Made by a program: the position numbers and the translations under genes
The notes under the pieces: generated by a model
What the model was told of the DNA's origin: nothing
The model's database searches: none
What the model saw: the letters and a program-made list of their open reading frames with translations, nothing else
In this document: piece after piece, positions 1 to 64,000 of the stretch
Layout of the letters: every line of letters starts with the position of its first letter
Position numbering within the stretch: the first letter of the stretch is position 1
Origin: Alkalibacterium sp.
Lineage (GTDB): Bacteria > Bacillota > Bacilli > Lactobacillales > Carnobacteriaceae_A
Assembly (NCBI GenBank): GCA_020832185.1
Contig: JAFIFE010000014.1
Span: 248,001 to 312,000, forward strand
Length of the DNA: 64,000 bases
Reading direction: 5' to 3'

Positions 1-2056
1 ACTTGTGGACAGAACAGCAATAAGACAATGTGATTTTATTCCATTCATTTCGCGGGTACGATACCTCTGTTCCATCAAAATCAATAACTAACTCTTCCGC
101 GTTCAACTCAGATTCTTTGGCAGAAACGATCCCAACAATAAACCCCATGTCTCCATTAAAGACATTTCGCTCTGGGTCATTGACCAGCTGAAGAACTTTG
201 TCACCAATCCTGAAAAACCCATCCTGCTGCTGAACTTCTTTTTTTGTACTGGATTTAGGATTAAAAAGACTTTGCATCAGTTTATTTAATTCATTGATGC
301 CAGCTGCTCCTTTATAAATGGGAGCGAGAACTTGAATATCTTTAGATGTGTACCCCTTCTCGATTGCTTTGGATACTAACAAGGTCACTACATCTTGTAC
401 TTTTCCAGTACTGCATGGGAAAAAGTTGCGATCCTGTTTCTTTTCAGTAAAGTCATCCGGCAATCCACCTAGTTTGATTTCGTGGGCCAAGGTGATGATA
501 GAGGAATCATTTCCTTGCCTGTATATTTCAGTCAACTCCTGATATGGAACGGCCTCACTCAATAGAATATCGCGCAGAACCTGTCCTGGTCCAACTGATG
601 GCAGCTGATCTTTGTCGCCCACCATTATGACTTTCATGTCATCCGGTACTGCTTTTAATAGCTGATACCCTAGCCATGTATCGACCATCGACATTTCGTC
701 CACTATCAGCATGGATCCCTTTAACACTTTGTCTGATTCCTGAAGATCATCCTCATCATCAGACCCAGTCAATCCAAGTAAGCGATGAATCGTAGAAGCT
801 GGAAGTCCAGTTGTTTCTTTCATCCTTTTCGCCGCTCGTCCAGTAGGCGCAGCCAGGAGAATAGGGAAAGGTTTATCGCTGTATTCTGACGGATCTAAGC
901 TAAACTCATTTAATTCAGCGTAAACTGATACAATGACTTCTAAAACAGTTGTTTTCCCTGTTCCAGGCCCACCAGTCAATACGAAGACTTGTGACTCAAT
1001 TGCATGTCTAACTGCTTTCTTTTGAGACTTCCCTAACTTTATTCCTCTTCGTTTTTCGAATTGCTTTATTTTTTTATTGATTTCTTTTTCACTGAAGTCC
1101 GGCTGATCAGACTCATTTACTAATCGATCAAACGCATTGGCAATTCCCCACTCCGAAACATACAGTGACGGCAAATAAAAACGACTCTCATCTTTAATAA
1201 TCGCCTGCTCGTTACTTAAAGCGATAATGCTCTCTGCGACCAAATCGGGATCAATGATAAAGGCTCTGCTTTTTTCAAGTATGGTTATACTATGTGTCAG
1301 CAAATAATCAGCTGCTACGTAGGTGTCTCCACTCTTCATCGTCTTCTCTTCCAGTGTGTATAAAATACCGGCTTTGATTCGTTCCGGAGAATCCCCTTCT
1401 ATACCCATTTCTTCTGCTATCGCATCAGCTCTGTTAAATCCGATTCCATCTATTTCTTCAATTAAAATATATGGGTTTTTCTGTATAGTTGTCAGAGTCT
1501 GTCCCTCAAAGCGCTGATACACTTTGTAGGCTAACTGATTAGATAACCCCAAATCATTTAAGGCAATGATGATTTTCTGCATCCCTTGTTCTTTTTCCAG
1601 AACGGTCAGTAACTGTTGACGTTTTTTACTGTTCAACCCAGGCACGTCTTCCAATACAGTTTCGTCTTCAAGAATTTTATCAATACAGTTGATTCCTAAT
1701 TGATCAACGACAGCCTTGGCGCTCTTTTTGCCTATTCCTTTAAATCTGGGACTCGACAAATAAGTTATGATCGCTTCAGCACTAGATGGCTTTTCTTTCA
1801 GGTATTTTGTTGATTGAAACTGGATACCGTATTTAGGGTGTTCCGTCCATTTGCCGTTAAACCTGTATTTGTCCCCTTCCTGAATTTGACCAAAATTACC
1901 CGTGATGACCACTTGACTTTCCTTGATTTCTTCATCCGACTCTACAATTTTAACTAGTAATACCTTGTAAAAGTTTGAGGGATTGGAATAATAAACAGTC
2001 AGTACTTCTCCGACTATATAATTATCAGTTTCGTTTTTAAATAAATTCTCTTGCAA
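1..2056 (-). CDS. recD2: RecD2-type ATP-dependent DNA helicase, 3' end cut by window edge
   Basis: Superfamily 1B 5'-3' DNA helicase of the RecD2 (RecD-like) family, which acts in DNA repair and replication-fork maintenance without RecBC. About 685 codons are visible and the frame runs off position 1, so the C-terminus is missing. Seen in order: N-terminal OB-like segment, helix-hairpin-helix motif FKGIGKKSAK near residue 105, a second HhH-like EIDGIGFNRAD, Walker A GGPGTGKT near residue 360 (about 950-980), Walker B VDEMSMVDTW (about 678-707) and GDKDQLPSVGPGQ (about 583-620). The start chosen is TTG at 2056, about 6 bases after GAGGAGGG. The in-frame ATG at 2062 abuts that ribosome site and is too close. 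Downstream neighbours lie outside the window. Confidence 0.9.
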   Translation of the reverse strand, partial: MQENLFKNETDNYIVGEVLTVYYSNPSNFYKVLLVKIVESDEEIKESQVVITGNFGQIQEGDKYRFNGKWTEHPKYGIQFQSTKYLKEKPSSAEAIITYLSSPRFKGIGKKSAKAVVDQLGINCIDKILEDETVLEDVPGLNSKKRQQLLTVLEKEQGMQKIIIALNDLGLSNQLAYKVYQRFEGQTLTTIQKNPYILIEEIDGIGFNRADAIAEEMGIEGDSPERIKAGILYTLEEKTMKSGDTYVAADYLLTHSITILEKSRAFIIDPDLVAESIIALSNEQAIIKDESRFYLPSLYVSEWGIANAFDRLVNESDQPDFSEKEINKKIKQFEKRRGIKLGKSQKKAVRHAIESQVFVLTGGPGTGKTTVLEVIVSVYAELNEFSLDPSEYSDKPFPILLAAPTGRAAKRMKETTGLPASTIHRLLGLTGSDDEDDLQESDKVLKGSMLIVDEMSMVDTWLGYQLLKAVPDDMKVIMVGDKDQLPSVGPGQVLRDILLSEAVPYQELTEIYRQGNDSSIITLAHEIKLGGLPDDFTEKKQDRNFFPCSTGKVQDVVTLLVSKAIEKGYTSKDIQVLAPIYKGAAGINELNKLMQSLFNPKSSTKKEVQQQDGFFRIGDKVLQLVNDPERNVFNGDMGFIVGIVSAKESELNAEELVIDFDGTEVSYPRNEWNKITLSYCCSVHK

Positions 2057-2113
2057 GACCATCCCTCCTCTTTTAATAGTTTATCTGACTCATGACTTTT
2101 AGGCTAGTCTTTC

Positions 2114-2869
2114 TTACAAGTTTTTTCGATAATCTGAAGGTGAAGAGGCCTTGTAATGCCTGAAATTCCGGTTAAATGTCCTCATATTATTGTATCCGCA
2201 GGAATGCGCTATTTCTTTAATCGTGAATTCCGTGCTTTCAAGATAGTACGTTGCCTGAGTGATCCTGTACCGATTTAAGTATTCTGTAAATGTCAGATTG
2301 GTATACTGATAAAAAAGTTTGGATAAATACGCATAGTCGTACTGAAGCGTATGTGCTACACGTTTGAGAGTGCACTCTCTGGAATAATGTGAATCCACAT
2401 ACAATAGTATGTTTTGAATTATTTTTCTTTTGGATGATAAAGTGATCCCTTCAAAATCAGTTGATTTAATCAACGTGTCACAGAATTTGTATAACATGCT
2501 TTTTTGTGCGAAGACCGTATCCAAGTGTGCGTCGTTTACATCGAAAGAGATGGGCAGTTTGTTGTTTTTAGGAACCGACCGCTTGTAAGAAGTATAAAAT
2601 TGTCCAACCATTTCCGGTGAAAATATCAGCAGTTTACATACAGACTGATTGACTGTCACCAATTCGTGTAACTGATTGGGAAAGACAAACACGGCTTCCC
2701 CAGCTTTTAATTCATACTGAGTCTCTTCTATTTTTATTAGCATCTCACCGCTTTCGACCAATATGATCTCATAGGCACGATGAAAGTGAAGTGGAAAAGA
2801 ATTGTTTTCTAGAATAGTGTAATTAAATGTCTGTTTCTCATCTATTCCATGCTTCTCAAAGAAATACAT
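2114..2869 (-). CDS. AraC family transcriptional regulator, cupin plus HTH
   Basis: A 251-residue AraC/XylS-type regulator. The N-terminal ~100 residues form a cupin-like sensor fold (HFHRAYEIILVESGEML, then FPNQLHELV). The C-terminal ~100 residues carry the two helix-turn-helix units (TLKRVAHTLQYDYAYLSKLF and FTIKEIAHSCGYNNMRTFNRNF). Such proteins usually activate sugar or stress genes in response to a small ligand. It is flanked by recD2 and mnmA with no obvious target operon, so ligand and regulon cannot be assigned. GGGGGTCAAT precedes the ATG. A good promoter lies just upstream, so it is probably a monocistron. Confidence 0.85.
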   Translation of the reverse strand: MYFFEKHGIDEKQTFNYTILENNSFPLHFHRAYEIILVESGEMLIKIEETQYELKAGEAVFVFPNQLHELVTVNQSVCKLLIFSPEMVGQFYTSYKRSVPKNNKLPISFDVNDAHLDTVFAQKSMLYKFCDTLIKSTDFEGITLSSKRKIIQNILLYVDSHYSRECTLKRVAHTLQYDYAYLSKLFYQYTNLTFTEYLNRYRITQATYYLESTEFTIKEIAHSCGYNNMRTFNRNFRHYKASSPSDYRKNL

Positions 2870-2904
2870 ATTGACCCCCTTCTAAATGACTAATATTGTC
2901 TATC

Positions 2905-2934
2905 ATTATACTATGTATGTATCCATGGATTCAA
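2905..2934 (-). promoter_or_regulatory. Promoter of the AraC-type regulator
   Basis: Read on the minus strand: -35 TTGAAT (2929-2934), 18-base spacer, -10 TATAAT (2905-2910). It lies about 35 bases upstream of the regulator's start codon. The match to the housekeeping sigma factor consensus is direct; use is inferred. Confidence 0.6.
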
Positions 2935-2965
2935 TCGCATTCAAATTATTACCCGATCACACAAG

Positions 2966-3002
2966 AAAAAACCACCTTAGATCGCTATCTAAAGTGGTTT
3001 TT
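2966..3002 (-). terminator. Rho-independent terminator after mnmA
   Basis: An inverted repeat (AAAACCAC...GTGGTTTT) with a short GAT/ATC inner stem begins just past the mnmA stop codon. Read on the minus strand it is followed by a T-run, so it serves mnmA. The flanking A and T runs could also let it work in the other direction. Confidence 0.75.
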
Positions 3003-3006
3003 CGGT

Positions 3007-4230
<1,224 letters not shown>

Positions 4231-4258
4231 GACCTAGCCCTTTATTTTAATGATTCCT

Positions 4259-4291
4259 TAAAAAAGACCCTCTTAAGCTATAAGAGAGTCT
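4259..4291 (-). terminator. Terminator after the gshF-desulfurase-DUF1831 operon
   Basis: Hairpin with arms GACTCTCTTA / TAAGAGGGTC (minus strand) and a short loop, followed by T6. It is placed just after the DUF1831 stop codon and closes the operon before mnmA. Confidence 0.75.
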
Positions 4292-4296
4292 CTGGC

Positions 4297-4641
4297 CTAT
4301 TCAACTACCTGAAGAACATTTCCTTCGACTAAGGTTAATAGGATGTTTTCAGCGAATTCTCTTTCTTTACCGAGCTGATCAGATTTGTACAAATCAATTT
4401 TTTTCAGTCCATTTGATGTGACAGCCGAAAGTTTAAGTTCGTCGATGTCTTTGGAAATGACAATTTTAAGTTTCGGCGCTTTTTTATCCACCGCGTGAAT
4501 GCTCAATGTTCTTTCGTATTGAAACGATCCATTTTTAGTTTCTAAAAAACCATTATCTCTCAATGTATAACGCTTAGCTTGATCATTTACTGCATAATGG
4601 GTCTGACTTCCTAGCAAACAGTCTTTTTTAAATGTCGCCAT
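4297..4641 (-). CDS. DUF1831 family protein
   Basis: A 114-residue soluble protein that I recognise as DUF1831, a family largely confined to Lactobacillales and typically encoded beside a cysteine desulfurase and mnmA, as here. It has no signal peptide or membrane segment. The sequence alternates short beta strands (YTLRDNGFLETKNGSF, KLKIVISKDIDELKLSAV) with a C-terminal helix. Biochemical role is unproven; the context suggests an accessory role in sulfur transfer or cysteine desulfurase function, which is inference. The start is 46 bases beyond the desulfurase stop and there is no terminator between them. Confidence 0.8.
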   Translation of the reverse strand: MATFKKDCLLGSQTHYAVNDQAKRYTLRDNGFLETKNGSFQYERTLSIHAVDKKAPKLKIVISKDIDELKLSAVTSNGLKKIDLYKSDQLGKEREFAENILLTLVEGNVLQVVE

Positions 4642-4687
4642 GCTTTACATCCTCTCTGCCTATCTATCTGTTTCTATTATTATGTGT

Positions 4688-5836
4688 TTACGCTAAAAAT
4701 TCAACTGCTTTTTTTATTTTCATAATTGCGTCCTTGATATCCTCTTCAGTCACTTGGTACCCAAAGCTCAGTCTGATCGTTTCTTCAATTGCAGGATGAC
4801 CTTTGCCATGGATAGCGATCAGCACTGGACTAGGATCGACATTCCCTGCAGAACAGGCAGATCCGATAGAAACAGCCACTTTAGCTAAGTCTAAATGGAT
4901 CAGCAGTTTATCCGCAGGACTGTTCTTTAAATGAATACTTAAAATATGCGGCAGACTCTTTTCTAATGAGCCATTGACTTCATAATCAAGGCCTGACTCG
5001 TCCAGCAAGTCGACACAGTATTGCTTCAGTTTCTGATACTCTTGTCTCAGCTTCCCTTTGTCCGCACTTCTGATTTCCACTGCTCTCTTGAAGCCTGCAA
5101 CACCTGGGATGTTTTCCGTACCCGCCCGTCTCTTATTCTCCTGCTCCCCACCAAGAATCAATCCTGGCAGTGAGAGCTCATTGGATACATATAAAAATCC
5201 AATTCCCTTAGGTCCATTGATTTTATGAGAAGAGACCGACAACAAATCGATATGCTGATTTTTAACATGAATATCTTCAGTCCCATAAGCCTGAACTGCA
5301 TCTGTATGGAACACTACTTTATGATTCAAAGTCTGCAAATACTCTCCTATTTCAGTAATGGGCATAAGAGAACCGATTTCATTATTCCCATAAATGACCG
5401 ATACTAGAATCGTATCGTTTCTGAGCGCATTCTTCAGCTGGGAGACTGTTATGTGTCCACTTTTGTTAACTGGTAAAACCGTTACGTCGAACCCTTTTTT
5501 CTTTAAGGCATTTAATGGTTCTCTAACCGCAGGGTGTTCAATATTTGTCGTGATAATATGTTTTCCGGCAGAACTGTATTTTTCTGCAGTTTTAATGATG
5601 GCCATATTATCGCTTTCTGTTCCCCCACTCGTTAGAACGATCTCATTTGAAGAGGCATGTATACTCTCAGCAAAGACCGCTCTTGCCTCTTCTAATATCC
5701 CTTTACTTACTCTCCCGATTTGATGAATACTTGATGCATTGCCATAGTAATGTTCCATTGCATCGGTCATTACAGCAATCACTTCCGGATGCATAGGAGT
5801 CGTTGCGGCATGATCAAGATAAATATAATTTTCCAT
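4688..5836 (-). CDS. Cysteine desulfurase, NifS/IscS-like (MnmA-linked copy)
   Basis: PLP-dependent class V aminotransferase-fold enzyme that removes sulfur from L-cysteine as an enzyme-bound persulfide. The 382 residues include YLDHAATTP at the N-terminus, TSGGTESDNMAI near 70, the PLP-lysine motif SSHKINGPKGIGFLY near residue 204, and the active-site cysteine loop SIGSACSAGNVDPSP near 328. It is the first of two such enzymes here (the other is at 24903-26042). It starts 19 bases after the gshF stop and is followed by DUF1831, so the three are probably one transcript. By analogy with YrvO of Bacillus it likely feeds MnmA; that pairing is inferred from position. Confidence 0.93.
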   Translation of the reverse strand: MENYIYLDHAATTPMHPEVIAVMTDAMEHYYGNASSIHQIGRVSKGILEEARAVFAESIHASSNEIVLTSGGTESDNMAIIKTAEKYSSAGKHIITTNIEHPAVREPLNALKKKGFDVTVLPVNKSGHITVSQLKNALRNDTILVSVIYGNNEIGSLMPITEIGEYLQTLNHKVVFHTDAVQAYGTEDIHVKNQHIDLLSVSSHKINGPKGIGFLYVSNELSLPGLILGGEQENKRRAGTENIPGVAGFKRAVEIRSADKGKLRQEYQKLKQYCVDLLDESGLDYEVNGSLEKSLPHILSIHLKNSPADKLLIHLDLAKVAVSIGSACSAGNVDPSPVLIAIHGKGHPAIEETIRLSFGYQVTEEDIKDAIMKIKKAVEFLA

Positions 5837-5855
5837 GTCATTTCCTTTCTTAAGT

Positions 5856-8123
5856 TCAGGACAACTCGATAGATGGGTACAGCATTGTAATGACTTTTTC
5901 AGACAAATTACGTCCAGACCCTTTTTGAACGAAGGCGTGCATGTGCATAGCCGGATTAAAGTTTGCTTCTATCACCACATAACCTGGATGGTCAGATGCA
6001 CTCGGTTTATTAATATCAGGAACGATCAGATCAAGACCGGTCACTTTGACTTCAAGTGCTTTAGCCATATCGACTGCGATCTGCTTGTATGAATCATGCA
6101 TTTCGTCAGTCATATCTATCGAATCTCCTCCAGTAGAGATATTTGAATTTTCTCTGAGAAAAACTTGTTTTCCTTTTTCCAGTATACTATCAAAGGAATA
6201 CCCTTGTTCTTTTAACATGAGCTGTTCGATCTCGCCCATTTTTATCTTCTCTAATGGGGCCCGGTGTTTTACCCCTCTATATGGGTGTTTATTTTTTTCA
6301 CTAATCAGTTCTTCAATAGTATCGCTTCCGTTTCCGATCACATTCGCCGGCTGACGCAGCAATACCGCTTCGACTTTATCATTAATAACAAAAAATCGAT
6401 ACTCTGTGCCTTCAATATACTCTTCCACAAGTATCTGAGCGTCTTCTTGAAAGGCCAGACGAACAGCTTCCGTGTATCCATCTAAGGAAGCAGGTTTTTT
6501 GAAGATAGAAATACCTATCCCATAATTTGTACTTTTAGGCTTAATGACAATGGGTTTATCTCTGAAAAGAACAAAATGATCAAGTGCCTGTTGTTCAGAC
6601 GTGAACTCTTCTCCACCTGGAACTTGGTACCCGGCGTTCTTCAACACTTTTTTTGTCACTGTTTTGTTAGCCATTATCCAATGAGAAATATAAGTATCTT
6701 TAGACGTCATATTTCCGTTCCTGACGTATTCTACTTTATTAGTGTAGCTCAATTTTAAAAACTGATCATTGTAGTCTAAGACTGATGTCTCGACGCCCAT
6801 TTTTAATGCATCAAACAACAGCAGCTGGGTACTCATTTCCATTTCCTGAAAGCCATTAAGCAAAAACGGCTTTTCAAAGGATGTCTGTTTGTACTGCTGC
6901 CCTAATTCGATCCCATATTGGATATGTGACTTTCCTTTTTTCAGTTCTGTTACTATTTTTGCTGATAAGGTTTGTTCAGGATTTTCAAGCAGCGATTCTG
7001 CTTTTTCAATCACCTGATGATAGCTGTCTTCCATTTTTAATTCAGAGGCAGTCTCAGACATAAGATTTAAAATCTCGATGCCTTCTTTCTTGAACTGGGA
7101 AGGCTCGAATGGGTTTTCTAGAGCAGTCGCTTTATTCATTTGCGCGCCCTCTTCAATCTCTTTATCAGAGTGGTCTCTTTCCATCCAGATCATAGTTAAT
7201 AAAAACAAATGTGTAAACTGAGACTGCTCATAAGAAAAGCCTAGACTATCTAAAGGATTTATATCAAATGAACGGAACTCAACATAGCGTGTCCCTTTAC
7301 TGATCAGATCCCTTACCATCTTTCCTTTTCCTCTTAGACGGGAAGCGCCATAATACTCACGTTCTTCAATAAGCGTTTTGTCATCGACTAGCGTCTCAAT
7401 GTCTTCGGCATACTGACGGATAGACTGATAAGAGACTTTATTACTGAATGTATTATGATAGCCTAAAGGACTGTTACGAATACTTCTGAAATAGGTGTTT
7501 GATTCTTCTGCGGAGTATGTGTCATCACTCACAGGTGACGCACCAAAAAGATAAGTCAACAGCCACTGATATCTTAGAAAATTCCGTGACATTTTTAAAT
7601 ACATCTCATTGCATAAATCAGCCGTTTCCTCTTCAGTCAAGTGGTCTTGGGCAAGCGCCTCAATAAACTCTTCGGTAAATGAAAAGTTGAAATGAACCCC
7701 GCTGATCATTTGTTTCTTTTTGCCATATTTTGAAGCCAGCTGTTCTCTGTATTCGATCTCACTTTTATCAGAAACATCGATAATTGGAATTGCCTCTTCC
7801 TTTGGCAATCGATTAGGCATACTAAAAGGCCAGACGAATTCATCCTTATCCAGTGTACGGTTGACAACATCATGCAGAGCTTTCAGCCACTGATACTGTT
7901 CCTGTAGCGTCTCATGAGGAGGTGTTACCAGTTCAAGTTGAGACTCACTAAAATCTGTTTGGATGTAAGGATGATGTTTTCGGTTTCCAAATGCTTCAGG
8001 ATGAGGAGTTAAGGCTAGATTACCCTTTAGATCCGTCCGCAATCCCTCTTTTTCGATTCCAAATGATCCTTTAACAAACAGGTGCTGTAAATTATTAGTT
8101 AATACGGTTTCTTTTATAGTCAT
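5856..8123 (-). CDS. gshF: Bifunctional glutamate-cysteine ligase/glutathione synthetase GshF
   Basis: A 755-residue fusion that makes glutathione in two ATP-dependent steps. The N-terminal ~430 residues are the glutamate-cysteine ligase (GIEKEGLRTD near 20, FNFSF near 145, VEFRSFDINP near 287). The C-terminal ~270 residues are an ATP-grasp domain (PIVIKPKSTNYGIGISIF near 525, VEEYIEGTEYRFFVI near 565, and a final GLDLIVPD...VIEANFNPAMHMH). The length matches the fused enzyme of streptococci, enterococci and listeriae. It is the first gene of an apparent operon with a cysteine desulfurase and DUF1831. It diverges from rarA across a 186-base gap. The start ATG follows AAGGAAAGAT. Confidence 0.95.
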   Translation of the reverse strand: MTIKETVLTNNLQHLFVKGSFGIEKEGLRTDLKGNLALTPHPEAFGNRKHHPYIQTDFSESQLELVTPPHETLQEQYQWLKALHDVVNRTLDKDEFVWPFSMPNRLPKEEAIPIIDVSDKSEIEYREQLASKYGKKKQMISGVHFNFSFTEEFIEALAQDHLTEEETADLCNEMYLKMSRNFLRYQWLLTYLFGASPVSDDTYSAEESNTYFRSIRNSPLGYHNTFSNKVSYQSIRQYAEDIETLVDDKTLIEEREYYGASRLRGKGKMVRDLISKGTRYVEFRSFDINPLDSLGFSYEQSQFTHLFLLTMIWMERDHSDKEIEEGAQMNKATALENPFEPSQFKKEGIEILNLMSETASELKMEDSYHQVIEKAESLLENPEQTLSAKIVTELKKGKSHIQYGIELGQQYKQTSFEKPFLLNGFQEMEMSTQLLLFDALKMGVETSVLDYNDQFLKLSYTNKVEYVRNGNMTSKDTYISHWIMANKTVTKKVLKNAGYQVPGGEEFTSEQQALDHFVLFRDKPIVIKPKSTNYGIGISIFKKPASLDGYTEAVRLAFQEDAQILVEEYIEGTEYRFFVINDKVEAVLLRQPANVIGNGSDTIEELISEKNKHPYRGVKHRAPLEKIKMGEIEQLMLKEQGYSFDSILEKGKQVFLRENSNISTGGDSIDMTDEMHDSYKQIAVDMAKALEVKVTGLDLIVPDINKPSASDHPGYVVIEANFNPAMHMHAFVQKGSGRNLSEKVITMLYPSIELS

Positions 8124-8309
8124 TCATATCTTTCCTTATATGTGTGATTTACTTACTAATATCAAGTACTATCTTATCATAAAGGATTCAATCAACCTAG
8201 AAAAAAAGTCAGAACTTAAAGCAAACGATTGTTCGAATCGGTTTTAAAACACATTTAAAAATGCTATACTTTACTCAATTAATGTCGTTCTACTACAAAG
8301 GAGTCAAAC

Positions 8310-9575
8310 ATGAATAAACCATTAGCATATCGCATGCGTCCTTCTGTGATTGATCAAATCGTCGGGCAGGAACATTTAGTCGGGGAAGGTAAAATAATTT
8401 GGCGCATGGTCAAAGCAAAACAGTTGTCGTCAATGATTTTATATGGCCCACCTGGGATCGGTAAAACGAGTATCGCAAGTGCAATTGCCGGCTCTACAAA
8501 ATACGCCTTTAGACTACTGAATGCAGCAACGGATACAAAAAAAGATCTTCAGATCGTTGTTGAAGAAGCTAAAATGAGTGGAACTGTCGTACTGCTCCTG
8601 GATGAGGTTCATCGCTTGGATAAACCTAAACAGGACTTTTTACTTCCTCATCTGGAGAATGGACGAATTGTACTCATAGGGGCCACAACAGAGAATCCTT
8701 ATATCTCGATTCATCCGGCTATTAGAAGTCGGTCACAAATCTTCGAGTTAAAGTCTTTAACTGAGCATCAAATTACTGAGGCTTTAAAAAGAGCTCTCTC
8801 GGATGAAGAAAATGGATTAGGTAAACATCCGATTGTGATAGACCCAAAAGTGTTGAGTTATTTTGCAAAATCCACAAATGGTGATTTAAGAAGTGCCCTG
8901 AACGCTCTGGAACTGGCCGTCATGTCCACTGATAAGGCTGATGATGGCACTATCACTATCACTTTGGACATCGCCGAAGAATGTCTGCAGCGAAAATCCC
9001 TGACGCATGATAAAGACGGCGATGCACATTACAACGCCATCTCGGCTTTTCAAAAATCAATTAGAGGAAGCGATGTTCATGCGGCACTGCATTACCTGGC
9101 CAGACTGATTGAAGCTGGCGAACTTAAAGTTATAATCAGACGACTGATTGTGACTGCGTATGAAGACATCGGTCTGGCAAACCCTGCTGGTGTCTCAAGA
9201 GTAGTCCAGGCAGTAGAAGCTGCTGAAAAAATAGGATTGCCGGAAGCCCGTATTCCTCTAGCTAATGCAGTCATTGAGATGTGTCTGTCTCCAAAGTCCA
9301 ACAGTGCCATCACTGCCATCGATCAGGCTCTGCAGGATGTACGAGAAGGCAAAACTGGAGATGTGCCTGCGCATCTGAAAGATACTCATTATAAGGGAGC
9401 CAGTGAACTTGGAAGTGGCGTCGGTTACCAGTTCCCTCATAGCTTTAAGCAGCACTGGGTTCGTCAGCAGTATCTTCCTGACTCGATAAAGAAACGGGAA
9501 TACTACGATCCCGCGTTAACTTCAAAATTCGAAGAGGCGTTAAACAACCAACTTAAAAAGTTTCACAATAAATAG
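8310..9575 (+). CDS. rarA: Replication-associated recombination protein A (RarA/MgsA family AAA+ ATPase)
   Basis: AAA+ ATPase related to clamp-loader subunits, acting at stalled replication forks; homotetrameric in known cases and binds SSB. The 421 residues show Walker A GPPGIGKTS near 48, Walker B LLLDEVHRL near 97, sensor-1 GATTENPY near 123, and the family C-terminal region ending in a GSGVGYQFPHSFKQHWVRQQYLP segment. The start ATG follows AAAGGAGTC at good spacing. The 6S RNA gene lies immediately downstream, an arrangement I recall from other Firmicutes. Confidence 0.94.
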   Translation: MNKPLAYRMRPSVIDQIVGQEHLVGEGKIIWRMVKAKQLSSMILYGPPGIGKTSIASAIAGSTKYAFRLLNAATDTKKDLQIVVEEAKMSGTVVLLLDEVHRLDKPKQDFLLPHLENGRIVLIGATTENPYISIHPAIRSRSQIFELKSLTEHQITEALKRALSDEENGLGKHPIVIDPKVLSYFAKSTNGDLRSALNALELAVMSTDKADDGTITITLDIAEECLQRKSLTHDKDGDAHYNAISAFQKSIRGSDVHAALHYLARLIEAGELKVIIRRLIVTAYEDIGLANPAGVSRVVQAVEAAEKIGLPEARIPLANAVIEMCLSPKSNSAITAIDQALQDVREGKTGDVPAHLKDTHYKGASELGSGVGYQFPHSFKQHWVRQQYLPDSIKKREYYDPALTSKFEEALNNQLKKFHNK

Positions 9576-9618
9576 GAGAACATGGCCCTCGAAATAATAA
9601 CACGGCGAGCGATCTGTA

Positions 9619-9647
9619 TTGACTAAACACCCCCTCTGTGCTATTAT
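9619..9647 (+). promoter_or_regulatory. Promoter of the 6S RNA gene
   Basis: TTGACT (9619-9624), exactly 17 bases, then TATTAT (9642-9647). It lies between the rarA stop codon and the 6S closing stem, placing the transcript start near 9653. Confidence 0.75.
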
Positions 9648-9652
9648 AAGGA

Positions 9653-9848
9653 TAAGAATTCTGAGGTGTACGCGATGCCAAACTACGTGTTGACCGAACA
9701 TTGTATTAAAACACTGGGATTCAAAAGGGAGAATTGATGACATGCCTTATCACTTGGAAGTCAGATATTTTTCTGGTGAAACCCACCTGCTACTTGCGGG
9801 TTCAACCTAAACTGGCGTTCTACCGGCACCATCGGATTTCTTATACTT
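9653..9848 (+). ncRNA. ssrS: 6S RNA
   Basis: No convincing ORF covers the 384 bases between rarA and the stress protein. The 5' segment TTCTGAGGTGTACGC and the 3' segment CCGGCACCATCGGATTTC resemble the conserved ends of 6S RNA, and they pair to form a long closing stem (AAGAATTCTGAGGTG with CACCATCGGATTTCTT, with bulges). Inside, the strands can form an irregular rod with an open centre. 6S RNA binds the housekeeping RNA polymerase holoenzyme as a promoter mimic and lowers transcription in stationary phase. A near-consensus promoter precedes it and a perfect terminator follows. The ends are estimates. The call rests on context, end sequences and foldability, not on a covariance-model search. 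Confidence 0.75.
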
Positions 9849-9860
9849 AGTATTAAAGAT

Positions 9861-9891
9861 GAGCAAGGACAATTGTCCTTGCTCTTTTTTT
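9861..9891 (+). terminator. Terminator of 6S RNA
   Basis: A perfect 24-base palindrome (GAGCAAGGACAA and its complement, 9861-9884) followed by seven T residues. It ends the 6S transcript before the universal stress gene. Confidence 0.9.
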
Positions 9892-9968
9892 ATTGATTGT
9901 TTCTATTAGCTATCAAGTAGGCGTTTTAGTATACTTAGGGTACAAGAAGAAGGAAGGACGTGTTAAGC

Positions 9969-10433
9969 ATGATGCAGGAATACAAGTCTATACTAGTTGC
10001 CATTGACGGGTCTTCACAGGCTGAGAAAGCGTTTAAAAAGGCTGTTGAAGTCGCAAAAAGGAACCGTGCTGTTTTAGTTTTAGCTCATGTAATCGATACG
10101 AGAGCCTATCAGTCATTTTCAACGTTTGATGGATCGATTGCCGATAACGCTAGAGTTGAAGCAAAACAGACGTTAAATGAGTACAAAGATTATGCACTTA
10201 AAGAAGGAGTGGAAGATGTAAAAATCGTCCTTGAATACGGATCTCCTAAAGTGATGATTGCTAAACAAATCCCAGAATCAGAAGGTGTTGACCTTATCAT
10301 GCTGGGAGCGACTGGACTTAACGCAGTCGAACGTATCTTTGTTGGATCAGTATCTGAATACGTTATCCGGCAAGCTAAGTGTGACGTCATGATTGTACGA
10401 ACAGATTTGAACAATCACCTCGTTAACGACTAA
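9969..10433 (+). CDS. Universal stress protein, UspA family
   Basis: Small cytoplasmic nucleotide-binding stress protein of 154 residues. It begins YKSILVAIDGSSQAEKAF and ends with the ATP-binding signature GATGLNAVERIFVGSVSEYV (G-x2-G-x9-GS) and DVMIVR. Family members dimerise and are induced by growth arrest or stress; the exact client is unknown. I chose the ATG at 9969, ten bases after AAGGAAGGA, rather than the GTG at 9960, which is too close to that site. It is monocistronic, between the 6S terminator and a shared terminator with ackA. Confidence 0.88.
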   Translation: MMQEYKSILVAIDGSSQAEKAFKKAVEVAKRNRAVLVLAHVIDTRAYQSFSTFDGSIADNARVEAKQTLNEYKDYALKEGVEDVKIVLEYGSPKVMIAKQIPESEGVDLIMLGATGLNAVERIFVGSVSEYVIRQAKCDVMIVRTDLNNHLVND

Positions 10434-10472
10434 AAAAAGAGGCTACCTGCTTTCGCAGGATAGCCTCTTTTT
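10432..10472. terminator. Bidirectional terminator between usp and ackA
   Basis: Convergent genes share a strong hairpin: AAAAAGAGGCTA-CCTGC-TTTC-GCAGG-A-TAGCCTCTTTTT. It has A-runs on one side and T-runs on the other, so it can stop transcription in both directions. Confidence 0.85.
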
Positions 10473-10485
10473 ACTATTCTTACTC

Positions 10486-11676
10486 TTATTTTCTGAATTT
10501 TTCAACGTCTCTTGCGATCATGACTTCTTCATCAGTTGGAATCAAGTAAACTTTCACTTTAGAATTCTCAGATGAAAGGTCTCTTTCTTTCCCACGAACA
10601 TTATTCTTCTCATCGTCGATTTCCGCTCCCAGGAACGTCAATCCATCAATTACATTTTTACGCGTATCAGAGCCATTTTCACCAATTCCAGCAGTAAATA
10701 CAATGGCATCTACACCATTCATTGTAGCTGCATATGACCCAATATATTTTCTAACACGATCTTCAAAGATACGTAAAGCAAGTTCTGCTTTTTCATCTGT
10801 AGCTTCAGCGTCTTCCAAGTCTCTCATGTCACTTGAAATACCAGATAATCCTTTTAATCCAGACTCGTTATTCAAAATATCAATCATATCGTTGATTGTT
10901 TTGATGCCTTCTTTTTCCATTAAGAATGGAAGCAATGAAGGATCGATATCTCCAGAACGAGTTCCCATAGTAACCCCAGCTAATGGTGTGAAGCCCATTG
11001 ATGTATCAACTGATTTCCCGCCGTCTACAGCTGTTATAGATGCACCGTTACCTAAGTGACACGTAATGATTTTAGTGTCCTCTACGGGCTTACCTAACAG
11101 TTCTGCAGCTCTTAGAGCTACATACTTGTGGCTAGTTCCGTGTGCTCCGTATTTACGGGCATTATGTTTCTCATAATACTCCATAGGAATACTATAAAGA
11201 TAGTTAACTTTTGGCATGGTCTGGTGGAAAGATGTATCAAAAACAGCCACACTAGTAATGTCCGGTAAAATTTTACGGAACGCTTTGATACCTGTTGCGT
11301 TTGCCGGGTTGTGAAGTGGTGCAAATTCAGATAAGTCTTCGATTTGTTTGATGACTTCATCCGTAACTAAAGCAGAATCTTTGAAAATTTCTCCTCCTGC
11401 AACCACACGGTGACCTACTCCAGTGATTTCGTTAAAATCAGCTAAAATGTTTAATTCTTTTAATTGCTCAAGAAGCATTTCTACCGCTACTTCATGATTA
11501 TCGATATCAACGACTGTCTCATATTTCTCTCCATCGTTGTATTTAATAGTGAAAATAGAATCATTCAAGCCAATTCTTTCTACGATCCCTGATGCTAAAA
11601 CTTCTTCCTCGGGCATATTATATAATTTCCATTTCAAACTAGAACTTCCTGCGTTGATTGCAATTGTTTTTGTCAT
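10486..11676 (-). CDS. ackA: Acetate kinase
   Basis: Interconverts acetyl phosphate plus ADP with acetate plus ATP, the ATP-yielding last step of acetate fermentation. The 396 residues start [14 protein letters not shown] (phosphate-binding N-terminus) and contain [11 protein letters not shown] near 180, [11 protein letters not shown] near 205, [19 protein letters not shown] near 230, and FTAGIGENG near 325. Full length for the family. It follows ytxK with a 19-base gap, and AAAGGAGCAATAG precedes the ATG, so the two are co-transcribed as in Bacillus. Confidence 0.97.
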
Positions 11677-11695
11677 ATCTATTGCTCCTTTGAAT

Positions 11696-12706
11696 TTAGT
11701 TGATTCCTTGTTCAGACTTCCAATTATTAATATCTGACAAGAATGTTTTGAACGCTTCTTTATTCGACAAGCTAGGTGAGGTGGCTATAAGCACTTCTTT
11801 AGCTTGTACACTCTTATCCCCTTTTTTCTGAACGATCAGAATCGATTTTTTTGACTGCTCATTCTTAAACCATTCAGTTGGGAGATGAATAATTCCTTGA
11901 ACATGACCGACACTCTGTATATGAGACAAGAGGTGTTTTACTTCCTCAGACTCAAATGTATTTGTAGGTAAAAGGTAAAACGCTAGTCCATTTTCTTTCA
12001 AATAGTTCAATCCTTGTTCTACAAGAAGAAAATGACTATAGGATTTGCCCTCTTCAAAAGCAGTATTAAACGAGTCATCTTCAAATTCTACGGGATAATA
12101 CCCCACAGGCAAGTCTGATACGATGATATCTACCGGATCGATCAGAAGTGGTTTCAATGCATCTTGATGCAGTAAATCGATCGGCATTTCCATCAAAGCT
12201 GACAGTGTGGATGCCAGTGAAATCAGGAGATCATCATTCTCAATGCCGGAAAACGAGACAGGTTTGTCTGTTTTGCTTAAAGATGTATAAATCGTATACA
12301 GTAAATTACCTGTTCCTACAGAAAAGTCAGCAATATGCGTCGGGCGATCAAATGTATAAAACAAATCGATCAGATAGCTGAATAATACGCCGATACCATC
12401 CGGAGTAGGCTGATGGTTAGGCTGCAGCAGATCTTCCTTGGCTGCTTTAATAAGGATAAGCTGTATCGCCTGTTTTTTTTCTTCAGGGGATAACGTACGG
12501 TAATCGATTTGACTATACATCTCACTCAGTTTGTCCTGAGTTTCAGCGCTTGGACGTCCATTTTCAACATGAACAGTTCCATTATCGATAAGGTTTTCTC
12601 CCGTTTCAATCAAAGCCTCTATAAATGTTGAATCGATTCCATCCTTTATAAGCAAAGATGATTCAAGTAATACGGAGTGAAACTTTTCTACATTAATTGT
12701 GTCCAA
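11696..12706 (-). CDS. ytxK: Class I SAM-dependent methyltransferase, YtxK/N6-adenine methylase-like
   Basis: A 336-residue protein of the YtxK family, related to type I restriction N6-adenine methylases but without a restriction partner here. The SAM-binding motif I region is [15 protein letters not shown] near residue 125. The catalytic DPPY-type motif IV is altered to SDLPVGYYP near 196. The target (DNA or RNA) is unknown. The start is TTG at 12706, about 10 bases after AAAGGAT; the first in-frame ATG would remove conserved-looking sequence. It heads the ytxK-ackA transcript, with a promoter about 110 bases upstream. Confidence 0.85.
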
Positions 12707-12812
12707 AAAAAATTATCCTTTCATCTCTTATTCATTTGACTGCGTCATATCCAAGATACTGGGATAAAGAGTATAAGTAGTTTAGTTATTATTAGTAAGG
12801 GTATCTCTATTC

Positions 12813-12841
12813 ATTTTAACTCATTTACTCTCTATTCACAA
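12813..12841 (-). promoter_or_regulatory. Promoter of ytxK-ackA
   Basis: Minus strand: TTGTGA (12836-12841), 17 bases, TAAAAT (12813-12818). It lies in the 240-base gap between the rpmA terminator and ytxK and implies a leader of roughly 100 bases. I found no clear operator. Confidence 0.5.
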
Positions 12842-12899
12842 GATTAATCCTTTTTGACTTTCTAAAGGATCGACTGACGTCTAATAAGAAAAAAGAACG

Positions 12900-12936
12900 A
12901 AAAAAAAGGAATCATATCAACAGATGTGATTCCTTA
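12900..12936 (-). terminator. Terminator of the rplU-prp-rpmA operon
   Basis: Minus-strand hairpin with arms AAGGAATCA / TGATTCCTT and an inner partial pairing, followed by a run of T residues. It lies just beyond the rpmA stop codon. Confidence 0.75.
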
Positions 12937-12948
12937 ATTATTTATAAA

Positions 12949-13233
12949 TTAGTTAGCTACAGGATAAACTGATACTTGCTTTTTGTTTTTCCCTTTGCGT
13001 TCGAAGCGAACAACTCCATCTACTTTTGCATATAGAGTATCGTCTCCACCACGGCCAACGTTTTCACCTGGATGAATTTTAGTTCCTCTTTGACGGTATA
13101 AAATTGATCCTCCAGAAACTACTTGTCCATCTCCACGTTTAGCACCTAAACGTTTTGACTGAGAATCACGACCATTGGAAGTAGATCCTCCACCTTTTTT
13201 AGTAGCGAAAAATTGTAAATTCATTTTCAACAT
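12949..13233 (-). CDS. rpmA: 50S ribosomal protein L27 with cleavable N-terminal extension
   Basis: L27 contacts the peptidyl transferase centre. The 94 residues begin [20 protein letters not shown]. The first nine residues are the Firmicutes-type extension that the Prp protease removes after the LQFF motif to expose the functional N-terminus. I chose the ATG at 13233, which gives the family-typical MLK start; an in-frame ATG at 13239 is also possible, and both lie downstream of GGAGG. Third gene of rplU-prp-rpmA, 10 bases after prp. Confidence 0.96.
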
Positions 13234-13249
13234 AATCATTGCACCTCCA

Positions 13250-13591
13250 TTACTTTTTAGATGAGGAATTGATTTTTAAATAATCCTTATATTCTTCTTC
13301 AATATTTTTCAAAGAAAGATGTAAGCTATTTAATAGTATCTGAGCCGTTTCCATCTGTTTTTGATTTAATTTTTCAGGTAGTGAGAAGTTTAAGTAGCCA
13401 CCTTGATCATCCGCTGAAGTCACATTGAGTGACACCTCAGCAATTTCAATTAGACTATTTACTGCTCCAATACTTAGGGCAGAGACTGCCGCACATACTA
13501 TATCCTGACCATATGGCCCTGATTCTGCATGACCCGTTATTAAGACAGAAGAAATATCTTCATTGTCAAAACCGAAATTAACATCAATCAT
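13250..13591 (-). CDS. prp: Ribosomal-processing cysteine protease Prp (YsxB family)
   Basis: Cysteine protease that trims the N-terminal extension of L27. The 113 residues contain the catalytic pair: His in [20 protein letters not shown] near residue 21 and Cys in the same segment near 33, at the spacing expected for the family. It lies between rplU and rpmA, so enzyme and substrate are made from one message. L27 here carries the matching cleavage motif. Confidence 0.93.
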
Positions 13592-13614
13592 TTAGAAACG
13601 CTTCCCTGCTAGTA

Positions 13615-13926
13615 TTAGTTAGTTTTAATTGAACCGATTGTAACTTTTGTATATGGCTGACGGTGACCCTGCTTAGTGTGAGAGTCTTTTCTACGACGGT
13701 ATTTGAAAGTTGTTACTTTCTTGCCGCGGCCTTGTTTTTCGATTGTAGCTTCTACAGAAGCTCCTTCGATAAATGGACTTCCGACAACAGTGTCGTCTCC
13801 TCCAACAAACAATACCTCTCCAAATGTTACAGTATCGCCAGCTTCTCCGTCTAATTTTTCAACGAAAAGTTCTTGACCTTCTTCAACTCTAAATTGCTTT
13901 CCACCAGTTTTGATGATTGCATACAT
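13615..13926 (-). CDS. rplU: 50S ribosomal protein L21
   Basis: 23S rRNA-binding large-subunit protein. The 103 residues begin [18 protein letters not shown] and include the lysine/arginine-rich [24 protein letters not shown] near 75-97, typical of L21. It is the first gene of the L21-Prp-L27 operon and follows a strong GGAGG. An untranslated leader of about 135 bases precedes it. Confidence 0.97.
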
Positions 13927-14062
13927 ACTTGTTGCACCTCCTTAAAATTATGAATAAAATGAGTTCATTTTATTCTTGCACTTAGACTCGCCATTATAAG
14001 TGGCCGAAGCTCTTTAAAACTTATATTTGAGCGGTTGTAGCTGTGGTGCGCACAAAGACAAC
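13927..14062 (-). promoter_or_regulatory. 5' leader of the rplU operon, candidate L21 leader element
   Basis: The stretch between the mapped promoter and the rplU start has no ORF. It contains pairable segments: CACTTA...TAAGTG, and a perfect inverted repeat AATAAAATGA-AC-TCATTTTATT (13951-13974) ending shortly before the ribosome site. Firmicutes rplU operons often carry an L21 leader thought to mediate autoregulation. That this is the same element is inferred from position and structure, not from an Rfam match. Confidence 0.55.
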
Positions 14063-14068
14063 ATTAGT

Positions 14069-14097
14069 ATAATAACAATAATTCCTTAAATAGTCAA
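14069..14097 (-). promoter_or_regulatory. Promoter of rplU-prp-rpmA, overlapping the minD stop
   Basis: Minus strand: -35 TTGACT (14092-14097), 17 bases, -10 TATTAT (14069-14074). The TGA stop of minD (14094-14096) lies inside the -35 hexamer, so the two units are packed end to end with no visible terminator between them. Confidence 0.7.
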
Positions 14098-14888
14098 TTC
14101 TTTTTTCCGAAAAGCTTTTTCCAGAAGGACCGTTTTTCTTCTTTAAGTGTCATTAACGGAACCGTATCGCCCAGTAATCTTCGCGCGATATTCCTATAGC
14201 CTTGCGAAGCGATATGACTAGGATCTAATACCACAGGGTTTCCTTTATTGGAAGATCTTACGACTTCATCATCCTCAAAAACAATCCCCAGTAATTCTAC
14301 TGACAAGTGACGAGTGATTTCATCGATATCCATTACGTCACCATTTTGCATCATTGATTTTCTGATACGGTTAATGATCAGTTTTGGAGCCTGAATAGAC
14401 GTTTGTTCAATCAGACCGATAATTCTATCTGCATCTCTGATGGCAGATATTTCCGGAGTTGTCACAAGAATTGCATCATCAGCAGCAGCAATTGAATTTT
14501 TGAATCCCTGTTCAATCCCTGCCGGGCAATCGATCAGTACATAGTCGTAGTCTTTCTTCAGTTCACCGATCAGTTCGATCATCTGCTCTTCATTGATGGC
14601 ATTTTTATCTGCATGTTGAGCAGCGGGTAATAAGAAGAGCTGATCATTGAATCGCTTATCTTTAATGATCGCCTGATGCAGTTTTGCCCGGCCTTCTACA
14701 ACATCAATGATGTCATAGATGATTCTGTTTTCTAATCCCAGGATAACATCCAGGTTTCTAAGACCGATATCCATATCCACTAGACAGACTTTTTTGCTCT
14801 GCAGCGCCAAAGCAGTCCCTATATTTGCTGTAGACGTTGTTTTACCAACGCCTCCCTTACCTGATGTTACTACTATTGCTTTTCCCAT
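14094..14888 (-). CDS. minD: Septum site-determining ATPase MinD
   Basis: Membrane-associated ParA-type ATPase that positions division by recruiting MinC. The 264 residues show the deviant Walker A GKGGVGKTTST near residue 10, DMDIGLRNLDVILGL near 38, Walker B-like VLIDCPAGIEQGF near 117, and the C-terminal amphipathic membrane-targeting helix (RSFWKKLFGKKN). It directly abuts minC. Many streptococci and enterococci lack MinCD; its presence fits Carnobacteriaceae or lactobacilli. Confidence 0.95.
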   Translation of the reverse strand: MGKAIVVTSGKGGVGKTTSTANIGTALALQSKKVCLVDMDIGLRNLDVILGLENRIIYDIIDVVEGRAKLHQAIIKDKRFNDQLFLLPAAQHADKNAINEEQMIELIGELKKDYDYVLIDCPAGIEQGFKNSIAAADDAILVTTPEISAIRDADRIIGLIEQTSIQAPKLIINRIRKSMMQNGDVMDIDEITRHLSVELLGIVFEDDEVVRSSNKGNPVVLDPSHIASQGYRNIARRLLGDTVPLMTLKEEKRSFWKKLFGKKN

Positions 14889-15566
14889 TTAAAATAAACC
14901 TCCTGAATGTTTCCCTATTTCTGGTCGAATTGTTTTTAGATCATGCAGAGGAGAGACTTCAATAATATGTAAGTCATTCACACAAACAAATTTAATTTCG
15001 TCTGACTGTTCGCTGTTTCCTTCTGACTTTTCAATCACATGCACATTTCCACCGATTCTTACCTGAGCGTTATGTCTGAAGTTTGCCAATACGATTGCAC
15101 TTTCATTTCCACTGAATCCAGCGTGAGCAATCCCTTTTAACTCTCCAATGACAAATATGCTACCAGTTGCCCTCACTGTCCCACCTGGGTGAACTTCTCC
15201 AATCAGAAGCAAGTCCCCTTGTGCATCTAATATCTGGCCACTTCTCACAGTCCGAACTTCTAGTCTGGGTCTGGAGGCCTGATGCAATTTCAGCGCATCC
15301 TCAATAGAAATCACGTCAGACTGAAAAGAAGAAATAGAAAAATGATCGTCTACAATAATATCTTCAATCTGTTTCTTTTCACTGTCCGTAAGTTCTCTAT
15401 TGCCCGTTTTGACGTAAAAATTTAATTCATGGCCCGTCTGGGTGTCATTTTTCAGTTGTACTTTGAGTTCTTTTATCTCCTCAAGAATTTTTTCAAAAGA
15501 AGCAGATGAATGTAAGATTAATTGAAACCCTTCTTTTCTCCCCTTCAAAGTCACAGCATTATTCAT
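14889..15566 (-). CDS. minC: Septum site-determining protein MinC
   Basis: FtsZ-assembly inhibitor. The 225 residues have an N-terminal domain (VTLKGRKEGFQLILH) and a C-terminal right-handed beta-helix that binds MinD and dimerises (RSGQILDAQGDLLLIGEVHPGG, then ATGSIFVIGELKGIAHAG). I chose the ATG at 15566, which is well spaced from GGGGTGAT; a GTG at 15575 is in frame but overlaps that site. It lies 17 bases after mreD and is probably co-transcribed with mreBCD. Confidence 0.93.
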   Translation of the reverse strand: MNNAVTLKGRKEGFQLILHSSASFEKILEEIKELKVQLKNDTQTGHELNFYVKTGNRELTDSEKKQIEDIIVDDHFSISSFQSDVISIEDALKLHQASRPRLEVRTVRSGQILDAQGDLLLIGEVHPGGTVRATGSIFVIGELKGIAHAGFSGNESAIVLANFRHNAQVRIGGNVHVIEKSEGNSEQSDEIKFVCVNDLHIIEVSPLHDLKTIRPEIGKHSGGLF

Positions 15567-15583
15567 TGATATCACCCCACATT

Positions 15584-16147
15584 TTATCTATAACTGATTC
15601 TCGATTTGGACTTGTCCGATTTTTCTTTTGTCTTCGCATTGATCAATTGAATAGAGTACTTTATAGGATAGACTAGTATCACTGCACTGATTGTATTAAA
15701 TACTAAAGAAGCAGATAATCTAGTAGCCAAGAAATTCTGAGTGGTCAACGCTGTCAAGTCGATTGCCCGATATATGCCGAAGACAAAAAATTCTAGAAAT
15801 GTCAGCATGATCACAGACATCAGGATCATAATGACGAAATTAGCATCAAAGATTCTTCTGAGCTGGATCACGAAATATGCAACTAAAGTTAAACCCGCCA
15901 TGTAGATCCCTAATATCCCTGAAAAATAACTATCATAAATAAACCCAAAAATAATGGTCAGTATATACATATGCCTTGGGTCTAAGTGGAAGCCGAGTAT
16001 AATCACAACTAAAACCATAAGTCTGGGAGACATAAATCCAAAAGACACTGCCAGATGTTCATAAAATAATGCTACTATCAACCCATCGAGCAGCATGGAG
16101 ACAAACAATAGAACAATAGGAATGATGACTTTCTTCCACTGCTCCAT
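15584..16147 (-). CDS. mreD: Rod shape-determining protein MreD
   Basis: Integral membrane component of the elongasome, partner of MreC. The 187 residues contain about five hydrophobic segments (VIIPIVLLFVSMLLDGLIVA at the N-terminus, then others up to residue 165) and a basic C-terminus. The ATG at 16147 starts one base after the mreC TAA and follows AGTGGGG. Alternative in-frame upstream codons would lie inside mreC. Confidence 0.9.
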   Translation of the reverse strand: MEQWKKVIIPIVLLFVSMLLDGLIVALFYEHLAVSFGFMSPRLMVLVVIILGFHLDPRHMYILTIIFGFIYDSYFSGILGIYMAGLTLVAYFVIQLRRIFDANFVIMILMSVIMLTFLEFFVFGIYRAIDLTALTTQNFLATRLSASLVFNTISAVILVYPIKYSIQLINAKTKEKSDKSKSRISYR

Positions 16148-16148
16148 A

Positions 16149-17000
16149 TTATTCCCCACTTTCCGCAAGTCTGTTGATGATGGTAACGTATCTTATATTC
16201 TCGAAATCAGCTGCTGGTCTGACATATACCTGCTGTGCAAGTCCGTGAGCATCCATAGTCACTTCTTCGACTTCGCCTATGACTAATCCTCTTGGAATGA
16301 CCCCGCCTAACCCGGATGTCGTAATCAGCTCTCCTTCATTGATTTCAATGGTAGATGTGATTTGTGACATCACTAAACGGTTGTTATTATTATCATACCC
16401 ACTTATCAATCCGTAGACGATCTCTTCTTCCATTATAATTTCAGATGACACCTGGTTGGCCGTCTGTTCGATATTCGTCAGTAAAACGACCTTAGAACTT
16501 GTAGGATTAACTTCTGATATGCGACCGATCAGTCCATTTCCAGACATTACTGGCATGCCGACTTCCACGCCATCCTGGCTTCCTCTATCTACTATGATCT
16601 GGTCCACCCAGCTGTCAGGATTTCGGGAAATAACGGTTCCTGAGATCGTTCTGAAATCAGTCAGTGAATTTTGAAGTTCCAGTTCTTCACCTAATCTCAG
16701 ATTCTCATCTCTCAACACACTGATTTCTGATTGTCTTTCATAAATCTTATCTATTTCAGTTTTTAATCTCTGATTTTCTTCATAAGTATTCTGTAAATCA
16801 CTGACCGACTCAAAAACAGTCGTCAATGCATTCGCAGGGCGTGAAAAAACACGTCCCAATACAGCTGTGATATCATTGGATGCTTGTTGTAAAAAAGGAA
16901 TACTGTCTCCGCTTCTGATAGAAAGAGATAGTAAAGACACAAACATAATGACACTGACTAGTAGGACAATCATTTTTTTATTAGTAAAAAATTGGTTCAC
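16149..17000 (-). CDS. mreC: Cell shape-determining protein MreC
   Basis: Bitopic membrane protein linking MreB/MreD to cell-wall synthases. The 283 residues have an N-terminal membrane anchor (residues 9-26), a coiled coil (about 65-110, NTYEENQRLKTEIDKIYERQ) and the paired beta-barrel extracellular domain with DSWVDQIIVDRGSQDGVEVGMPV near 130. Full length. It is separated from mreB by 137 bases containing a GC-rich hairpin, and is tightly coupled to mreD. Confidence 0.94.
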   Translation of the reverse strand: MNQFFTNKKMIVLLVSVIMFVSLLSLSIRSGDSIPFLQQASNDITAVLGRVFSRPANALTTVFESVSDLQNTYEENQRLKTEIDKIYERQSEISVLRDENLRLGEELELQNSLTDFRTISGTVISRNPDSWVDQIIVDRGSQDGVEVGMPVMSGNGLIGRISEVNPTSSKVVLLTNIEQTANQVSSEIIMEEEIVYGLISGYDNNNNRLVMSQITSTIEINEGELITTSGLGGVIPRGLVIGEVEEVTMDAHGLAQQVYVRPAADFENIRYVTIINRLAESGE

Positions 17001-17111
17001 CTAAAACACCTCTTATAATTAACTTCGCTTATTTTACCACACATTTTATGTCTATCGTAGAGGCAGTTCGATAAGATTTAGTCAAAAACAAATCTATTTT
17101 TTCATGAAACA

Positions 17112-17133
17112 AGCGGGAAGTCGCCTTCCCGCT
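17112..17133 (-). terminator. Stem-loop between mreB and mreC, weak terminator or processing site
   Basis: A perfect nine-base stem AGCGGGAAG / CTTCCCGCT with a four-base loop lies just beyond the mreB stop. On the minus strand only a poor T-tract (TTGTTTC) follows, so it may attenuate mreCD expression rather than end transcription fully. Confidence 0.5.
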
Positions 17134-17137
17134 CGGT

Positions 17138-18148
17138 TTACCTAGATTGTTTTTTGTACATGTCTAAATGGTTCAATGCTTCGCCTGTACCAATAGCGAC
17201 GCAATCCAATGGATTACCTGCCACGAATACTGGAACTTCTGTTGCCTCAGCGATGACGTCGCTTAAATGATTCAACAGTGCCCCTCCACCAGTTAAAACG
17301 ATGCCTCTGTCAATAACATCCGCAGAGATTTCCGGTGATGTATCTTCAAGAGTTGATTTGACAGCGATAATGATTGCATCAATGACTTCTTTGATGGCTT
17401 CAGCGATGTCGATAGCCGGGATAGATATGGTCTTTGGAAGACCCGTTAATAAGTCTCGTCCTCTAATATCCATATTATCCAGAGTCTTCGATGCTTCTAA
17501 TGAAGCACTGCCTAATTCTATTTTTACTGCTTCGGCCGTGCGTTCACCGATCAATAAATTATATTTATTTCTTATATAATGAATGATCGACTGATCCATC
17601 TGATCTCCCGCCATTTTAATCGTACGGCTACTGACGATTCCACCCAAAGAAATGGTTGCAACGTCAGTCGTCCCGCCACCGATATCAACTACCATACTCC
17701 CCGTCGGCTCATTTACGGGTAAGCCTGCGCCGATAGCAGCAGCAAACGGTTCTTCTATCAAGAATGCATCTTTCGCTCCGGCCATTCTTGTTGCATCAAT
17801 AATCGCTCGTTTTTCAACTTCTGTTCCGCCACCTGGTACACACACAAGTACACTAGGTTTCGATGCTCTTTTCCCAAGAGATTTACCAATAAAATATTCC
17901 ATCATAGCAGCTGTGGTATCAAAGTCGGCAATAACCCCATCTTTCATAGGTCTGATTGCGACTATACTACCTGGTGTTCTTCCGATCATTTTCTGGGCGT
18001 TCTCACCTACTGCTACGACCTCATCCGTTTGTCTGTCTTTCGCAACAACTGAGGGTTCTCCTAAAACAATTCCTTTACCTTCAACAAACACATTAGTATT
18101 AGCTGTACCTAAATCAATTCCAATATTTTTTTTTCTAAACCAAGACAC
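17138..18148 (-). CDS. mreB: Rod shape-determining actin homologue MreB
   Basis: Forms membrane-bound filaments that guide lateral wall synthesis. The 336 residues show the actin-fold motifs [17 protein letters not shown] (phosphate 1), [17 protein letters not shown] near 167 (phosphate 2) and [11 protein letters not shown] near 292 (adenosine). The start is GTG at 18148, ten bases after AAAGGAG; the N-terminal [12 protein letters not shown] fits MreB. Its presence suggests a rod or ovoid cell. It lies downstream of radC and a cold-shock gene. Confidence 0.96.
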
Positions 18149-18312
18149 TCAGAAAATCTCCTTTCAAAATTCAAACCTTACAAATTTAATTACTATAGAA
18201 TAGTATTCATTATGCTATTGTACCTTTTTAAAGCAGAATATGCACTATCTGTAATTGACTTTATTTTAATTTTAATATTTGAAACGATTCGTTACAAATA
18301 ATTCTGGACATT

Positions 18313-18343
18313 AAAAAACCGAGTAAGCACGATGCTTACTCGG
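18313..18343 (-). terminator. Terminator of first cold-shock gene
   Basis: Minus strand: CCGAGTAAGCA-TCG-TGCTTACTCGG, a perfect 11-base stem with a 3-base loop, followed by T6. It closes the monocistronic cold-shock transcript before mreB. Confidence 0.9.
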
Positions 18344-18366
18344 TCGAAAATAAATTTTAAATTTAA

Positions 18367-18567
18367 TTAAGCTTTTTCTACGTTAGCAGCTTGAGGTCCG
18401 CGTGCGCCTTCTTCGATATCGAAAGTTACAGCTTGTCCTTCTTCTAATGATTTGAATCCTTCTTCGTTAATAGCTGAGAAATGTACAAATACGTCGTCTG
18501 CACCTTCGCGCTCGATAAATCCAAATCCTTTTTCTGCGTTAAACCATTTTACTGTACCGTTTTCCAT
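18367..18567 (-). CDS. Cold-shock protein, CspA family (copy 1)
   Basis: Single-stranded nucleic acid chaperone of 66 residues made of one OB fold. The RNP1 motif KGFGFIE and RNP2 motif DVFVHF are both intact. It begins [20 protein letters not shown] strong AGGAGG-type site precedes the ATG, and its promoter lies about 115 bases upstream, giving the long leader usual for cold-induced csp genes. A second, similar copy is at 40089-40289. Confidence 0.95.
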
Positions 18568-18683
18568 GTTAAAAATTCCTCCTCGTGCCTAGTGCACTTT
18601 ATAATTCACATTATTGCTATAGGTACGAATCGGAATGTTACTACACATTACTTTTTTCTTTCCCCTAACAAAATGCTAACTAC

Positions 18684-18712
18684 ATACTATCACGAGAAAA
18701 TCGATTGTGCAA
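18684..18712 (-). promoter_or_regulatory. Promoter of cold-shock gene copy 1
   Basis: Minus strand: TTGCAC (18707-18712), 17 bases, TAGTAT (18684-18689). It implies an untranslated leader of about 110 bases before the csp start, a hallmark of thermally regulated csp mRNAs. Confidence 0.6.
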
Positions 18713-18758
18713 GTATATTGCCCTGTTTTTTTAATAAAAAAATATATATTCTTATTTT

Positions 18759-19442
18759 CTATATTTCCCCCATTTCTTTCAAGCTAACATACGAATCTTC
18801 ACCAATAATAAAATGATCCAGCAGTTCAATCCCAATCAGTTTTCCGGCTTCACTCATTCTTTTTGTAAATGAGAGATCGGCTTCTGACGGTTCCGGATTT
18901 CCTGAAGGGTGATTGTGAGCAATGATAATTCGGGCTGATGAGTACTTGATAGCTGCTTTGTAAATTTCCCTAGGGTGTGCAACTGACGAATTTAAGGACC
19001 CTTTGAAAATCGTTTCTTTCTTTATGATTTCGTTTTTTGTATTTAAGAACAGGGCCACGACCAGTTCCTGCTGCAGCCCATTTAATTCATTCATCAATAA
19101 TTTTCCTACATACTGACTTGAAGTGACTGTCCCTTCTTTACAAAGAGGGGCGTGAGCCATTCGTTTGCCTAGCTCGATCGATGCTAGAATTTCTATGGCT
19201 TTTGCTTTCCCTATTCCAGTAATCGACAGCAGTTCTTCGAGTGAGGCGTGCTTGAACGTGTATAAGTCATCAAAATGAGAAAAAACCTGCATACTTAATT
19301 GAAGTACATTGTAGTGACGTGTTCCTGTTCTGAGTAAAATGGCAAGTAGTTCATGATTGGCTAAAGCTGATGGTCCAAATTCTTCCATCCGTTCTCTTGG
19401 CCTTGAGTGAGTGGGTACGTCTATAAATTTTTGAGTCTGCAT
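18759..19442 (-). CDS. radC: RadC family JAB/MPN-domain protein
   Basis: A 227-residue protein with an N-terminal helix-hairpin-helix region (ELLSITGIGKAKAIEILASIELGKR near 65-90) and a C-terminal JAB1/MPN metalloprotease-like domain with AHNHPSGNPEPSEADLSFT near 175 (the H-x-H-x7-S-x2-D zinc signature). Despite the name, a repair role is not supported by modern work in other species, and the substrate is unknown. It is upstream of mreBCD, as in Bacillus. AAGGAGGAT precedes the ATG. Confidence 0.93.
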   Translation of the reverse strand: MQTQKFIDVPTHSRPRERMEEFGPSALANHELLAILLRTGTRHYNVLQLSMQVFSHFDDLYTFKHASLEELLSITGIGKAKAIEILASIELGKRMAHAPLCKEGTVTSSQYVGKLLMNELNGLQQELVVALFLNTKNEIIKKETIFKGSLNSSVAHPREIYKAAIKYSSARIIIAHNHPSGNPEPSEADLSFTKRMSEAGKLIGIELLDHFIIGEDSYVSLKEMGEI

Positions 19443-19457
19443 CTTATCCTCCTTATA

Positions 19458-19490
19458 GAAAAAGAAGAGAAGGGTTTACCCTCCTCTTCT
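19458..19490 (-). terminator. Terminator after the valS-HAD phosphatase unit
   Basis: Minus strand: AGAAGAGGAGGG-TAAA-CCCTTCTCTTCT with one mismatch, followed by T5. It separates the valS operon from radC. Confidence 0.8.
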
Positions 19491-19503
19491 ATAACATTAC
19501 CTT

Positions 19504-20160
19504 TTAAATTAATTTCTCACTTTTTATTTTGATAAGAACTTCATGAAGATCATGGCAGATATCTAATGTCAGCTTTTCAGTTTCACTGTCAGGTTCAATC
19601 AGGTCAGGAACCATGACGACTGGAAAACCAGCTGCATTGGCTGCTTTGATCCCGTTGACTGAATCTTCAAGGACTAAGACAGGTCCTACATCTTCTTTGA
19701 TCAGCTCTCGCGCCTTTTCAAAAATTTCAGGATGAGGCTTAGAGTTGGCGACTTCATCTCCTCCGATGACTCCGTCAAAATAGTGAAAGAAATCAGCGTT
19801 TTTCAGAAGCTGAAGTACCACTTTTTTCTCAGAACTAGATGCTACAACTGTTTTAAATCCGTTCGAGTGTAAATAGTCAAGCAGCTCTTTCAACCCTTCT
19901 TTTAAAACAGGAGGAGAAGCAAACAGTGCCGTTTTAAGATCCTCAACACTGTCTATGATAAACTGATCAACTTTAGACTTCTCAAAATGAGCATACATCG
20001 CATTAAAAAAGTCTTTTTCACTTGCACCGATGTATCTCTCATAAAAAGAATAATCAAATGGAATGTCAAGCTTATCTGCTGTCTTCTGATTCGCTTTATA
20101 ATACAGCGGCTCTGTGTCAAACATGAGTCCGTCCATATCGAATATGATCAGTTTATTCAT
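19504..20160 (-). CDS. HAD superfamily phosphatase, beta-phosphoglucomutase-like
   Basis: A 218-residue HAD subfamily I hydrolase. It has the nucleophile motif [12 protein letters not shown] at residues 8-19, motif [11 protein letters not shown] near 112, and motif [23 protein letters not shown] and [18 protein letters not shown] near 170. The helical cap follows motif I, as in beta-phosphoglucomutase and sugar-phosphate phosphatases. Substrate is not predictable. Its ATG overlaps the valS stop codon by four bases (ATGA), so it is translationally coupled to valS. Confidence 0.85.
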
Positions 20161-22811
20161 TCGTTCCCCTCATTTATAGTTTTCATTTTTTCCAATTGTC
20201 TGGATACTGACTCATACTTGTCTTTATAATCTTTTTCTTTAGCTTTCTCTTCTTCAACTATTTTGTCTGGGGCATTGCTGACAAAACGTTCGTTAGACAG
20301 CTTTTTCTCCACCCGGTCGATTTCACTTTGCCACTTCATCAATTCTTTTTCAAGACGCTGAATTTCTTCATTGATATCTACTAATCCCGCCAGAGGAATA
20401 AAAATCTCCGCCCCTGAAACAACGGATGTTTTGACTTCACTTGGCACAGTGACTTCAGTGTCGATCACCAGTTCATCTGGATTACAGAAGCGTATGAGGA
20501 ATGATTGGTTTTCTAATAAAAACTCTTTTTCCTGCGTACTCTTTGTCTTGATCAGCAAATCGATTGGTTTAGAAAGTGGTCTGTTTGCTTCCGAACGGAT
20601 CGTTCGTACAGAACGGACTAGATCAATCAGCATCTCCATATTGATTACTGCCTGTTCATCTTCAAAATCCTCACTCGCTTCAGGATAAGGTGCATTGACT
20701 AAAGATTCGCCCAGGTGCGGAATATGCTCCCATATTTCTTCCGTAACGAACGGCATAATAGGGTGAAGGAGTTTCAATGTCTGATCAAGTACATGAATAA
20801 GCACTGATTTTGTAGTCTGCTTCTGTTCATCTGTCCCTTGAGTCAGCACTTCTTTTGTCATTTCAATATACCAGTCACAATAGTCATCCCAGATGAATTT
20901 ATATAACTGTCTTCCAGCTTCACCAAATTCGAAGCGTTCAAATAAGTCTGTCACTTGAGTGATCGTTTCATTTAAGCGTGCCAGAATCCATTTATCTGCA
21001 ATCGATTTTTCTTTAGTCAGATCACTTTCTTCAATTGAAAAATCGCCAACATTCATAATAACAAAGCGGCTGGCATTCCAGATTTTATTAATAAAGTTCC
21101 ATGATGCATCCATCTTTTCATAACTGAAACGCACATCCTGACCCGGCGCTGATCCATTTGATAAGAACCATCTTAAGGCGTCTGCTCCGTACTTATCGAT
21201 GACATCCATTGGATCGATTCCGTTGCCGAGTGACTTGCTCATTTTTCTTCCCTGTTCGTCTCTGATCAACCCATGCATCAGGACATTTTTAAATGGTGCT
21301 TTTCCGGTGAACTCCAGGCTTTGGAAAATCATTCGACTGACCCAGAAAAAGATAATATCATAACCGGTAACTAACGTACTGGTAGGGAAGTATTTTTTAT
21401 AATCGCTGCTTTCAACATCAGGCCATCCCATGGTAGAAAAAGGCCACAGTGCTGAACTGAACCACGTATCCAGAACATCGTTATCCTGCTCCCAGTTTTC
21501 ACTATCAGAAGGAGCTGTTTCTCCTACATAGACCTCACCTGTCTGTTTATGATACCAGGCCGGTATGCGGTGCCCCCACCATAATTGTCTGGAAATGACC
21601 CAGTCATGCACATTTTCCATCCAAGTATTGAATGTTTTCTCAAAACGTTCAGGCAGGAAATTTACTTTATCGTCTGTCAACTGATTGGCCAGTGCTTTGT
21701 CGGACAAGTGGTCCATCTTAACAAACCATTGCGTAGACAGTCTCGGTTCAACAATGACTCCTGTTCTTTCAGAATGACCTACACTATGCTGCATCTCTTC
21801 TACCTTGATCAGTAAGCCTTCTTCTTTCAAATCACTTACAAGAGCTTTTCTGGCTTCGAATCGGTCCATGCCTTCATACTTTCCTGCCAGGTGGTTCATT
21901 GACCCGTCATTGTTCATGACATTTACCTGTTCAAGATTATGACGCTTTCCGATTTCAAAGTCATTCGGGTCATGTGCGGGTGTGATTTTGACAACCCCTG
22001 TTCCGAATTCCATATCTACGTAATCATCTGCAATCACTTCAAGTTCTCTGTTAATGATGGGAAGAAGGACTTTTTTCCCTATTAAATGCTGATACCGTTC
22101 ATCATCTGGATGGACAGCTACCGCAGTATCCCCAAGCATTGTTTCAGGGCGGGTAGTGGCTATCTCAACGGTGCCTTCCCCATCAATTACAGGGTACTGG
22201 ATATGGTAGAAAGCGCCATTGACCTCTTTGTGATCAACTTCGATATCAGACAGAGCAGTCTGTGCTTTAGGGTCCCAGTTTATGATATATTCGCCGCGGT
22301 AAATCAATCCTTTGTTGTATAGGTCTACAAATACCTTATTAACTGCTTCATTGAGCCCTTCGTCCAACGTAAACCGTTCTCTTGAATAATCAACTGAAAT
22401 CCCTACTTTTGCCCACTGGTCTCTAATATTCTCCGCGTATTCTTCTTTCCAGTCCCAGACTTTTTCAAGGAATTTTTCTCTTCCCAGATCATGACGAGAA
22501 ATGCCATCCTGAGCCAGTTTTTCTTCTACTTTTGCTTGAGTAGCAATCCCAGCATGATCCATGCCCGGCAGCCATAATGTATCGTAACCCTGCATGCGTT
22601 TTTGTCTGATAATGATATCCTGAAGTGTCGTATCCCATGCGTGACCTAAGTGAAGTTTGCCTGTCACGTTTGGTGGCGGAATAACGATTGAGTATGGTTC
22701 TGCACCAGACTCATTGGGCTTGAACAACTCTTTATCTAACCATTTCTGGTATCTGCCTTCTTCTACTTCTGTTGGATCATATTTTTTTGACATATCATTT
22801 AATTCTTCCAT
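20157..22811 (-). CDS. valS: Valyl-tRNA synthetase
   Basis: Class I aminoacyl-tRNA synthetase that charges tRNA-Val. The 884 residues carry the HIGH-type motif [13 protein letters not shown] near 48, the editing domain ([14 protein letters not shown] near 220), the KMSKS motif [10 protein letters not shown] near 530, the anticodon-binding helical domain and a C-terminal coiled coil (from about 810). Full length. The ATG at 22811 follows AAGGGGT; an alternative ATG six codons on is possible. Expression is controlled by a T-box leader. The HAD phosphatase is the next gene. Confidence 0.97.
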
Positions 22812-22843
22812 GTGTTTACCCCTTATTTGGTTATTTTTTATAT

Positions 22844-23092
22844 AAAAAAAGCATTCATCCTAAATATATTAGGACGAATGCTTCGCGGTACCACCTATTT
22901 TACGACAGTGAATCACATTGACTCCCTGTCGTCTCTCAGTGACAGCTATAATGGACTGTCAAGCCAGTCACAGATACTCCTAGTTCTCCGTGACAGTTCA
23001 CAAGCTACTTCATGATCAGTGTTATCAGGGATTTTCAGCAGACACCCATTCTCTTGGATCACACAGATCACTACTACTCTTGATCGTTACTT
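22844..23092 (-). promoter_or_regulatory. T-box riboswitch leader of valS
   Basis: Minus-strand leader between tpx and valS. It contains the T-box core AGGTGGTACCGCG (22884-22896), which pairs with uncharged tRNA acceptor ends. A terminator stem follows (GCATTCGTCCTAA... and complement, 22851-22881), then T7. Upstream, the specifier strand reads ATGAA-GTA-G, giving a GTA valine specifier at 23006-23008, with the GAA before it as in the specifier-loop motif. The specifier is my reading, not a model alignment. I found no convincing promoter; it may overlap the end of tpx. Confidence 0.9.
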
Positions 23093-23102
23093 TCATTTTT
23101 AT

Positions 23103-23606
23103 TTAATTTAATTCTGCTTCTTCATGCCTGGCAGCCGAAAGCGCCGCTTCATAATCTGGATCATTGGACATTTCTTCTACGATTTCTCTGTAAACGATTT
23201 GACCCTGTCTGTTAATAACGAATACCGTACGTGCCATCTTATCTATACTTTCAATATATATCCCGTACTCTTTCGCAAATGTACGGTCTGCATCGTGCAA
23301 GATGTCTGAAGATAATACTTTAGACTGAGACCATTCACTTTGCTGAGCCAGTGTGTTTGTAGAGATGGATAGTATTCTAGTATCTTTTAATTCTTTGGCT
23401 TCATCATTGAAGGTATTCGTTTGTCTTGAACACGTGCTGGTTTCAATATCAGGTACTGTACTGATGATCAGTACATCTCCTTTGTATTCAGATAGCGATA
23501 CACTCTTATCATCTAAATTTTTCACAGTAAAGAAAGGAGCGTCTTCTCCTACTTGAGGCGGCTGCCCATTGGTCTGTAACTTTTCACCTTTTAATGTAAC
23601 ATCCAT
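23103..23606 (-). CDS. tpx: Thiol peroxidase Tpx, one-cysteine variant
   Basis: Peroxiredoxin that reduces hydroperoxides. The 167 residues include the peroxidatic motif VPDIETSTCSRQTNTFN with the only cysteine of the protein near residue 60. In usual atypical 2-Cys Tpx the resolving cysteine follows Trp in an RWC or KWC motif some 30 residues later. Here that site reads SEWSQSK, with serine encoded by TCT at 23328-23330. It therefore probably works as a 1-Cys enzyme using an external thiol, perhaps glutathione from GshF; this is inference. A direct repeat lies just upstream. The ATG follows AGGAAAGAAGGA. Confidence 0.9.
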   Translation of the reverse strand: MDVTLKGEKLQTNGQPPQVGEDAPFFTVKNLDDKSVSLSEYKGDVLIISTVPDIETSTCSRQTNTFNDEAKELKDTRILSISTNTLAQQSEWSQSKVLSSDILHDADRTFAKEYGIYIESIDKMARTVFVINRQGQIVYREIVEEMSNDPDYEAALSAARHEEAELN

Positions 23607-23621
23607 ACTATTCCTTCTTTC

Positions 23622-23642
23622 CTATAGTTTAACTATAGTTTA
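23622..23642. repeat. Tandem and inverted repeat upstream of tpx
   Basis: The ten-base unit CTATAGTTTA occurs twice, one base apart (23622-23631 and 23633-23642), and 23622-23638 is also a perfect 17-base palindrome. It lies 15 bases before the tpx start, where an operator or -10 element would act. The binding protein is unknown. Confidence 0.5.
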
Positions 23643-23673
23643 CTTATCAAAGAAGCGTATTGCAACCCAAACA

Positions 23674-24891
23674 TCAAAATAATGACTCATAGGTCTCTTC
23701 ACTGAGGTTCTCCGAATTATCGTCCTGAGTGATCGATTCAATTCTCAGTCCACTCAGTGCATTGGTAATCAGTGCATCTATATCCAGGCTTCCTTCCATT
23801 TCCTTCACTTTTTTCAGTTTAGGTTTTGTTTTAGGCTTGGATGGGGCAAAGACTGTACAGCAATCTTCATAAGGCTGTATAGCTAAATCAAATGTATCGA
23901 TATCTCGGGCAATCGAGATTATATCATTTTTATCCATAGAAATAAGGGGCCGCAATATAGGCGTCGCCGTTACTTCATTGATGGCAAGCATACTTTCCAG
24001 GGTCTGTGAAGCCACCTGACCTAGTGACTCTCCATTCATTATAGCCAGTCCATTTCGTTTTCCGCGTATCTTATCCGTCAGGCGCAGCATCATACGCCTT
24101 GTAATAGTCATTGAATAGTCTTCAGGGATGTGTTTCTTGATTGCTTCCTGTATTTCCGTAAAAGGGACTTCTATAAAGGTGATGTCTCCCGTATACTTTG
24201 CAAGTTTAGATGTCAGATCCTTAGCTTTCTGCAAAGCCTGCGGAGATGTATATGGCGGGCTGTGAAAATGAACAGCCTCAATCTCCATTCCCCTTTTTAG
24301 AGATAAATACCCCGCAACAGGTGAATCTATTCCTCCAGACATCATCAGCATGCCTTTTCCAGCTGTACCTACCGGGAGTCCTCCCGCTCCATCAAGTGTT
24401 TCTACAGAAATGAATATGCCATCGAGACGCACTTCCACTCGTACATCCAAGTCAGGATTTTTCATTCTCACAGACAGAGGCTGGATGGATTCTTCTACCA
24501 CAGTCCCGAGTATCCGATTTAAGTCATTCGTATCATATTCAAAATCATGATCCGCCCGTTTTGTGTTGATTCTAAATGTCATATTGTCTTTGAAGTTTTC
24601 TTTAATCAGATGGACCACTGCCTGTTTAGCTTCTTCTATCGACTTGTCGACCCTGACTACTGGAGAAAATGAGCTTACTCCGAATATATCCCTCAACCTA
24701 CTCATCACAGCATCCGCATCTTCCCCATTTAAAGTAATATGAAGACGATCTCTATTAGCCGCTATTTTCAGCTTACTAAAGGATTCAAGTTTTAAACGAA
24801 CATTTCGGTGCAGTTTCTTTATGAAAAATTTTCTATTCTTTCCTTTTGTAGACAGTTCGCCGTATCTGACTAGTATCTCTGTGATCTCCAT
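23674..24891 (-). CDS. thiI: tRNA 4-thiouridine sulfurtransferase ThiI
   Basis: Uses ATP and a protein persulfide to make 4-thiouridine at position 8 of tRNA, and in some bacteria supplies sulfur for the thiamin thiazole. The 405 residues comprise an N-terminal ferredoxin-like region, a THUMP domain (about 60-165) and the PP-loop [17 protein letters not shown] near 180. The bacillar type lacks a rhodanese tail, as here. It starts 11 bases after the cysteine desulfurase gene, which is the expected sulfur donor. Confidence 0.95.
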
Positions 24892-24902
24892 ACTTATCTC
24901 CT

Positions 24903-26042
24903 TTACTCTATCTCTTTCAGCTGATTATAAATGTCATCAAACGCTGCTTTAAACTGGTGTACTTCTTCTAACGTATTAACATGGCTCAAACTGATCCTTA
25001 CAGCTGACTCTGCTTCGTTTTTTGAATACCCCATATCCATTACAGTGGATGCTTTAGTTTTTCGCTTACTGGAACAGGCGCTTGTAGTTGAGACAATAAT
25101 CCCCTTTTTTTCCAAGGCATGAACAATGATTTCGCCCCGTATAGCTCTCACTCCAAAACACAGTATATGTGGCGCACTAGCAGCCGGAGTGAACACGGTC
25201 ACTTTATTAAATCCTGACAAATAGGAAGTCAGCTCATCCTTCAGTGAGCGTACGACTGCCTGTTTGTCAGTGCTCTCTTCTAGTAACAATCTCAACGCTT
25301 TAGCCATTGCAACAATTCCAGGGACATTTTCTGTGCCACTGCGCTTGCCACTTTCCTGTCCTCCCCCACTCATCAAGGGAGCCAACTGCCTTCCTTTTTT
25401 CAAGTAAATAAATCCAGTACCCTTGGGTGCATGAAATTTGTGACCAGAGAAAACAGCGATATCGATTCTTGATTCTGCTAGACTGAGATCGATTTTTCCT
25501 ATTGCCTGAACAGCATCAACATGAAAGTGAATCGAAGGGTACGCTTTTAAGAGATCTCCAATTTCGTCTAAGGGCTGCAGACTGCCCATTTCATTATTCA
25601 CAGCCATAATCGAAACCAGCACTGTGTCTTTACGAATGGCTTTTTTTAAGTCATCTAAGCTGATTTGGCCGTCCTCATCGACTGATAAATAAGTGACTTC
25701 CCATCCAGTCATTTCCAGCTGCTCTAATGACTTGGTAACTGCCGGATGTTCAATAGTCGTTGATATAATATGTTTGCCGAAGGTATCCTTCTCGATAGCC
25801 GTGCCCTTTATTGCCCAGTTGTCCCCCTCTGTTCCTCCACTCGTAAAGAAAATTTCTTCCTCATCTACTTGCAGTAAAGAGGCGATTTGCTTTCTCGACT
25901 GCTTTAACAGATTAGCTGTTTCTTCACCAAATGCATGTAAACTTGACGGGTTTCCATAATGTTTCCGACTGACGTGTAAATATGAGTCTAGTACGGATTC
26001 ATCTATTTCAGTAGTAGCTGAGTTATCAAAATATATCATCAT
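24903..26042 (-). CDS. Cysteine desulfurase, NifS-like (ThiI-linked copy)
   Basis: Second PLP-dependent cysteine desulfurase in the window (379 residues). Key segments are [11 protein letters not shown] at the N-terminus, [14 protein letters not shown] near 70, the PLP-lysine motif [16 protein letters not shown] near 200, and the active-site cysteine in [17 protein letters not shown] near 325. The gene pair with thiI matches the Bacillus nifZ-thiI arrangement, where the dedicated desulfurase passes sulfur to ThiI. The start is one of two adjacent ATGs after AGAGAGG. Confidence 0.93.
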
Positions 26043-26142
26043 AAAACCTCTCTGTAAGTCCTTCTTTTCAAACTTTCCCTATTATATCAAATAACCTCGC
26101 ATGGTCAAAAAATCCTTGTAAGATTTCTTGCATTTATCCGCT

Positions 26143-26168
26143 AAAAAAGCCAGTCTATGACTGACTTT
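26143..26168 (-). terminator. Terminator of ezrA
   Basis: Minus strand: AAGTCAGTC-ATA-GACTGGCTT with one G-T pair, followed by T6, placed just beyond the ezrA stop codon. Confidence 0.75.
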
Positions 26169-26182
26169 GAAAGGTTATCCAA

Positions 26183-27901
26183 TTAATCGTATGATTTATC
26201 TTTTTTGTAACTGTCGTGAACTTCCTTATAGGCACCAGGTTCAACGGCCTCTAATTTTTCCCTGACCATTTTCAGTGCTGTTTCGTAATCATATTCTTCA
26301 AGAAACAGTGATTCACTATATTTGATCGTTTCTATGATTTCCGGATTCTCTTCTTTGTGACGATATAATCGCTGACTTGTCAATTCAGTCAGCAGAGCGT
26401 TATCAACGATTGCATCCGTCTGTTGAGCAAGGTTTTCTATATCATCCTCACACATCTGATGAACCGATATCACTTCTTTAAGGTCTAGTCGTGGTCTAGC
26501 CAGTTCTTTAGACAGTGTTTCAAGATGATCTGTCGTGTAGAAGAAAAGATTTAAATACGCCTTAGGCAAACCTGGCAGGTGCTTACTCTCGAGGTAACGT
26601 TTCATCTCTCTAAGCGCATATTCCATTTCCTCAATATCATTCTTAATTTCAATTTCCTTTTCACGGTAAGAGTAAAGGTTTTCTGATAAATGCTTGAAAG
26701 AATCAGAGATGTGTTTTAGCTGTTCAAAGCTTTCTTCAAGCATGTCGTTTGCGTTCGAGTATGGAATCTTGTTGTCCGACAGTTTCACCTCTATATCATT
26801 GATAAGTGAGCTCTGTTCGTTTAACGCTGTTCTCAATTTTTTGAAAGACTGTTCTTCATTCTGATATAAGGTATAACTTTGATTGATCCGATCGATTTCG
26901 AAGCTCATTTCTCTATTCTGATCTTGAATATGCAGGGCGATTTTCTTTAATTTGCTGACTAGTTTAGTGACTTTCCCTTTTGCTTCGATTTCCGTTTCCA
27001 TATAATCATATAGCTGATTGATCTGTTTCTCAACTTCCTCAATCTGCTGATCGGCTTCTTTCATCTCAAGATTCTCAACATATGCTTCCAGTTTTGAAAT
27101 GTCCTTGTCCAGCTCTTCCATTTCATTCTCGATGCCAATTGCTTCAGGGAACAAATACCCCTGCTCTCTTAATGTTGTATAGCCTTCTGTTATTTCTTCT
27201 TTCTGCTTGATAAAATCCGAATTGATCATCTTGATGACTTTAGGTATACGAGCCATTAGTTTTTCCATTTCAGAAATGTCTTTGTCGAGCTTGTTGACAA
27301 TAATTTTGGCTTCTTCGTGATCTCCAGAAGCAGTCAAATCAGAAAAAGAAGTAAATTTAGTTTCCACTTCACCTAACTTATCTTCAAGATTGTTGATACT
27401 GTCTCCAAAGGAAAAACTGCTGGCAAGTAATTCTTTTCTGATTTTGTGGTATCTTTTTTTGATCAGATCCACTTTTTTCAGATTAGCTTCTTCTCTCTGG
27501 AGTAACTCATCGATCGTACTAATCAATTGAGTAGAGTCATTCTCGATTTCCTCAAGTTCGGTTTCTGCTTTTTGCTGATGAGACGTCGCCTGTTTAAACC
27601 TGTAACGATCAGTAGCCTGCTCCGCTTCAAACAACACAGCTTCAATTTCTGTCAGACGTGTCTGCTCGATTTCATTTACTTTTTTTATAGCTAAATCAGC
27701 AGCGGCTTTAGACTGACCTGTTATGGTCATTTTGTGTAGTTTTTCAGTCTTATCTAAAGGTAATCGTTTCAGTACCTCTTTTTTCTTGCTATCTAATCGA
27801 TCAATATCCGTATAATGCGACTTTTTTAGGTAGTATGTACTAAAAAATAAAATGATCGCGAGTATAATGATACTTAACATTACGACAACTTCAATTGTCA
27901 T
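26183..27901 (-). CDS. ezrA: Septation ring formation regulator EzrA
   Basis: Membrane-anchored negative regulator of FtsZ ring formation in Firmicutes, with spectrin-like repeats. The 572 residues have one N-terminal transmembrane helix (VVVMLSIIILAIILFFSTYYL, with the rest cytoplasmic) followed by almost continuous long coiled-coil helices rich in Glu, Lys and Leu. Length is typical (560-575). It is divergent from the methionine sulfoxide reductase gene, is transcribed alone and ends in a terminator. A ten-base palindrome AACTATAGTT lies between it and its start. Confidence 0.93.
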   Translation of the reverse strand: MTIEVVVMLSIIILAIILFFSTYYLKKSHYTDIDRLDSKKKEVLKRLPLDKTEKLHKMTITGQSKAAADLAIKKVNEIEQTRLTEIEAVLFEAEQATDRYRFKQATSHQQKAETELEEIENDSTQLISTIDELLQREEANLKKVDLIKKRYHKIRKELLASSFSFGDSINNLEDKLGEVETKFTSFSDLTASGDHEEAKIIVNKLDKDISEMEKLMARIPKVIKMINSDFIKQKEEITEGYTTLREQGYLFPEAIGIENEMEELDKDISKLEAYVENLEMKEADQQIEEVEKQINQLYDYMETEIEAKGKVTKLVSKLKKIALHIQDQNREMSFEIDRINQSYTLYQNEEQSFKKLRTALNEQSSLINDIEVKLSDNKIPYSNANDMLEESFEQLKHISDSFKHLSENLYSYREKEIEIKNDIEEMEYALREMKRYLESKHLPGLPKAYLNLFFYTTDHLETLSKELARPRLDLKEVISVHQMCEDDIENLAQQTDAIVDNALLTELTSQRLYRHKEENPEIIETIKYSESLFLEEYDYETALKMVREKLEAVEPGAYKEVHDSYKKDKSYD

Positions 27902-28032
27902 TTTTTCCCCTCCAACTATAGTTGCGTATTCTGAACTATCTCTCTTTTATATAGTATATCAAACTTATATCAATTATGTTATACTAGCAAGCAAATTATA
28001 TTAAATAATAATTAACGTGAGAGGACAGTTTG

Positions 28033-28494
28033 ATGACTAACACTATAAAACATATGCTGAACAAACAATTGAATGCATTATTGGCTGATGAACCAAACCT
28101 GATCGCCAATTTGAGTAACGCTTCTGCGCTTTTGAATGAACACTTTAATGATATCAACTGGGCAGGATTCTATTTATGGGATGACGAACAAAACGAGTTG
28201 GTTCTTGGTCCCTTTCAAGGAAAAGTAGCCTGTGTCCGTATTGAAAATGGATCAGGTGTATGTGGAACAGCATTCAAGGAAGAACGAACCATTGTTGTCC
28301 CAGACGTCCACCTTTTTCCTGGTCACATTGCATGTGATGCTGCCAGCCAGTCAGAAATAGTCGTTCCTTTAATGAAAAATGGGCAAAAATTAGGTGTTCT
28401 GGATATTGACGCACCTATAAAAGACCGTTTCTCGCAAGAAGACAGAGAAATCCTTGAAGAATTTGCTTCCGTTCTAATCCAGGCAATCCTTTAA
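28033..28494 (+). CDS. msrC: Free methionine-(R)-sulfoxide reductase, GAF-domain
   Basis: A 153-residue GAF-fold enzyme that reduces free L-methionine-(R)-S-oxide. The three cysteines expected of the family are present at residues 67, 77 and 101 (KVACVRI, SGVCGTAF, HIACDAAS), at the 10- and 24-residue spacing known for the E. coli enzyme. NDINWAGFYLWD near 39-50 is also typical. The ATG at 28033 follows GAGAGGA; the TTG three bases earlier is unlikely. It lies alone on the plus strand between ezrA and rpsD, with a shared terminator downstream. Confidence 0.92.
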   Translation: MTNTIKHMLNKQLNALLADEPNLIANLSNASALLNEHFNDINWAGFYLWDDEQNELVLGPFQGKVACVRIENGSGVCGTAFKEERTIVVPDVHLFPGHIACDAASQSEIVVPLMKNGQKLGVLDIDAPIKDRFSQEDREILEEFASVLIQAIL

Positions 28495-28508
28495 TCACCT
28501 ATGAATAG

Positions 28509-28548
28509 AAAAAGACTCTTACCACATTGTGATAAGAGTCTTTTTTTC
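28509..28548. terminator. Bidirectional terminator between msrC and rpsD
   Basis: Hairpin AAAAAGACTCTTA...TAAGAGTCTTTTTTT with an 11-base loop that can itself pair (CCACA/TGTG). A-runs and T-runs on the two sides allow it to serve both convergent genes. Confidence 0.85.
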
Positions 28549-28582
28549 TTTATTCAGATCATTTAATCGATTGATTAAAGAA

Positions 28583-29188
28583 TTATCTGTTGTAGTACTC
28601 AACGATAAATGCTTCATCGATTTCAGCAGGCATTTCTTCACGTAATGGTAAACGTGTAAGTGTTCCTTCTAATTTTTCATCGTCAAATGACACAAAGTCA
28701 GGACGACCAAAGATAGATTCTACTGATTCTTTAATGATTTTAAGATCTTTAGATTTTTCGCGCACACCTACAACATCTCCAACAGATACGCTGAATGATG
28801 GAATATCCACACGTTTTCCGTTAACAGTGATGTGGCCGTGGTTTACTAATTGACGAGCTTGACGACGAGTAGTCGCAAGTCCAAGTCTGTAGACAATGTT
28901 GTCTAGACGTTGTTCAAGTAATACCATGAAGTTAACACCGTGTTTACCTTCACGAATTTTACCCGCTTTAGTAAATAAGTTAAAGAATTGACGTTCATTT
29001 AATCCGTACATGAAACGCAGTTTTTGTTTCTCTTTAAGTTGTAATCCGTATTCTGATAATTTAATACGACCAGTTGGTCCATGTTGACCTGGTACGTATG
29101 GACGTCGAGCTAATTCTTTTCCGCTTCCAGTTAAAGAGATGCCTAAACGTCTTGATTTTTTCCATGATGGTCCTGTATATCTTGACAT
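28583..29188 (-). CDS. rpsD: 30S ribosomal protein S4
   Basis: Primary 16S rRNA-binding protein that nucleates 30S assembly and represses its own message. The 201 residues begin [21 protein letters not shown] and contain the S4 RNA-binding domain ([27 protein letters not shown] near 95-120). This is the Firmicutes zinc-free type, with no N-terminal cysteines. It is monocistronic, as in Bacillus, with a 205-base leader and a strong promoter. GGAGGAATT precedes the ATG. Confidence 0.97.
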
Positions 29189-29393
29189 TATTGAATTCCT
29201 CCATTAAATATATTTTTCACTCCTGAATAAGGAATGACTATGGAGTAAAATAACGAATTGGAAGTTCAGTAGTACGTGCAGTTACTTTTCAACCTTCACC
29301 AATGCAGCCGCTGGTTACACAATTGCGCTCATACTAAAGTATGGCAAGGAACTGTTGACGCGATTACCACTTCCTGCTGCGGTATTTTACACA
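29189..29393 (-). promoter_or_regulatory. rpsD leader, candidate S4 autoregulatory element
   Basis: The 301-base gap between rpsD and the next gene holds, from right to left, a terminator, the rpsD promoter and this untranslated leader of about 205 bases. The leader has several pairable segments, for example CCATACTTTAGTATGAG and GGAATGACTATGG near the start codon. Firmicutes rpsD leaders are known to bind S4. Identity with that element is inferred from position and length. Confidence 0.6.
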
Positions 29394-29399
29394 AAAGTC

Positions 29400-29428
29400 A
29401 GTGTACCGCGAATATAGTAATATGTCAA
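29400..29428 (-). promoter_or_regulatory. Promoter of rpsD
   Basis: Minus strand: perfect -35 TTGACA (29423-29428), 17-base spacer, -10 TACACT (29400-29405). This predicts a transcript start near 29393. Confidence 0.75.
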
Positions 29429-29443
29429 GACAATAGTACACAG

Positions 29444-29471
29444 AAAAAGCCAAGGTCATTGACCTTGGCTT
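29444..29471 (-). terminator. Terminator of the eRF1-like gene
   Basis: A near-perfect inverted repeat AAGCCAAGGTCA / TGACCTTGGCTT, followed on the minus strand by T5. It ends the 29490-30632 gene just before the rpsD promoter. Confidence 0.8.
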
Positions 29472-29489
29472 AAACCTACTTTTAAATGA

Positions 29490-30632
29490 TTAGAATCTTA
29501 AGATTGCAGCGATCCCTGTGTCTGATGGCATGCTGGCTTTTTCAAGAACATAAACATTCCCTTTTGTTTTAAGAACATTATGCACTAACTGATTCACATA
29601 CATATTCGTTTCAGTTCCTTCATGATACTGACCGTTTTCATCAATCGTTCCATGGACCTGATAGTCATCTTCAATCAGCAGTACTTCGATTTTCCCTTGA
29701 ATACTTGCCATGGCAAGATCATTATACTGTGCTTCAAGTTTATAGTCAGGTGTCGTTTCATTGAATTTTTCAACAAGACTCTTGTAGCGTCTGTTGATGA
29801 TGTCATCCACAACTTCTGATGTCTGATCCTGTATCTGGTTAAATGTGAGTTGTGAAGGTGAAGCTTCTACTCGTGTTTCGTCCAGATACTCATTTTTTGA
29901 TAATCGTTCAAAGTCGGCTATATTTTTAGTCAATGCAAACAAAACTAAAGGCAATCCAGTAGGTTTTGAGAAATGCTCGGTAACATATTTATCCACTTCA
30001 CGGAAGTAATTTTCCTGATCGATTTCTACCTCATTGCTCTTCTCATTATGACCATGGAATACACCGCCACTGTTTCCATCGCCTCCATTGTAGGACCCGA
30101 CGTTTAGTTCCCCACCCGTCAATTCATCACCTAATGCTTTAGTCAATGTATCAGGAGCTTCTTCAGGCAATTCGATTTTCTGAAGCTTGTTGCGTCTCCC
30201 ATTGTACAGGCTGAATTTATCATGGTTCAAAGTCAGCAAGTGATAATAGCTGACGTACTGAAAATTAGCAATCAGAGGTAAGACGTATGGTTTTTTAGAC
30301 ACGACCGTACCTGAATGGATCGGTACACTTAATTTATAGTAAAAAACGTCATCAGGTGTGACGTAGAAAACAACACTCGGTGTCATTTCTCTCCAGAAAT
30401 CAGAATGGTCTACTAAGGGTTTCACTTTTTCCATTAACGTATTACAATATTTTTCATCATATAGTTCACAGAGCTTCACTTTTGCCTCTTTCAGCAAATT
30501 CTGAAACTTGATTTGGTTCGCTTCTATTTCTACAGCATTTGATTCATTATTCAGCGAGATCGATACAACTACCTCATAATCCTTGAGGAGTTCATCAGTC
30601 GGGAATGTTAAAAGTTCTTGCATATGCGTCAC
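29490..30632 (-). CDS. Bacterial archaeo-eukaryotic release factor-like protein (baeRF superfamily)
   Basis: A 380-residue soluble protein that I match by pattern to the baeRF families, bacterial relatives of aRF1/eRF1. Typical pieces are the N-terminal VVVSISLNNES strand, the NQIKFQNLLKEAK helix near 40, HSDFWREMTPSVVFYVTPD near 75-93, VLPLIANFQYVSYYHLLTLNHDKFSLYNG near 118-145, then a Gly/His-rich loop GGDGNSGGVFHGHNE near 185-197, followed by FREVDKYVTEH. These proteins are predicted, not proven, to act on stalled ribosomes. It is monocistronic, with GGAAGGTGAC upstream. No signal peptide. The exact baeRF family number is uncertain. Confidence 0.7.
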   Translation of the reverse strand: MTHMQELLTFPTDELLKDYEVVVSISLNNESNAVEIEANQIKFQNLLKEAKVKLCELYDEKYCNTLMEKVKPLVDHSDFWREMTPSVVFYVTPDDVFYYKLSVPIHSGTVVSKKPYVLPLIANFQYVSYYHLLTLNHDKFSLYNGRRNKLQKIELPEEAPDTLTKALGDELTGGELNVGSYNGGDGNSGGVFHGHNEKSNEVEIDQENYFREVDKYVTEHFSKPTGLPLVLFALTKNIADFERLSKNEYLDETRVEASPSQLTFNQIQDQTSEVVDDIINRRYKSLVEKFNETTPDYKLEAQYNDLAMASIQGKIEVLLIEDDYQVHGTIDENGQYHEGTETNMYVNQLVHNVLKTKGNVYVLEKASMPSDTGIAAILRF

Positions 30633-30776
30633 CTTCCATTCATTATTCTCTTCACTGAGATGCGACTCAATAAAGAGTGCTATATGTATATCATAGCTAA
30701 TAGACCTCTAAATGTCTAAGGATATGCAGATAGTCCGAAATTAAATAAGATGAGGAAAAGATAGAAAAACGCTCAA

Positions 30777-31334
30777 TTAATTCAAATCGATTTTTCTAAT
30801 GACTTGGGCAGGAACACCCGCGATAACCACATTGTCAGGAAACGATTTAGTGACGACTGCCCCCGCTGCCACTACACAGTTGTCTCCCAGTGTCACGCCT
30901 CCAATAATAGTCGCATTAGTGCCGACCCAGCAGTTGTTTCCGATAGTGATTGGTCTGCCGAATTCCTGTCCTGAATTTCTTTCATCCGGGTTTAATGGAT
31001 GCTCTGGTGTAACCATACTGACACCTGGACCAAGCATTGCATTTCTGCCGATCGTAATAGGACACACATCAAGAAATACACAATTAAAGTTAGCGTAAAA
31101 GTTATCTCCTACATGGATATTATACCCATAGTCCACTCTTAAAGAAGGCTCTACTGTAATAGTCTCACCTACAGAGCCAAAGATCGTCTTGATCTGTTTT
31201 CTTCTTTCCACATCAGCCTGTGCCTTGTTATAACGCTCCGCTTTATCGTGACCACTTGTCCTATCCCTGATTAATTCAGGATCACTTGGTCGGTACAACT
31301 CTCCTGCAACCATTTTTTCTTTTTCCGTTTTCAT
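30777..31334 (-). CDS. Sugar O-acetyltransferase, maltose acetyltransferase-like
   Basis: A 185-residue left-handed beta-helix acyltransferase. It has the N-terminal MAT domain (KEKMVAGELYRPSDPELIRDR), hexapeptide repeats from about residue 60 (ITVEPSLRVDYGYNIHVGDNFYAN), the catalytic histidine in MVTPEHPLNPDERN near 112, and the terminal coils TIGNNCWVGTNATIIGGVTLGDN. Related enzymes transfer acetyl from acetyl-CoA to maltose, glucose or galactosides; the true acceptor is unknown. It follows the decayed DUF1054 gene by 17 bases and may share its transcript. No terminator is evident after it. Confidence 0.88.
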   Translation of the reverse strand: MKTEKEKMVAGELYRPSDPELIRDRTSGHDKAERYNKAQADVERRKQIKTIFGSVGETITVEPSLRVDYGYNIHVGDNFYANFNCVFLDVCPITIGRNAMLGPGVSMVTPEHPLNPDERNSGQEFGRPITIGNNCWVGTNATIIGGVTLGDNCVVAAGAVVTKSFPDNVVIAGVPAQVIRKIDLN

Positions 31335-31351
31335 TTTTTCCCCCCTGTACC

Positions 31352-31987
31352 TTAATGAGTTTCCTGACTGAAATAAACAGTCAGTAATTGTCTGTAAATA
31401 GGAAGAAGATTATCCAGTGTCTCTTCAAAGAACCGACGCTGCAACTCTTTCTGACCCATTTCGCTACTTTGTTGTGTTAATACTTTGCCAATCATGAATT
31501 CGCCTTTTTTACCTGGATCAGCAGATTTAATGTCTTTTCGATAACATCAGGAGATGCCGGTTCAATATCTGGACGAGTATGATCGCCGGACACATAAAAA
31601 TCTTCTGATAAATGACTGAACGCTTTTTTATTCTCAAGTAAATAAGTCCCCATTCCTTTTTCATGTTTAGGATTATCTATTAGTGATAAGAACATAAAAA
31701 TGTGATCAGTGTTAATGCCTAATTGTATGTGTGGATACTTTTTGTACCCTCTTTTATTCCCGTTAAAAGCAGACCATGTTGATTCGGGAGGGTTGGTCGA
31801 GCGTCTTCTATGCTGGGCAATATGAAACTCCCCTTCAAAGTCGGTATGTGCATTGACTCTTTCTATAAAGGTGTCACCCACTGACTGAAAGACTGGTTGA
31901 ATTTTTTTCTCTAATCAGCGCCATTCTTTCCTCAAGCCCTTCAACTGTAAAAATAGTAAAGTCCTCTTGTTTGAAATAATGTTCTAT
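31352..31987 (-). pseudogene. DUF1054 (YktB-like) gene broken by two frameshifts
   Basis: The longest intact piece (31492-31881) reads RRRSTNPPESTWSAFNGNKRGYKKYPHIQ, a DUF1054 core. The N-terminus lies upstream in another frame (EHYFKQEDFTIFTVEGLEERMALIRE) and joins the core if one A is removed from an A7 run (31902-31908). The C-terminus (EFMIGKVLTQQSSEMGQKEL...LLPIYRQLL, stop at 31352) joins if one A is added to an A6 run (31505-31510). The restored product is about 211 residues, the usual family length. The codon at the expected start, five bases after AGGAGG, is ATA (31985-31987), not ATG. Three defects favour a true pseudogene, but both indels are in homopolymers, so sequencing error or slippage remains possible. 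Confidence 0.8.
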
Positions 31988-32023
31988 AATGTCCTCCTAA
32001 TAGGTCATTATTATCTATTGTAG

Positions 32024-32069
32024 CAAAAAAAGACAAAGAGTACGATAAAGTCGCTATCCCTCTTTGTCT
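32024..32069 (-). terminator. Terminator of the siderophore transporter operon
   Basis: Minus strand: arms AGACAAAGAG (32060-32069) and CTCTTTGTCT (32031-32040) are perfectly complementary, with a 19-base loop and T7 following. It is just downstream of the substrate-binding protein gene. Confidence 0.75.
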
Positions 32070-32075
32070 GCTTTT

Positions 32076-33071
32076 CTATTCGATTGCTTCACTAACTTCC
32101 TGCATCATGATTTTGAATGTTTCTACTCCACCTTCTGCCAGATACCACGCTGAAGGGGATAAATAATGGATCGAATCGCTTTGATAAGCGCTAGTCTGCT
32201 GAATGATCGGATTCTCTTCAACTGGCTCGGCTGTCGCATCTCCGCCAATTGCAGCTGTACGATCAATCAGGAAAATAATATCTGGATCCATTGATAGAAC
32301 ATACTCATAGGCTATCTCCATCCCATGATTCGATTGCTCTATGCCATCATCTACCGGCTGGAATCCGAATGCATCATGCACCACACCAAAACGGGATCCA
32401 GGACCATAAGCAGATAATGATCCTTCGTTGTACATGGAGACAAGCGTTGTCAGCTCAGATGCCTCCGCACGTGCATTTAATTCGCTCAATTGCGTTTCCA
32501 GTTCTTCTATGATGTCATCTGACGTGTTCCCTAAATCAAAAATATCGGATAATCGAGTCAAATTACTGCTGATCGATTCAATATACTGGGTAGAGTCGTT
32601 ACTTAAATCAATTGTAGGGGCAATTTCAGCCAGGTCGTCATAGGCAGCACTGGAACGCCCTGCCACTATAATCAAATCAGGTTGCGCGGCATTCGTTACC
32701 TCCATATCGATTTCAAAGAAACTTCCCGCAACGTCTGTGTCCTCAAAATAAGAAAGATGCTCAGGCAGATTAGGCGAGGCTGTTAATACGACCCGATCTT
32801 CCAATCCCAATGCAGCCATATTGTCGAGCTGGCCATTATCGAAAACGGCAACTCGTTCAGGATCAAGCGGGACTTCAACATTATTTCCAACCGCATCTTC
32901 TATAGTCACTGTGGCGTTTTGCGTTTCGTTATCTGGCACACTTTCTTCTATCTGCTCTACTTCGTTGTCTAGATTGGCCCCTTCATTTTCTGTTCCTTGA
33001 CTATCTCCGCATCCAGCTAATACAAGTGCACTGAATAATACGCCCCATCTTAATAGATATGTTCTGTTCAT
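32076..33071 (-). CDS. Siderophore ABC transporter substrate-binding lipoprotein, YclQ/FatB-like
   Basis: Extracytoplasmic receptor of a ferric-siderophore importer. The 331 residues start with a lipoprotein signal (RWGVLFSALVLAGCG, lipobox LAGC with Cys near 21), then an acidic linker, then a periplasmic-binding fold with VEVPLDPERVAVFDNGQLDNMAALG near 60 and AQPDLIIVAGRSSAAYDDL near 130. These resemble the petrobactin receptor YclQ of Bacillus. The ATG at 33071 follows AGGAGATAAAC; earlier in-frame codons lie inside the ATPase gene. Last gene of a Fur-boxed four-gene operon. Confidence 0.9.
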   Translation of the reverse strand: MNRTYLLRWGVLFSALVLAGCGDSQGTENEGANLDNEVEQIEESVPDNETQNATVTIEDAVGNNVEVPLDPERVAVFDNGQLDNMAALGLEDRVVLTASPNLPEHLSYFEDTDVAGSFFEIDMEVTNAAQPDLIIVAGRSSAAYDDLAEIAPTIDLSNDSTQYIESISSNLTRLSDIFDLGNTSDDIIEELETQLSELNARAEASELTTLVSMYNEGSLSAYGPGSRFGVVHDAFGFQPVDDGIEQSNHGMEIAYEYVLSMDPDIIFLIDRTAAIGGDATAEPVEENPIIQQTSAYQSDSIHYLSPSAWYLAEGGVETFKIMMQEVSEAIE

Positions 33072-33094
33072 TTGTTTATCTCCTATTCTATTTT

Positions 33095-33853
33095 TTAAGT
33101 GTAGTACAAACAATATTTTGTTCCTTTACTTTCAATAATCTCTACATCCATCCCGTATAAATCATCCAGAACGGATTTCGTTATCATGTCATCTGTGGAT
33201 CCTGATGCAAATAGTTTTCCATCTTTCATGGCGATAATATTATCGGCATAGCTTGCCGCGAAGTTGATATCGTGAACAACTGTAATGACTGTTTTCCCCA
33301 GCTCATCCACCAAACGACGCAGCGTGCTCATCATTTGAACACCAAAACTCATATCAAGATTATTCAGGGGTTCATCCAGCAGAATATAATCTGTATCCTG
33401 GCACAGAACCATTGCTATCAATGCTCGTTGAAGCTGTCCACCTGAAAGTGTATCGATGTAACGTTTCTGTAAGTCTATTAATCCTAAGTAATTTAGAGAA
33501 TTATCGATCACTTCATGACAGTGAGCGTTAAGGCGCCCTTTAGTATAGGGAAACCTGCCGAACGAGACTAGTTCTCTAACAGTCAGTCTGACATTCATCT
33601 GATTGGTTTGTTTCAGCACTGATAAACGCTTGGCAAATTCTCCCCTTTTCCATGTTTTGACCTCATTTCCATCTATATATATTTGTCCGGTATCTTGAGA
33701 AATCAATCGACTGATCATTTCCAGCAGTGTACTCTTTCCGGCTCCATTTGGACCAATACATGCAGTCAGCTTTCCCTTTTCAATCGAAAGACTGACGTTG
33801 TCTACTACAATGGTTTCGCCATAGCTTTTCGTTAGATTTTCGACTTCCATCAT
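33095..33853 (-). CDS. Siderophore ABC transporter ATP-binding protein, YclP-like
   Basis: Cytoplasmic ATPase of the iron importer (252 residues). It has Walker A GPNGAGKSTLL near 34, Q-loop LKQTNQMN near 80, ABC signature LSGGQLQRALIAM near 137, Walker B YILLDEPLNNLD near 157, and H-loop VVHD near 193. FecE/FhuC-type. It lies two bases after the permease stop. The ligand cannot be read from this subunit; operon order suggests a petrobactin-like catecholate siderophore. Confidence 0.93.
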   Translation of the reverse strand: MMEVENLTKSYGETIVVDNVSLSIEKGKLTACIGPNGAGKSTLLEMISRLISQDTGQIYIDGNEVKTWKRGEFAKRLSVLKQTNQMNVRLTVRELVSFGRFPYTKGRLNAHCHEVIDNSLNYLGLIDLQKRYIDTLSGGQLQRALIAMVLCQDTDYILLDEPLNNLDMSFGVQMMSTLRRLVDELGKTVITVVHDINFAASYADNIIAMKDGKLFASGSTDDMITKSVLDDLYGMDVEIIESKGTKYCLYYT

Positions 33854-33855
33854 GA

Positions 33856-34812
33856 TTAGTTAGTCCTCTCTTTAAGTAATATAATTAAGAAGTAAATACC
33901 CCCGGCGAATTGAATAATAACCCCTAATGTCGTTTGCAGTTTGAATACATGTTCCACGAGCATTTGTCCGGATAGGATAAAGAACACTGAAATCAGACTT
34001 CCACCTAAGAAAAGAATGGAATGCCTGTAGGTTTTAAATAACCGGTAAGAAATGTTGGCTCCTATAAACCCAAGGAATGAAACGGGCCCTACTAAAGCAG
34101 TCGAAACAGCTGTTAAAACACTCACCAGGATAAACAGTTTCAGAAAATACTGGTCGACCTGTATCCCCAGGCTTAAAGCATATGCTCTCCCTAAGTGTAA
34201 AATATCTAATGTCGCACTTTGTTTGAAGAGGTAAAAGAGTATAGGGATGGTAATAACCAGAGAAATAGTCACTAAGGTTACATCTACTCGATTGAAACTG
34301 GCAATTGTTCTGGCGAATAAGCTTTCAAAATCATTAGGATCAATCAGAACTTGTAAAAAATTAGTAAAACTACTGAAAAAAGTGCCTAGAATTAGCCCCG
34401 TCATCAGCATCAGGTAAATCTTCCCTGGGTATTTTTTAAAGAATAGCCAGAATAATCCCATACTGCCTCCTATCATCAACAGAAGACTGACAATGAAATT
34501 CACATGATGATTAGTGACGAGGATATGATTTAGTCCGAAAAAGAAGAAAACGACCGTTTGAAGCAGGATATATAGTGAATCCAGGCCAATGATGTTGGGT
34601 GTCAATATGACGTTTTGAGTCATTGTCTGAAATACTATGGTCGCTACAGTCGAACTGAACCCGACCAGAAAGAATGGAATGATTCTCTGGCTGCGTAATC
34701 TAAAGGCAAAGGCAAAGTGTCCTCGAGTATTGACTGTTAAATACAAATAAACAAAAAGAATAATGCTGCTCATGAGCATCACAAAAATGAGGTTGTTTTT
34801 AGTGCGTTTCAT
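33856..34812 (-). CDS. Siderophore ABC transporter permease, YclO-like
   Basis: A 318-residue polytopic FecCD-family permease with about nine hydrophobic segments. It has the cytoplasmic coupling-helix region GPVSFLGFIGANISYRL near 245, which docks to the ATPase. It overlaps the upstream permease by four bases (ATGA), indicating translational coupling. The pair forms the transmembrane heterodimer of the importer. Confidence 0.92.
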   Translation of the reverse strand: MKRTKNNLIFVMLMSSIILFVYLYLTVNTRGHFAFAFRLRSQRIIPFFLVGFSSTVATIVFQTMTQNVILTPNIIGLDSLYILLQTVVFFFFGLNHILVTNHHVNFIVSLLLMIGGSMGLFWLFFKKYPGKIYLMLMTGLILGTFFSSFTNFLQVLIDPNDFESLFARTIASFNRVDVTLVTISLVITIPILFYLFKQSATLDILHLGRAYALSLGIQVDQYFLKLFILVSVLTAVSTALVGPVSFLGFIGANISYRLFKTYRHSILFLGGSLISVFFILSGQMLVEHVFKLQTTLGVIIQFAGGIYFLIILLKERTN

Positions 34813-35786
34813 TGAGATTCACCTCTAAGCAGTAAAAATAAAAACAGCACGCTTCCTACGACGCCTATAATCAGACTGATCGGAATCTCATATGGAAATA
34901 TTAGTGTGCGTGACAGAATATCTGAAAACAGTAAAAACAACGCTCCGAAAAAGGCAGTTGGAAAAAGTATTTTTCCAAAGTGATCTCCTTTTGACAGTGA
35001 CACTAGGTTTGGAATCACTATCCCTACAAAAGGAATACTTCCGACCGTCAAAATAATAGCTGATGTCGCAAGTGATACCACTGTAATCCCTATCAGCTCT
35101 AACAATGCATAAGGGATACCTAATTCTGTAGACACATCTTTTCCAAGGCCCATAATCGTAAAATAATGAGCAAGCAAGTAAATTATTAAAAATAAAGGAA
35201 CTGATAAAAACAGAAGCTGATAATTATTTGACGAAATCAGAGCGAAATTCCCCTGCATCCAGGATGAAGCGTTCTGGACTATTTCATACTGAACAGCCAG
35301 ATATGTACTGAGTGAATTAACTATATTCCCGAACATTAATCCGACTAACGGAATCATCACTGCTTTTTTATTCTTGACGGTCCTGATAAATAATGTGAAA
35401 ACAAATGTCCCCAGGAGAGAAAACAGAAAAGCGACACCCGTTTTTTGACTAAGAGTGGTGTGAGAAAAATAAATCATGGCAACAACTATACCTAAGCGGG
35501 CACTTGCCATAGTCCCTGCTGTTGTAGGTGATACAAATTTGTTTTGTGTGAGCTGCTGCATCAGTAATCCCGAGACAGCAAGTGTGCTCCCGGCTAATAT
35601 CAGACTGATTGTTCTTGGAATACGAGTAGTGACCAACACGAGTTTCTGAACCTCTGTTAACTGAAAAATATCTCTTATAGATATATCCTGGACACCCGTA
35701 AAAAGGGAAACGACTGATATGCCGATCAGTAGTAACATGAGTGAACTGTAAATCACTACCGGAGTCTTCCGTTTTGTTGAACTCAT
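34809..35786 (-). CDS. Siderophore ABC transporter permease, YclN-like
   Basis: A 325-residue FecCD-family permease and first gene of the operon. Typical segments are TTRIPRTISLILAGSTLAVSGLLMQQLTQN near 50-80 and IPFVGIVIPNLVSL near 250. I chose the ATG at 35786, nine bases after AAAGGA; the frame extends to 35813 but those codons precede the ribosome site. The order permease-permease-ATPase-receptor is that of Bacillus yclNOPQ. It is controlled by the Fur box just upstream. Confidence 0.92.
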   Translation of the reverse strand: MSSTKRKTPVVIYSSLMLLLIGISVVSLFTGVQDISIRDIFQLTEVQKLVLVTTRIPRTISLILAGSTLAVSGLLMQQLTQNKFVSPTTAGTMASARLGIVVAMIYFSHTTLSQKTGVAFLFSLLGTFVFTLFIRTVKNKKAVMIPLVGLMFGNIVNSLSTYLAVQYEIVQNASSWMQGNFALISSNNYQLLFLSVPLFLIIYLLAHYFTIMGLGKDVSTELGIPYALLELIGITVVSLATSAIILTVGSIPFVGIVIPNLVSLSKGDHFGKILFPTAFFGALFLLFSDILSRTLIFPYEIPISLIIGVVGSVLFLFLLLRGESQ

Positions 35787-35824
35787 TTCACACGATCCTT
35801 TACACATTGACACTTGGTTTAATT

Positions 35825-35843
35825 GAGAATGATTATCATTCTC
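35825..35843. promoter_or_regulatory. Fur box
   Basis: A perfect 19-base inverted repeat GAGAATGAT-T-ATCATTCTC, close to the classical Fur consensus. It sits just downstream of the promoter -10, over the predicted transcript start, and 39 bases before the first permease codon. Iron-loaded Fur would block transcription here; that is inferred from the site and the transporter genes. Confidence 0.88.
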
Positions 35844-35849
35844 TTTAGC

Positions 35850-35878
35850 ATTATATCGGATACATTCCGCAAATGCAA
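35850..35878 (-). promoter_or_regulatory. Promoter of the siderophore transporter operon
   Basis: Minus strand: -35 TTGCAT (35873-35878), 17-base spacer, -10 TATAAT (35850-35855). The Fur box follows within seven bases of the -10. Confidence 0.7.
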
Positions 35879-35914
35879 TCTTTCACAAAAGATATTTAAG
35901 AAGATGTGTGGAAC

Positions 35915-35967
35915 AAAAAAGCTGTTCCCCTTTCTACAGTTAGTTCAACTGAGAAAGAAAGAACAGC
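35915..35967 (-). terminator. Terminator of the nudF-mtnN operon
   Basis: Long imperfect hairpin: GCTGTTC...GAACAGC outer arms (35961-35967 and 35921-35927) with internal pairing of the TTTCT/AGAAA and AGTT/AACT segments. On the minus strand T6 follows. It lies about 95 bases after the mtnN stop. Confidence 0.65.
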
Positions 35968-36061
35968 ATATTATAGAATTAGGCCCCTTGTAACAATTCC
36001 TGTCAGTATTTAAAGAAACGAATCTTCAGAATACGATTCAATAAATAGGAGCCGTTTATAC

Positions 36062-36757
36062 TTAGTTTTTCACAAGGCGAAGATATTGAAGCACCATTTG
36101 GGCAGATTTTTTACCTGCGAGCTCGATAAACTCATTGAAAGAGACAGATGCATCTTCGTCAGCCACATCTGATACTGCTCTGACAACGACAAATGGGATA
36201 TTGAACTGATAACAGGTCTGGGCGATAGCAGCTCCTTCCATCTCCGTCACTAAAGCTTCGGGGAAATGGCCTTTGATCTCTTCTATTCTTTCTTTATTAC
36301 TTATAAAAGAATCCCCTGTAACGATCAACCCTTTTTTGACCTCCCAATGACTTGAGCGAGCGGCTTCTTCCAGTAGGGAGATATGAGCCTCATCCGCCAA
36401 ATACGTTTCCGGCATTTGAGGGATTTGACCATACACATATCCGAATGCTCTGGCATCTGCATCATTATAAGTAAGACTTGTGGATATAATTAAATCCCCT
36501 ACGCTGAGTCCTTTGCCTATTCCGCCAGCCGATCCTGTGTTAATAATAGCATTGACCTCGAAGTGATCGACAAGTAATGCAGCAGCAATCGCTGCATTGA
36601 CCTTTCCAATACCCGATTGAACGAGTACTACAGGTGTCTGATCGATTTTTCCTTTATAAAATGTTTGATTCGCAATCGTTGTCTGTACCAGATCAGTCAG
36701 CTGATCAGTCAGTACTCTAATTTCCTGTTCCATTGCGGCAATAATACCTATTTTCAT
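36062..36757 (-). CDS. mtnN: 5'-Methylthioadenosine/S-adenosylhomocysteine nucleosidase
   Basis: Cleaves adenine from methylthioadenosine and S-adenosylhomocysteine, salvaging methionine and feeding the LuxS/AI-2 path. The 231 residues begin KIGIIAAMEQEIRVL with the catalytic Glu in AAMEQE, and show the family segments NTGSAGGIGKGLSVGDLII near 75 and VTEMEGAAIAQTCYQF near 172, then AVSDVADED with the catalytic Asp near 198. The second of two tandem ATGs is better spaced from AAAGGG. Last gene of nudF-small protein-mtnN. Confidence 0.95.
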   Translation of the reverse strand: MKIGIIAAMEQEIRVLTDQLTDLVQTTIANQTFYKGKIDQTPVVLVQSGIGKVNAAIAAALLVDHFEVNAIINTGSAGGIGKGLSVGDLIISTSLTYNDADARAFGYVYGQIPQMPETYLADEAHISLLEEAARSSHWEVKKGLIVTGDSFISNKERIEEIKGHFPEALVTEMEGAAIAQTCYQFNIPFVVVRAVSDVADEDASVSFNEFIELAGKKSAQMVLQYLRLVKN

Positions 36758-36793
36758 CATACAACCCTTTCGATAGATGGAGGTGTAAAAAGA

Positions 36794-37039
36794 TCAGATA
36801 AAGAAAACAAACGCCAGTACTATGATCAGCAGCAGTGCAACGATCACGATAGCTAATGTCAGTTGTCTTTCGATCTTCCTATACTTCTCCATTTCATTTA
36901 GTCTTTTTTTAGACGTTCGCCCCACTTTAGAGAGCTTGCGTTCTTTCTTTCGGCTTTCTGATTTTTCTATTCTCTGTTCTTTTCTTTCTCTTTTCAGTTC
37001 TAATTCTTTTTGTTTTTTCAGTTCACTTCTTGAAGACAT
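36794..37039 (-). CDS. Small charged coiled-coil membrane protein, unknown function
   Basis: An 81-residue protein that I do not recognise as a named family. Residues 1-55 are almost entirely Lys, Arg, Glu and Ser (ELKKQKELELKRERKEQRIEK) and should form a charged helix. Residues 60-81 are a single transmembrane helix (LAIVIVALLLIIVLAFVFFI) ending at the stop codon. It is thus a tail-anchored protein with a cytoplasmic basic helix. It lies between nudF (stop 12 bases upstream) and mtnN and is presumably co-transcribed. The start was chosen at 37039, nine bases after AAGGA. Confidence 0.75.
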   Translation of the reverse strand: MSSRSELKKQKELELKRERKEQRIEKSESRKKERKLSKVGRTSKKRLNEMEKYRKIERQLTLAIVIVALLLIIVLAFVFFI

Positions 37040-37050
37040 AGCTCCCATCC

Positions 37051-37605
37051 TTACTCGTTTGTCATCTGTCTTTTCATTTTCCAGTAAAATAATGCAAATA
37101 CAGTTTTAGAATCCCTCAACAGCCCTTGTTCGTACAAAGACCATGCTTCATCGTATGTAGCTATTATAACCTCTACATTTTCATCTTCATCCTGAGGCAA
37201 AGGCTCATCCACCAGAAGAAGATTTGAGGCTTCATAAATTTCAAGAAATTCATCAGTAAATCCTGGCGTACTATAGAAGGATGTGACAAAACTCCATTCT
37301 TTAGCTCTAAAGCCCGTTTCTTCTTCTAATTCTCTTTTTGCTGTACTTAGTCCGGACTCATCATCTGCATCTTTTAACCCTGCAGGAAGTTCCACACTCT
37401 CATTTTCGATGGCTTTTCTATATTGCTTGACTAAGACAAGTCGCCCATCATCAGTAAATGGAATGACCGCAGCTGCTCCCGCGTGTTTTACAATTTCTCT
37501 CTGAGCGATTTTTCCATTTGGCAGCTTCACTTTCTGTACCGTATACTCTGTAACATTCCCTTTATAAATTGATTTATCTTCAACTGTTTCTTCATAGAAT
37601 TCCAT
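37051..37605 (-). CDS. nudF: ADP-ribose pyrophosphatase, Nudix family
   Basis: Hydrolyses ADP-ribose to AMP and ribose 5-phosphate. The 184 residues carry a Nudix box: PAGLKDADDESGLSTAKREL followed by EEETGF, near residues 74-99. RE-x-x-EE and the E-x7-R spacing are intact, but the first interval (G to E) is six residues instead of five, a one-residue insertion. KHAGAAAVIPFTDDGRLVLVKQYR precedes it, as in NudF. First gene of the nudF-mtnN operon. Confidence 0.9.
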   Translation of the reverse strand: MEFYEETVEDKSIYKGNVTEYTVQKVKLPNGKIAQREIVKHAGAAAVIPFTDDGRLVLVKQYRKAIENESVELPAGLKDADDESGLSTAKRELEEETGFRAKEWSFVTSFYSTPGFTDEFLEIYEASNLLLVDEPLPQDEDENVEVIIATYDEAWSLYEQGLLRDSKTVFALFYWKMKRQMTNE

Positions 37606-37779
37606 AAGTTCACTCCTCGCTTATTGACCTATCATACCTCATTTCCCGGTAATTTTCATCTTGATTTCCATTCATAACAATTTGGTAAATCCATCTTAGG
37701 TCCTATGTAATTTATTCGATCATTTGTGATACTATATAGTTATAATAAGTCATCGTTTCACCAGAATGGAGGATCACAC

Positions 37780-38448
37780 ATGAAACAATCAACACTATAT
37801 ACATCTTTGATTTACATTATAACGGTACTGGCCAGTCTTTTCATTTTTGTTTTACTTTTAGGATTTGATCTTAACGGGGTTGTAGCCCTACTATTAAGTA
37901 TAGGAGCAGGTGTCTTTATGTTAAAAAAATATAACAGCAGGAGCTCGTCTACTAAAACCGGCAGCCATAAATTGCCCCGTCTTACACAGGAAAAAGAAGC
38001 ATTTTACACCTCTAAAGGTCTTTCGAAAGAAGATATTCAGTACTTCAGAAAAACAATGCACAAAGCCAAAGAGCAGGTCATGACAATTGAGACGAATATG
38101 TCGAAGTCCGGCAAACTTAAAGCAATCGAAAATAGAAATAACACGGTTGGCTTGTCTAAAGCTTTATTTAAAGAAATCGCTAATGAGCCGAACAGATTGC
38201 ACGAAGTTGATCAGTTTCTATATGTCCACTTGCCTTCGCTGTCTGATTTAGTAAACAAATACGTGGAAATTGACAATCATAAAGCCAAGAGCAAAGCCAC
38301 TTATGATATTTTAGAAAAATCTGCTGCTACTATTGATAAGATGTGCGAACAGATTGTAAAAGATTATGTAGAATTTAAAGAGGACGATATTCAGGATCTG
38401 GATGTCGAAATCGAATTAGCTAAACGTACTTTAGACAAAAAACTATAA
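37780..38448 (+). CDS. xpaC: XpaC family protein (5-bromo-4-chloroindolyl phosphate hydrolysis)
   Basis: A 222-residue membrane protein named after the Bacillus gene needed for X-phos cleavage; true function unknown. Two transmembrane helices lie near the N-terminus (LYTSLIYIITVLASLFIFVLLL and GVVALLLSIGAGVFMLKKY), followed by a helical cytoplasmic domain from about residue 70 (FYTSKGLSKEDIQYFRKTMHKAKEQVM). The ATG at 37780 follows TGGAGGATC; the frame is open upstream to 37726 but without a ribosome site. It is 28 bases before telA, the usual xpaC-telA pair. Confidence 0.88.
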   Translation: MKQSTLYTSLIYIITVLASLFIFVLLLGFDLNGVVALLLSIGAGVFMLKKYNSRSSSTKTGSHKLPRLTQEKEAFYTSKGLSKEDIQYFRKTMHKAKEQVMTIETNMSKSGKLKAIENRNNTVGLSKALFKEIANEPNRLHEVDQFLYVHLPSLSDLVNKYVEIDNHKAKSKATYDILEKSAATIDKMCEQIVKDYVEFKEDDIQDLDVEIELAKRTLDKKL

Positions 38449-38476
38449 TATGATGAGTATTTAAGGAGCTGTTACT

Positions 38477-39685
38477 ATGTCGAAAAAAGAAACTGAAAAT
38501 GTTGACTCAATCAAATCGACCGAAATCGATGACTTGTTATCTAACCCTTTTGGTCAGACGTCTCTGGACAAACAAGACACAGATAAAAAAAATGATAGCC
38601 TGCAACAAGTTGAAGTAAAGAAAATGATCGATAGTTTAAGTGACAATAGAAAAAAACAGGCTTATGAGCTAGCTAAGCAAATTGATACATCAGATACAGA
38701 TGCTTTACTGAATTACGGAGCGCAAGCTCAGCAGAAACTCGGGGATTTTTCACACTCCGTCCTGAATCATGTTCAAAATCAGGAAACTAACCATATTGGC
38801 GAAACATTGAACGACTTGATGTTTCGTTTAAAAGAAGCAGATCCAAACGAACTAAAGGCTGATAACAAAAATATCTTCAAGAAAATGTTCCGGAAAATCA
38901 ACCGATCAATTTATGAAACCACTGCTAAATATCAGAAAATTGGTGCGCAAGTAGATAAAATAGCTGTCAAACTCGATAAGGAGCGCGAACTGTTATTAAA
39001 AGATAATGTCATGCTCGAAGACTTATATCAGAAAAATTATGAATACTTCGAAGCTTTAAATGTCTATATAGCTGCAGGTGAAGTGAAAATCGACGAATTA
39101 AGCACTGAAGTGATTCCACAGGCTGTTCAACACGCAGAAACAAGCGGAAATCAGATGGAAGTACAAAAAGTCAATGACTTGAATCAGTTCCTGAACAGAC
39201 TTGATAAACGCGTCTACGATTTGAAAACAGCTCGTCAGATGACTATACAGCAAGCTCCACAAATCCGCCTGATTCAAAATACCAATCAGGCCTTAAGCGA
39301 GAAAATCCAGACCTCTATCAATACAGCTATTCCTTTATGGAAAAACCAGATAGTGGTTGCCCTTACTCTCTTGCGTCAAAAGGAAGCAGTGACTGCGCAG
39401 CGACAAGTGTCTCAGACAACTAATGATTTATTAACTAAGAACTCTGAAATGTTAAAACAGTCCTCTATCGAAACGGCACATGAAAATGAACGCGGGATCA
39501 TCGATATTGAGACGCTTGAGAAAACCCAAGCTGATTTGGTTGAAACGCTTGAAGAAACATTGTCAATTCAACGTGAAGGCCGCTCTAAACGTAAAGAAGC
39601 AGAGGTACAACTACAGCAACTTGAAAGCCGTTTGAAAGATCAGCTACTGCAACTCACTGAACCGCCTGCTGAAAAACGTTCCTAA
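38477..39685 (+). CDS. telA: Toxic anion resistance protein, TelA family
   Basis: A 402-residue soluble, mostly alpha-helical protein of the TelA/YaaN family, linked to tellurite, nisin and other cell-envelope stress tolerance in some Firmicutes. Mechanism is unproven. Typical segments are [37 protein letters not shown] near 130-165 and [23 protein letters not shown] near 255-277. GGAGC precedes the ATG. It follows xpaC and probably shares its message. The GlsB-type gene downstream has its own promoter. Confidence 0.92.
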
Positions 39686-39720
39686 TTAATAGTATCTTAT
39701 CTTTCCTCAAGTGCTAATAT

Positions 39721-39749
39721 TTGAATAAAATGTGACGATTGCTTATACT
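39721..39749 (+). promoter_or_regulatory. Promoter of the GlsB-type membrane protein gene
   Basis: TTGAAT (39721-39726), 17 bases, TATACT (39744-39749), 40 bases before the start codon at 39789. This separates the gene from the xpaC-telA transcript, at least in part. Confidence 0.6.
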
Positions 39750-39788
39750 AATAATGTAAGTAATTTAACAGAAAGAGGAGAGATAGAT

Positions 39789-40031
39789 ATGTTAGGATTT
39801 ATATGGTCACTAGTTGTAGGTGGAGTGATTGGAGCAATCGGACAAGCAATTGTCGGTACAGATGTTCCTGGCGGTATTATTGGTAATATTATTATCGGCT
39901 TTATTGGAGCTTGGGCAGGACATGCCTTATTCCAATGGGGACCTGAGTTAGGTGGATTCTTTATTGTCCCTGCTATTGTTGGTGCTATTCTAATCGTATT
40001 CATATACGATCTAATCGCCAGCAGATTATAA
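39789..40031 (+). CDS. GlsB/YeaQ/YmgE family stress-response membrane protein
   Basis: An 80-residue very hydrophobic protein with three predicted membrane helices and glycine-rich turns (FIWSLVVGGVIGAIGQAI, GGIIGNIIIGFIGAWAGHAL, FIVPAIVGAILIVFIYDLI). The family is annotated as transglycosylase-associated but has no known enzyme activity. In enterococci GlsB sits with Gls24/Asp23 stress proteins, absent here. The ATG at 39789 follows AAAGAGGAGAG. Confidence 0.85.
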   Translation: MLGFIWSLVVGGVIGAIGQAIVGTDVPGGIIGNIIIGFIGAWAGHALFQWGPELGGFFIVPAIVGAILIVFIYDLIASRL

Positions 40032-40052
40032 TAAGTGAAGCAAGATAAAAAT

Positions 40053-40090
40053 AAAAACGTCCTCAAGATTTCTCTTGAGGACGTTTTTTT
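40053..40090. terminator. Bidirectional terminator between the GlsB-type gene and csp copy 2
   Basis: Hairpin AAAAACGTCCTCAAGA-TTTC-TCTTGAGGACGTTTTTTT, with flanking A and T runs so that it serves both convergent genes. It overlaps the last bases of the cold-shock gene stop codon. Confidence 0.88.
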
Positions 40091-40289
40091 ATATTTTAGT
40101 TACGTTAGCTGCTTGAGGACCTCTGTCTCCATCAACAATCTCGAATTCTACTTCTTGACCGTCATCTAAAGATTTATATCCTTCGCTGTCGATTGAACTG
40201 AAATGTACAAATACATCTTCATGTCCCTCAACTTCAATAAATCCGAAGCCTTTTTCAGCGTTAAACCATTTTACTTTACCTTGTACCAT
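40089..40289 (-). CDS. Cold-shock protein, CspA family (copy 2)
   Basis: A 66-residue single OB-fold RNA chaperone with intact RNP1 (KGFGFIE) and RNP2 (DVFVHF). It differs from copy 1 at about a quarter of positions (for example [23 protein letters not shown]). It is monocistronic, with its own strong promoter, a leader of about 93 bases and AGGAGGAAT before the ATG. Confidence 0.95.
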
Positions 40290-40388
40290 TTACTTATTCC
40301 TCCTACTTCATAATTGCAACAGAAATCCAATATACCTATAAATCGATTAAGTAACTAAGCTTTCAATCAAACCTCCATTACACATAAA

Positions 40389-40417
40389 ATTATACAAAAG
40401 AAAACGCTTTAAATCAA
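40389..40417 (-). promoter_or_regulatory. Promoter of cold-shock gene copy 2
   Basis: Minus strand: TTGATT (40412-40417), 17 bases, TATAAT (40389-40394), giving an untranslated leader of about 93 bases. Confidence 0.7.
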
Positions 40418-40436
40418 GATTCTGTTGTTATTTTTA

Positions 40437-40489
40437 CAAAAAAAACTGATAATCCATCATCGCCTCAGTTCTGCGTTGGTGGATTATCA
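40437..40489 (-). terminator. Terminator of ileS
   Basis: Minus strand: CTGATAATCCA and TGGATTATCAG are perfect complements, with a partly pairing inner region, followed by a run of T residues. It lies just past the ileS stop codon. Confidence 0.8.
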
Positions 40490-40504
40490 GTCGGTTTCAC
40501 TTGT

Positions 40505-43282
40505 TTATTTAGATAAAACTTCAGGGTAATGTGATTCACAAATGTCGTGACAACGCTGACACAGGTGCTCTTCATCAGAAATTTGCACTGTGTTTTCTGA
40601 AGTTATACGGCAGCGTGTACACACTTCTCCAGACATGCGTTCTACTTTAATTGATACTCCTTCGAACTCTAAAATAGATTCATCATCTGGTTGTTCAGAT
40701 AAGTCTTTAAACGTTAGTTCAGAGGCAATCAATATTTGACGGATATCACTATTCAGTGAATCAATTAAAGCTCTAACTTCACTGGAAGCATAAACAGTCG
40801 TTTTCGCTTCGAAATCTTTACCGATTATTTTATTTTCTCTAGCTACTTCATTTGCCTTGAGGACTTTATCACGGAACTTCATAAATGCATTCCATTTCTC
40901 CAGTACCTCTGATTCGTTAGCGTAAGATTTCACTTCAGGGAACTCAGATAACTGAACATACTTCTCGTCCTCCTGAAGATATGTCCACATTTCCTCAGCT
41001 GAATGAGGTAGAATCGGGCCTAATACTTTTGTTAAATCTCTGATTATGTGATAGAAAACCGTCTGCATGGCTCTTCTATTATAATCATTTGGTGCATCAA
41101 TATATAAAACATCTTTCGAGAAATTAGCATAAAAGTTTGATACGTCTACTGTACAGAACTGGTTAATTTCCTTGAAAATATCAGAAAAGACATGGCGTTC
41201 GTATCCATCTGTTACATTTTTGACTGTCTGATTCAAACGATTCATCAAATACTGATCGACAGGTCTTAAATCTTCGTAAGCAACGCCGTCTTTTTTGATA
41301 TCAAAATCTTCCGTATTCTGGATAAGGAAGCGAATCGTATTTCTGATTTTACGGTAAATTTCAGATACCTGTTTCAATATATCCATGCTTACTCTGACAT
41401 CAGACTGCGTATCGACACTGGAAACCCAGAGACGAATAAGATCTGCGCCCATTTGTTTGATGACCTTGTTAGGGTCAATGACATTCCCAATCGACTTGCT
41501 CATTTTTTTGCCGTTCCCATCTAAAACCATACCTTGAGACAGGACGGCTTTATATGGAGACACTCCATTTATGGCTACTGACGTAGTAATACTGGAGTTA
41601 AACCAGCCTCTATATTGATCTGACCCTTCCAAGTATAAATCAGCAGGGAACGATAAGTTATCTCTCTTACGCAATACTGCATGATGAGAAGATCCAGAGT
41701 CAAACCATACATCCATGATATCTGTTTCTTTAGTGAACACACCATTAGGACTAGACGGATGTGAGAAGCCTTCTGGCAACAAATCTGCAGCCTCTTTTTC
41801 AAACCAGATATTAGATCCATGCTCTTCAAACAATTTCGCCACATGTTCTGTTGTTTCTGGAGTAATAATAGAATCTCCATTTTCACCATAGAAAATAGGT
41901 AGAGGTACTCCCCATGCGCGCTGACGTGAGATTACCCAGTCCCCACGATCTCTAACCATGTTAAATATTCTCTGCATACCCCATGGCTGTAACCAGTCCA
42001 CTTCTTGAACAGCTTTAAGAATGTCTTCTCTAAAGTTGTTGATCGAAGCAAACCATTGAGGTGTTGCTCTGAAAATAACTGGTTTCTTAGTACGCCAGTC
42101 ATGTGGGTAACTGTGTGTAAAGAAATCAAGTTTGAGTAAAGCGTCATTCTCTTCCAGCCACTCAGTGATTGTTTTATTTGCTTTATCGTAAAAGACGCCT
42201 TCTAAGCCAGGCGCTTCATCAGTGAAACACCCTTTTCCGTCTACTGGTGACAGGACTGGAAGCTGGTACTTCTGACAGACAATAAAGTCATCTTCCCCGT
42301 GTCCAGGAGCCGTATGAACTAATCCTGTCCCGTCTTCTAACGTAACGTGATCGCCTAGAATAAGCAGTGAGTCACGGTCATAAAACGGGTGTTTCGCAGT
42401 CATTCCTTCCAAATCTTTCCCATCAACTTCTTTGATCAGAGTGACCTTTTCCCATTCTAAAGTCTCTGCAATATCTTCAGCCATATCTGAGGCAACAACA
42501 AATTTTCTGCCATCTGCTTCAAGAACCGCATAGCGTGCATCTGGTTTTACTGCGATCGCTAGATTGGCAGGCAATGTCCAAGGGGTAGTTGTCCAAATGA
42601 TAAATGAGGTGTCATTATCTAATAATGATTTGCCATCATTCACCTTAAAAGCAACATATATATTGGGTGACCGCACATCATGATACTCAATTTCGGCTTC
42701 TGCCAGCGCTGACTCACTTGAAGGTGACCAGTAAATCGGTTTTAGTCCACGGTAGATATAATCTTTTTCTGCCATTTTACCAAATACACGAATTTGTTCC
42801 GCTTCGTAGTCTTTTGTTAAGGTTACATAAGGGTTATCCCATTCTCCAGCAACACCCAATCGTTTGAAGTCTGTACGCTGCTTCTCGATTTGTTCCCAGG
42901 CATAGTCTTCACATAACTTTCTGAATTCAACAACGGACATCGATTTTCTATCAACGCCAGTGTTCGTCAACGCCTGTTCGATAGGCAAACCATGTGTGTC
43001 CCATCCAGGTACATAAGGTGCTCTAAATCCAGACATCGACTTGTATCTGACAATGATGTCTTTTGAAATTTTATTCAGTGCATGACCAATGTGTATATTC
43101 CCATTCGCATAGGGAGGACCGTCATGCAAGATAAATGAAGGTTTATCTTTATTCAATTCTTGTCTTTTGTTGTAGATATCTGATTCTTCCCATTCTTTCT
43201 GTCTTTCAGGTTCCTTGTTGGGAAGGTTTGCGCGCATCGGGAAGTCTGTCTTTAATAAATTTAATGTCTCTTTGATTTCCAT
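40505..43282 (-). CDS. ileS: Isoleucyl-tRNA synthetase
   Basis: Class I synthetase that charges tRNA-Ile and edits valine. The 925 residues carry the HIGH-type motif [16 protein letters not shown] near 57, the editing domain ([16 protein letters not shown] near 235), KMSKS in [10 protein letters not shown] near 595, and a C-terminal zinc finger with two CxxC pairs (CTRCRI and CQRCHD). This is the bacterial mupirocin-sensitive length class. It is preceded by a T-box leader and is last in the dcw-linked series after divIVA. AGGGTGAG precedes the ATG. Confidence 0.97.
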
Positions 43283-43299
43283 ATTCTCACCCTATCTTT

Positions 43300-43491
43300 T
43301 TATATTAAAAAAAGACCTCATCCTAAAGGACGAAATCTTCGCGGTACCACCTTAATTCGAAAAACAGAGAATCCTGCTTTTCCTTAATCTCCTTAACGCA
43401 GAGCGACGCCGCAGCTTACTTGATTCAGCAACAGTTTACTTGAATGATTATTTCAATTTCTACTTATCAACTCTCAGCGCACGTTGACTCT
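43300..43491 (-). promoter_or_regulatory. T-box riboswitch leader of ileS
   Basis: Contains the T-box core GGTGGTACCGCG (about 43341-43352 on the plus strand) followed by a terminator stem (ATTTCGTCC...GGATGAGGT) and T7 (about 43309-43338). Upstream, the specifier strand reads GCTGA-ATC-A, giving an ATC isoleucine specifier at 43422-43424, consistent with the downstream gene. The specifier assignment is by eye. Confidence 0.9.
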
Positions 43492-43497
43492 CTGTAA

Positions 43498-43527
43498 AGT
43501 ATCCATTAAAATCATGTTTCAAGTCAA
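43498..43527 (-). promoter_or_regulatory. Promoter of the ileS T-box transcript
   Basis: Minus strand: -35 TTGACT (43522-43527), 18 bases, -10 GATACT (43498-43503). It starts six bases after the divIVA stop, so ileS has its own start as well as any read-through from divIVA. Confidence 0.6.
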
Positions 43528-43532
43528 AAATT

Positions 43533-44195
43533 TTATTTTACTTCAGGCAGTTCTACTGCTGGTATCATGCCTTCTTCATAGTCCTGTGAATCTGTTTCTT
43601 CCATTTCTGACCCAGCATGGCTATCTTCTTCGCTGTTCTTGTTATCCAGTTCTTCTTTGACTTCATTTAATGTATCTGTTTCAGGTTGTTCTGAGGTAGG
43701 TGGTTGTAAGATATCATCCCACTCATCTTTTTTTACTAGTTCCAACTGTGATTCGATCATTAATTGTAGTCTTTGTCTGAAAATTCGACTTTGTTTTCTT
43801 AATTCTTCTGTTTCCTGTTCGATACGTCTGGCTTTGTAGACAGCATCTTTGAGTAGTTCATCAGCGTGATTCTCAGCTTCGTGCTGGACATTACCAGCTT
43901 CAGTCTTCGCTTCTTTCGTAATCATTTCTGCTTCTTTCTCAGCGTTCTTTTTCAAACGGTCTGCAGCATCTTGAGCAACAAGAATCGATTTATTTAATGA
44001 GTCATGCATCTGATCATAGTTTGCCAGTTTTTCTTCAGCAAAACTTAGCTTCTTTTCTGCTTCTTTCTTTTGTTTCAAAAGCATTTCATAATCTTTAATG
44101 ATCTGATCAAGATAGTCATTTACTTCATCCTGGTCATACCCTCTCATCTTGACGGGGAATTCTTTATTATGTATATCCAGTGGTGTCAATGCCAT
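43533..44195 (-). CDS. divIVA: Cell-division protein DivIVA
   Basis: Coiled-coil protein that binds negatively curved membrane at septa and poles. The 220 residues start with the conserved lipid-binding domain (LTPLDIHNKEFPVKMRGYDQDEVNDYLD), followed by a long coiled coil (about 35-150) and an acidic, Glu/Ser-rich tail (HAGSEMEETDSQDYEEG). In Bacillus DivIVA positions MinCD via MinJ; MinCD are also encoded in this window. Last gene of the dcw series before the ileS T-box. Confidence 0.95.
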   Translation of the reverse strand: MALTPLDIHNKEFPVKMRGYDQDEVNDYLDQIIKDYEMLLKQKKEAEKKLSFAEEKLANYDQMHDSLNKSILVAQDAADRLKKNAEKEAEMITKEAKTEAGNVQHEAENHADELLKDAVYKARRIEQETEELRKQSRIFRQRLQLMIESQLELVKKDEWDDILQPPTSEQPETDTLNEVKEELDNKNSEEDSHAGSEMEETDSQDYEEGMIPAVELPEVK

Positions 44196-44272
44196 GAAAT
44201 AATACCTCCATAATTTATTAAGGCTTCAGTGCCTCTAGTATAATAAATCTAAATGCTTAACTCAAGACTATA

Positions 44273-45058
44273 TTAACTGTTTCTGTCTAACACACCAAGA
44301 GAAAGTCTGATTTTTTCTTTTTTTGTTTTTCCTTCAATAGACTGTAACCTTATTCTCCCGTACCCTCGTATTGAAATAACATCATAGATTCCAAGGACAC
44401 TATCCGGACGTTCGGTTTCATTCCAGTTTACTTTAACTTTTCTGGATGCAATCAATTCTTTTGATTTTTGTCTGGAAATATTAAATGCACTTGCGAGAAC
44501 CACATCCAGTCTCAAGGATGATACAATTTCGTCCCTATCTTCCCATGAGTCTTTAGGTAAAATAATGTCTGTATAGTCTGTTTCTTCCAATTGAATCGTG
44601 ATATTCCCCACTTTATCTATAGAAGATATAAGGAAATCCATGATCGCTCCTTCTGCGAAGAATTGCCAGCGTTCACCATCTGTCACGATATCACCAATTG
44701 TGTTACGTTCAATGCCAGATCCCATTAGCGTACCTAAGATTTTGCCGTGTGATAAGTCTGCAAACTTCTTTGGATATCTGATCTCTGCTATTTTGATATC
44801 GTAATCCTTCTGTTCCGGTTCAAAGTAAGCAGGCGAAAGATAGAGGCGCTTGCGTTCAGCCGCCTCATATCCACCATACCCATTTAACTGAACGTCATCA
44901 TACTGACCGACAACAGATTCCACAATGTACTGTTCTCTGGGATCCAAAAAAGGAGTCAGATACGGCGTATATTGCATTTCAACCTGATGAAGCCAGTCTA
45001 AGATCTGATCAATAAACCGTTTTTCTTCTTCTCTAAAATGCTGATATATATTTTCCAT
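44273..45058 (-). CDS. ylmH: YlmH family S4-domain RNA-binding protein
   Basis: A 261-residue protein with a C-terminal S4 RNA-binding domain (LRLDVVLASAFNISRQKSKELIASRKVKVNWN near 182-212). YlmH binds ribosomes and has been linked in Bacillus to rescue of obstructed large subunits. The N-terminal region includes FLDPREQYIVESVVGQYDDVQL. The ATG at 45058 was preferred over an in-frame TTG at 45073. It overlaps or abuts the ylmG stop and belongs to the sepF-ylmG-ylmH-divIVA string. Confidence 0.92.
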   Translation of the reverse strand: MENIYQHFREEEKRFIDQILDWLHQVEMQYTPYLTPFLDPREQYIVESVVGQYDDVQLNGYGGYEAAERKRLYLSPAYFEPEQKDYDIKIAEIRYPKKFADLSHGKILGTLMGSGIERNTIGDIVTDGERWQFFAEGAIMDFLISSIDKVGNITIQLEETDYTDIILPKDSWEDRDEIVSSLRLDVVLASAFNISRQKSKELIASRKVKVNWNETERPDSVLGIYDVISIRGYGRIRLQSIEGKTKKEKIRLSLGVLDRNS

Positions 45059-45065
45059 CACTATC

Positions 45066-45365
45066 TCATCCAAACTGTAATAGTAGATTTAACATCAATT
45101 GAAATAGAGCGGTAATTCCGTATTCAATAAAATTCAATGCAAAGAATGCAACGATTCCCGCTAAACTTAACATTCCAATTGGCGGTACAAATCGTCTGAA
45201 AATACCTACATAGGGTTCACAAATACGGATAAGGAACTGCCCCAGTCCAGACTGATACCCACCAGGCATCCATGACAGAAGGAAATAAACGATCAACGCT
45301 ATTCTGTAAATTTGCAATCCCTGCATAATTAATCTATATAAAGCTGGCAATAATTGGACTAACAT
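45066..45365 (-). CDS. ylmG: YggT family membrane protein YlmG
   Basis: A 99-residue protein with two membrane-segment pairs typical of YggT (IYRIALIVYFLLSWMPGGYQSGLG and CEPYVGIFRRFVPPIGMLSLAGIVAFFALNFI). Homologues affect division and nucleoid distribution in cyanobacteria and chloroplasts. Function in Firmicutes is unclear. It lies between sepF and ylmH. Confidence 0.9.
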   Translation of the reverse strand: MLVQLLPALYRLIMQGLQIYRIALIVYFLLSWMPGGYQSGLGQFLIRICEPYVGIFRRFVPPIGMLSLAGIVAFFALNFIEYGITALFQLMLNLLLQFG

Positions 45366-45389
45366 TTAATTTTGGAAGCTCCATTCTCA

Positions 45390-45860
45390 TTAGTACTCGT
45401 TATTTTTTAAAGCCTGTAATTCTGCCCCATCTACCTCAAATGATTGAGGGGTACAGATAAATATTTCTTCGCCTAGACGCTGAATATCCCCTTTGATTGC
45501 ATAAGTGGTGCCCATTAAGAAATCAATCATTTTTGTTGCCTGCGTTTTTTCCATTCGTCTGAAGTTAAGGATCACTGACTGATTATTTAATAATATATCA
45601 GCAATTGACTGAACATCTGAATATAATCTTGGTTCCATCACCTTAATTCTAGGTTTTTTCAGCGCTTGCTGGTGGTTGATAGCAACGATATTCTGATGAG
45701 ATGATTTTCTCATCTCATTGCTATCTGTTCGTTGAGGAGCCACTGTCTCCGCTAATTTATTACTTTGCTTTAACGGTTTTCTCTCTGATGCTTCTTCTTC
45801 ATTATCAGTATCCGAATCATTTAGAGAAAAGTAGTCATTTAATTTTTCTTTAATACTCAC
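45390..45860 (-). CDS. sepF: Cell-division protein SepF
   Basis: FtsZ membrane anchor and Z-ring bundling factor. The 156 residues have an N-terminal amphipathic membrane helix (MSIKEKLNDYFSL), an acidic linker and the C-terminal globular domain (KVMEPRLYSDVQSIADILLNNQSVILNFRRMEKTQATKMIDFLMGTTYAI), the conserved core of SepF. It lies 24 bases after ftsZ. Confidence 0.95.
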   Translation of the reverse strand: MSIKEKLNDYFSLNDSDTDNEEEASERKPLKQSNKLAETVAPQRTDSNEMRKSSHQNIVAINHQQALKKPRIKVMEPRLYSDVQSIADILLNNQSVILNFRRMEKTQATKMIDFLMGTTYAIKGDIQRLGEEIFICTPQSFEVDGAELQALKNNEY

Positions 45861-45884
45861 AACACTCTTCCTTTCCAGTGACTA

Positions 45885-47099
45885 TTATTTGCGTCGTCGT
45901 CTGAAGAAAGGCGGAGTATCCATTTCTTCGTTTGTATTCTCTGACTCTTCATCTCTAGCAAATAAGTTGTTAGACGAATTTTCTTTTTTGTTTTCAGCTT
46001 TCTCATCTAAGTCAGCATTGTGTCTGTCTCTTAAGTTTGGTTCTTTTCTGATATCCCAGTTTCCAAATGGATCTTTTTCAGATTCTTTAGAAGCAGGTTT
46101 AGCAGTCTTTTTAGCTGGAGCAGATTTTTGCTGCGGTTTACTCTCAGCATCTATTCCAGTAGCGATTACAGTTACAACGACTTCGTCACCTAAGTCTTCA
46201 TTGATAGATGTACCAAAGATGATGTTCACATCGTTGGTAGCTGCCGCAGAAACGATATCTGATGCATCCTGTGCTTCAAACAACGTCAAGTCAGATCCAC
46301 CTGTAATATTTAACAGGACATTCTCTGCACCATCAAGAGAAATTTCCAATAGTGGAGAAGAGATAGCTTTCTTAGTTGCTTCAGCTGTTCTGTTCTCACC
46401 AGTAGCTGTACCGATACCCATTAAAGCAGATCCCTGATTTTCCATAACGGTCTTAACATCGGCAAAGTCAAGGTTTACGTAGCCTGGGTTAGTGATCAAG
46501 TCAGATATCCCCTGCACACCTTGTCTCAAGACGTTATCTGCTTCTCTGAACGCTTCCATCATAGGCGTCTTTTTATCTACGATTTCAAGTAAGCGATTGT
46601 TTGAAATTGTGACTAAGGTATCGACGTGTTCGCGCATTGACGCAATTCCTTCGGCTGCAAAACGTCCCTTTTTCGGTCCTTCGAAAGTAAACGGTCTAGT
46701 AATGACACCAACAGTTAAGGCGCCTTGTTCTTTTGCAATTCTGGCTACAATCCCTGCAGCTCCGGTTCCAGTACCGCCACCCATTCCGGCAGTGACAAAT
46801 ACCATGTCAGCTCCTTTTAAGGCTTCAGCAAGTGCTTCTTCACTTTCCTCAGCAGACTTTCGTCCAACTTCAGGATTGGCTCCTGCGCCTAATCCTCTTG
46901 TCAATTTTGGCCCTAATTGTATTTTAGTTTCAGCACTCATCATGTCCAGTGCTTGCAAATCTGTATTGGCTACGATAAATTCAACACCCTGCACGTCGTC
47001 TTCGATCATGCGGTTGACAGCGTTACCGCCGGCGCCACCGACACCAATAACTTTTATAATTGCTCCATTAGATATTGCAGAATCAAATCCTAATTCCAT
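45885..47099 (-). CDS. ftsZ: Cell-division GTPase FtsZ
   Basis: Tubulin homologue that forms the division ring. The 404 residues have the tubulin signature GGGTGTG within [14 protein letters not shown] near 105, NTDLQAL near 44, the T7-loop region NLDFADVKT near 207, a variable linker (about 315-385) and the C-terminal conserved peptide [11 protein letters not shown], which binds FtsA and SepF. It follows ftsA by 30 bases. Confidence 0.97.
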
Positions 47100-47129
47100 T
47101 CTTTTTCCTCCTGTATAGCCTTCTCATTA

Positions 47130-48437
47130 TTATTCAAAAAAATTAGAAAAGAAGCTTTTTATATTTTCAAATAGTGATTCATTTTCTTTTTTCTCGTGAT
47201 TGCTACTGTTTTTTGGTGATTTAGCAGTCGGTACTTGCGTATCCTTAGACTGGCTGGCAGCTTGAGCATACTCCTTATTTAAAATCATATGATTCATCAC
47301 TCGTGATAATTCATCCATTTTAGCCTTGGAATGTACTAGAGCTATAGCATTTGAGAATGAAGGGTAGCGTACGCCCATAAAATCAGGTATATACGTTTTA
47401 ACATTTACTTCAAATATATCTTCAGCAAGTTCTTCCACACCTGGAATAGCGGCTGTTCCACCTGTCATAACGATTCCTCCAGGCAAATCAAATGCACCGA
47501 TTTCCTCCAGTTCGTTTTTAACTTTATCAAAGATTTGAGATAATCTCGCTTCAATGATTTCAGCTATATACGATTCCTTTACCTCGATGTTGCCTTCTTG
47601 ACCGACAACCTCTACCGAGATCACCTGATCTTTTTCCTGATTGCCTTCACGGTATGCGTATCCAACTTCTCTTTTAAGTTTTTCTGCATTTCTCAAAGAC
47701 GTATTTAACACAACTGAGATGTCTTTAGTGATATTCTCTCCACCTTCTTGCACTATGGTAGAATATTTCACTTGTTCATCATGGACAGCTGAAGCAGATG
47801 TTTGACCGCCACCCAGATCGATTTGAATTGTACCAAATCGTCTTTCATCCTCAGACATAACAAGTTCTGCCATTGCCTGTGGCTGGAAAATCAAATCACT
47901 GATTTCATACCCCGCGTTATTGACACTCTTTTTGATATTGTGTAACACCGTTCTGGAAACGGCAAGTAAGGTCCCGTATAACTCGACCTGTTCGCCGACC
48001 ATTTTTCTAGGATCTTTGATTCCATCAAATCCATCTACTAGAAACTCTTCCACCATTATTGATAATAATGTCTTATCATTTGGCACTTTTTTTGATTTTA
48101 TCAATTCAATAATCTTTTTTAATAATGTATCGTTAATTTCCTGAGATGCATTTTCAACTGAAACAGAAACATGAAAAGGATTGATTTCAACATTTGTAGC
48201 AGGTACGCCAACTATCAATGAGTCTATCTGTATCCCAGACTTTTCCTCGGCCTGCTTGATTGCTTTCTTTATAGATAATGCAGTTTCATCAATATCTATT
48301 ATTAAACCTTTGTTAATTCCGTTACATTTTTCACTTCCAACTCCAATAACATTCATCTTGCTGTTTAGCACTTCAGATACAATGACTTTTATTGAAGTGG
48401 TTCCAATATCTAAACTTGAATAAATTCCATCCTTCAC
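47130..48437 (-). CDS. ftsA: Cell-division protein FtsA
   Basis: Actin-like protein that tethers FtsZ to the membrane. The 435 residues contain SLDIGTTSIKVIVSEV (phosphate 1) at the N-terminus, the 1C subdomain (about 85-165), QIDLGGGQTSASAV near 210, VMTGGTAAIPGV near 325, and a C-terminal amphipathic helix (LFENIKSFFSNFFE) for membrane binding. I chose GTG at 48437 (giving MKDGIYSSLDIG), ten bases after GGGAGG. The upstream ATG at 48455 lies before that ribosome site. Lysine-rich linker near 400. Confidence 0.95.
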   Translation of the reverse strand: MKDGIYSSLDIGTTSIKVIVSEVLNSKMNVIGVGSEKCNGINKGLIIDIDETALSIKKAIKQAEEKSGIQIDSLIVGVPATNVEINPFHVSVSVENASQEINDTLLKKIIELIKSKKVPNDKTLLSIMVEEFLVDGFDGIKDPRKMVGEQVELYGTLLAVSRTVLHNIKKSVNNAGYEISDLIFQPQAMAELVMSEDERRFGTIQIDLGGGQTSASAVHDEQVKYSTIVQEGGENITKDISVVLNTSLRNAEKLKREVGYAYREGNQEKDQVISVEVVGQEGNIEVKESYIAEIIEARLSQIFDKVKNELEEIGAFDLPGGIVMTGGTAAIPGVEELAEDIFEVNVKTYIPDFMGVRYPSFSNAIALVHSKAKMDELSRVMNHMILNKEYAQAASQSKDTQVPTAKSPKNSSNHEKKENESLFENIKSFFSNFFE

Positions 48438-48621
48438 TTTATTGAAACCTCCCATTCTTCAATAATCAAATTCAGTCTAAACTGACCGATTTTCAACTAT
48501 TGATACTTTTTATTCTACCATAAACCCCGAGAGATAATGAAGTCTATTTATTGATTTGTCAGTATTTTTGATTACTTTTATGTAACAACATCTTGTGCTG
48601 GTCACTATAAATATTTTAAAT

Positions 48622-48657
48622 ATAAAAATAATGCCACATCCCTGAAGATGTGACATC
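48622..48657 (-). terminator. Terminator between divIB and ftsA
   Basis: Minus strand: ATGTCACATC-TTCAGG-GATGTGGCAT with one mismatch pair, followed by TATTTTT. It sits inside the dcw gene string. The remaining ~230-base gap upstream of ftsA must then hold a promoter, which I could not assign. Confidence 0.65.
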
Positions 48658-48687
48658 CATACATAGTCGTTTTTCCTTTTCAAAAGC

Positions 48688-49509
48688 CTATTCTTCGGCT
48701 TCCTCTGTTTCTTCAGCGTCTTGGAATTCATCGTATTCTTCTGAATTGAATGGGATGAAGTAAGCTCCTGCCTCCAAATCAAACAGTCCCTGTTCATTTC
48801 CAACTGTTTCTCTCATCTGAATGTAGTAGTTTAATCGTTCTGCAAGAGAGGGAATTGACGCTAACACTTCATTTCCATCGTTCATAAATACTCTTACCAG
48901 CATTTCATTTCTGTCATTATCCATCAATTCGATTTCTGATACAATACTCTTTATGCTGTCTTCCACTTCTTCATATTCATCGAGCATTCGATCTAAAATG
49001 GGGCCTTGAGAAAAGTGAGTCAAGACCGGTTGATTAGACGTAATACGTGGAAGAGACTCATCCAGAATCACACCATTTTCAAGTATTTTAAAATACCGCT
49101 CCTCATTCAGAAGGTAAGCGACTGTCTGATATTCACCAACAGTTATCTGAACGGTCTGCAATCCAGTTAATCCTAATTTAGCATTAGAGATTTGTGGAAT
49201 ACTCTCTTCTATTCTCTTTTCGATGTCGCCTCTATTTCTAAATAGTGTAAACAAAGAGTCTCCCGACGTGATCATACTGCTTTCGAAGACTTCCTGATCA
49301 TAAACTTCATTCGTTCCCTCAACAGATACGTCGTTCACTTTACTATACGGACTGATAGTATAAGCTGAGAGTAAAATGCTTAAGACAAATATGGATACAA
49401 GCATACTCCATTTGATATATATCATTTTAGCGTCTGGCAGCCGTGAAAAAGAGGATGTATTTTTACGTCCATCATTTTGTGCTCCTTTGTTTTCCTCTTT
49501 TAGTGTCAT
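48688..49509 (-). CDS. divIB: Cell-division protein DivIB/FtsQ
   Basis: Bitopic divisome protein in complex with FtsL and DivIC. The 273 residues have a cytoplasmic N-terminus, a transmembrane helix (KWSMLVSIFVLSILLSAYTI near 34-53), a POTRA domain (VNDVSVEGTNEVYDQEVFESSMITSGDSLFTL) and the beta domain, ending in an acidic tail. The ATG at 49509, eight bases after AGGAG, was preferred over the GTG at 49515. It follows murG. Confidence 0.92.
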   Translation of the reverse strand: MTLKEENKGAQNDGRKNTSSFSRLPDAKMIYIKWSMLVSIFVLSILLSAYTISPYSKVNDVSVEGTNEVYDQEVFESSMITSGDSLFTLFRNRGDIEKRIEESIPQISNAKLGLTGLQTVQITVGEYQTVAYLLNEERYFKILENGVILDESLPRITSNQPVLTHFSQGPILDRMLDEYEEVEDSIKSIVSEIELMDNDRNEMLVRVFMNDGNEVLASIPSLAERLNYYIQMRETVGNEQGLFDLEAGAYFIPFNSEEYDEFQDAEETEEAEE

Positions 49510-49525
49510 GGTCACTTCTCCTATT

Positions 49526-50656
49526 TCAATCCTGCTTGCTTATCAACTCTAACATTAGATGGATCAGGTTGTCTGATGCATCTGGAACACCTAACGCTTT
49601 CGCTTTATTCTTCATCATCTGTCTTTGGGGTTCGTCTGTCATTAGATTATTTATATTTTCAATGAATGTCTGGCTGTTTAATTCAGTCTCTTTGATGAGG
49701 AGCGCAGCACCAGCATCAGACAGGCTTCTCGCATTACGTGTCTGATGATCTTCCGTCACATTGGGGCTCGGTATTAAAATGCTTGGGACCCCCAAAGATG
49801 TGAGCTCTGCTAAAGTTGTAGCCCCACTTCTAGATACAACTAATGATACTGAAGCAAATACATCCGGCAGATTGTCAATATAAGGCACAACTTTTATAGT
49901 CGATGCATCACCTAATTCACCACATTCATCGGTCCATTTTTTGAGGATAGCTTCATGGTGATCCTTGCCAGTCACAAATAGAACTTGGTACCTTCCATTT
50001 ACTAACGCCCTGCAATTACTGACTACGGCTTCATTTATAGCATGAGCTCCTCTACTCCCGCCAAAGATAAGAACTGTCGGCATTTTAGGATCTAAACCAA
50101 ATTGTTCCAAACTGTTATTTTTTTTAATGTGAGCGACTTCCTGAGCTCTCGGATTTCCTGTAAAATGAACTTTACTTTCATTTCCTTTAAACTGTGACCG
50201 TGCATCCTCGAAACAGATAGCTACTTTAGACACATATTTAGCCAGGAATTTGTTGGTGATGCCCGCTACACTGTTTTGTTCATGAATGATTGCTGGTATC
50301 CCACTTTTGGCTGCTGCATAACACACAGGCGCACTCACATATCCACCAGTACCTATAACAACATCGGGACTGAATGTCTTAATTATCTTTTTTGATTTTT
50401 GAATAGCTTTTAAAAAGTACCCGATGGTCTTGAAGTTATAAACTATTCCTTTAACATTTAAACTCCTCTTAAACCCTTCAACTTTTAATGGTTCAAAAGT
50501 AATCGACTGTTTTGGAACGATGGTGCTTTCCAACCCTCTATACGTTCCAACATATAAAAATTCTGCGTCTGGATGCAGTTCTTTAATTCTTTTAATCAAG
50601 GCTAAGGCCGGGTAAATATGCCCGCCAGTTCCTCCACCCGTTACTAATATTTTCAT
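49526..50656 (-). CDS. murG: UDP-GlcNAc-lipid I N-acetylglucosaminyltransferase MurG
   Basis: Makes lipid II from lipid I at the inner face of the membrane. The 376 residues of this GT-B enzyme show VTGGGTGGHIYPALAL at the N-terminus, IGTGGYVSAPVCYAA near 100, HEQNSVAGITNKFLA near 125, GGSRGAHAINEA near 195 and SRSGATTLAELTSLGVPSILIPSP near 275. Full length. Confidence 0.97.
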   Translation of the reverse strand: MKILVTGGGTGGHIYPALALIKRIKELHPDAEFLYVGTYRGLESTIVPKQSITFEPLKVEGFKRSLNVKGIVYNFKTIGYFLKAIQKSKKIIKTFSPDVVIGTGGYVSAPVCYAAAKSGIPAIIHEQNSVAGITNKFLAKYVSKVAICFEDARSQFKGNESKVHFTGNPRAQEVAHIKKNNSLEQFGLDPKMPTVLIFGGSRGAHAINEAVVSNCRALVNGRYQVLFVTGKDHHEAILKKWTDECGELGDASTIKVVPYIDNLPDVFASVSLVVSRSGATTLAELTSLGVPSILIPSPNVTEDHQTRNARSLSDAGAALLIKETELNSQTFIENINNLMTDEPQRQMMKNKAKALGVPDASDNLIHLMLELISKQD

Positions 50657-50686
50657 AAAAAACGCACTGAGTGCTTACTCCCCTTT

Positions 50687-52057
50687 TTACGTACTCGTTT
50701 TGATTTTAGTTAAATTTTCAATAAAGTCCTGACCTCTAGCTTCAAAATTTGAATAAGCATCCCAGCTTGCACATGCCGGGGATAAAAGAATAATATCTCC
50801 TGGCTCGCTCTTTGAATAGGCTTCTGTTACAGCATCTGTTAACGTATCATATGCTTTTACCCTGCCTACCTCAGCCTCTTGACCAATGTCTGCTAATTTA
50901 TGAGCTGTTTCTCCAAATGTATACAGATATTTGACATGTTTTCTGAAAGCAGGAATCAGATCTTCAAAATTATCTCCACGGTCAAGTCCACCAGCTAATA
51001 GAATAACTTTCTGATTGAATCCTTCCAGAGCATTTATTGCAGCTAAAGAATTGGTTGCTTTAGAATCGTTGTAAAATTTGCGGTTGTTGATTTCATCGAC
51101 AAACTGCAGGCGATGAGGGACTCCGTGGAAATGCTTGAATGCTTTTTCGATAGCCTGGTTACTTACATTATTTAGTTTGGCTACTGCAATAGCCGCAAGG
51201 GCATTTTCAAGATTATGTTTGCCTGGCATAACGATATCTGAGGTTTTCATGACAGATTCCTGATTAAAATAAATCATGTCATGGTGGATATATACCCCTT
51301 TATCTAATACTTCTTTTCTGGAAAAGGGAAGTAATGTTGCATTGCTTTCGCTGATCACCCGTTCTGTCAGTTCTAATTGGTCGTGGTTATAAATCAGAAT
51401 ATCATCTTCTGACTGATTCTTTGTTATATTCATTTTAGCCATAACGTATTCATTTCTGGATCCATGATAGTCAAGATGCGCTGAATGGATATTTGTAATG
51501 ACTGCAATTTTCGGCTTGAATGTATCAGTCCCCATCAATTGAAAACTTGAGACTTCCATTAATAAGGTATCCTCGGGTCGCGATTTCAAAGCGACACTTG
51601 CAGCGGGTGTCCCAATGTTCCCGACTGAATAGATATGACCTGTCCCTATTCCAGCCTGTAACAAGGCTTCAATCATTTTTGTTGTGGTCGTTTTCCCATT
51701 CGTCCCGGTGATGCCAACGATAGGGGACCGACTTATTGTGTACGCAATTTCAATATCAGTCAGTATAGGAATCTCTCTTTTTTGTGCTTCTACAAGCAAT
51801 GGGTTTGAGTAGGGGATCCCTGGATTTTTTACGATCATATCAAGAGAATCATCCAATAAACTAAGTGGATGTCCACCGGATATAACCCTGATGCCTAAAC
51901 GATTTAACTCATTCGCTTCTTCATTGCCTTCAAGATTTTTATAGTCATTGACAGTAACAGTCGCTCCTAGCTCATGCAATACTTTTGCTGCGCTATACCC
52001 GCTGACTGCTAAGCCTAATACCAGTATATGTTTGTTTTTATAGTCTTCTATTTTCAT
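50687..52057 (-). CDS. murD: UDP-MurNAc-L-alanine:D-glutamate ligase MurD
   Basis: Adds D-glutamate to UDP-MurNAc-L-Ala. The 456 residues have an N-terminal Rossmann domain (HILVLGLAVSGYSAAKVLHELGA), the ATP-binding loop VGITGTNGKTTTTKM near 118, HLDYHGSRNEYVMAKMNIT near 195-213 and the C-terminal domain motif FYNDSKATNSLAAINALEGF near 325. The ATG at 52057 follows GAGGAG; the frame extends five codons upstream without a site. It is preceded by a terminator. Confidence 0.96.
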   Translation of the reverse strand: MKIEDYKNKHILVLGLAVSGYSAAKVLHELGATVTVNDYKNLEGNEEANELNRLGIRVISGGHPLSLLDDSLDMIVKNPGIPYSNPLLVEAQKREIPILTDIEIAYTISRSPIVGITGTNGKTTTTKMIEALLQAGIGTGHIYSVGNIGTPAASVALKSRPEDTLLMEVSSFQLMGTDTFKPKIAVITNIHSAHLDYHGSRNEYVMAKMNITKNQSEDDILIYNHDQLELTERVISESNATLLPFSRKEVLDKGVYIHHDMIYFNQESVMKTSDIVMPGKHNLENALAAIAVAKLNNVSNQAIEKAFKHFHGVPHRLQFVDEINNRKFYNDSKATNSLAAINALEGFNQKVILLAGGLDRGDNFEDLIPAFRKHVKYLYTFGETAHKLADIGQEAEVGRVKAYDTLTDAVTEAYSKSEPGDIILLSPACASWDAYSNFEARGQDFIENLTKIKTST

Positions 52058-52111
52058 CACACTACTCCTCATTCATTAGGTAGAGTCCCCTACTGATTTT
52101 ACTATGAATGT

Positions 52112-52143
52112 AAAAAAACTGGAAGTAGAAATCTACTACCAGT
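52112..52143 (-). terminator. Terminator between mraY and murD
   Basis: Minus strand: ACTGGTAGTAGA-TT-TCTACTTCCAGT with one mismatch pair, followed by T7. This strong-looking hairpin lies within the dcw cluster, implying that murD and downstream genes are at least partly transcribed from another promoter. Confidence 0.8.
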
Positions 52144-52152
52144 TTCAATCAT

Positions 52153-53115
52153 TTAGATCATTATTAAAGCAATTGTGCTCATAACCAAAGTAATCAAGGA
52201 AAAAATAATAACAATTTTCCATTCTCCCCATCCACTCATTTCGAAGTGATGATGGATTGGACTCATTTTGAAAATTCTTTTCCCTCTTGTTTTAAAAGAT
52301 GTTACCTGCAGCATGACGCTGGCTGTTTCGATGACAAATATAAGTCCAATCAGAAGTAACGTCCATTCCTGATTTAATATGATAGATGTTCCCGCTAAAC
52401 CTGCTCCTAAAGCTAGCGATCCGACATCCCCCATGAATATCTTAGCTGGTTTCTTGTTGAATATAAAGAAACCTATGAGAGCCCCTACGACTGAAGCAGT
52501 AAACAGCGCTACTTCCCATTGATTTTGCCAAACCGCAATAATGGTATATGAGACATACGCTACAGTCCCCGTAGTTGCCAGTAATCCGTCAATGCCGTCA
52601 GTTAAGTTAGTCGCATTCGAGAAGCCGACTAGCCAGAACAGAACGAACAATCCGTATACAAGTCCAAGATCCAGACTAATACCGAACGGAAGTTGAATGA
52701 CGTTCACTGAAATCAGACTATTTACTCCGAAATAAAATAAAAGGGCGCCTGCTATTTGAGCAAGAAGCTTTTGTAGACTCGTCAGCCCTAAGTTTCGTTT
52801 CATGACCACTTTTATATAGTCATCTATAAAGCCGATCAAGGCAAATACTAGAAAGATAAAGACTAGTAAGGCATTTAACAGCAGATTGACATCATAAAAA
52901 ATACTGAAAGCCAAAGATGTCACTATAACTGATATAAGTATAGATACGCCACCCATGGTCGGTGTGCCTGACTTAGCTTCATGCCAGGACGGTCCTTCTT
53001 CTCTGGTCGTCTGACCTAATTGCTTTTTCTTAAAATAATTGATTACTGCCGGCATCAGAACAACCGCAATTACCCCACTGATAATCAACGGCAGTATTAA
53101 ACTTACACTCTCCAC
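52153..53115 (-). CDS. mraY: Phospho-MurNAc-pentapeptide transferase MraY
   Basis: Integral membrane enzyme that makes lipid I. The 320 residues have about ten transmembrane helices and the family motifs GTPTMGGVSILIS near 51, NATNLTDGIDGL near 168 with catalytic Asp residues, and MSPIHHHFEMSGW near 285 with the triple His. The start chosen is GTG at 53115, about eight bases after AGGAG, rather than the GTG at 53127, which abuts that site. Confidence 0.96.
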   Translation of the reverse strand: MESVSLILPLIISGVIAVVLMPAVINYFKKKQLGQTTREEGPSWHEAKSGTPTMGGVSILISVIVTSLAFSIFYDVNLLLNALLVFIFLVFALIGFIDDYIKVVMKRNLGLTSLQKLLAQIAGALLFYFGVNSLISVNVIQLPFGISLDLGLVYGLFVLFWLVGFSNATNLTDGIDGLLATTGTVAYVSYTIIAVWQNQWEVALFTASVVGALIGFFIFNKKPAKIFMGDVGSLALGAGLAGTSIILNQEWTLLLIGLIFVIETASVMLQVTSFKTRGKRIFKMSPIHHHFEMSGWGEWKIVIIFSLITLVMSTIALIMI

Positions 53116-53137
53116 TTTTTTGTCCACTCCTAAGTCA

Positions 53138-55288
53138 TTATTGATTCGATGATAATTGTACCACTATTTCAGTTCCCGTTTCAATAAACGACCCGGCAGA
53201 TAAATTTTGCTCAGTAACAAAACCTTCTCCTTCAATTGTCAATTCGATCCCGGTCAATTCTGCTAATTTAAAAAGATCGTTCCTTGACCAGCCTGCCAGA
53301 TCCGGCAAAGTCATTGCCCCATTTGTCAGAAGCAGTACTCTTTGCGTATCATCTATTTCTGATTCCTGCACAGGGAATTGCTGAACAATTCGGTCTCCTG
53401 TCCCTACCACACTGTGGTCGTAGTTAGATTCCTGCAATTGCTCAATTGCAACATGAGTATTCTCATCAATATAATTGGTCATCTGGTTATTGACTGTTTC
53501 ATTCTCATCAACTGATGTATCTTCCGCTGAATAATACTCCAGCGCTCTTTTCATTACCGGGTTGAAAATTTTCTGAACAGCTTGACTGCCATGCGTGATT
53601 GTATTCAATTCAGGCTGCTGAACAGTTACAAAGAATATTAGTTCCGGGTCATCTGCCGGAGCCATTCCTACTACTGAAAAGATATGGTTGTCTGTTCCAC
53701 TTAAATATCTTCCAGTATCAGGATCTGCAATTTGGGCAGTTCCAGTCTTAGCAGCGATTTCAAAGCCTTCAATCTGATACCCTCTAGCGGTTCCATTTTC
53801 ACTATAGACTGTTTCCTTCAGGTAATTCAATGTTTGTGCTGCAGTTTCAGGTGAAATCACTTGCTGTGACTCATTTCTCTCTTCCTGTTCGGAGTCCATT
53901 ACCAAATGAGGTTCAACCATCGTTCCTTCATTCGTTACAGCTGAGAAAGCTTTCAGCATTTGTATTGGAGTAACAGCTATTCCCTGTCCGAAAGAGGTGT
54001 TGATTTTTTGCAGCGGCCATTCGTATGGGTTACTCCCGCTTGCTTCACTTGGCAGTTCAATTCCTGTTCGAGTACCGAAGCCGAAATTGTCCAGATACGT
54101 TTTCCAGGTGTCGTGACCCATTTCCTCAACTTGATGAACAAACGATACGTTACTTGACCGAGCTAGACCCTCTAAATGACTGATGGTTCCCCATCCTTCA
54201 CGCCTTACATCCCGGACAGTCCCGCCGCCTACCTTGATTTGTCCAGATTTATAATAATCGTTCGGACGAAACGTCCCTTCCTGAATAGAAGCAGCTAAAG
54301 TCATTACCTTGAATGTAGATCCGGGTTCAAATGTATATTCGACTAGCAGATTCTGCCAGGACTGATCTATGCCTTCTTTAGTTGTCGCGTTAAAAGTCGG
54401 ACGTTGAGAAGTTGCCAGAATTTCTCCTGTTTTGGCATTCATTAAATTAGCAGTTATATATTCAGGCTGGTGTTCCTTGTTTACCTCTTCTACTATACTT
54501 TCCAGAAAAATCTGTATGCGTCGATCAATAGTTAATTTAATGTCTTCCCCGTTTTCAGGAAGAACTTCTTCTATTTCCTGATCCGGAATGACATAACCAA
54601 ATCGGTCCCGCTGATTTCTTATCCATCCGTTTTCTCCACTTAAGAGATCATCATATTCTTTTTCAATTCCCAGAACACCTTGAAGTTGATTCTCTTCTTC
54701 GTCGTTAGTCTGAGCTAATCCTATTGTATGTGAAGCAAACGTGCCATTAGGATACAGACGGCTTCGACTCTCTTCAAAAGTAATCCCTGTTAATCCAGCC
54801 TCAGTCAACTCATCCTTGATGGAACTCATAGTTTCATAGGTCAAATTGCTTCCGGCGTTCCCGAATTCAACTTGTTTGTTTTCAAGAATCAGACGATTGT
54901 AAATTTCCTCTTCCCCCATTGCAATATGCCGTGACAAGATTTGAGAAACATCTTGGGGCTCTTCGATATGCTGAGGTCTGTTTGGTGTAGACCACTCATC
55001 TGTTAAGACTGCCACCATTTTGTATGTGGTGGCATCTGAAGCTATCGGATTCCCATTTCTGTCTAAGATAGACCCTCTGCGTGCCTGTAGAATATTATTT
55101 CTAGTATATAATCTTTCTACATTTAAATGCAGGTTCTCGCCGTTTACTTCTCCTTTGACCATTATCCATGTGAATCTAAAGAACAATGAAAAAAAAAGTA
55201 AAAAGCAAAGAATATACATGAAAATAGCGATTGATTTTCTATTTCGAAATGGACTGCTTTCTCTTACTTTTCGTTTTAGCTGTTTCAT
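53138..55288 (-). CDS. pbp2x: Class B penicillin-binding protein 2x-like (divisome transpeptidase) with PASTA domains
   Basis: Septal D,D-transpeptidase partner of FtsW. The 716 residues have one N-terminal transmembrane helix (about 21-43), the dimerisation domain starting RRGSILDRNGNPIAS, catalytic SxxK in FEPGSTFKVMT near 325, SSN in ARSSNVSFVHQ near 380, KTGT in AAKTGTAQIAD near 512, and two C-terminal PASTA domains (from about 600). It overlaps the ftsL stop by four bases. No cell-wall resistance inference is made. Confidence 0.95.
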   Translation of the reverse strand: MKQLKRKVRESSPFRNRKSIAIFMYILCFLLFFSLFFRFTWIMVKGEVNGENLHLNVERLYTRNNILQARRGSILDRNGNPIASDATTYKMVAVLTDEWSTPNRPQHIEEPQDVSQILSRHIAMGEEEIYNRLILENKQVEFGNAGSNLTYETMSSIKDELTEAGLTGITFEESRSRLYPNGTFASHTIGLAQTNDEEENQLQGVLGIEKEYDDLLSGENGWIRNQRDRFGYVIPDQEIEEVLPENGEDIKLTIDRRIQIFLESIVEEVNKEHQPEYITANLMNAKTGEILATSQRPTFNATTKEGIDQSWQNLLVEYTFEPGSTFKVMTLAASIQEGTFRPNDYYKSGQIKVGGGTVRDVRREGWGTISHLEGLARSSNVSFVHQVEEMGHDTWKTYLDNFGFGTRTGIELPSEASGSNPYEWPLQKINTSFGQGIAVTPIQMLKAFSAVTNEGTMVEPHLVMDSEQEERNESQQVISPETAAQTLNYLKETVYSENGTARGYQIEGFEIAAKTGTAQIADPDTGRYLSGTDNHIFSVVGMAPADDPELIFFVTVQQPELNTITHGSQAVQKIFNPVMKRALEYYSAEDTSVDENETVNNQMTNYIDENTHVAIEQLQESNYDHSVVGTGDRIVQQFPVQESEIDDTQRVLLLTNGAMTLPDLAGWSRNDLFKLAELTGIELTIEGEGFVTEQNLSAGSFIETGTEIVVQLSSNQ

Positions 55289-55665
55289 CTAAATACATTC
55301 CTGATTTGTTCTTCATTCATTTCTAAGTTGTGGTCTCTGGCGATAGTGTATACTCTGTCGTATCTTGATAGCTCCTGAACTTTTTGTTCATAGTTCTCAT
55401 TTTGTATTTGAGTTACCACGGATTGTGACTGCACATCCTGAATGGTTCGATTAACTGTAGACACCTGCATTGATAATGCGATATGTGCTACCGCTAATCC
55501 AAACAAAACGATAGAAAAAAAGCTCATAACAGCAGATTCCAGACGTGTAACACCCTTAGTCTGTGGATTACCTATATGTACTTTCTTAGCTTCCTTGGTT
55601 GGTTCTGGCTGCAGCAGCGGCTGCTGTTCATTTTCTAGTTGTCTCGCTAAGTTATCATTCATCAT
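55285..55665 (-). CDS. ftsL: Cell-division protein FtsL
   Basis: Small bitopic divisome protein of 126 residues. It has a long cytoplasmic N-terminus (NDNLARQLENEQQPLLQPEPTKEAKK), one transmembrane helix (AVMSFFSIVLFGLAVAHIALSM near 45-66) and an extracellular leucine-zipper-like coiled coil (TVNRTIQDVQSQSVVTQIQNENYEQKVQEL). Sequence is poorly conserved in this family; the call rests on topology and its place between rsmH and pbp2x. Confidence 0.88.
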   Translation of the reverse strand: MMNDNLARQLENEQQPLLQPEPTKEAKKVHIGNPQTKGVTRLESAVMSFFSIVLFGLAVAHIALSMQVSTVNRTIQDVQSQSVVTQIQNENYEQKVQELSRYDRVYTIARDHNLEMNEEQIRNVFR

Positions 55666-55702
55666 TATCGGTTTTTCTCCTTTCTATAATTTCCAGGACA
55701 GG

Positions 55703-56653
55703 TCAATCGTTCTGTTTTTCTGCAATTCTCAGTTTTGCACTTCGAGATCGATTGTTTTCTGCCAGTTCTTCTTCTGTCGGTATGATCGGTTTTCTATTGA
55801 TCAATTTAAGTTTTGGTTTGTCATGCTCGGGAATCACTGGTAGCCCACGAGGTAAATCGGGTAATTTTGAATAGCTTTTAAATAATTGTTTGACGATTCT
55901 GTCTTCCAGTGAATGGAACGTAATGATGCTGATTCGTCCAGTAATATTTAAAATATCAACAGCATCCTCAAGTGAATCCTCAAGTGAGCCTAATTCATCG
56001 TTTACAGCTATTCTAAGCGCCTGGAAAATGCGTTTAGCTGGATGGCCCCCTTTTCTTCTTGCAGGGGCTGGTATGCCTTCTTTGATGATATCGACTAATT
56101 CCTGAGTTGTATCTATTGTTCTTTCTTCTCTAGCGGCTTCGATTTTTCTGGCGATTTGTTTAGAGAACTTTTCTTCTCCATATCTGAAAAATATTCTGAC
56201 TAGATCATTAAAATCCCAATTATTCACGATCTCATGTGCCGTTAAATCTTGCGTCTGATCCATTCTCATATCGAGTTTAGCATCATTATGGTAACTGAAT
56301 CCTCTCTCGGTAACATCCAACTGTGGAGAAGACACACCCAAGTCGTACAAGATGCCGTCTACTTTACTAATGCCTTTCGCTTCAAGTTCAGATTTTAAGT
56401 GTCTGAAATTTGAGTGGATAAAGGTTACTTTCCCTCCACTGACCTCATCTCTGAGAATGTTTTTAGCATTGTCAATCGCGGTTAAGTCCTGGTCAAAGGC
56501 AAATACATGCCCCTGCTCGTTTAGTTGGTCTAAAATAAGCGCTGTGTGCCCAGCACCCCCTAATGTACAATCCACGTATATCCCATCAGGTTTTATGTTT
56601 AATCCATCAACTGTTTCTTTTAGTAAGACTGTATCATGTTTAAATTCTGCCAT
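55703..56653 (-). CDS. rsmH: 16S rRNA (cytosine-1402-N4)-methyltransferase RsmH
   Basis: SAM-dependent methyltransferase acting on 16S rRNA C1402. The 316 residues begin [35 protein letters not shown] (SAM motif I GGAGH), with [15 protein letters not shown] near 100 and [21 protein letters not shown] near 210-230. Second gene of the dcw cluster, 15 bases after mraZ. Confidence 0.97.
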
Positions 56654-56668
56654 TGTGATCCCCCATTA

Positions 56669-57100
56669 TTAAAAGCCAAAATCAATCATTTCCTCTGCAA
56701 TTTCTTCAAATGAGTCGTTAGCATCATTTGAGAAAGCTTCCCATTTTTCTTCGCTCCATATTTCAATTCGATCAGAAACTCCAATTATATAACATGTTTT
56801 TTCTAATGAAGCATGATTTATCAGAGGATTAGGGAGATTGATTCGTCCTTGTTTATCCAATGAACATTCAGTTGCTGCGGAATATAAAAACCGCGTGAAT
56901 GCTCTTGATTCTTTTTTTGCAAGTGGTAATTGCTTGAGCTTGGACTCTAAAAGTGTCCATTCAGGCATTGGATATCCAAACAGACACCCATCCAGCCCTC
57001 GGGTTACAATGAAACGTTCTCCCAAATCCTCTCGGAATTTGGACGGTATAATTAAACGGCCTTTTGCATCAACATTATGCTTGTACTCGCCTAATAACAT
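56669..57100 (-). CDS. mraZ: Transcriptional regulator MraZ
   Basis: SpoVT/AbrB-fold repressor of the dcw operon that binds repeated TGG-containing boxes upstream of its own gene. The 143 residues contain two copies of the DxxxR motif, in [14 protein letters not shown] near residue 12 and [11 protein letters not shown] near 85. The ATG at 57100 was chosen; six upstream codons in frame run through the ribosome site GGGGAGAGGGGG. First gene of the cluster. Confidence 0.96.
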
Positions 57101-57136
57101 TTCACTACCCCCTCTCCCCACTTATAAGGTCAAGTC

Positions 57137-57164
57137 TACCACAATGTCCCACTTTCCACCACCT
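57137..57164 (-). promoter_or_regulatory. Candidate MraZ-binding repeats (three GTGG boxes at 10-base spacing)
   Basis: Minus strand: GTGG occurs at 57159-57162, 57149-57152 and 57139-57142, exactly one helical turn apart, 39 to 62 bases before the mraZ start. Known MraZ operators are direct repeats of TGGGN separated by five bases, the same 10-base period. Function as the MraZ site is inferred. Confidence 0.6.
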
Positions 57165-57224
57165 CATATTAGAAAATAATACACATTTGTAATGAAGAAA
57201 TAAAAGCCCTTACATTTCTGTGCA

Positions 57225-57268
57225 CAAAAAAAGCTTCCTTAAGTTAGCGAAATGTACTTAAGGAAGCT
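57225..57268 (-). terminator. Terminator of the DUF3397 gene
   Basis: Minus strand: AGCTTCCTTAAGT and ACTTAAGGAAGCT are perfect 13-base complements with an 11-base loop, followed by T7. It separates the DUF3397 gene from the dcw cluster. Confidence 0.88.
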
Positions 57269-57290
57269 CTCTATAAGTCTATCTTGTGTA

Positions 57291-57674
57291 TTAGAAGGCG
57301 ATTTGATACACAGCAATAACACCAATTGCAATGTAATTAACCATTAATATAAGGAATACATATCGCCACCACAATCTGAAGAAAAAATAAACGGTCAACG
57401 CGTGTTTTACGAACGTGTCATAAGAGGCTAACACTATTCCCAAAATAGATAGTATGATGATGATATAAGGAATCAGATTAAGGTTCAAATACATCCTTCC
57501 GAATGCATAAATAAGTATTAAGAGATAAGGAATGAGTAAATCAACCACTTTTATTGGAACATTGACCTGTTTAAATTGTGCATTCAATTTTTTCGAGAAA
57601 AACAGGATGACAAACGGTGAGATATAAAACAGAATCAATGGGATATCGATCGTCAAGGTACCTATAACGTTCAC
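57291..57674 (-). CDS. DUF3397 family membrane protein
   Basis: A 127-residue protein with four predicted membrane helices (residues about 10-25, 45-60, 67-85, 105-125), matching the DUF3397 family often encoded next to mraZ in Firmicutes. Function is unknown. It is flanked by terminators, so it is transcribed alone. I see no catalytic motif. Confidence 0.8.
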   Translation of the reverse strand: MNVIGTLTIDIPLILFYISPFVILFFSKKLNAQFKQVNVPIKVVDLLIPYLLILIYAFGRMYLNLNLIPYIIIILSILGIVLASYDTFVKHALTVYFFFRLWWRYVFLILMVNYIAIGVIAVYQIAF

Positions 57675-57703
57675 TCCTAGTTATTATTTCGAGGATTGTA
57701 TCA

Positions 57704-57741
57704 GAAAAAGCGTTCATGAGTATCCCCATAAACGCTTTTTC
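57704..57741 (-). terminator. Terminator of rpmF
   Basis: Minus strand: GAAAAAGCGTT...AACGCTTTTTC, perfect arms with the loop also partly pairing (TATGGGGATACTCATG), followed by T-rich sequence. It lies after the L32 gene. Confidence 0.8.
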
Positions 57742-57780
57742 AATACTCTTCTATTGTTATCTGAAAATTATTAATAAAGA

Positions 57781-57960
57781 TTATGCGTCTTTACTGATAA
57801 CCTCTTTACCTGCGTAAAATCCGCAAGATGAGCATACATGGTGATTACGTTTTACTTCACCACAATTTGGACAATCGCTCATGTTTGGAAGATCCAATTT
57901 GATATGAGTACGTCTTTTTGCTTTTCTGCTAGTAGATGTTCTTCTTTTAGGTACTGCCAT
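57781..57960 (-). CDS. rpmF: 50S ribosomal protein L32, zinc-binding form
   Basis: A 59-residue protein starting [19 protein letters not shown]. It has four cysteines in CPNCGEVK and CSSCGFY, so it is the zinc-ribbon (C+) form rather than the zinc-free paralogue. The ATG at 57960 follows AAGGAGGTG. The frame is open for 14 more codons upstream but these overlap the yceD stop region. It is the second gene of yceD-rpmF. Confidence 0.96.
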
Positions 57961-58005
57961 TTTCCAACACACCTCCTTAAAAGGATTCATTTCTAGATTC
58001 AAATT

Positions 58006-58569
58006 CTACTCATCGTTATCTTTAAAAAGATCTTTCAATGCAGCAAATCTAGGGTCACCTTCACTATCCTTGCCACCATGTGGCTGATCGTGATATTGCT
58101 CTTCGCCTAGAACATCCCAGTCCTTACCACTAGGCATTGTATCTGACTGACGTTCTTCTTCAGTATAAACCTGAGTAGGTTTATTAGTTAAAATAGCATC
58201 TTCGATTGGTTTCTGTAAGTCAAGAGAGTCTGTAGTCAACTCTTCAACTATTTCATCCTCCGTAAATGACTCATAAGAGACATTTGAATCCGGCGGCAAG
58301 TATATTTCAGAAAAAGGAATAGTCAATTTTACATCAACTGGTTCAAGTGAGCGTGATGAAGGAAGTGTTAATAAAGTGGTAAGTACTAAATCAACATAGT
58401 ACACTTCATTTTTTTCATTCACAAGCGTTCCTTTTATTCCAATAGACTCTACTGAAATAATCTCATTGTCTCTACTTTTCAAAGACTCTTCAAAATCAAC
58501 CGATCCATCCAATTGTAATGGATGATCCTGATATTTTTTTAGTTCGTTTAGTGCCCATTTAGTTTTCAT
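58006..58569 (-). CDS. YceD family DUF177 protein
   Basis: A 187-residue protein of the DUF177 (YceD) family, linked with 23S rRNA accumulation in plants and bacteria. Like most homologues, it is encoded just before rpmF. It is acidic, with a central VDLVLTTLLTLPSSRSLEPVDVKLTIPFSEIYLP and a C-terminal tail HDQPHGGKDSEGDPRFAALKDLF typical of the family. The two conserved cysteines seen in some members are absent. GAGGTG precedes the ATG. Confidence 0.88.
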   Translation of the reverse strand: MKTKWALNELKKYQDHPLQLDGSVDFEESLKSRDNEIISVESIGIKGTLVNEKNEVYYVDLVLTTLLTLPSSRSLEPVDVKLTIPFSEIYLPPDSNVSYESFTEDEIVEELTTDSLDLQKPIEDAILTNKPTQVYTEEERQSDTMPSGKDWDVLGEEQYHDQPHGGKDSEGDPRFAALKDLFKDNDE

Positions 58570-58681
58570 TGACTTTCACCTCAGTGTTTGTCGGTAATTT
58601 CTGCTGGTAATAATCACAGTCACTCCTGATAAACCAAAGGTTCATCCTGATACTTGGACAACAAAAATAATTATACTAGTT

Positions 58682-59881
58682 TCAGTCCTTAATGTCAATG
58701 AAATTAATAGGTTTTGTATAATAATCTTGTTGAGCAATGTCATTTTTATTACCTGAGCGGTAAACATTCCCGGCTCTAATATCCTGCGAGACTAAACCTG
58801 CTGTCTTTTTATTAATATTCGCTATCAACTGAACAGAAAATTCTTTCTTGTACTGATTAATATAGCCTTGCCCATTTGATGAAAACCCAAGCAGCCTGAC
58901 TGCTTTGATTTCCTTCATTCTGTCTCTCATACTCTCTTTTGTGTTATTCATTAAAATGTGAAAACAAATCCGCTGCAGACTGACCCACGTCAGCTGCTTC
59001 GTCTTCATTCTCTCAAGTAATTCCTCCATCGAATAGGCACGATCGATCATCTCTTTAAAACGGTACTCTAATCCCGTTTCCATCATATAAATCTGCCCCA
59101 ATTCTTTTGTCGACAGAAGAGAAATCTGGTAACTGAGAAAAGGAAAGAAGTCTCTCCATGACAGCGCAGGATGTGTTTCGAGTGATTCAACTGTTTGAAC
59201 CGGTGCAAATGGTTTTATAGCTTCTATTGGACGATTATTTTTTAATAGTGCCGTTCGTATAGCTGTAGCGCTTGCTACAGTATGGGTCATGTCCAACTCA
59301 TCATCATGATATTGACTATTCAATCGTGGAATCGTCTCAATGGTCATAGGAAACTGATTTCTTATGATTTCTTTTGCATAAGCAAATCCGAGGATATTAT
59401 TGGGCAATGAAAGATCAAGCGGAAAGGATGTGAAATAGCTTGTAAGTACAGTGTTAAAATTCTGAGCGTAAGTACGATTCTTGTGATGATTCGTCTTAAA
59501 TAATCGATTTAACTCATCCTCATTATCAACAACGAGCTTAGCTGCCTCTTCAAAAGGCTGCCTTTTCCCCTCTTCACTTCCGAAACAAATGACATCACAA
59601 TTTAAGCTGTTTAAAATAGATACAGCTCCTTCAGCAAAAAAATCAGCCGGCTGGACACTGTAGTCTACAGGGAGTTCAACCACTAAATCTGCACCATTCT
59701 CCAAGGCTGTTTTTGCTCTGGACCATTTATCTGTAATAGCCGGTTCGCCTCGCTGGAGAAAATTCCCGCTCATAACGACGATCATCACATCCGCACCGGT
59801 TTTTCTTTTCGCTTCTTTGAGATGATATAAATGCCCATTGTGAAATGGATTATATTCAGCTATTATCCCGCATGCTCTCAT
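58682..59881 (-). CDS. tmcAL: tRNA(Met) cytidine acetate ligase TmcAL
   Basis: Forms N4-acetylcytidine at C34 of elongator tRNA-Met from acetate and ATP. The 399 residues begin RACGIIAEYNPFHNGHLYHL, the nucleotidyltransferase-type HxGH motif, with VIVVMSGNFLQRGEPAITDKW near 35 and a KH-like C-terminus. The ATG at 59881 follows AAGGAGACAG; nine upstream in-frame codons precede that site. Acetate kinase elsewhere in the window interconverts its substrate acetate. It is 10 bases after the methyltransferase. Confidence 0.95.
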   Translation of the reverse strand: MRACGIIAEYNPFHNGHLYHLKEAKRKTGADVMIVVMSGNFLQRGEPAITDKWSRAKTALENGADLVVELPVDYSVQPADFFAEGAVSILNSLNCDVICFGSEEGKRQPFEEAAKLVVDNEDELNRLFKTNHHKNRTYAQNFNTVLTSYFTSFPLDLSLPNNILGFAYAKEIIRNQFPMTIETIPRLNSQYHDDELDMTHTVASATAIRTALLKNNRPIEAIKPFAPVQTVESLETHPALSWRDFFPFLSYQISLLSTKELGQIYMMETGLEYRFKEMIDRAYSMEELLERMKTKQLTWVSLQRICFHILMNNTKESMRDRMKEIKAVRLLGFSSNGQGYINQYKKEFSVQLIANINKKTAGLVSQDIRAGNVYRSGNKNDIAQQDYYTKPINFIDIKD

Positions 59882-59891
59882 AACTGTCTCC

Positions 59892-60614
59892 TTATTTGCG
59901 TACGTCAAAAAACCAGCGCTTGCTGTCTCCAGCTAACTCTTCCCGGAAATCTCCGGTCACGTTAACGTGTTTAAATCCTGCAGTCTTCAGCATCCTCAAA
60001 TAATCTTCCAGGAGATACGTACGCTCTTTATGAATTTCTTCAAATCGTTCATACGTGTCTTCCTTCGTTTCCACGAAAAAAGTCAAATGGTGCTCAACAG
60101 AATAGTCGTGCTCACCTTCGTAACTGTCCCAAAGGAATACAATCTCATCCACTTCAGCATGGTATGACGTCTCCATAAACGCCTCTATCTGCAGAGGAGA
60201 GTGCACATCAAACAAGAATACTCCATCGGCAGTAAGAACCGAATGAACTTCTTTGAACACTTTCAGTAACGCTTCCTCATCTTCCATGTAACAAAGGGCA
60301 TCACTATAGCATATGACTGCATCATACTCGGGCAGTTCACTCAGGTCCATCATATTTCTCTGTATCAAGGGAAACACGGTGTCACTTTCCAGCTGTCTAT
60401 CGTAAGCTAGACTGAGCATTTCCTCCGACAGATCCAAGCCAGTAATAGGGTACCCTTTTTCTTTTAACAGAATCCCCAATATCCCAGTCCCGCATCCAAG
60501 CTCCAGAAGCGAGTGATCCACGGGTACATGTTTTAAAGTGTATTCCAACCATTTTTCGTATAGACTGTCATCCATCAATTGGTCATACACTTTCGCAAAC
60601 CAGTTATAACTCAT
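59892..60614 (-). CDS. yqeM: Class I SAM-dependent methyltransferase, YqeM family
   Basis: A 240-residue Rossmann methyltransferase. The SAM-binding motif LLELGCGTGILGILLKEKGY lies near 39-58, with GLDLSEEMLSLAY following and DAVICYSDALCYM near 100. The substrate is unknown. The ATG at 60614 shares one base with the rsfS TGA (TGATG), so it is translationally coupled. The frame is open four codons further but those lie within rsfS. Confidence 0.9.
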   Translation of the reverse strand: MSYNWFAKVYDQLMDDSLYEKWLEYTLKHVPVDHSLLELGCGTGILGILLKEKGYPITGLDLSEEMLSLAYDRQLESDTVFPLIQRNMMDLSELPEYDAVICYSDALCYMEDEEALLKVFKEVHSVLTADGVFLFDVHSPLQIEAFMETSYHAEVDEIVFLWDSYEGEHDYSVEHHLTFFVETKEDTYERFEEIHKERTYLLEDYLRMLKTAGFKHVNVTGDFREELAGDSKRWFFDVRK

Positions 60615-60973
60615 CAGCCGATCCATTCACTGACATCGACTTGTTCAGCATCTGACCATAAACGTTCCAGTCTGTAGAAATCTCTTTCTTCCTGGTTAAA
60701 TAAATGGATGATCACATCTCCTAAATCGATTAAAATCCACTTAGAGTTGTCTTTCCCCTCTATACGTTTAATAGGCTGGTCATTTTCTGCTGCGGCATCA
60801 AGTATTCCTTTGGCAATGGCATCCAACTGACGATTATTATTAGCATGCATGATCACAAAATAATCTGCTAATAAAGAGACTTCTTTCATATCCAGCGCCA
60901 GGATATCTTCTGCAAATTTTGCATCTGCTGCTTTTACTACGTATTCTAATACTTCAATTGACGAACGGGTCAT
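60614..60973 (-). CDS. rsfS: Ribosomal silencing factor RsfS
   Basis: Binds L14 on the 50S subunit and blocks subunit joining under nutrient limitation. The 119 residues include the conserved KAADAKFAEDILALDMKEVSLLADYFVIMHANNNRQLDAIAKGI and IKRIEGKDNSKWILIDLGDVIIHLFNQEERDFYRLERLW. The ATG overlaps the yqeK 3' end by 20 bases and follows GGAGG. Confidence 0.96.
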   Translation of the reverse strand: MTRSSIEVLEYVVKAADAKFAEDILALDMKEVSLLADYFVIMHANNNRQLDAIAKGILDAAAENDQPIKRIEGKDNSKWILIDLGDVIIHLFNQEERDFYRLERLWSDAEQVDVSEWIG

Positions 60974-61586
60974 CTTGGTCCTCCTTGTTTTTTACTGCCC
61001 AGGCATTATAAGTTTCGATTGCCTTGGGGTAAATTTTAGTTTTTCGTTTGATTAAATTTGTTATAGTATGTCTAGAAATATAGGCGACCGCACTGGTCAA
61101 ATCCGTTTCAGCCAGTTCACGTGCGTCATCTACGCCTTTAAACGAGCGATTAGGTTCTATAAAGTCAGCCACGTATATAACTTGTGCTACCAGACTCATT
61201 CTAGGCGATCCGATAGTATGATATTTGATAGCTTCCAATATATCTTCATCATCCAGATTGTATTCATTTTTCATTAATACGGCTCCCAAAGGGCCGTGCC
61301 AGATGTTACTTCCGTATTGAAGCATATCCAAGTCAAGATTTTCACTGATGATCAGATCACGCATTTCTTCATCGGGATTTTCTTTAGCATAATCATGTGC
61401 AATCGCAGCTATACTGACTTTTTCCTTATCTGCTTCAAAGCGTTCCGCAAGCGCAAGAGCAGTTTTTTCAACTCTCATCACATGTTTAAATCGCCTTTTA
61501 CTTAGAGTCGACTCCATGATGTCAACTAGCTGTTCTCGAGTCAGTTCACAATAATTTTGAGAATACGAGAGTTTATTTTTCTTCAT
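60954..61586 (-). CDS. yqeK: YqeK family HD-domain hydrolase (diadenosine tetraphosphatase-like)
   Basis: A 210-residue HD-domain protein; YqeK proteins hydrolyse diadenosine tetraphosphate symmetrically to ADP. Metal-binding residues are visible: H in RRFKHVMRVEKTALALAERF near 32, HD in IAAIAHDYAKENPDEE near 61, H in WHGPLGAVL, and IKYHTIG. The ATG at 61586 lies inside the nadD 3' end, ten bases after GAAGG; eight upstream in-frame codons precede it. Confidence 0.93.
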   Translation of the reverse strand: MKKNKLSYSQNYCELTREQLVDIMESTLSKRRFKHVMRVEKTALALAERFEADKEKVSIAAIAHDYAKENPDEEMRDLIISENLDLDMLQYGSNIWHGPLGAVLMKNEYNLDDEDILEAIKYHTIGSPRMSLVAQVIYVADFIEPNRSFKGVDDARELAETDLTSAVAYISRHTITNLIKRKTKIYPKAIETYNAWAVKNKEDQDDPFVN

Positions 61587-62217
61587 TCTTATAAAGACCT
61601 TCACTTTCAATGTACTTCTCTGTATCAGAAGTCACTAAATATTTGATTGAACACCCGTCATTTACTTTCTGTCGAATTATACTCGAACTGATGTCTATGT
61701 CAGGGACATCGACCATAATAACAGGGTAAGGAGTAGAGGTAAGGTACCCCGGCCGGTTGACAGCAACAAATTGCACTAATGTGACCAGCTCATCTATTTT
61801 ATGCCAGTTCGGCAAGTCCTCTACCATATCTGCCCCAATGATGAAGTAATATTCAGTCTCGGGGTTCTCCTCTTTTAACTGCTTAATGGTATCGTATGTG
61901 TAACTTTTGCCTTTTCGCTCGATCTCGCTCAAATCGATTTCAAAGTGAGCATTGTGGGATACAGTTTTATCCAGCATAGCTAGGCGATGCTTCGAGTCAA
62001 TCGTTTTTTTCTCTTTCTTGTGAGGCGGAGTGTATGACGGCATAAACTTGATTTTCCCAAGGCCAAGCTGGTCCCTCACATGTTCGGCAATAATTAAATG
62101 GCCTATATGTGGCGGATTGAATGTGCCTCCCAGTATCCCGACTTTATCAGCCGGGATAGATTGTAGTACTTCAGTGAGTACTTCAGGTTCAAAAGTCTTG
62201 GAAACAAGGTTACTCAC
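61573..62217 (-). CDS. nadD: Nicotinate-nucleotide adenylyltransferase NadD
   Basis: Transfers AMP to nicotinate mononucleotide in NAD synthesis. The 214 residues show GILGGTFNPPHIGHLIIAE near 27-45 (HxGH motif), PSYTPPHKK near 69 and SSSIIRQKVNDGCSIKYLV near 176, the ISxxR-type motif. The start is GTG at 62217, six bases after AAGGAAGG. It overlaps yqeK. Confidence 0.96.
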   Translation of the reverse strand: MSNLVSKTFEPEVLTEVLQSIPADKVGILGGTFNPPHIGHLIIAEHVRDQLGLGKIKFMPSYTPPHKKEKKTIDSKHRLAMLDKTVSHNAHFEIDLSEIERKGKSYTYDTIKQLKEENPETEYYFIIGADMVEDLPNWHKIDELVTLVQFVAVNRPGYLTSTPYPVIMVDVPDIDISSSIIRQKVNDGCSIKYLVTSDTEKYIESEGLYKNEEK

Positions 62218-62232
62218 TCTTTACACCTTCCT

Positions 62233-62547
62233 TTAGTTTGATTTCGGTAGTTTTGATGAATAGAACTGATACTTTTCCTCATCTGCCGGCATGAATAGCA
62301 CCAGCACTTTTCCAATTGTCTGAACAACATTAATAGCGGAGTGTTCTTCAATGAATTCTTTTGCTTCAGCTGTCGTCCATTCGGTATTTTGCAGCAATTG
62401 AACTTTCATAAGTTCTTTATTCTCTAATGATTCCTCGAATTCTTTGACCATTTCAATTGTTAATCCATTTTTTCCTATTTGAAAAAGCGGTGACATCTCG
62501 TTAGCCTGAGCTCTTAAGAATCGCTTTTGTTTTCCCGTTAATTTCAT
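62233..62547 (-). CDS. yhbY: CRM-domain RNA-binding protein YhbY (YqeI)
   Basis: A 104-residue single CRM-domain protein associated with pre-50S particles. It begins LTGKQKRFLRAQANEMSPLFQIGKNGLT, with the GxxG loop QIGKNGLT and the C-terminal GKVLVLFMPADEEK. It lies 15 bases before nadD and 19 bases after yqeH. Confidence 0.95.
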   Translation of the reverse strand: MKLTGKQKRFLRAQANEMSPLFQIGKNGLTIEMVKEFEESLENKELMKVQLLQNTEWTTAEAKEFIEEHSAINVVQTIGKVLVLFMPADEEKYQFYSSKLPKSN

Positions 62548-62565
62548 GTTTTCCCTCTTTCTATA

Positions 62566-63690
62566 TTAGATTAATCTCTTTCTGATCAGAACATCTACAC
62601 CTTTAGGCGCCCATGCAGCTACTTTAGTATTCGGTTCATCCACTGAGATCCAGCCTAAACCTGAAAATACAATATCTGCAGGTCCAGACGTTGAAAATTC
62701 GACCCTTTTCAGTTCAGGCAACTCACTGCTATCAGTTGGTGGTGAAAGTAACTCACCTTTTTGAGTAGCATATAACTCGTCAGCTTTATCCGTTTTTGTT
62801 CGATGAATATAAATATCGTTGGACACATATGTGACGAAAGACTGATTGCCTTCTCCAGAAATATAATCAAATCGTGCCAGTCCGCCAAGGAAAAGCGTCT
62901 GGTTCTCATTGAGCTGGTAAGTTTTGGGTTTGATTTCTTTTCTGGGTGTGACTTTTTTTATATCTTTAGGAGATAAATAATAAGATAATTGAGCAGGCTG
63001 TATCACACCCGGTGTATCTACCAGCACACGCTTATCATCTAGAGGTATTTCTATTTTCCCTAATGTGGTTCCTGGGAAATAAGATGTCGTCACGACATTT
63101 TCTTCATCAGTAGCAATACTGATGATCTGGTTAACTAAAGTAGATTTACCAACATTCGTCGTCCCTACGATATAAATGTCTTTCCCTTTTCTTTCTTTTT
63201 CAAGATCAGTCATCAACTTGCTGACTGCTTCTTTATCAAGGGCACTGATAAGGTACACACTCTTTGGTCTAAGTCCGACCAGGTGCGCCTGTTCAGTGAT
63301 CCATTGTTTCATCTTGGACTGTTTTAATGACTTAGGTAACAGATCGACTTTGTTTCCCACGATGACCAGTGGATTGCTCCCGGCAAATCGTTGAATCCCG
63401 GATATGATACTTCCATTAAAATCAAATATATCGACCATGTTTACAATCAATGCATCTTTCTGGCTCAATTCATGCAGCATGTTCAAGAAATCAGCATCAG
63501 TCAGTTCAACATCCTGCACTTCATTATAGTGTCTTAAACGGAAACATCGTTTACAGTAGACAGATTCATCCTCTGCAGCTTTTTCCAGCGTTTTCGTAGG
63601 GGCGTACCCTGATTTTTTTTCGTCTTTATCTTGAAGAACTGCTCCACATCCAATGCAATGCAGCACTTCATTTAGTTCGTTCTCTGTCAT
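62566..63690 (-). CDS. yqeH: Circularly permuted ribosome-biogenesis GTPase YqeH
   Basis: Required for 30S subunit assembly. The 374 residues have an N-terminal zinc finger (CIGCGAVLQ...YCKRCFRLRHYNEVQ), then GTPase motifs in permuted order: G4 VGNKVDLLPKS near 111, G5 ISALD near 148, G1 VGTTNVGKSTLVNQI near 175, G3 VDTPG near 220, and a C-terminal ELKRVEFSTSGPADIVFSGLGWI. Full length. The start overlaps the yqeG 3' end by 23 bases. Confidence 0.97.
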   Translation of the reverse strand: MTENELNEVLHCIGCGAVLQDKDEKKSGYAPTKTLEKAAEDESVYCKRCFRLRHYNEVQDVELTDADFLNMLHELSQKDALIVNMVDIFDFNGSIISGIQRFAGSNPLVIVGNKVDLLPKSLKQSKMKQWITEQAHLVGLRPKSVYLISALDKEAVSKLMTDLEKERKGKDIYIVGTTNVGKSTLVNQIISIATDEENVVTTSYFPGTTLGKIEIPLDDKRVLVDTPGVIQPAQLSYYLSPKDIKKVTPRKEIKPKTYQLNENQTLFLGGLARFDYISGEGNQSFVTYVSNDIYIHRTKTDKADELYATQKGELLSPPTDSSELPELKRVEFSTSGPADIVFSGLGWISVDEPNTKVAAWAPKGVDVLIRKRLI

Positions 63691-64000
63691 GTAAGCTCCC
63701 TCTCCACTTCATATCGGGATTTTTATTGATTAAATAAGTCATTATCTTTAACTCTACAAATCGATTGAGGCGGGTATTCCATGCATCTGAATCAAGAATA
63801 GGCTTCACTAAGACGCTTTCTATTCCGGCATTATTTGCCCCTTTTATATCAGTAATGATCTGATCCCCAACCATCAGCACTTCGTCTTTAGTCAGATCGA
63901 ATTCATTCAATGCTTTATTAAATCCTCTTTGAAAAGGTTTTAGTGCATTGGGAACGAATTCCAGTTCTAATATACTCGCGACTTTTTCTACTCGCTTTCT
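63668..64000 (-). CDS. yqeG: YqeG family HAD phosphatase, 5' end cut by window edge
   Basis: The frame is open from position 64000 and lacks its start; 110 C-terminal codons are visible. EVLMVGDQIITDIKGANNAGIESVLVKPI is the HAD motif IV region typical of YqeG (HAD subclass IIIA), and NALKPFQRGFNKAL precedes it with the motif III lysine. Substrate is unknown. It is the first visible member of the yqeG-yqeH-yhbY-nadD-yqeK-rsfS-yqeM string and overlaps yqeH. Confidence 0.9.
   Translation of the reverse strand, partial: RKRVEKVASILELEFVPNALKPFQRGFNKALNEFDLTKDEVLMVGDQIITDIKGANNAGIESVLVKPILDSDAWNTRLNRFVELKIMTYLINKNPDMKWRGSLHDRERTK

Follow-up and report, generated by a model that had tools for sequence, protein, structure and literature searches.

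The DUF1054 (YktB) gene on the minus strand at 31352-31987 of the window (the whole 64-kb stretch of DNA analysed here, C1:248001-312000 of a 2.64 Mb draft genome in 28 contigs, G000) is very probably a recent, ordinary pseudogene of a dispensable gene. What remains of the gene can be read directly as three frame pieces. The start codon would have been lost by substitution, and the frame by the gain of one base at one A run and the loss of one base at another, for which replication slippage would be the simplest route. The parts of the locus, in the direction of reading, are as follows.

32076..33113, minus strand: intact gene for a periplasmic binding protein of an ABC transporter, upstream (Pfam PF01497)
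31993..31998, minus strand: Shine-Dalgarno-like AGGAGG, kept, 5 bases before the ATA (direct reading)
31985..31987, minus strand: ATA in the start-codon position (direct reading and sister alignment)
31907..31984, minus strand: first remnant, EHYFKQEDF...IRE (direct reading, sister alignment)
31902..31908, minus strand: A7 run, first frame break (frame change relative to sister species)
31510..31902, minus strand: second remnant, IQPVFQ...QV, in another frame (PF06335, E 1e-36)
31505..31510, minus strand: A6 run, second frame break (VKK in the second frame, GEFMIG in the first)
31352..31504, minus strand: third remnant, GEFMIG...QETH and TAA, back in the first frame (direct reading, sister alignment); coding part 31504-31355, TAA at 31354-31352
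30777..31334, minus strand: intact gene of the maltose acetyltransferase type (Mac and hexapeptide), downstream, 17 bases after the remnant (Pfam PF12464, PF00132)

The middle piece, entered by the ORF caller as 129 aa at 31492-31881, matches DUF1054 (Pfam PF06335) with 127.2 bits against a cut-off of 27, covering 33-163 of the 198 profile positions. With 20.8 bits (E 4e-4) the tail piece stays under that cut-off, a weak match to the same family. A family search of the window's own genome gave two matches at this locus, both containing stops, with 148.7 bits for the locus. The copy therefore scores over the family cut-off while its domain lies in three pieces rather than in a single open frame; that is, it is a broken member of DUF1054 and not a working one. 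A preliminary description had proposed a protein of about 211 residues, which fits the lengths of the intact sister proteins (210-213 residues).

The comparison with relatives that the same description had called for was carried out at the level of sister species. We searched 60 genomes, the window's own included, 12 of them from the genus Alkalibacterium. A full-length, stop-free DUF1054 match is present in 39 of the 60 and a match of any kind in 41 (G000 counted). Within the genus, eight of the 12 genomes carry an intact full-length gene (G001-G005, G007, G009 and G010), among them G003, G007 and G010, taken as A. olivapovliticus DSM 13175 (the nearest relative of the window species), A. pelagium DSM 19183 and A. 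thalassium DSM 19181. In the last two the gene has 212 residues from the ATG after the ribosome-binding site (219 from an upstream ATG). The eight intact genes were aligned together with three other family members; all 11 relatives have IRxxIQP spanning the site of the first break and VKK(G/A)E spanning that of the second, and the eight sister genes read both motifs in a single frame. None of the disabling lesions of the window gene has a counterpart at the same place in the eight intact sister copies. The position aligned to the window's ATA is ATG in six of these genes and GTG in two, and GGAGG precedes the start in six of the eight.

The three pieces in order, the A7 and A6 breaks and the ATA five bases after AGGAGG had all been named before, and they hold base for base; the breaks stay where they were placed because the sister genes read through both sites in one frame. 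A second break further upstream was considered, given the first-frame translation RKDIKSADPGKK upstream of GEFMIG, and was rejected, as sister proteins of the VKKGEF/VKKAEF kind place the break at the A6 run. The frameshifts had also been called 'compensating'. This is right as arithmetic, since the net frame is regained, but the second shift does not rescue the first, because the long stretch between the shifts keeps the relatives' frame only for a ribosome that has already shifted. The first remnant's frame, if continued, stops at TGA 31876-31874. With ATA at the start and codon 38 of the first frame being this stop, a full-length protein would not be expected from the remnant. That the ribosome-binding site and leader are still there may be due to the acetyltransferase gene 17 bases downstream, which would be served by the same transcript and into which transcription may run through the remnant. 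A consensus promoter scan found two sites against a shuffle mean of 2.3 (no excess), and the same scan found no terminator-like site. We infer that the living organism's genome carries the lesions, that the locus yields no functional protein and that selection ceased before the lesions gathered; any order of the lesions would be inferred likewise.

A frame break at a homopolymer invites the suspicion of sequencing error, and comparison with a sister species offers a way to separate gene decay from general homopolymer error without reads. The stretch 154.5-349.7 kb of contig 1 of G000 is collinear with G003 contig 2, at 77-82% DNA identity within the collinear blocks. Of 183 A. olivapovliticus ORFs of at least 90 aa compared with G000, 181 have a counterpart, 16 were flagged, and DUF1054 alone is clearly split between frames. 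Twelve of the 16 flags show stops without a change of frame. In ten of them the stops fall inside the opening 40 codons of the match, which was taken as a start site placed too far upstream; in the other two they fall among the final five. Two of the ten were looked at more closely: flag 112139 is a 66-aa cold-shock-type protein (named from reading the sequence) that is whole in the window at 18367-18567, and at flag 83702 the stops are soon followed by a Met, with the two proteins in agreement from there on. Three further flags were judged to be chance: 165631, of 112 aa with five stops; 180091, of 103 aa and split over two frames at 53 and 77% identity; and the upstream extension of 84591.

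The reverse test, with 182 G000 ORFs against G003, flagged 12, and the stop positions were inspected for six. Matches of at least 40% identity were found for 183 of 185 A. pelagium ORFs (seven flagged) and for 77 of 79 A. thalassium ORFs (three flagged). These flags comprise DUF1054 in both species, one over-extended start and seven plus-strand ORFs judged spurious, six of which overlap a minus-strand G000 ORF; DUF1054 is the only one judged to be a really broken gene, going by these sequence comparisons. General sequence error thus appears unlikely, because the 195-kb collinear block showed no clear frameshift other than that of DUF1054. The earlier statements that the other long genes are intact and that general error is improbable hold as far as tested, over 195 kb and 181 sister-compared ORFs.

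The two A. olivapovliticus ORFs that found no match sit in an insert carrying a reverse transcriptase gene. This 2.8 kb insert (G003:C2 112678-115469), in the 3' part of radC, encodes a 641-aa reverse transcriptase (RVT_1) and looks like a group II intron insertion; radC in the window (18759-19442, 227 aa) is uninterrupted, and the insert point corresponds to 18905-18910. The window also holds two similar 66-aa genes of the cold-shock type, 18367-18567 and 40089-40289 (minus strand), again named from reading the sequence, and their similarity accounts for cross-matches of about 205 bases in the comparison of G000 with G003. Four RNA elements of the window score at or above the Rfam gathering threshold: a pair of T-box leaders, 6S RNA and an L21 leader (in the order of listing, 22867-23096 minus, 43323-43536 minus, 9655-9842 plus and 13974-14046 minus), and ARAGORN found no tRNA in the 64 kb.

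The state of the remnants bears on the age of the break. With the three pieces taken separately (206 codons in total), private amino-acid changes number 19 in G000 and 19 in G003 when A. pelagium is the outgroup, and 18 and 17 with A. thalassium. Piece by piece, with A. pelagium as the outgroup, the counts for G000 and G003 are 1 and 6, 9 and 9, and 9 and 4; changes in the tail piece lean towards G000, on small numbers. The ratio pN/pS is 0.30 for G000-G003 and 0.31 for G000-G007, against 0.28 for the intact pair G003-G007. At only two of the 206 residues do the remnants differ where all 11 aligned relatives agree, which is within the range of 0-8 that those relatives show when each is left out in turn. 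The remnants look as constrained as a working gene, a result that sequence errors or expression by slippage would also give. DUF1054 is generally fast-evolving in these genomes: its amino-acid difference for G000-G003 is 31.6%, at the 97th percentile of 140 trios whose median is 10.9%, and that for G003-G007 is 35.4%, at the 91st percentile, where the median is 20.8%. The ratio of the two differences, 0.89, lies at the 92nd percentile of 134, and pN/pS for G000-G003 at the 97th. High percentiles such as these could hint at acceleration in either lineage, although the private counts do not favour G000. Synonymous sites are near saturation (pS 0.70), and many more replacements would be expected had the gene drifted neutrally for long, so the gene was probably constrained for most of its lineage and died recently. 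Relaxed constraint would be expected of an old pseudogene only; the relaxation test itself lends the pseudogene reading no support, because a recent event would show no relaxation.

Three choices had been named at the outset (recent pseudogenisation, slippage-dependent expression and two local errors), and the sister comparison best supports the first. Local sequencing or assembly errors would make the gene really intact, with two homopolymer miscounts and one base error. Both breaks do lie at A runs, a usual site of indel error, the assembly is a draft of 28 contigs, and the remnants lack relaxed constraint. Against this, the ATA is not explicable as a homopolymer error, and the block's G000 ORFs hold 348 A/T runs of at least six bases (in 177,735 bases) with no other clear frameshift in the 181 sister-compared ORFs. 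Moreover, when two run-indels are placed randomly over 182 genes, both fall in one gene in 0.65% of cases. With three changes in a single gene and the rest of about 178 kb of coding sequence showing no clear break, local error is possible but unlikely. The position of both breaks at A runs, the retained ribosome-binding site and the unrelaxed constraint would equally suit expression in which RNA polymerase or the ribosome slips at A7 and then at A6, with ATA as a weak start and little protein made. Apparently frameshifted genes that are expected to yield normal protein through slippage at A runs do exist, according to an excerpt of PMC1088944. The cases described in that excerpt involve some 9 A in a row (in certain IS elements 8-10) against 7 and 6 here, and insertions during transcription increase exponentially with run length (PMC5574713, in excerpt). 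Short runs, two independent corrections in opposite directions, sister genes that are single-frame at both runs and the want of a normal start make such expression very improbable, and the sequence gives it no positive support.

The runs themselves vary among relatives, with no split conserved across them: all eight sister genes are single-frame at both. The longest A run in the VKK codons is six in 26 and seven in six of the 51 relatives scored, and in the RxxI codons it is at most six in the 46 scored. These figures come from 65 loci found by a contig scan with an alignment of family proteins (the same scan queried with the 129-aa middle piece alone gave zero matches); the frame was set by the GYKK motif, present at 64 of the 65 loci, and loci without the motif of a site were left out. 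A further idea is that the A runs form a reversible on/off switch by replication slippage (a contingency locus), or that leaky slippage and the ATA start together give a trace of YktB. If true, it would explain the constrained look of the remnants, though we regard it as highly doubtful. Finally, the middle ORF, open from GTG 31881 and covering most of the family profile, might be a truncated working product of 129 aa. By alignment this product would begin near residue 36. Set against the modelled fold, it would be without the first helix, would keep only the second half of the long helix 18-48 and would end before strand 164-170 and helix 180-207; the whole domain is present in 39 relatives, and a truncated working product is hardly credible.

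A recent pseudogene also agrees with the record of the genus, where an intact DUF1054 gene is missing from four of the 12 genomes (G000, G006, G008 and G011). In G008 the gene breaks off behind the ...TTW codons (residue ~72), where DNA with phage-family matches takes over; a protein search of that genome found no further piece of the gene, and DUF1054 may here contain a prophage attachment site whose other end is unassembled. The right end of the contig (G008:C63, L039:10180-12438) has a phrog_121 match and a repressor-like gene at 11585-12001. Protein searches of G006 and G011 (the latter 89% complete) gave no DUF1054 match at E<=1. A DNA match in G011 is leader-like sequence before another gene and, with no match in the protein search, was not counted as a copy. 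Both genomes keep a nucleosidase gene with a transporter permease gene adjoining (L162 and L163); in the window that nucleosidase gene lies upstream of the transporter/DUF1054 region. Several routes of loss appear in Alkalibacterium (frame breaks, a prophage-like insertion and no detectable copy), and the repeated loss suggests that DUF1054 is dispensable in the genus. The window gene adds one case to the losses of a widespread gene and has little significance alone. A literature search on Alkalibacterium and pseudogenes returned nothing on the DUF1054 gene, judged by title.

The known members of DUF1054/PF06335 include YktB of Bacillus subtilis (UPF0637) and the structures PDB 2a8e and PDB 3mqz. 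A model of the intact A. olivapovliticus protein (pLDDT 95) superposes on 2a8e with Z 28.3 over 204 residues at 1.6 A and also matches 3mqz; the best solved chain beyond the family reaches Z 7.1, a level that the comparison tool rates as common and from which no function was read. The conserved histidines of HIAQH and DHT suggest a putative catalytic site. In the excerpts available of three sources, YktB is described as 'unknown' (PMC4409812), the DUF1054 protein Lmo1065 is listed among penicillin G-inducible genes, with its function given as unknown (PMC3534079), and YktB is called 'DpsA' (PMC1976550); the last is probably a slip in gene name, because 'DpsA' does not fit the PF06335 family.

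The window copy shares with this family its sequence and the order of the conserved blocks (IQPVFQ, HIAQHRRR, RGYKKYPH, DHT and VKKGE) and differs in its three frame pieces and the loss of a normal start. With the 'pseudo-pseudogenes' that are possibly expressed by transcriptional slippage, as an excerpt of PMC1088944 presents them, it has in common a frame break at an A run; in contrast, its runs are shorter and it has two breaks and no normal start. The intact gene of A. olivapovliticus DSM 13175 (L096/L035) stands at the same place in the collinear block and is identical to the window remnants at 141 of 206 compared residues, whereas it is one open frame of 210 codons with an ATG start.
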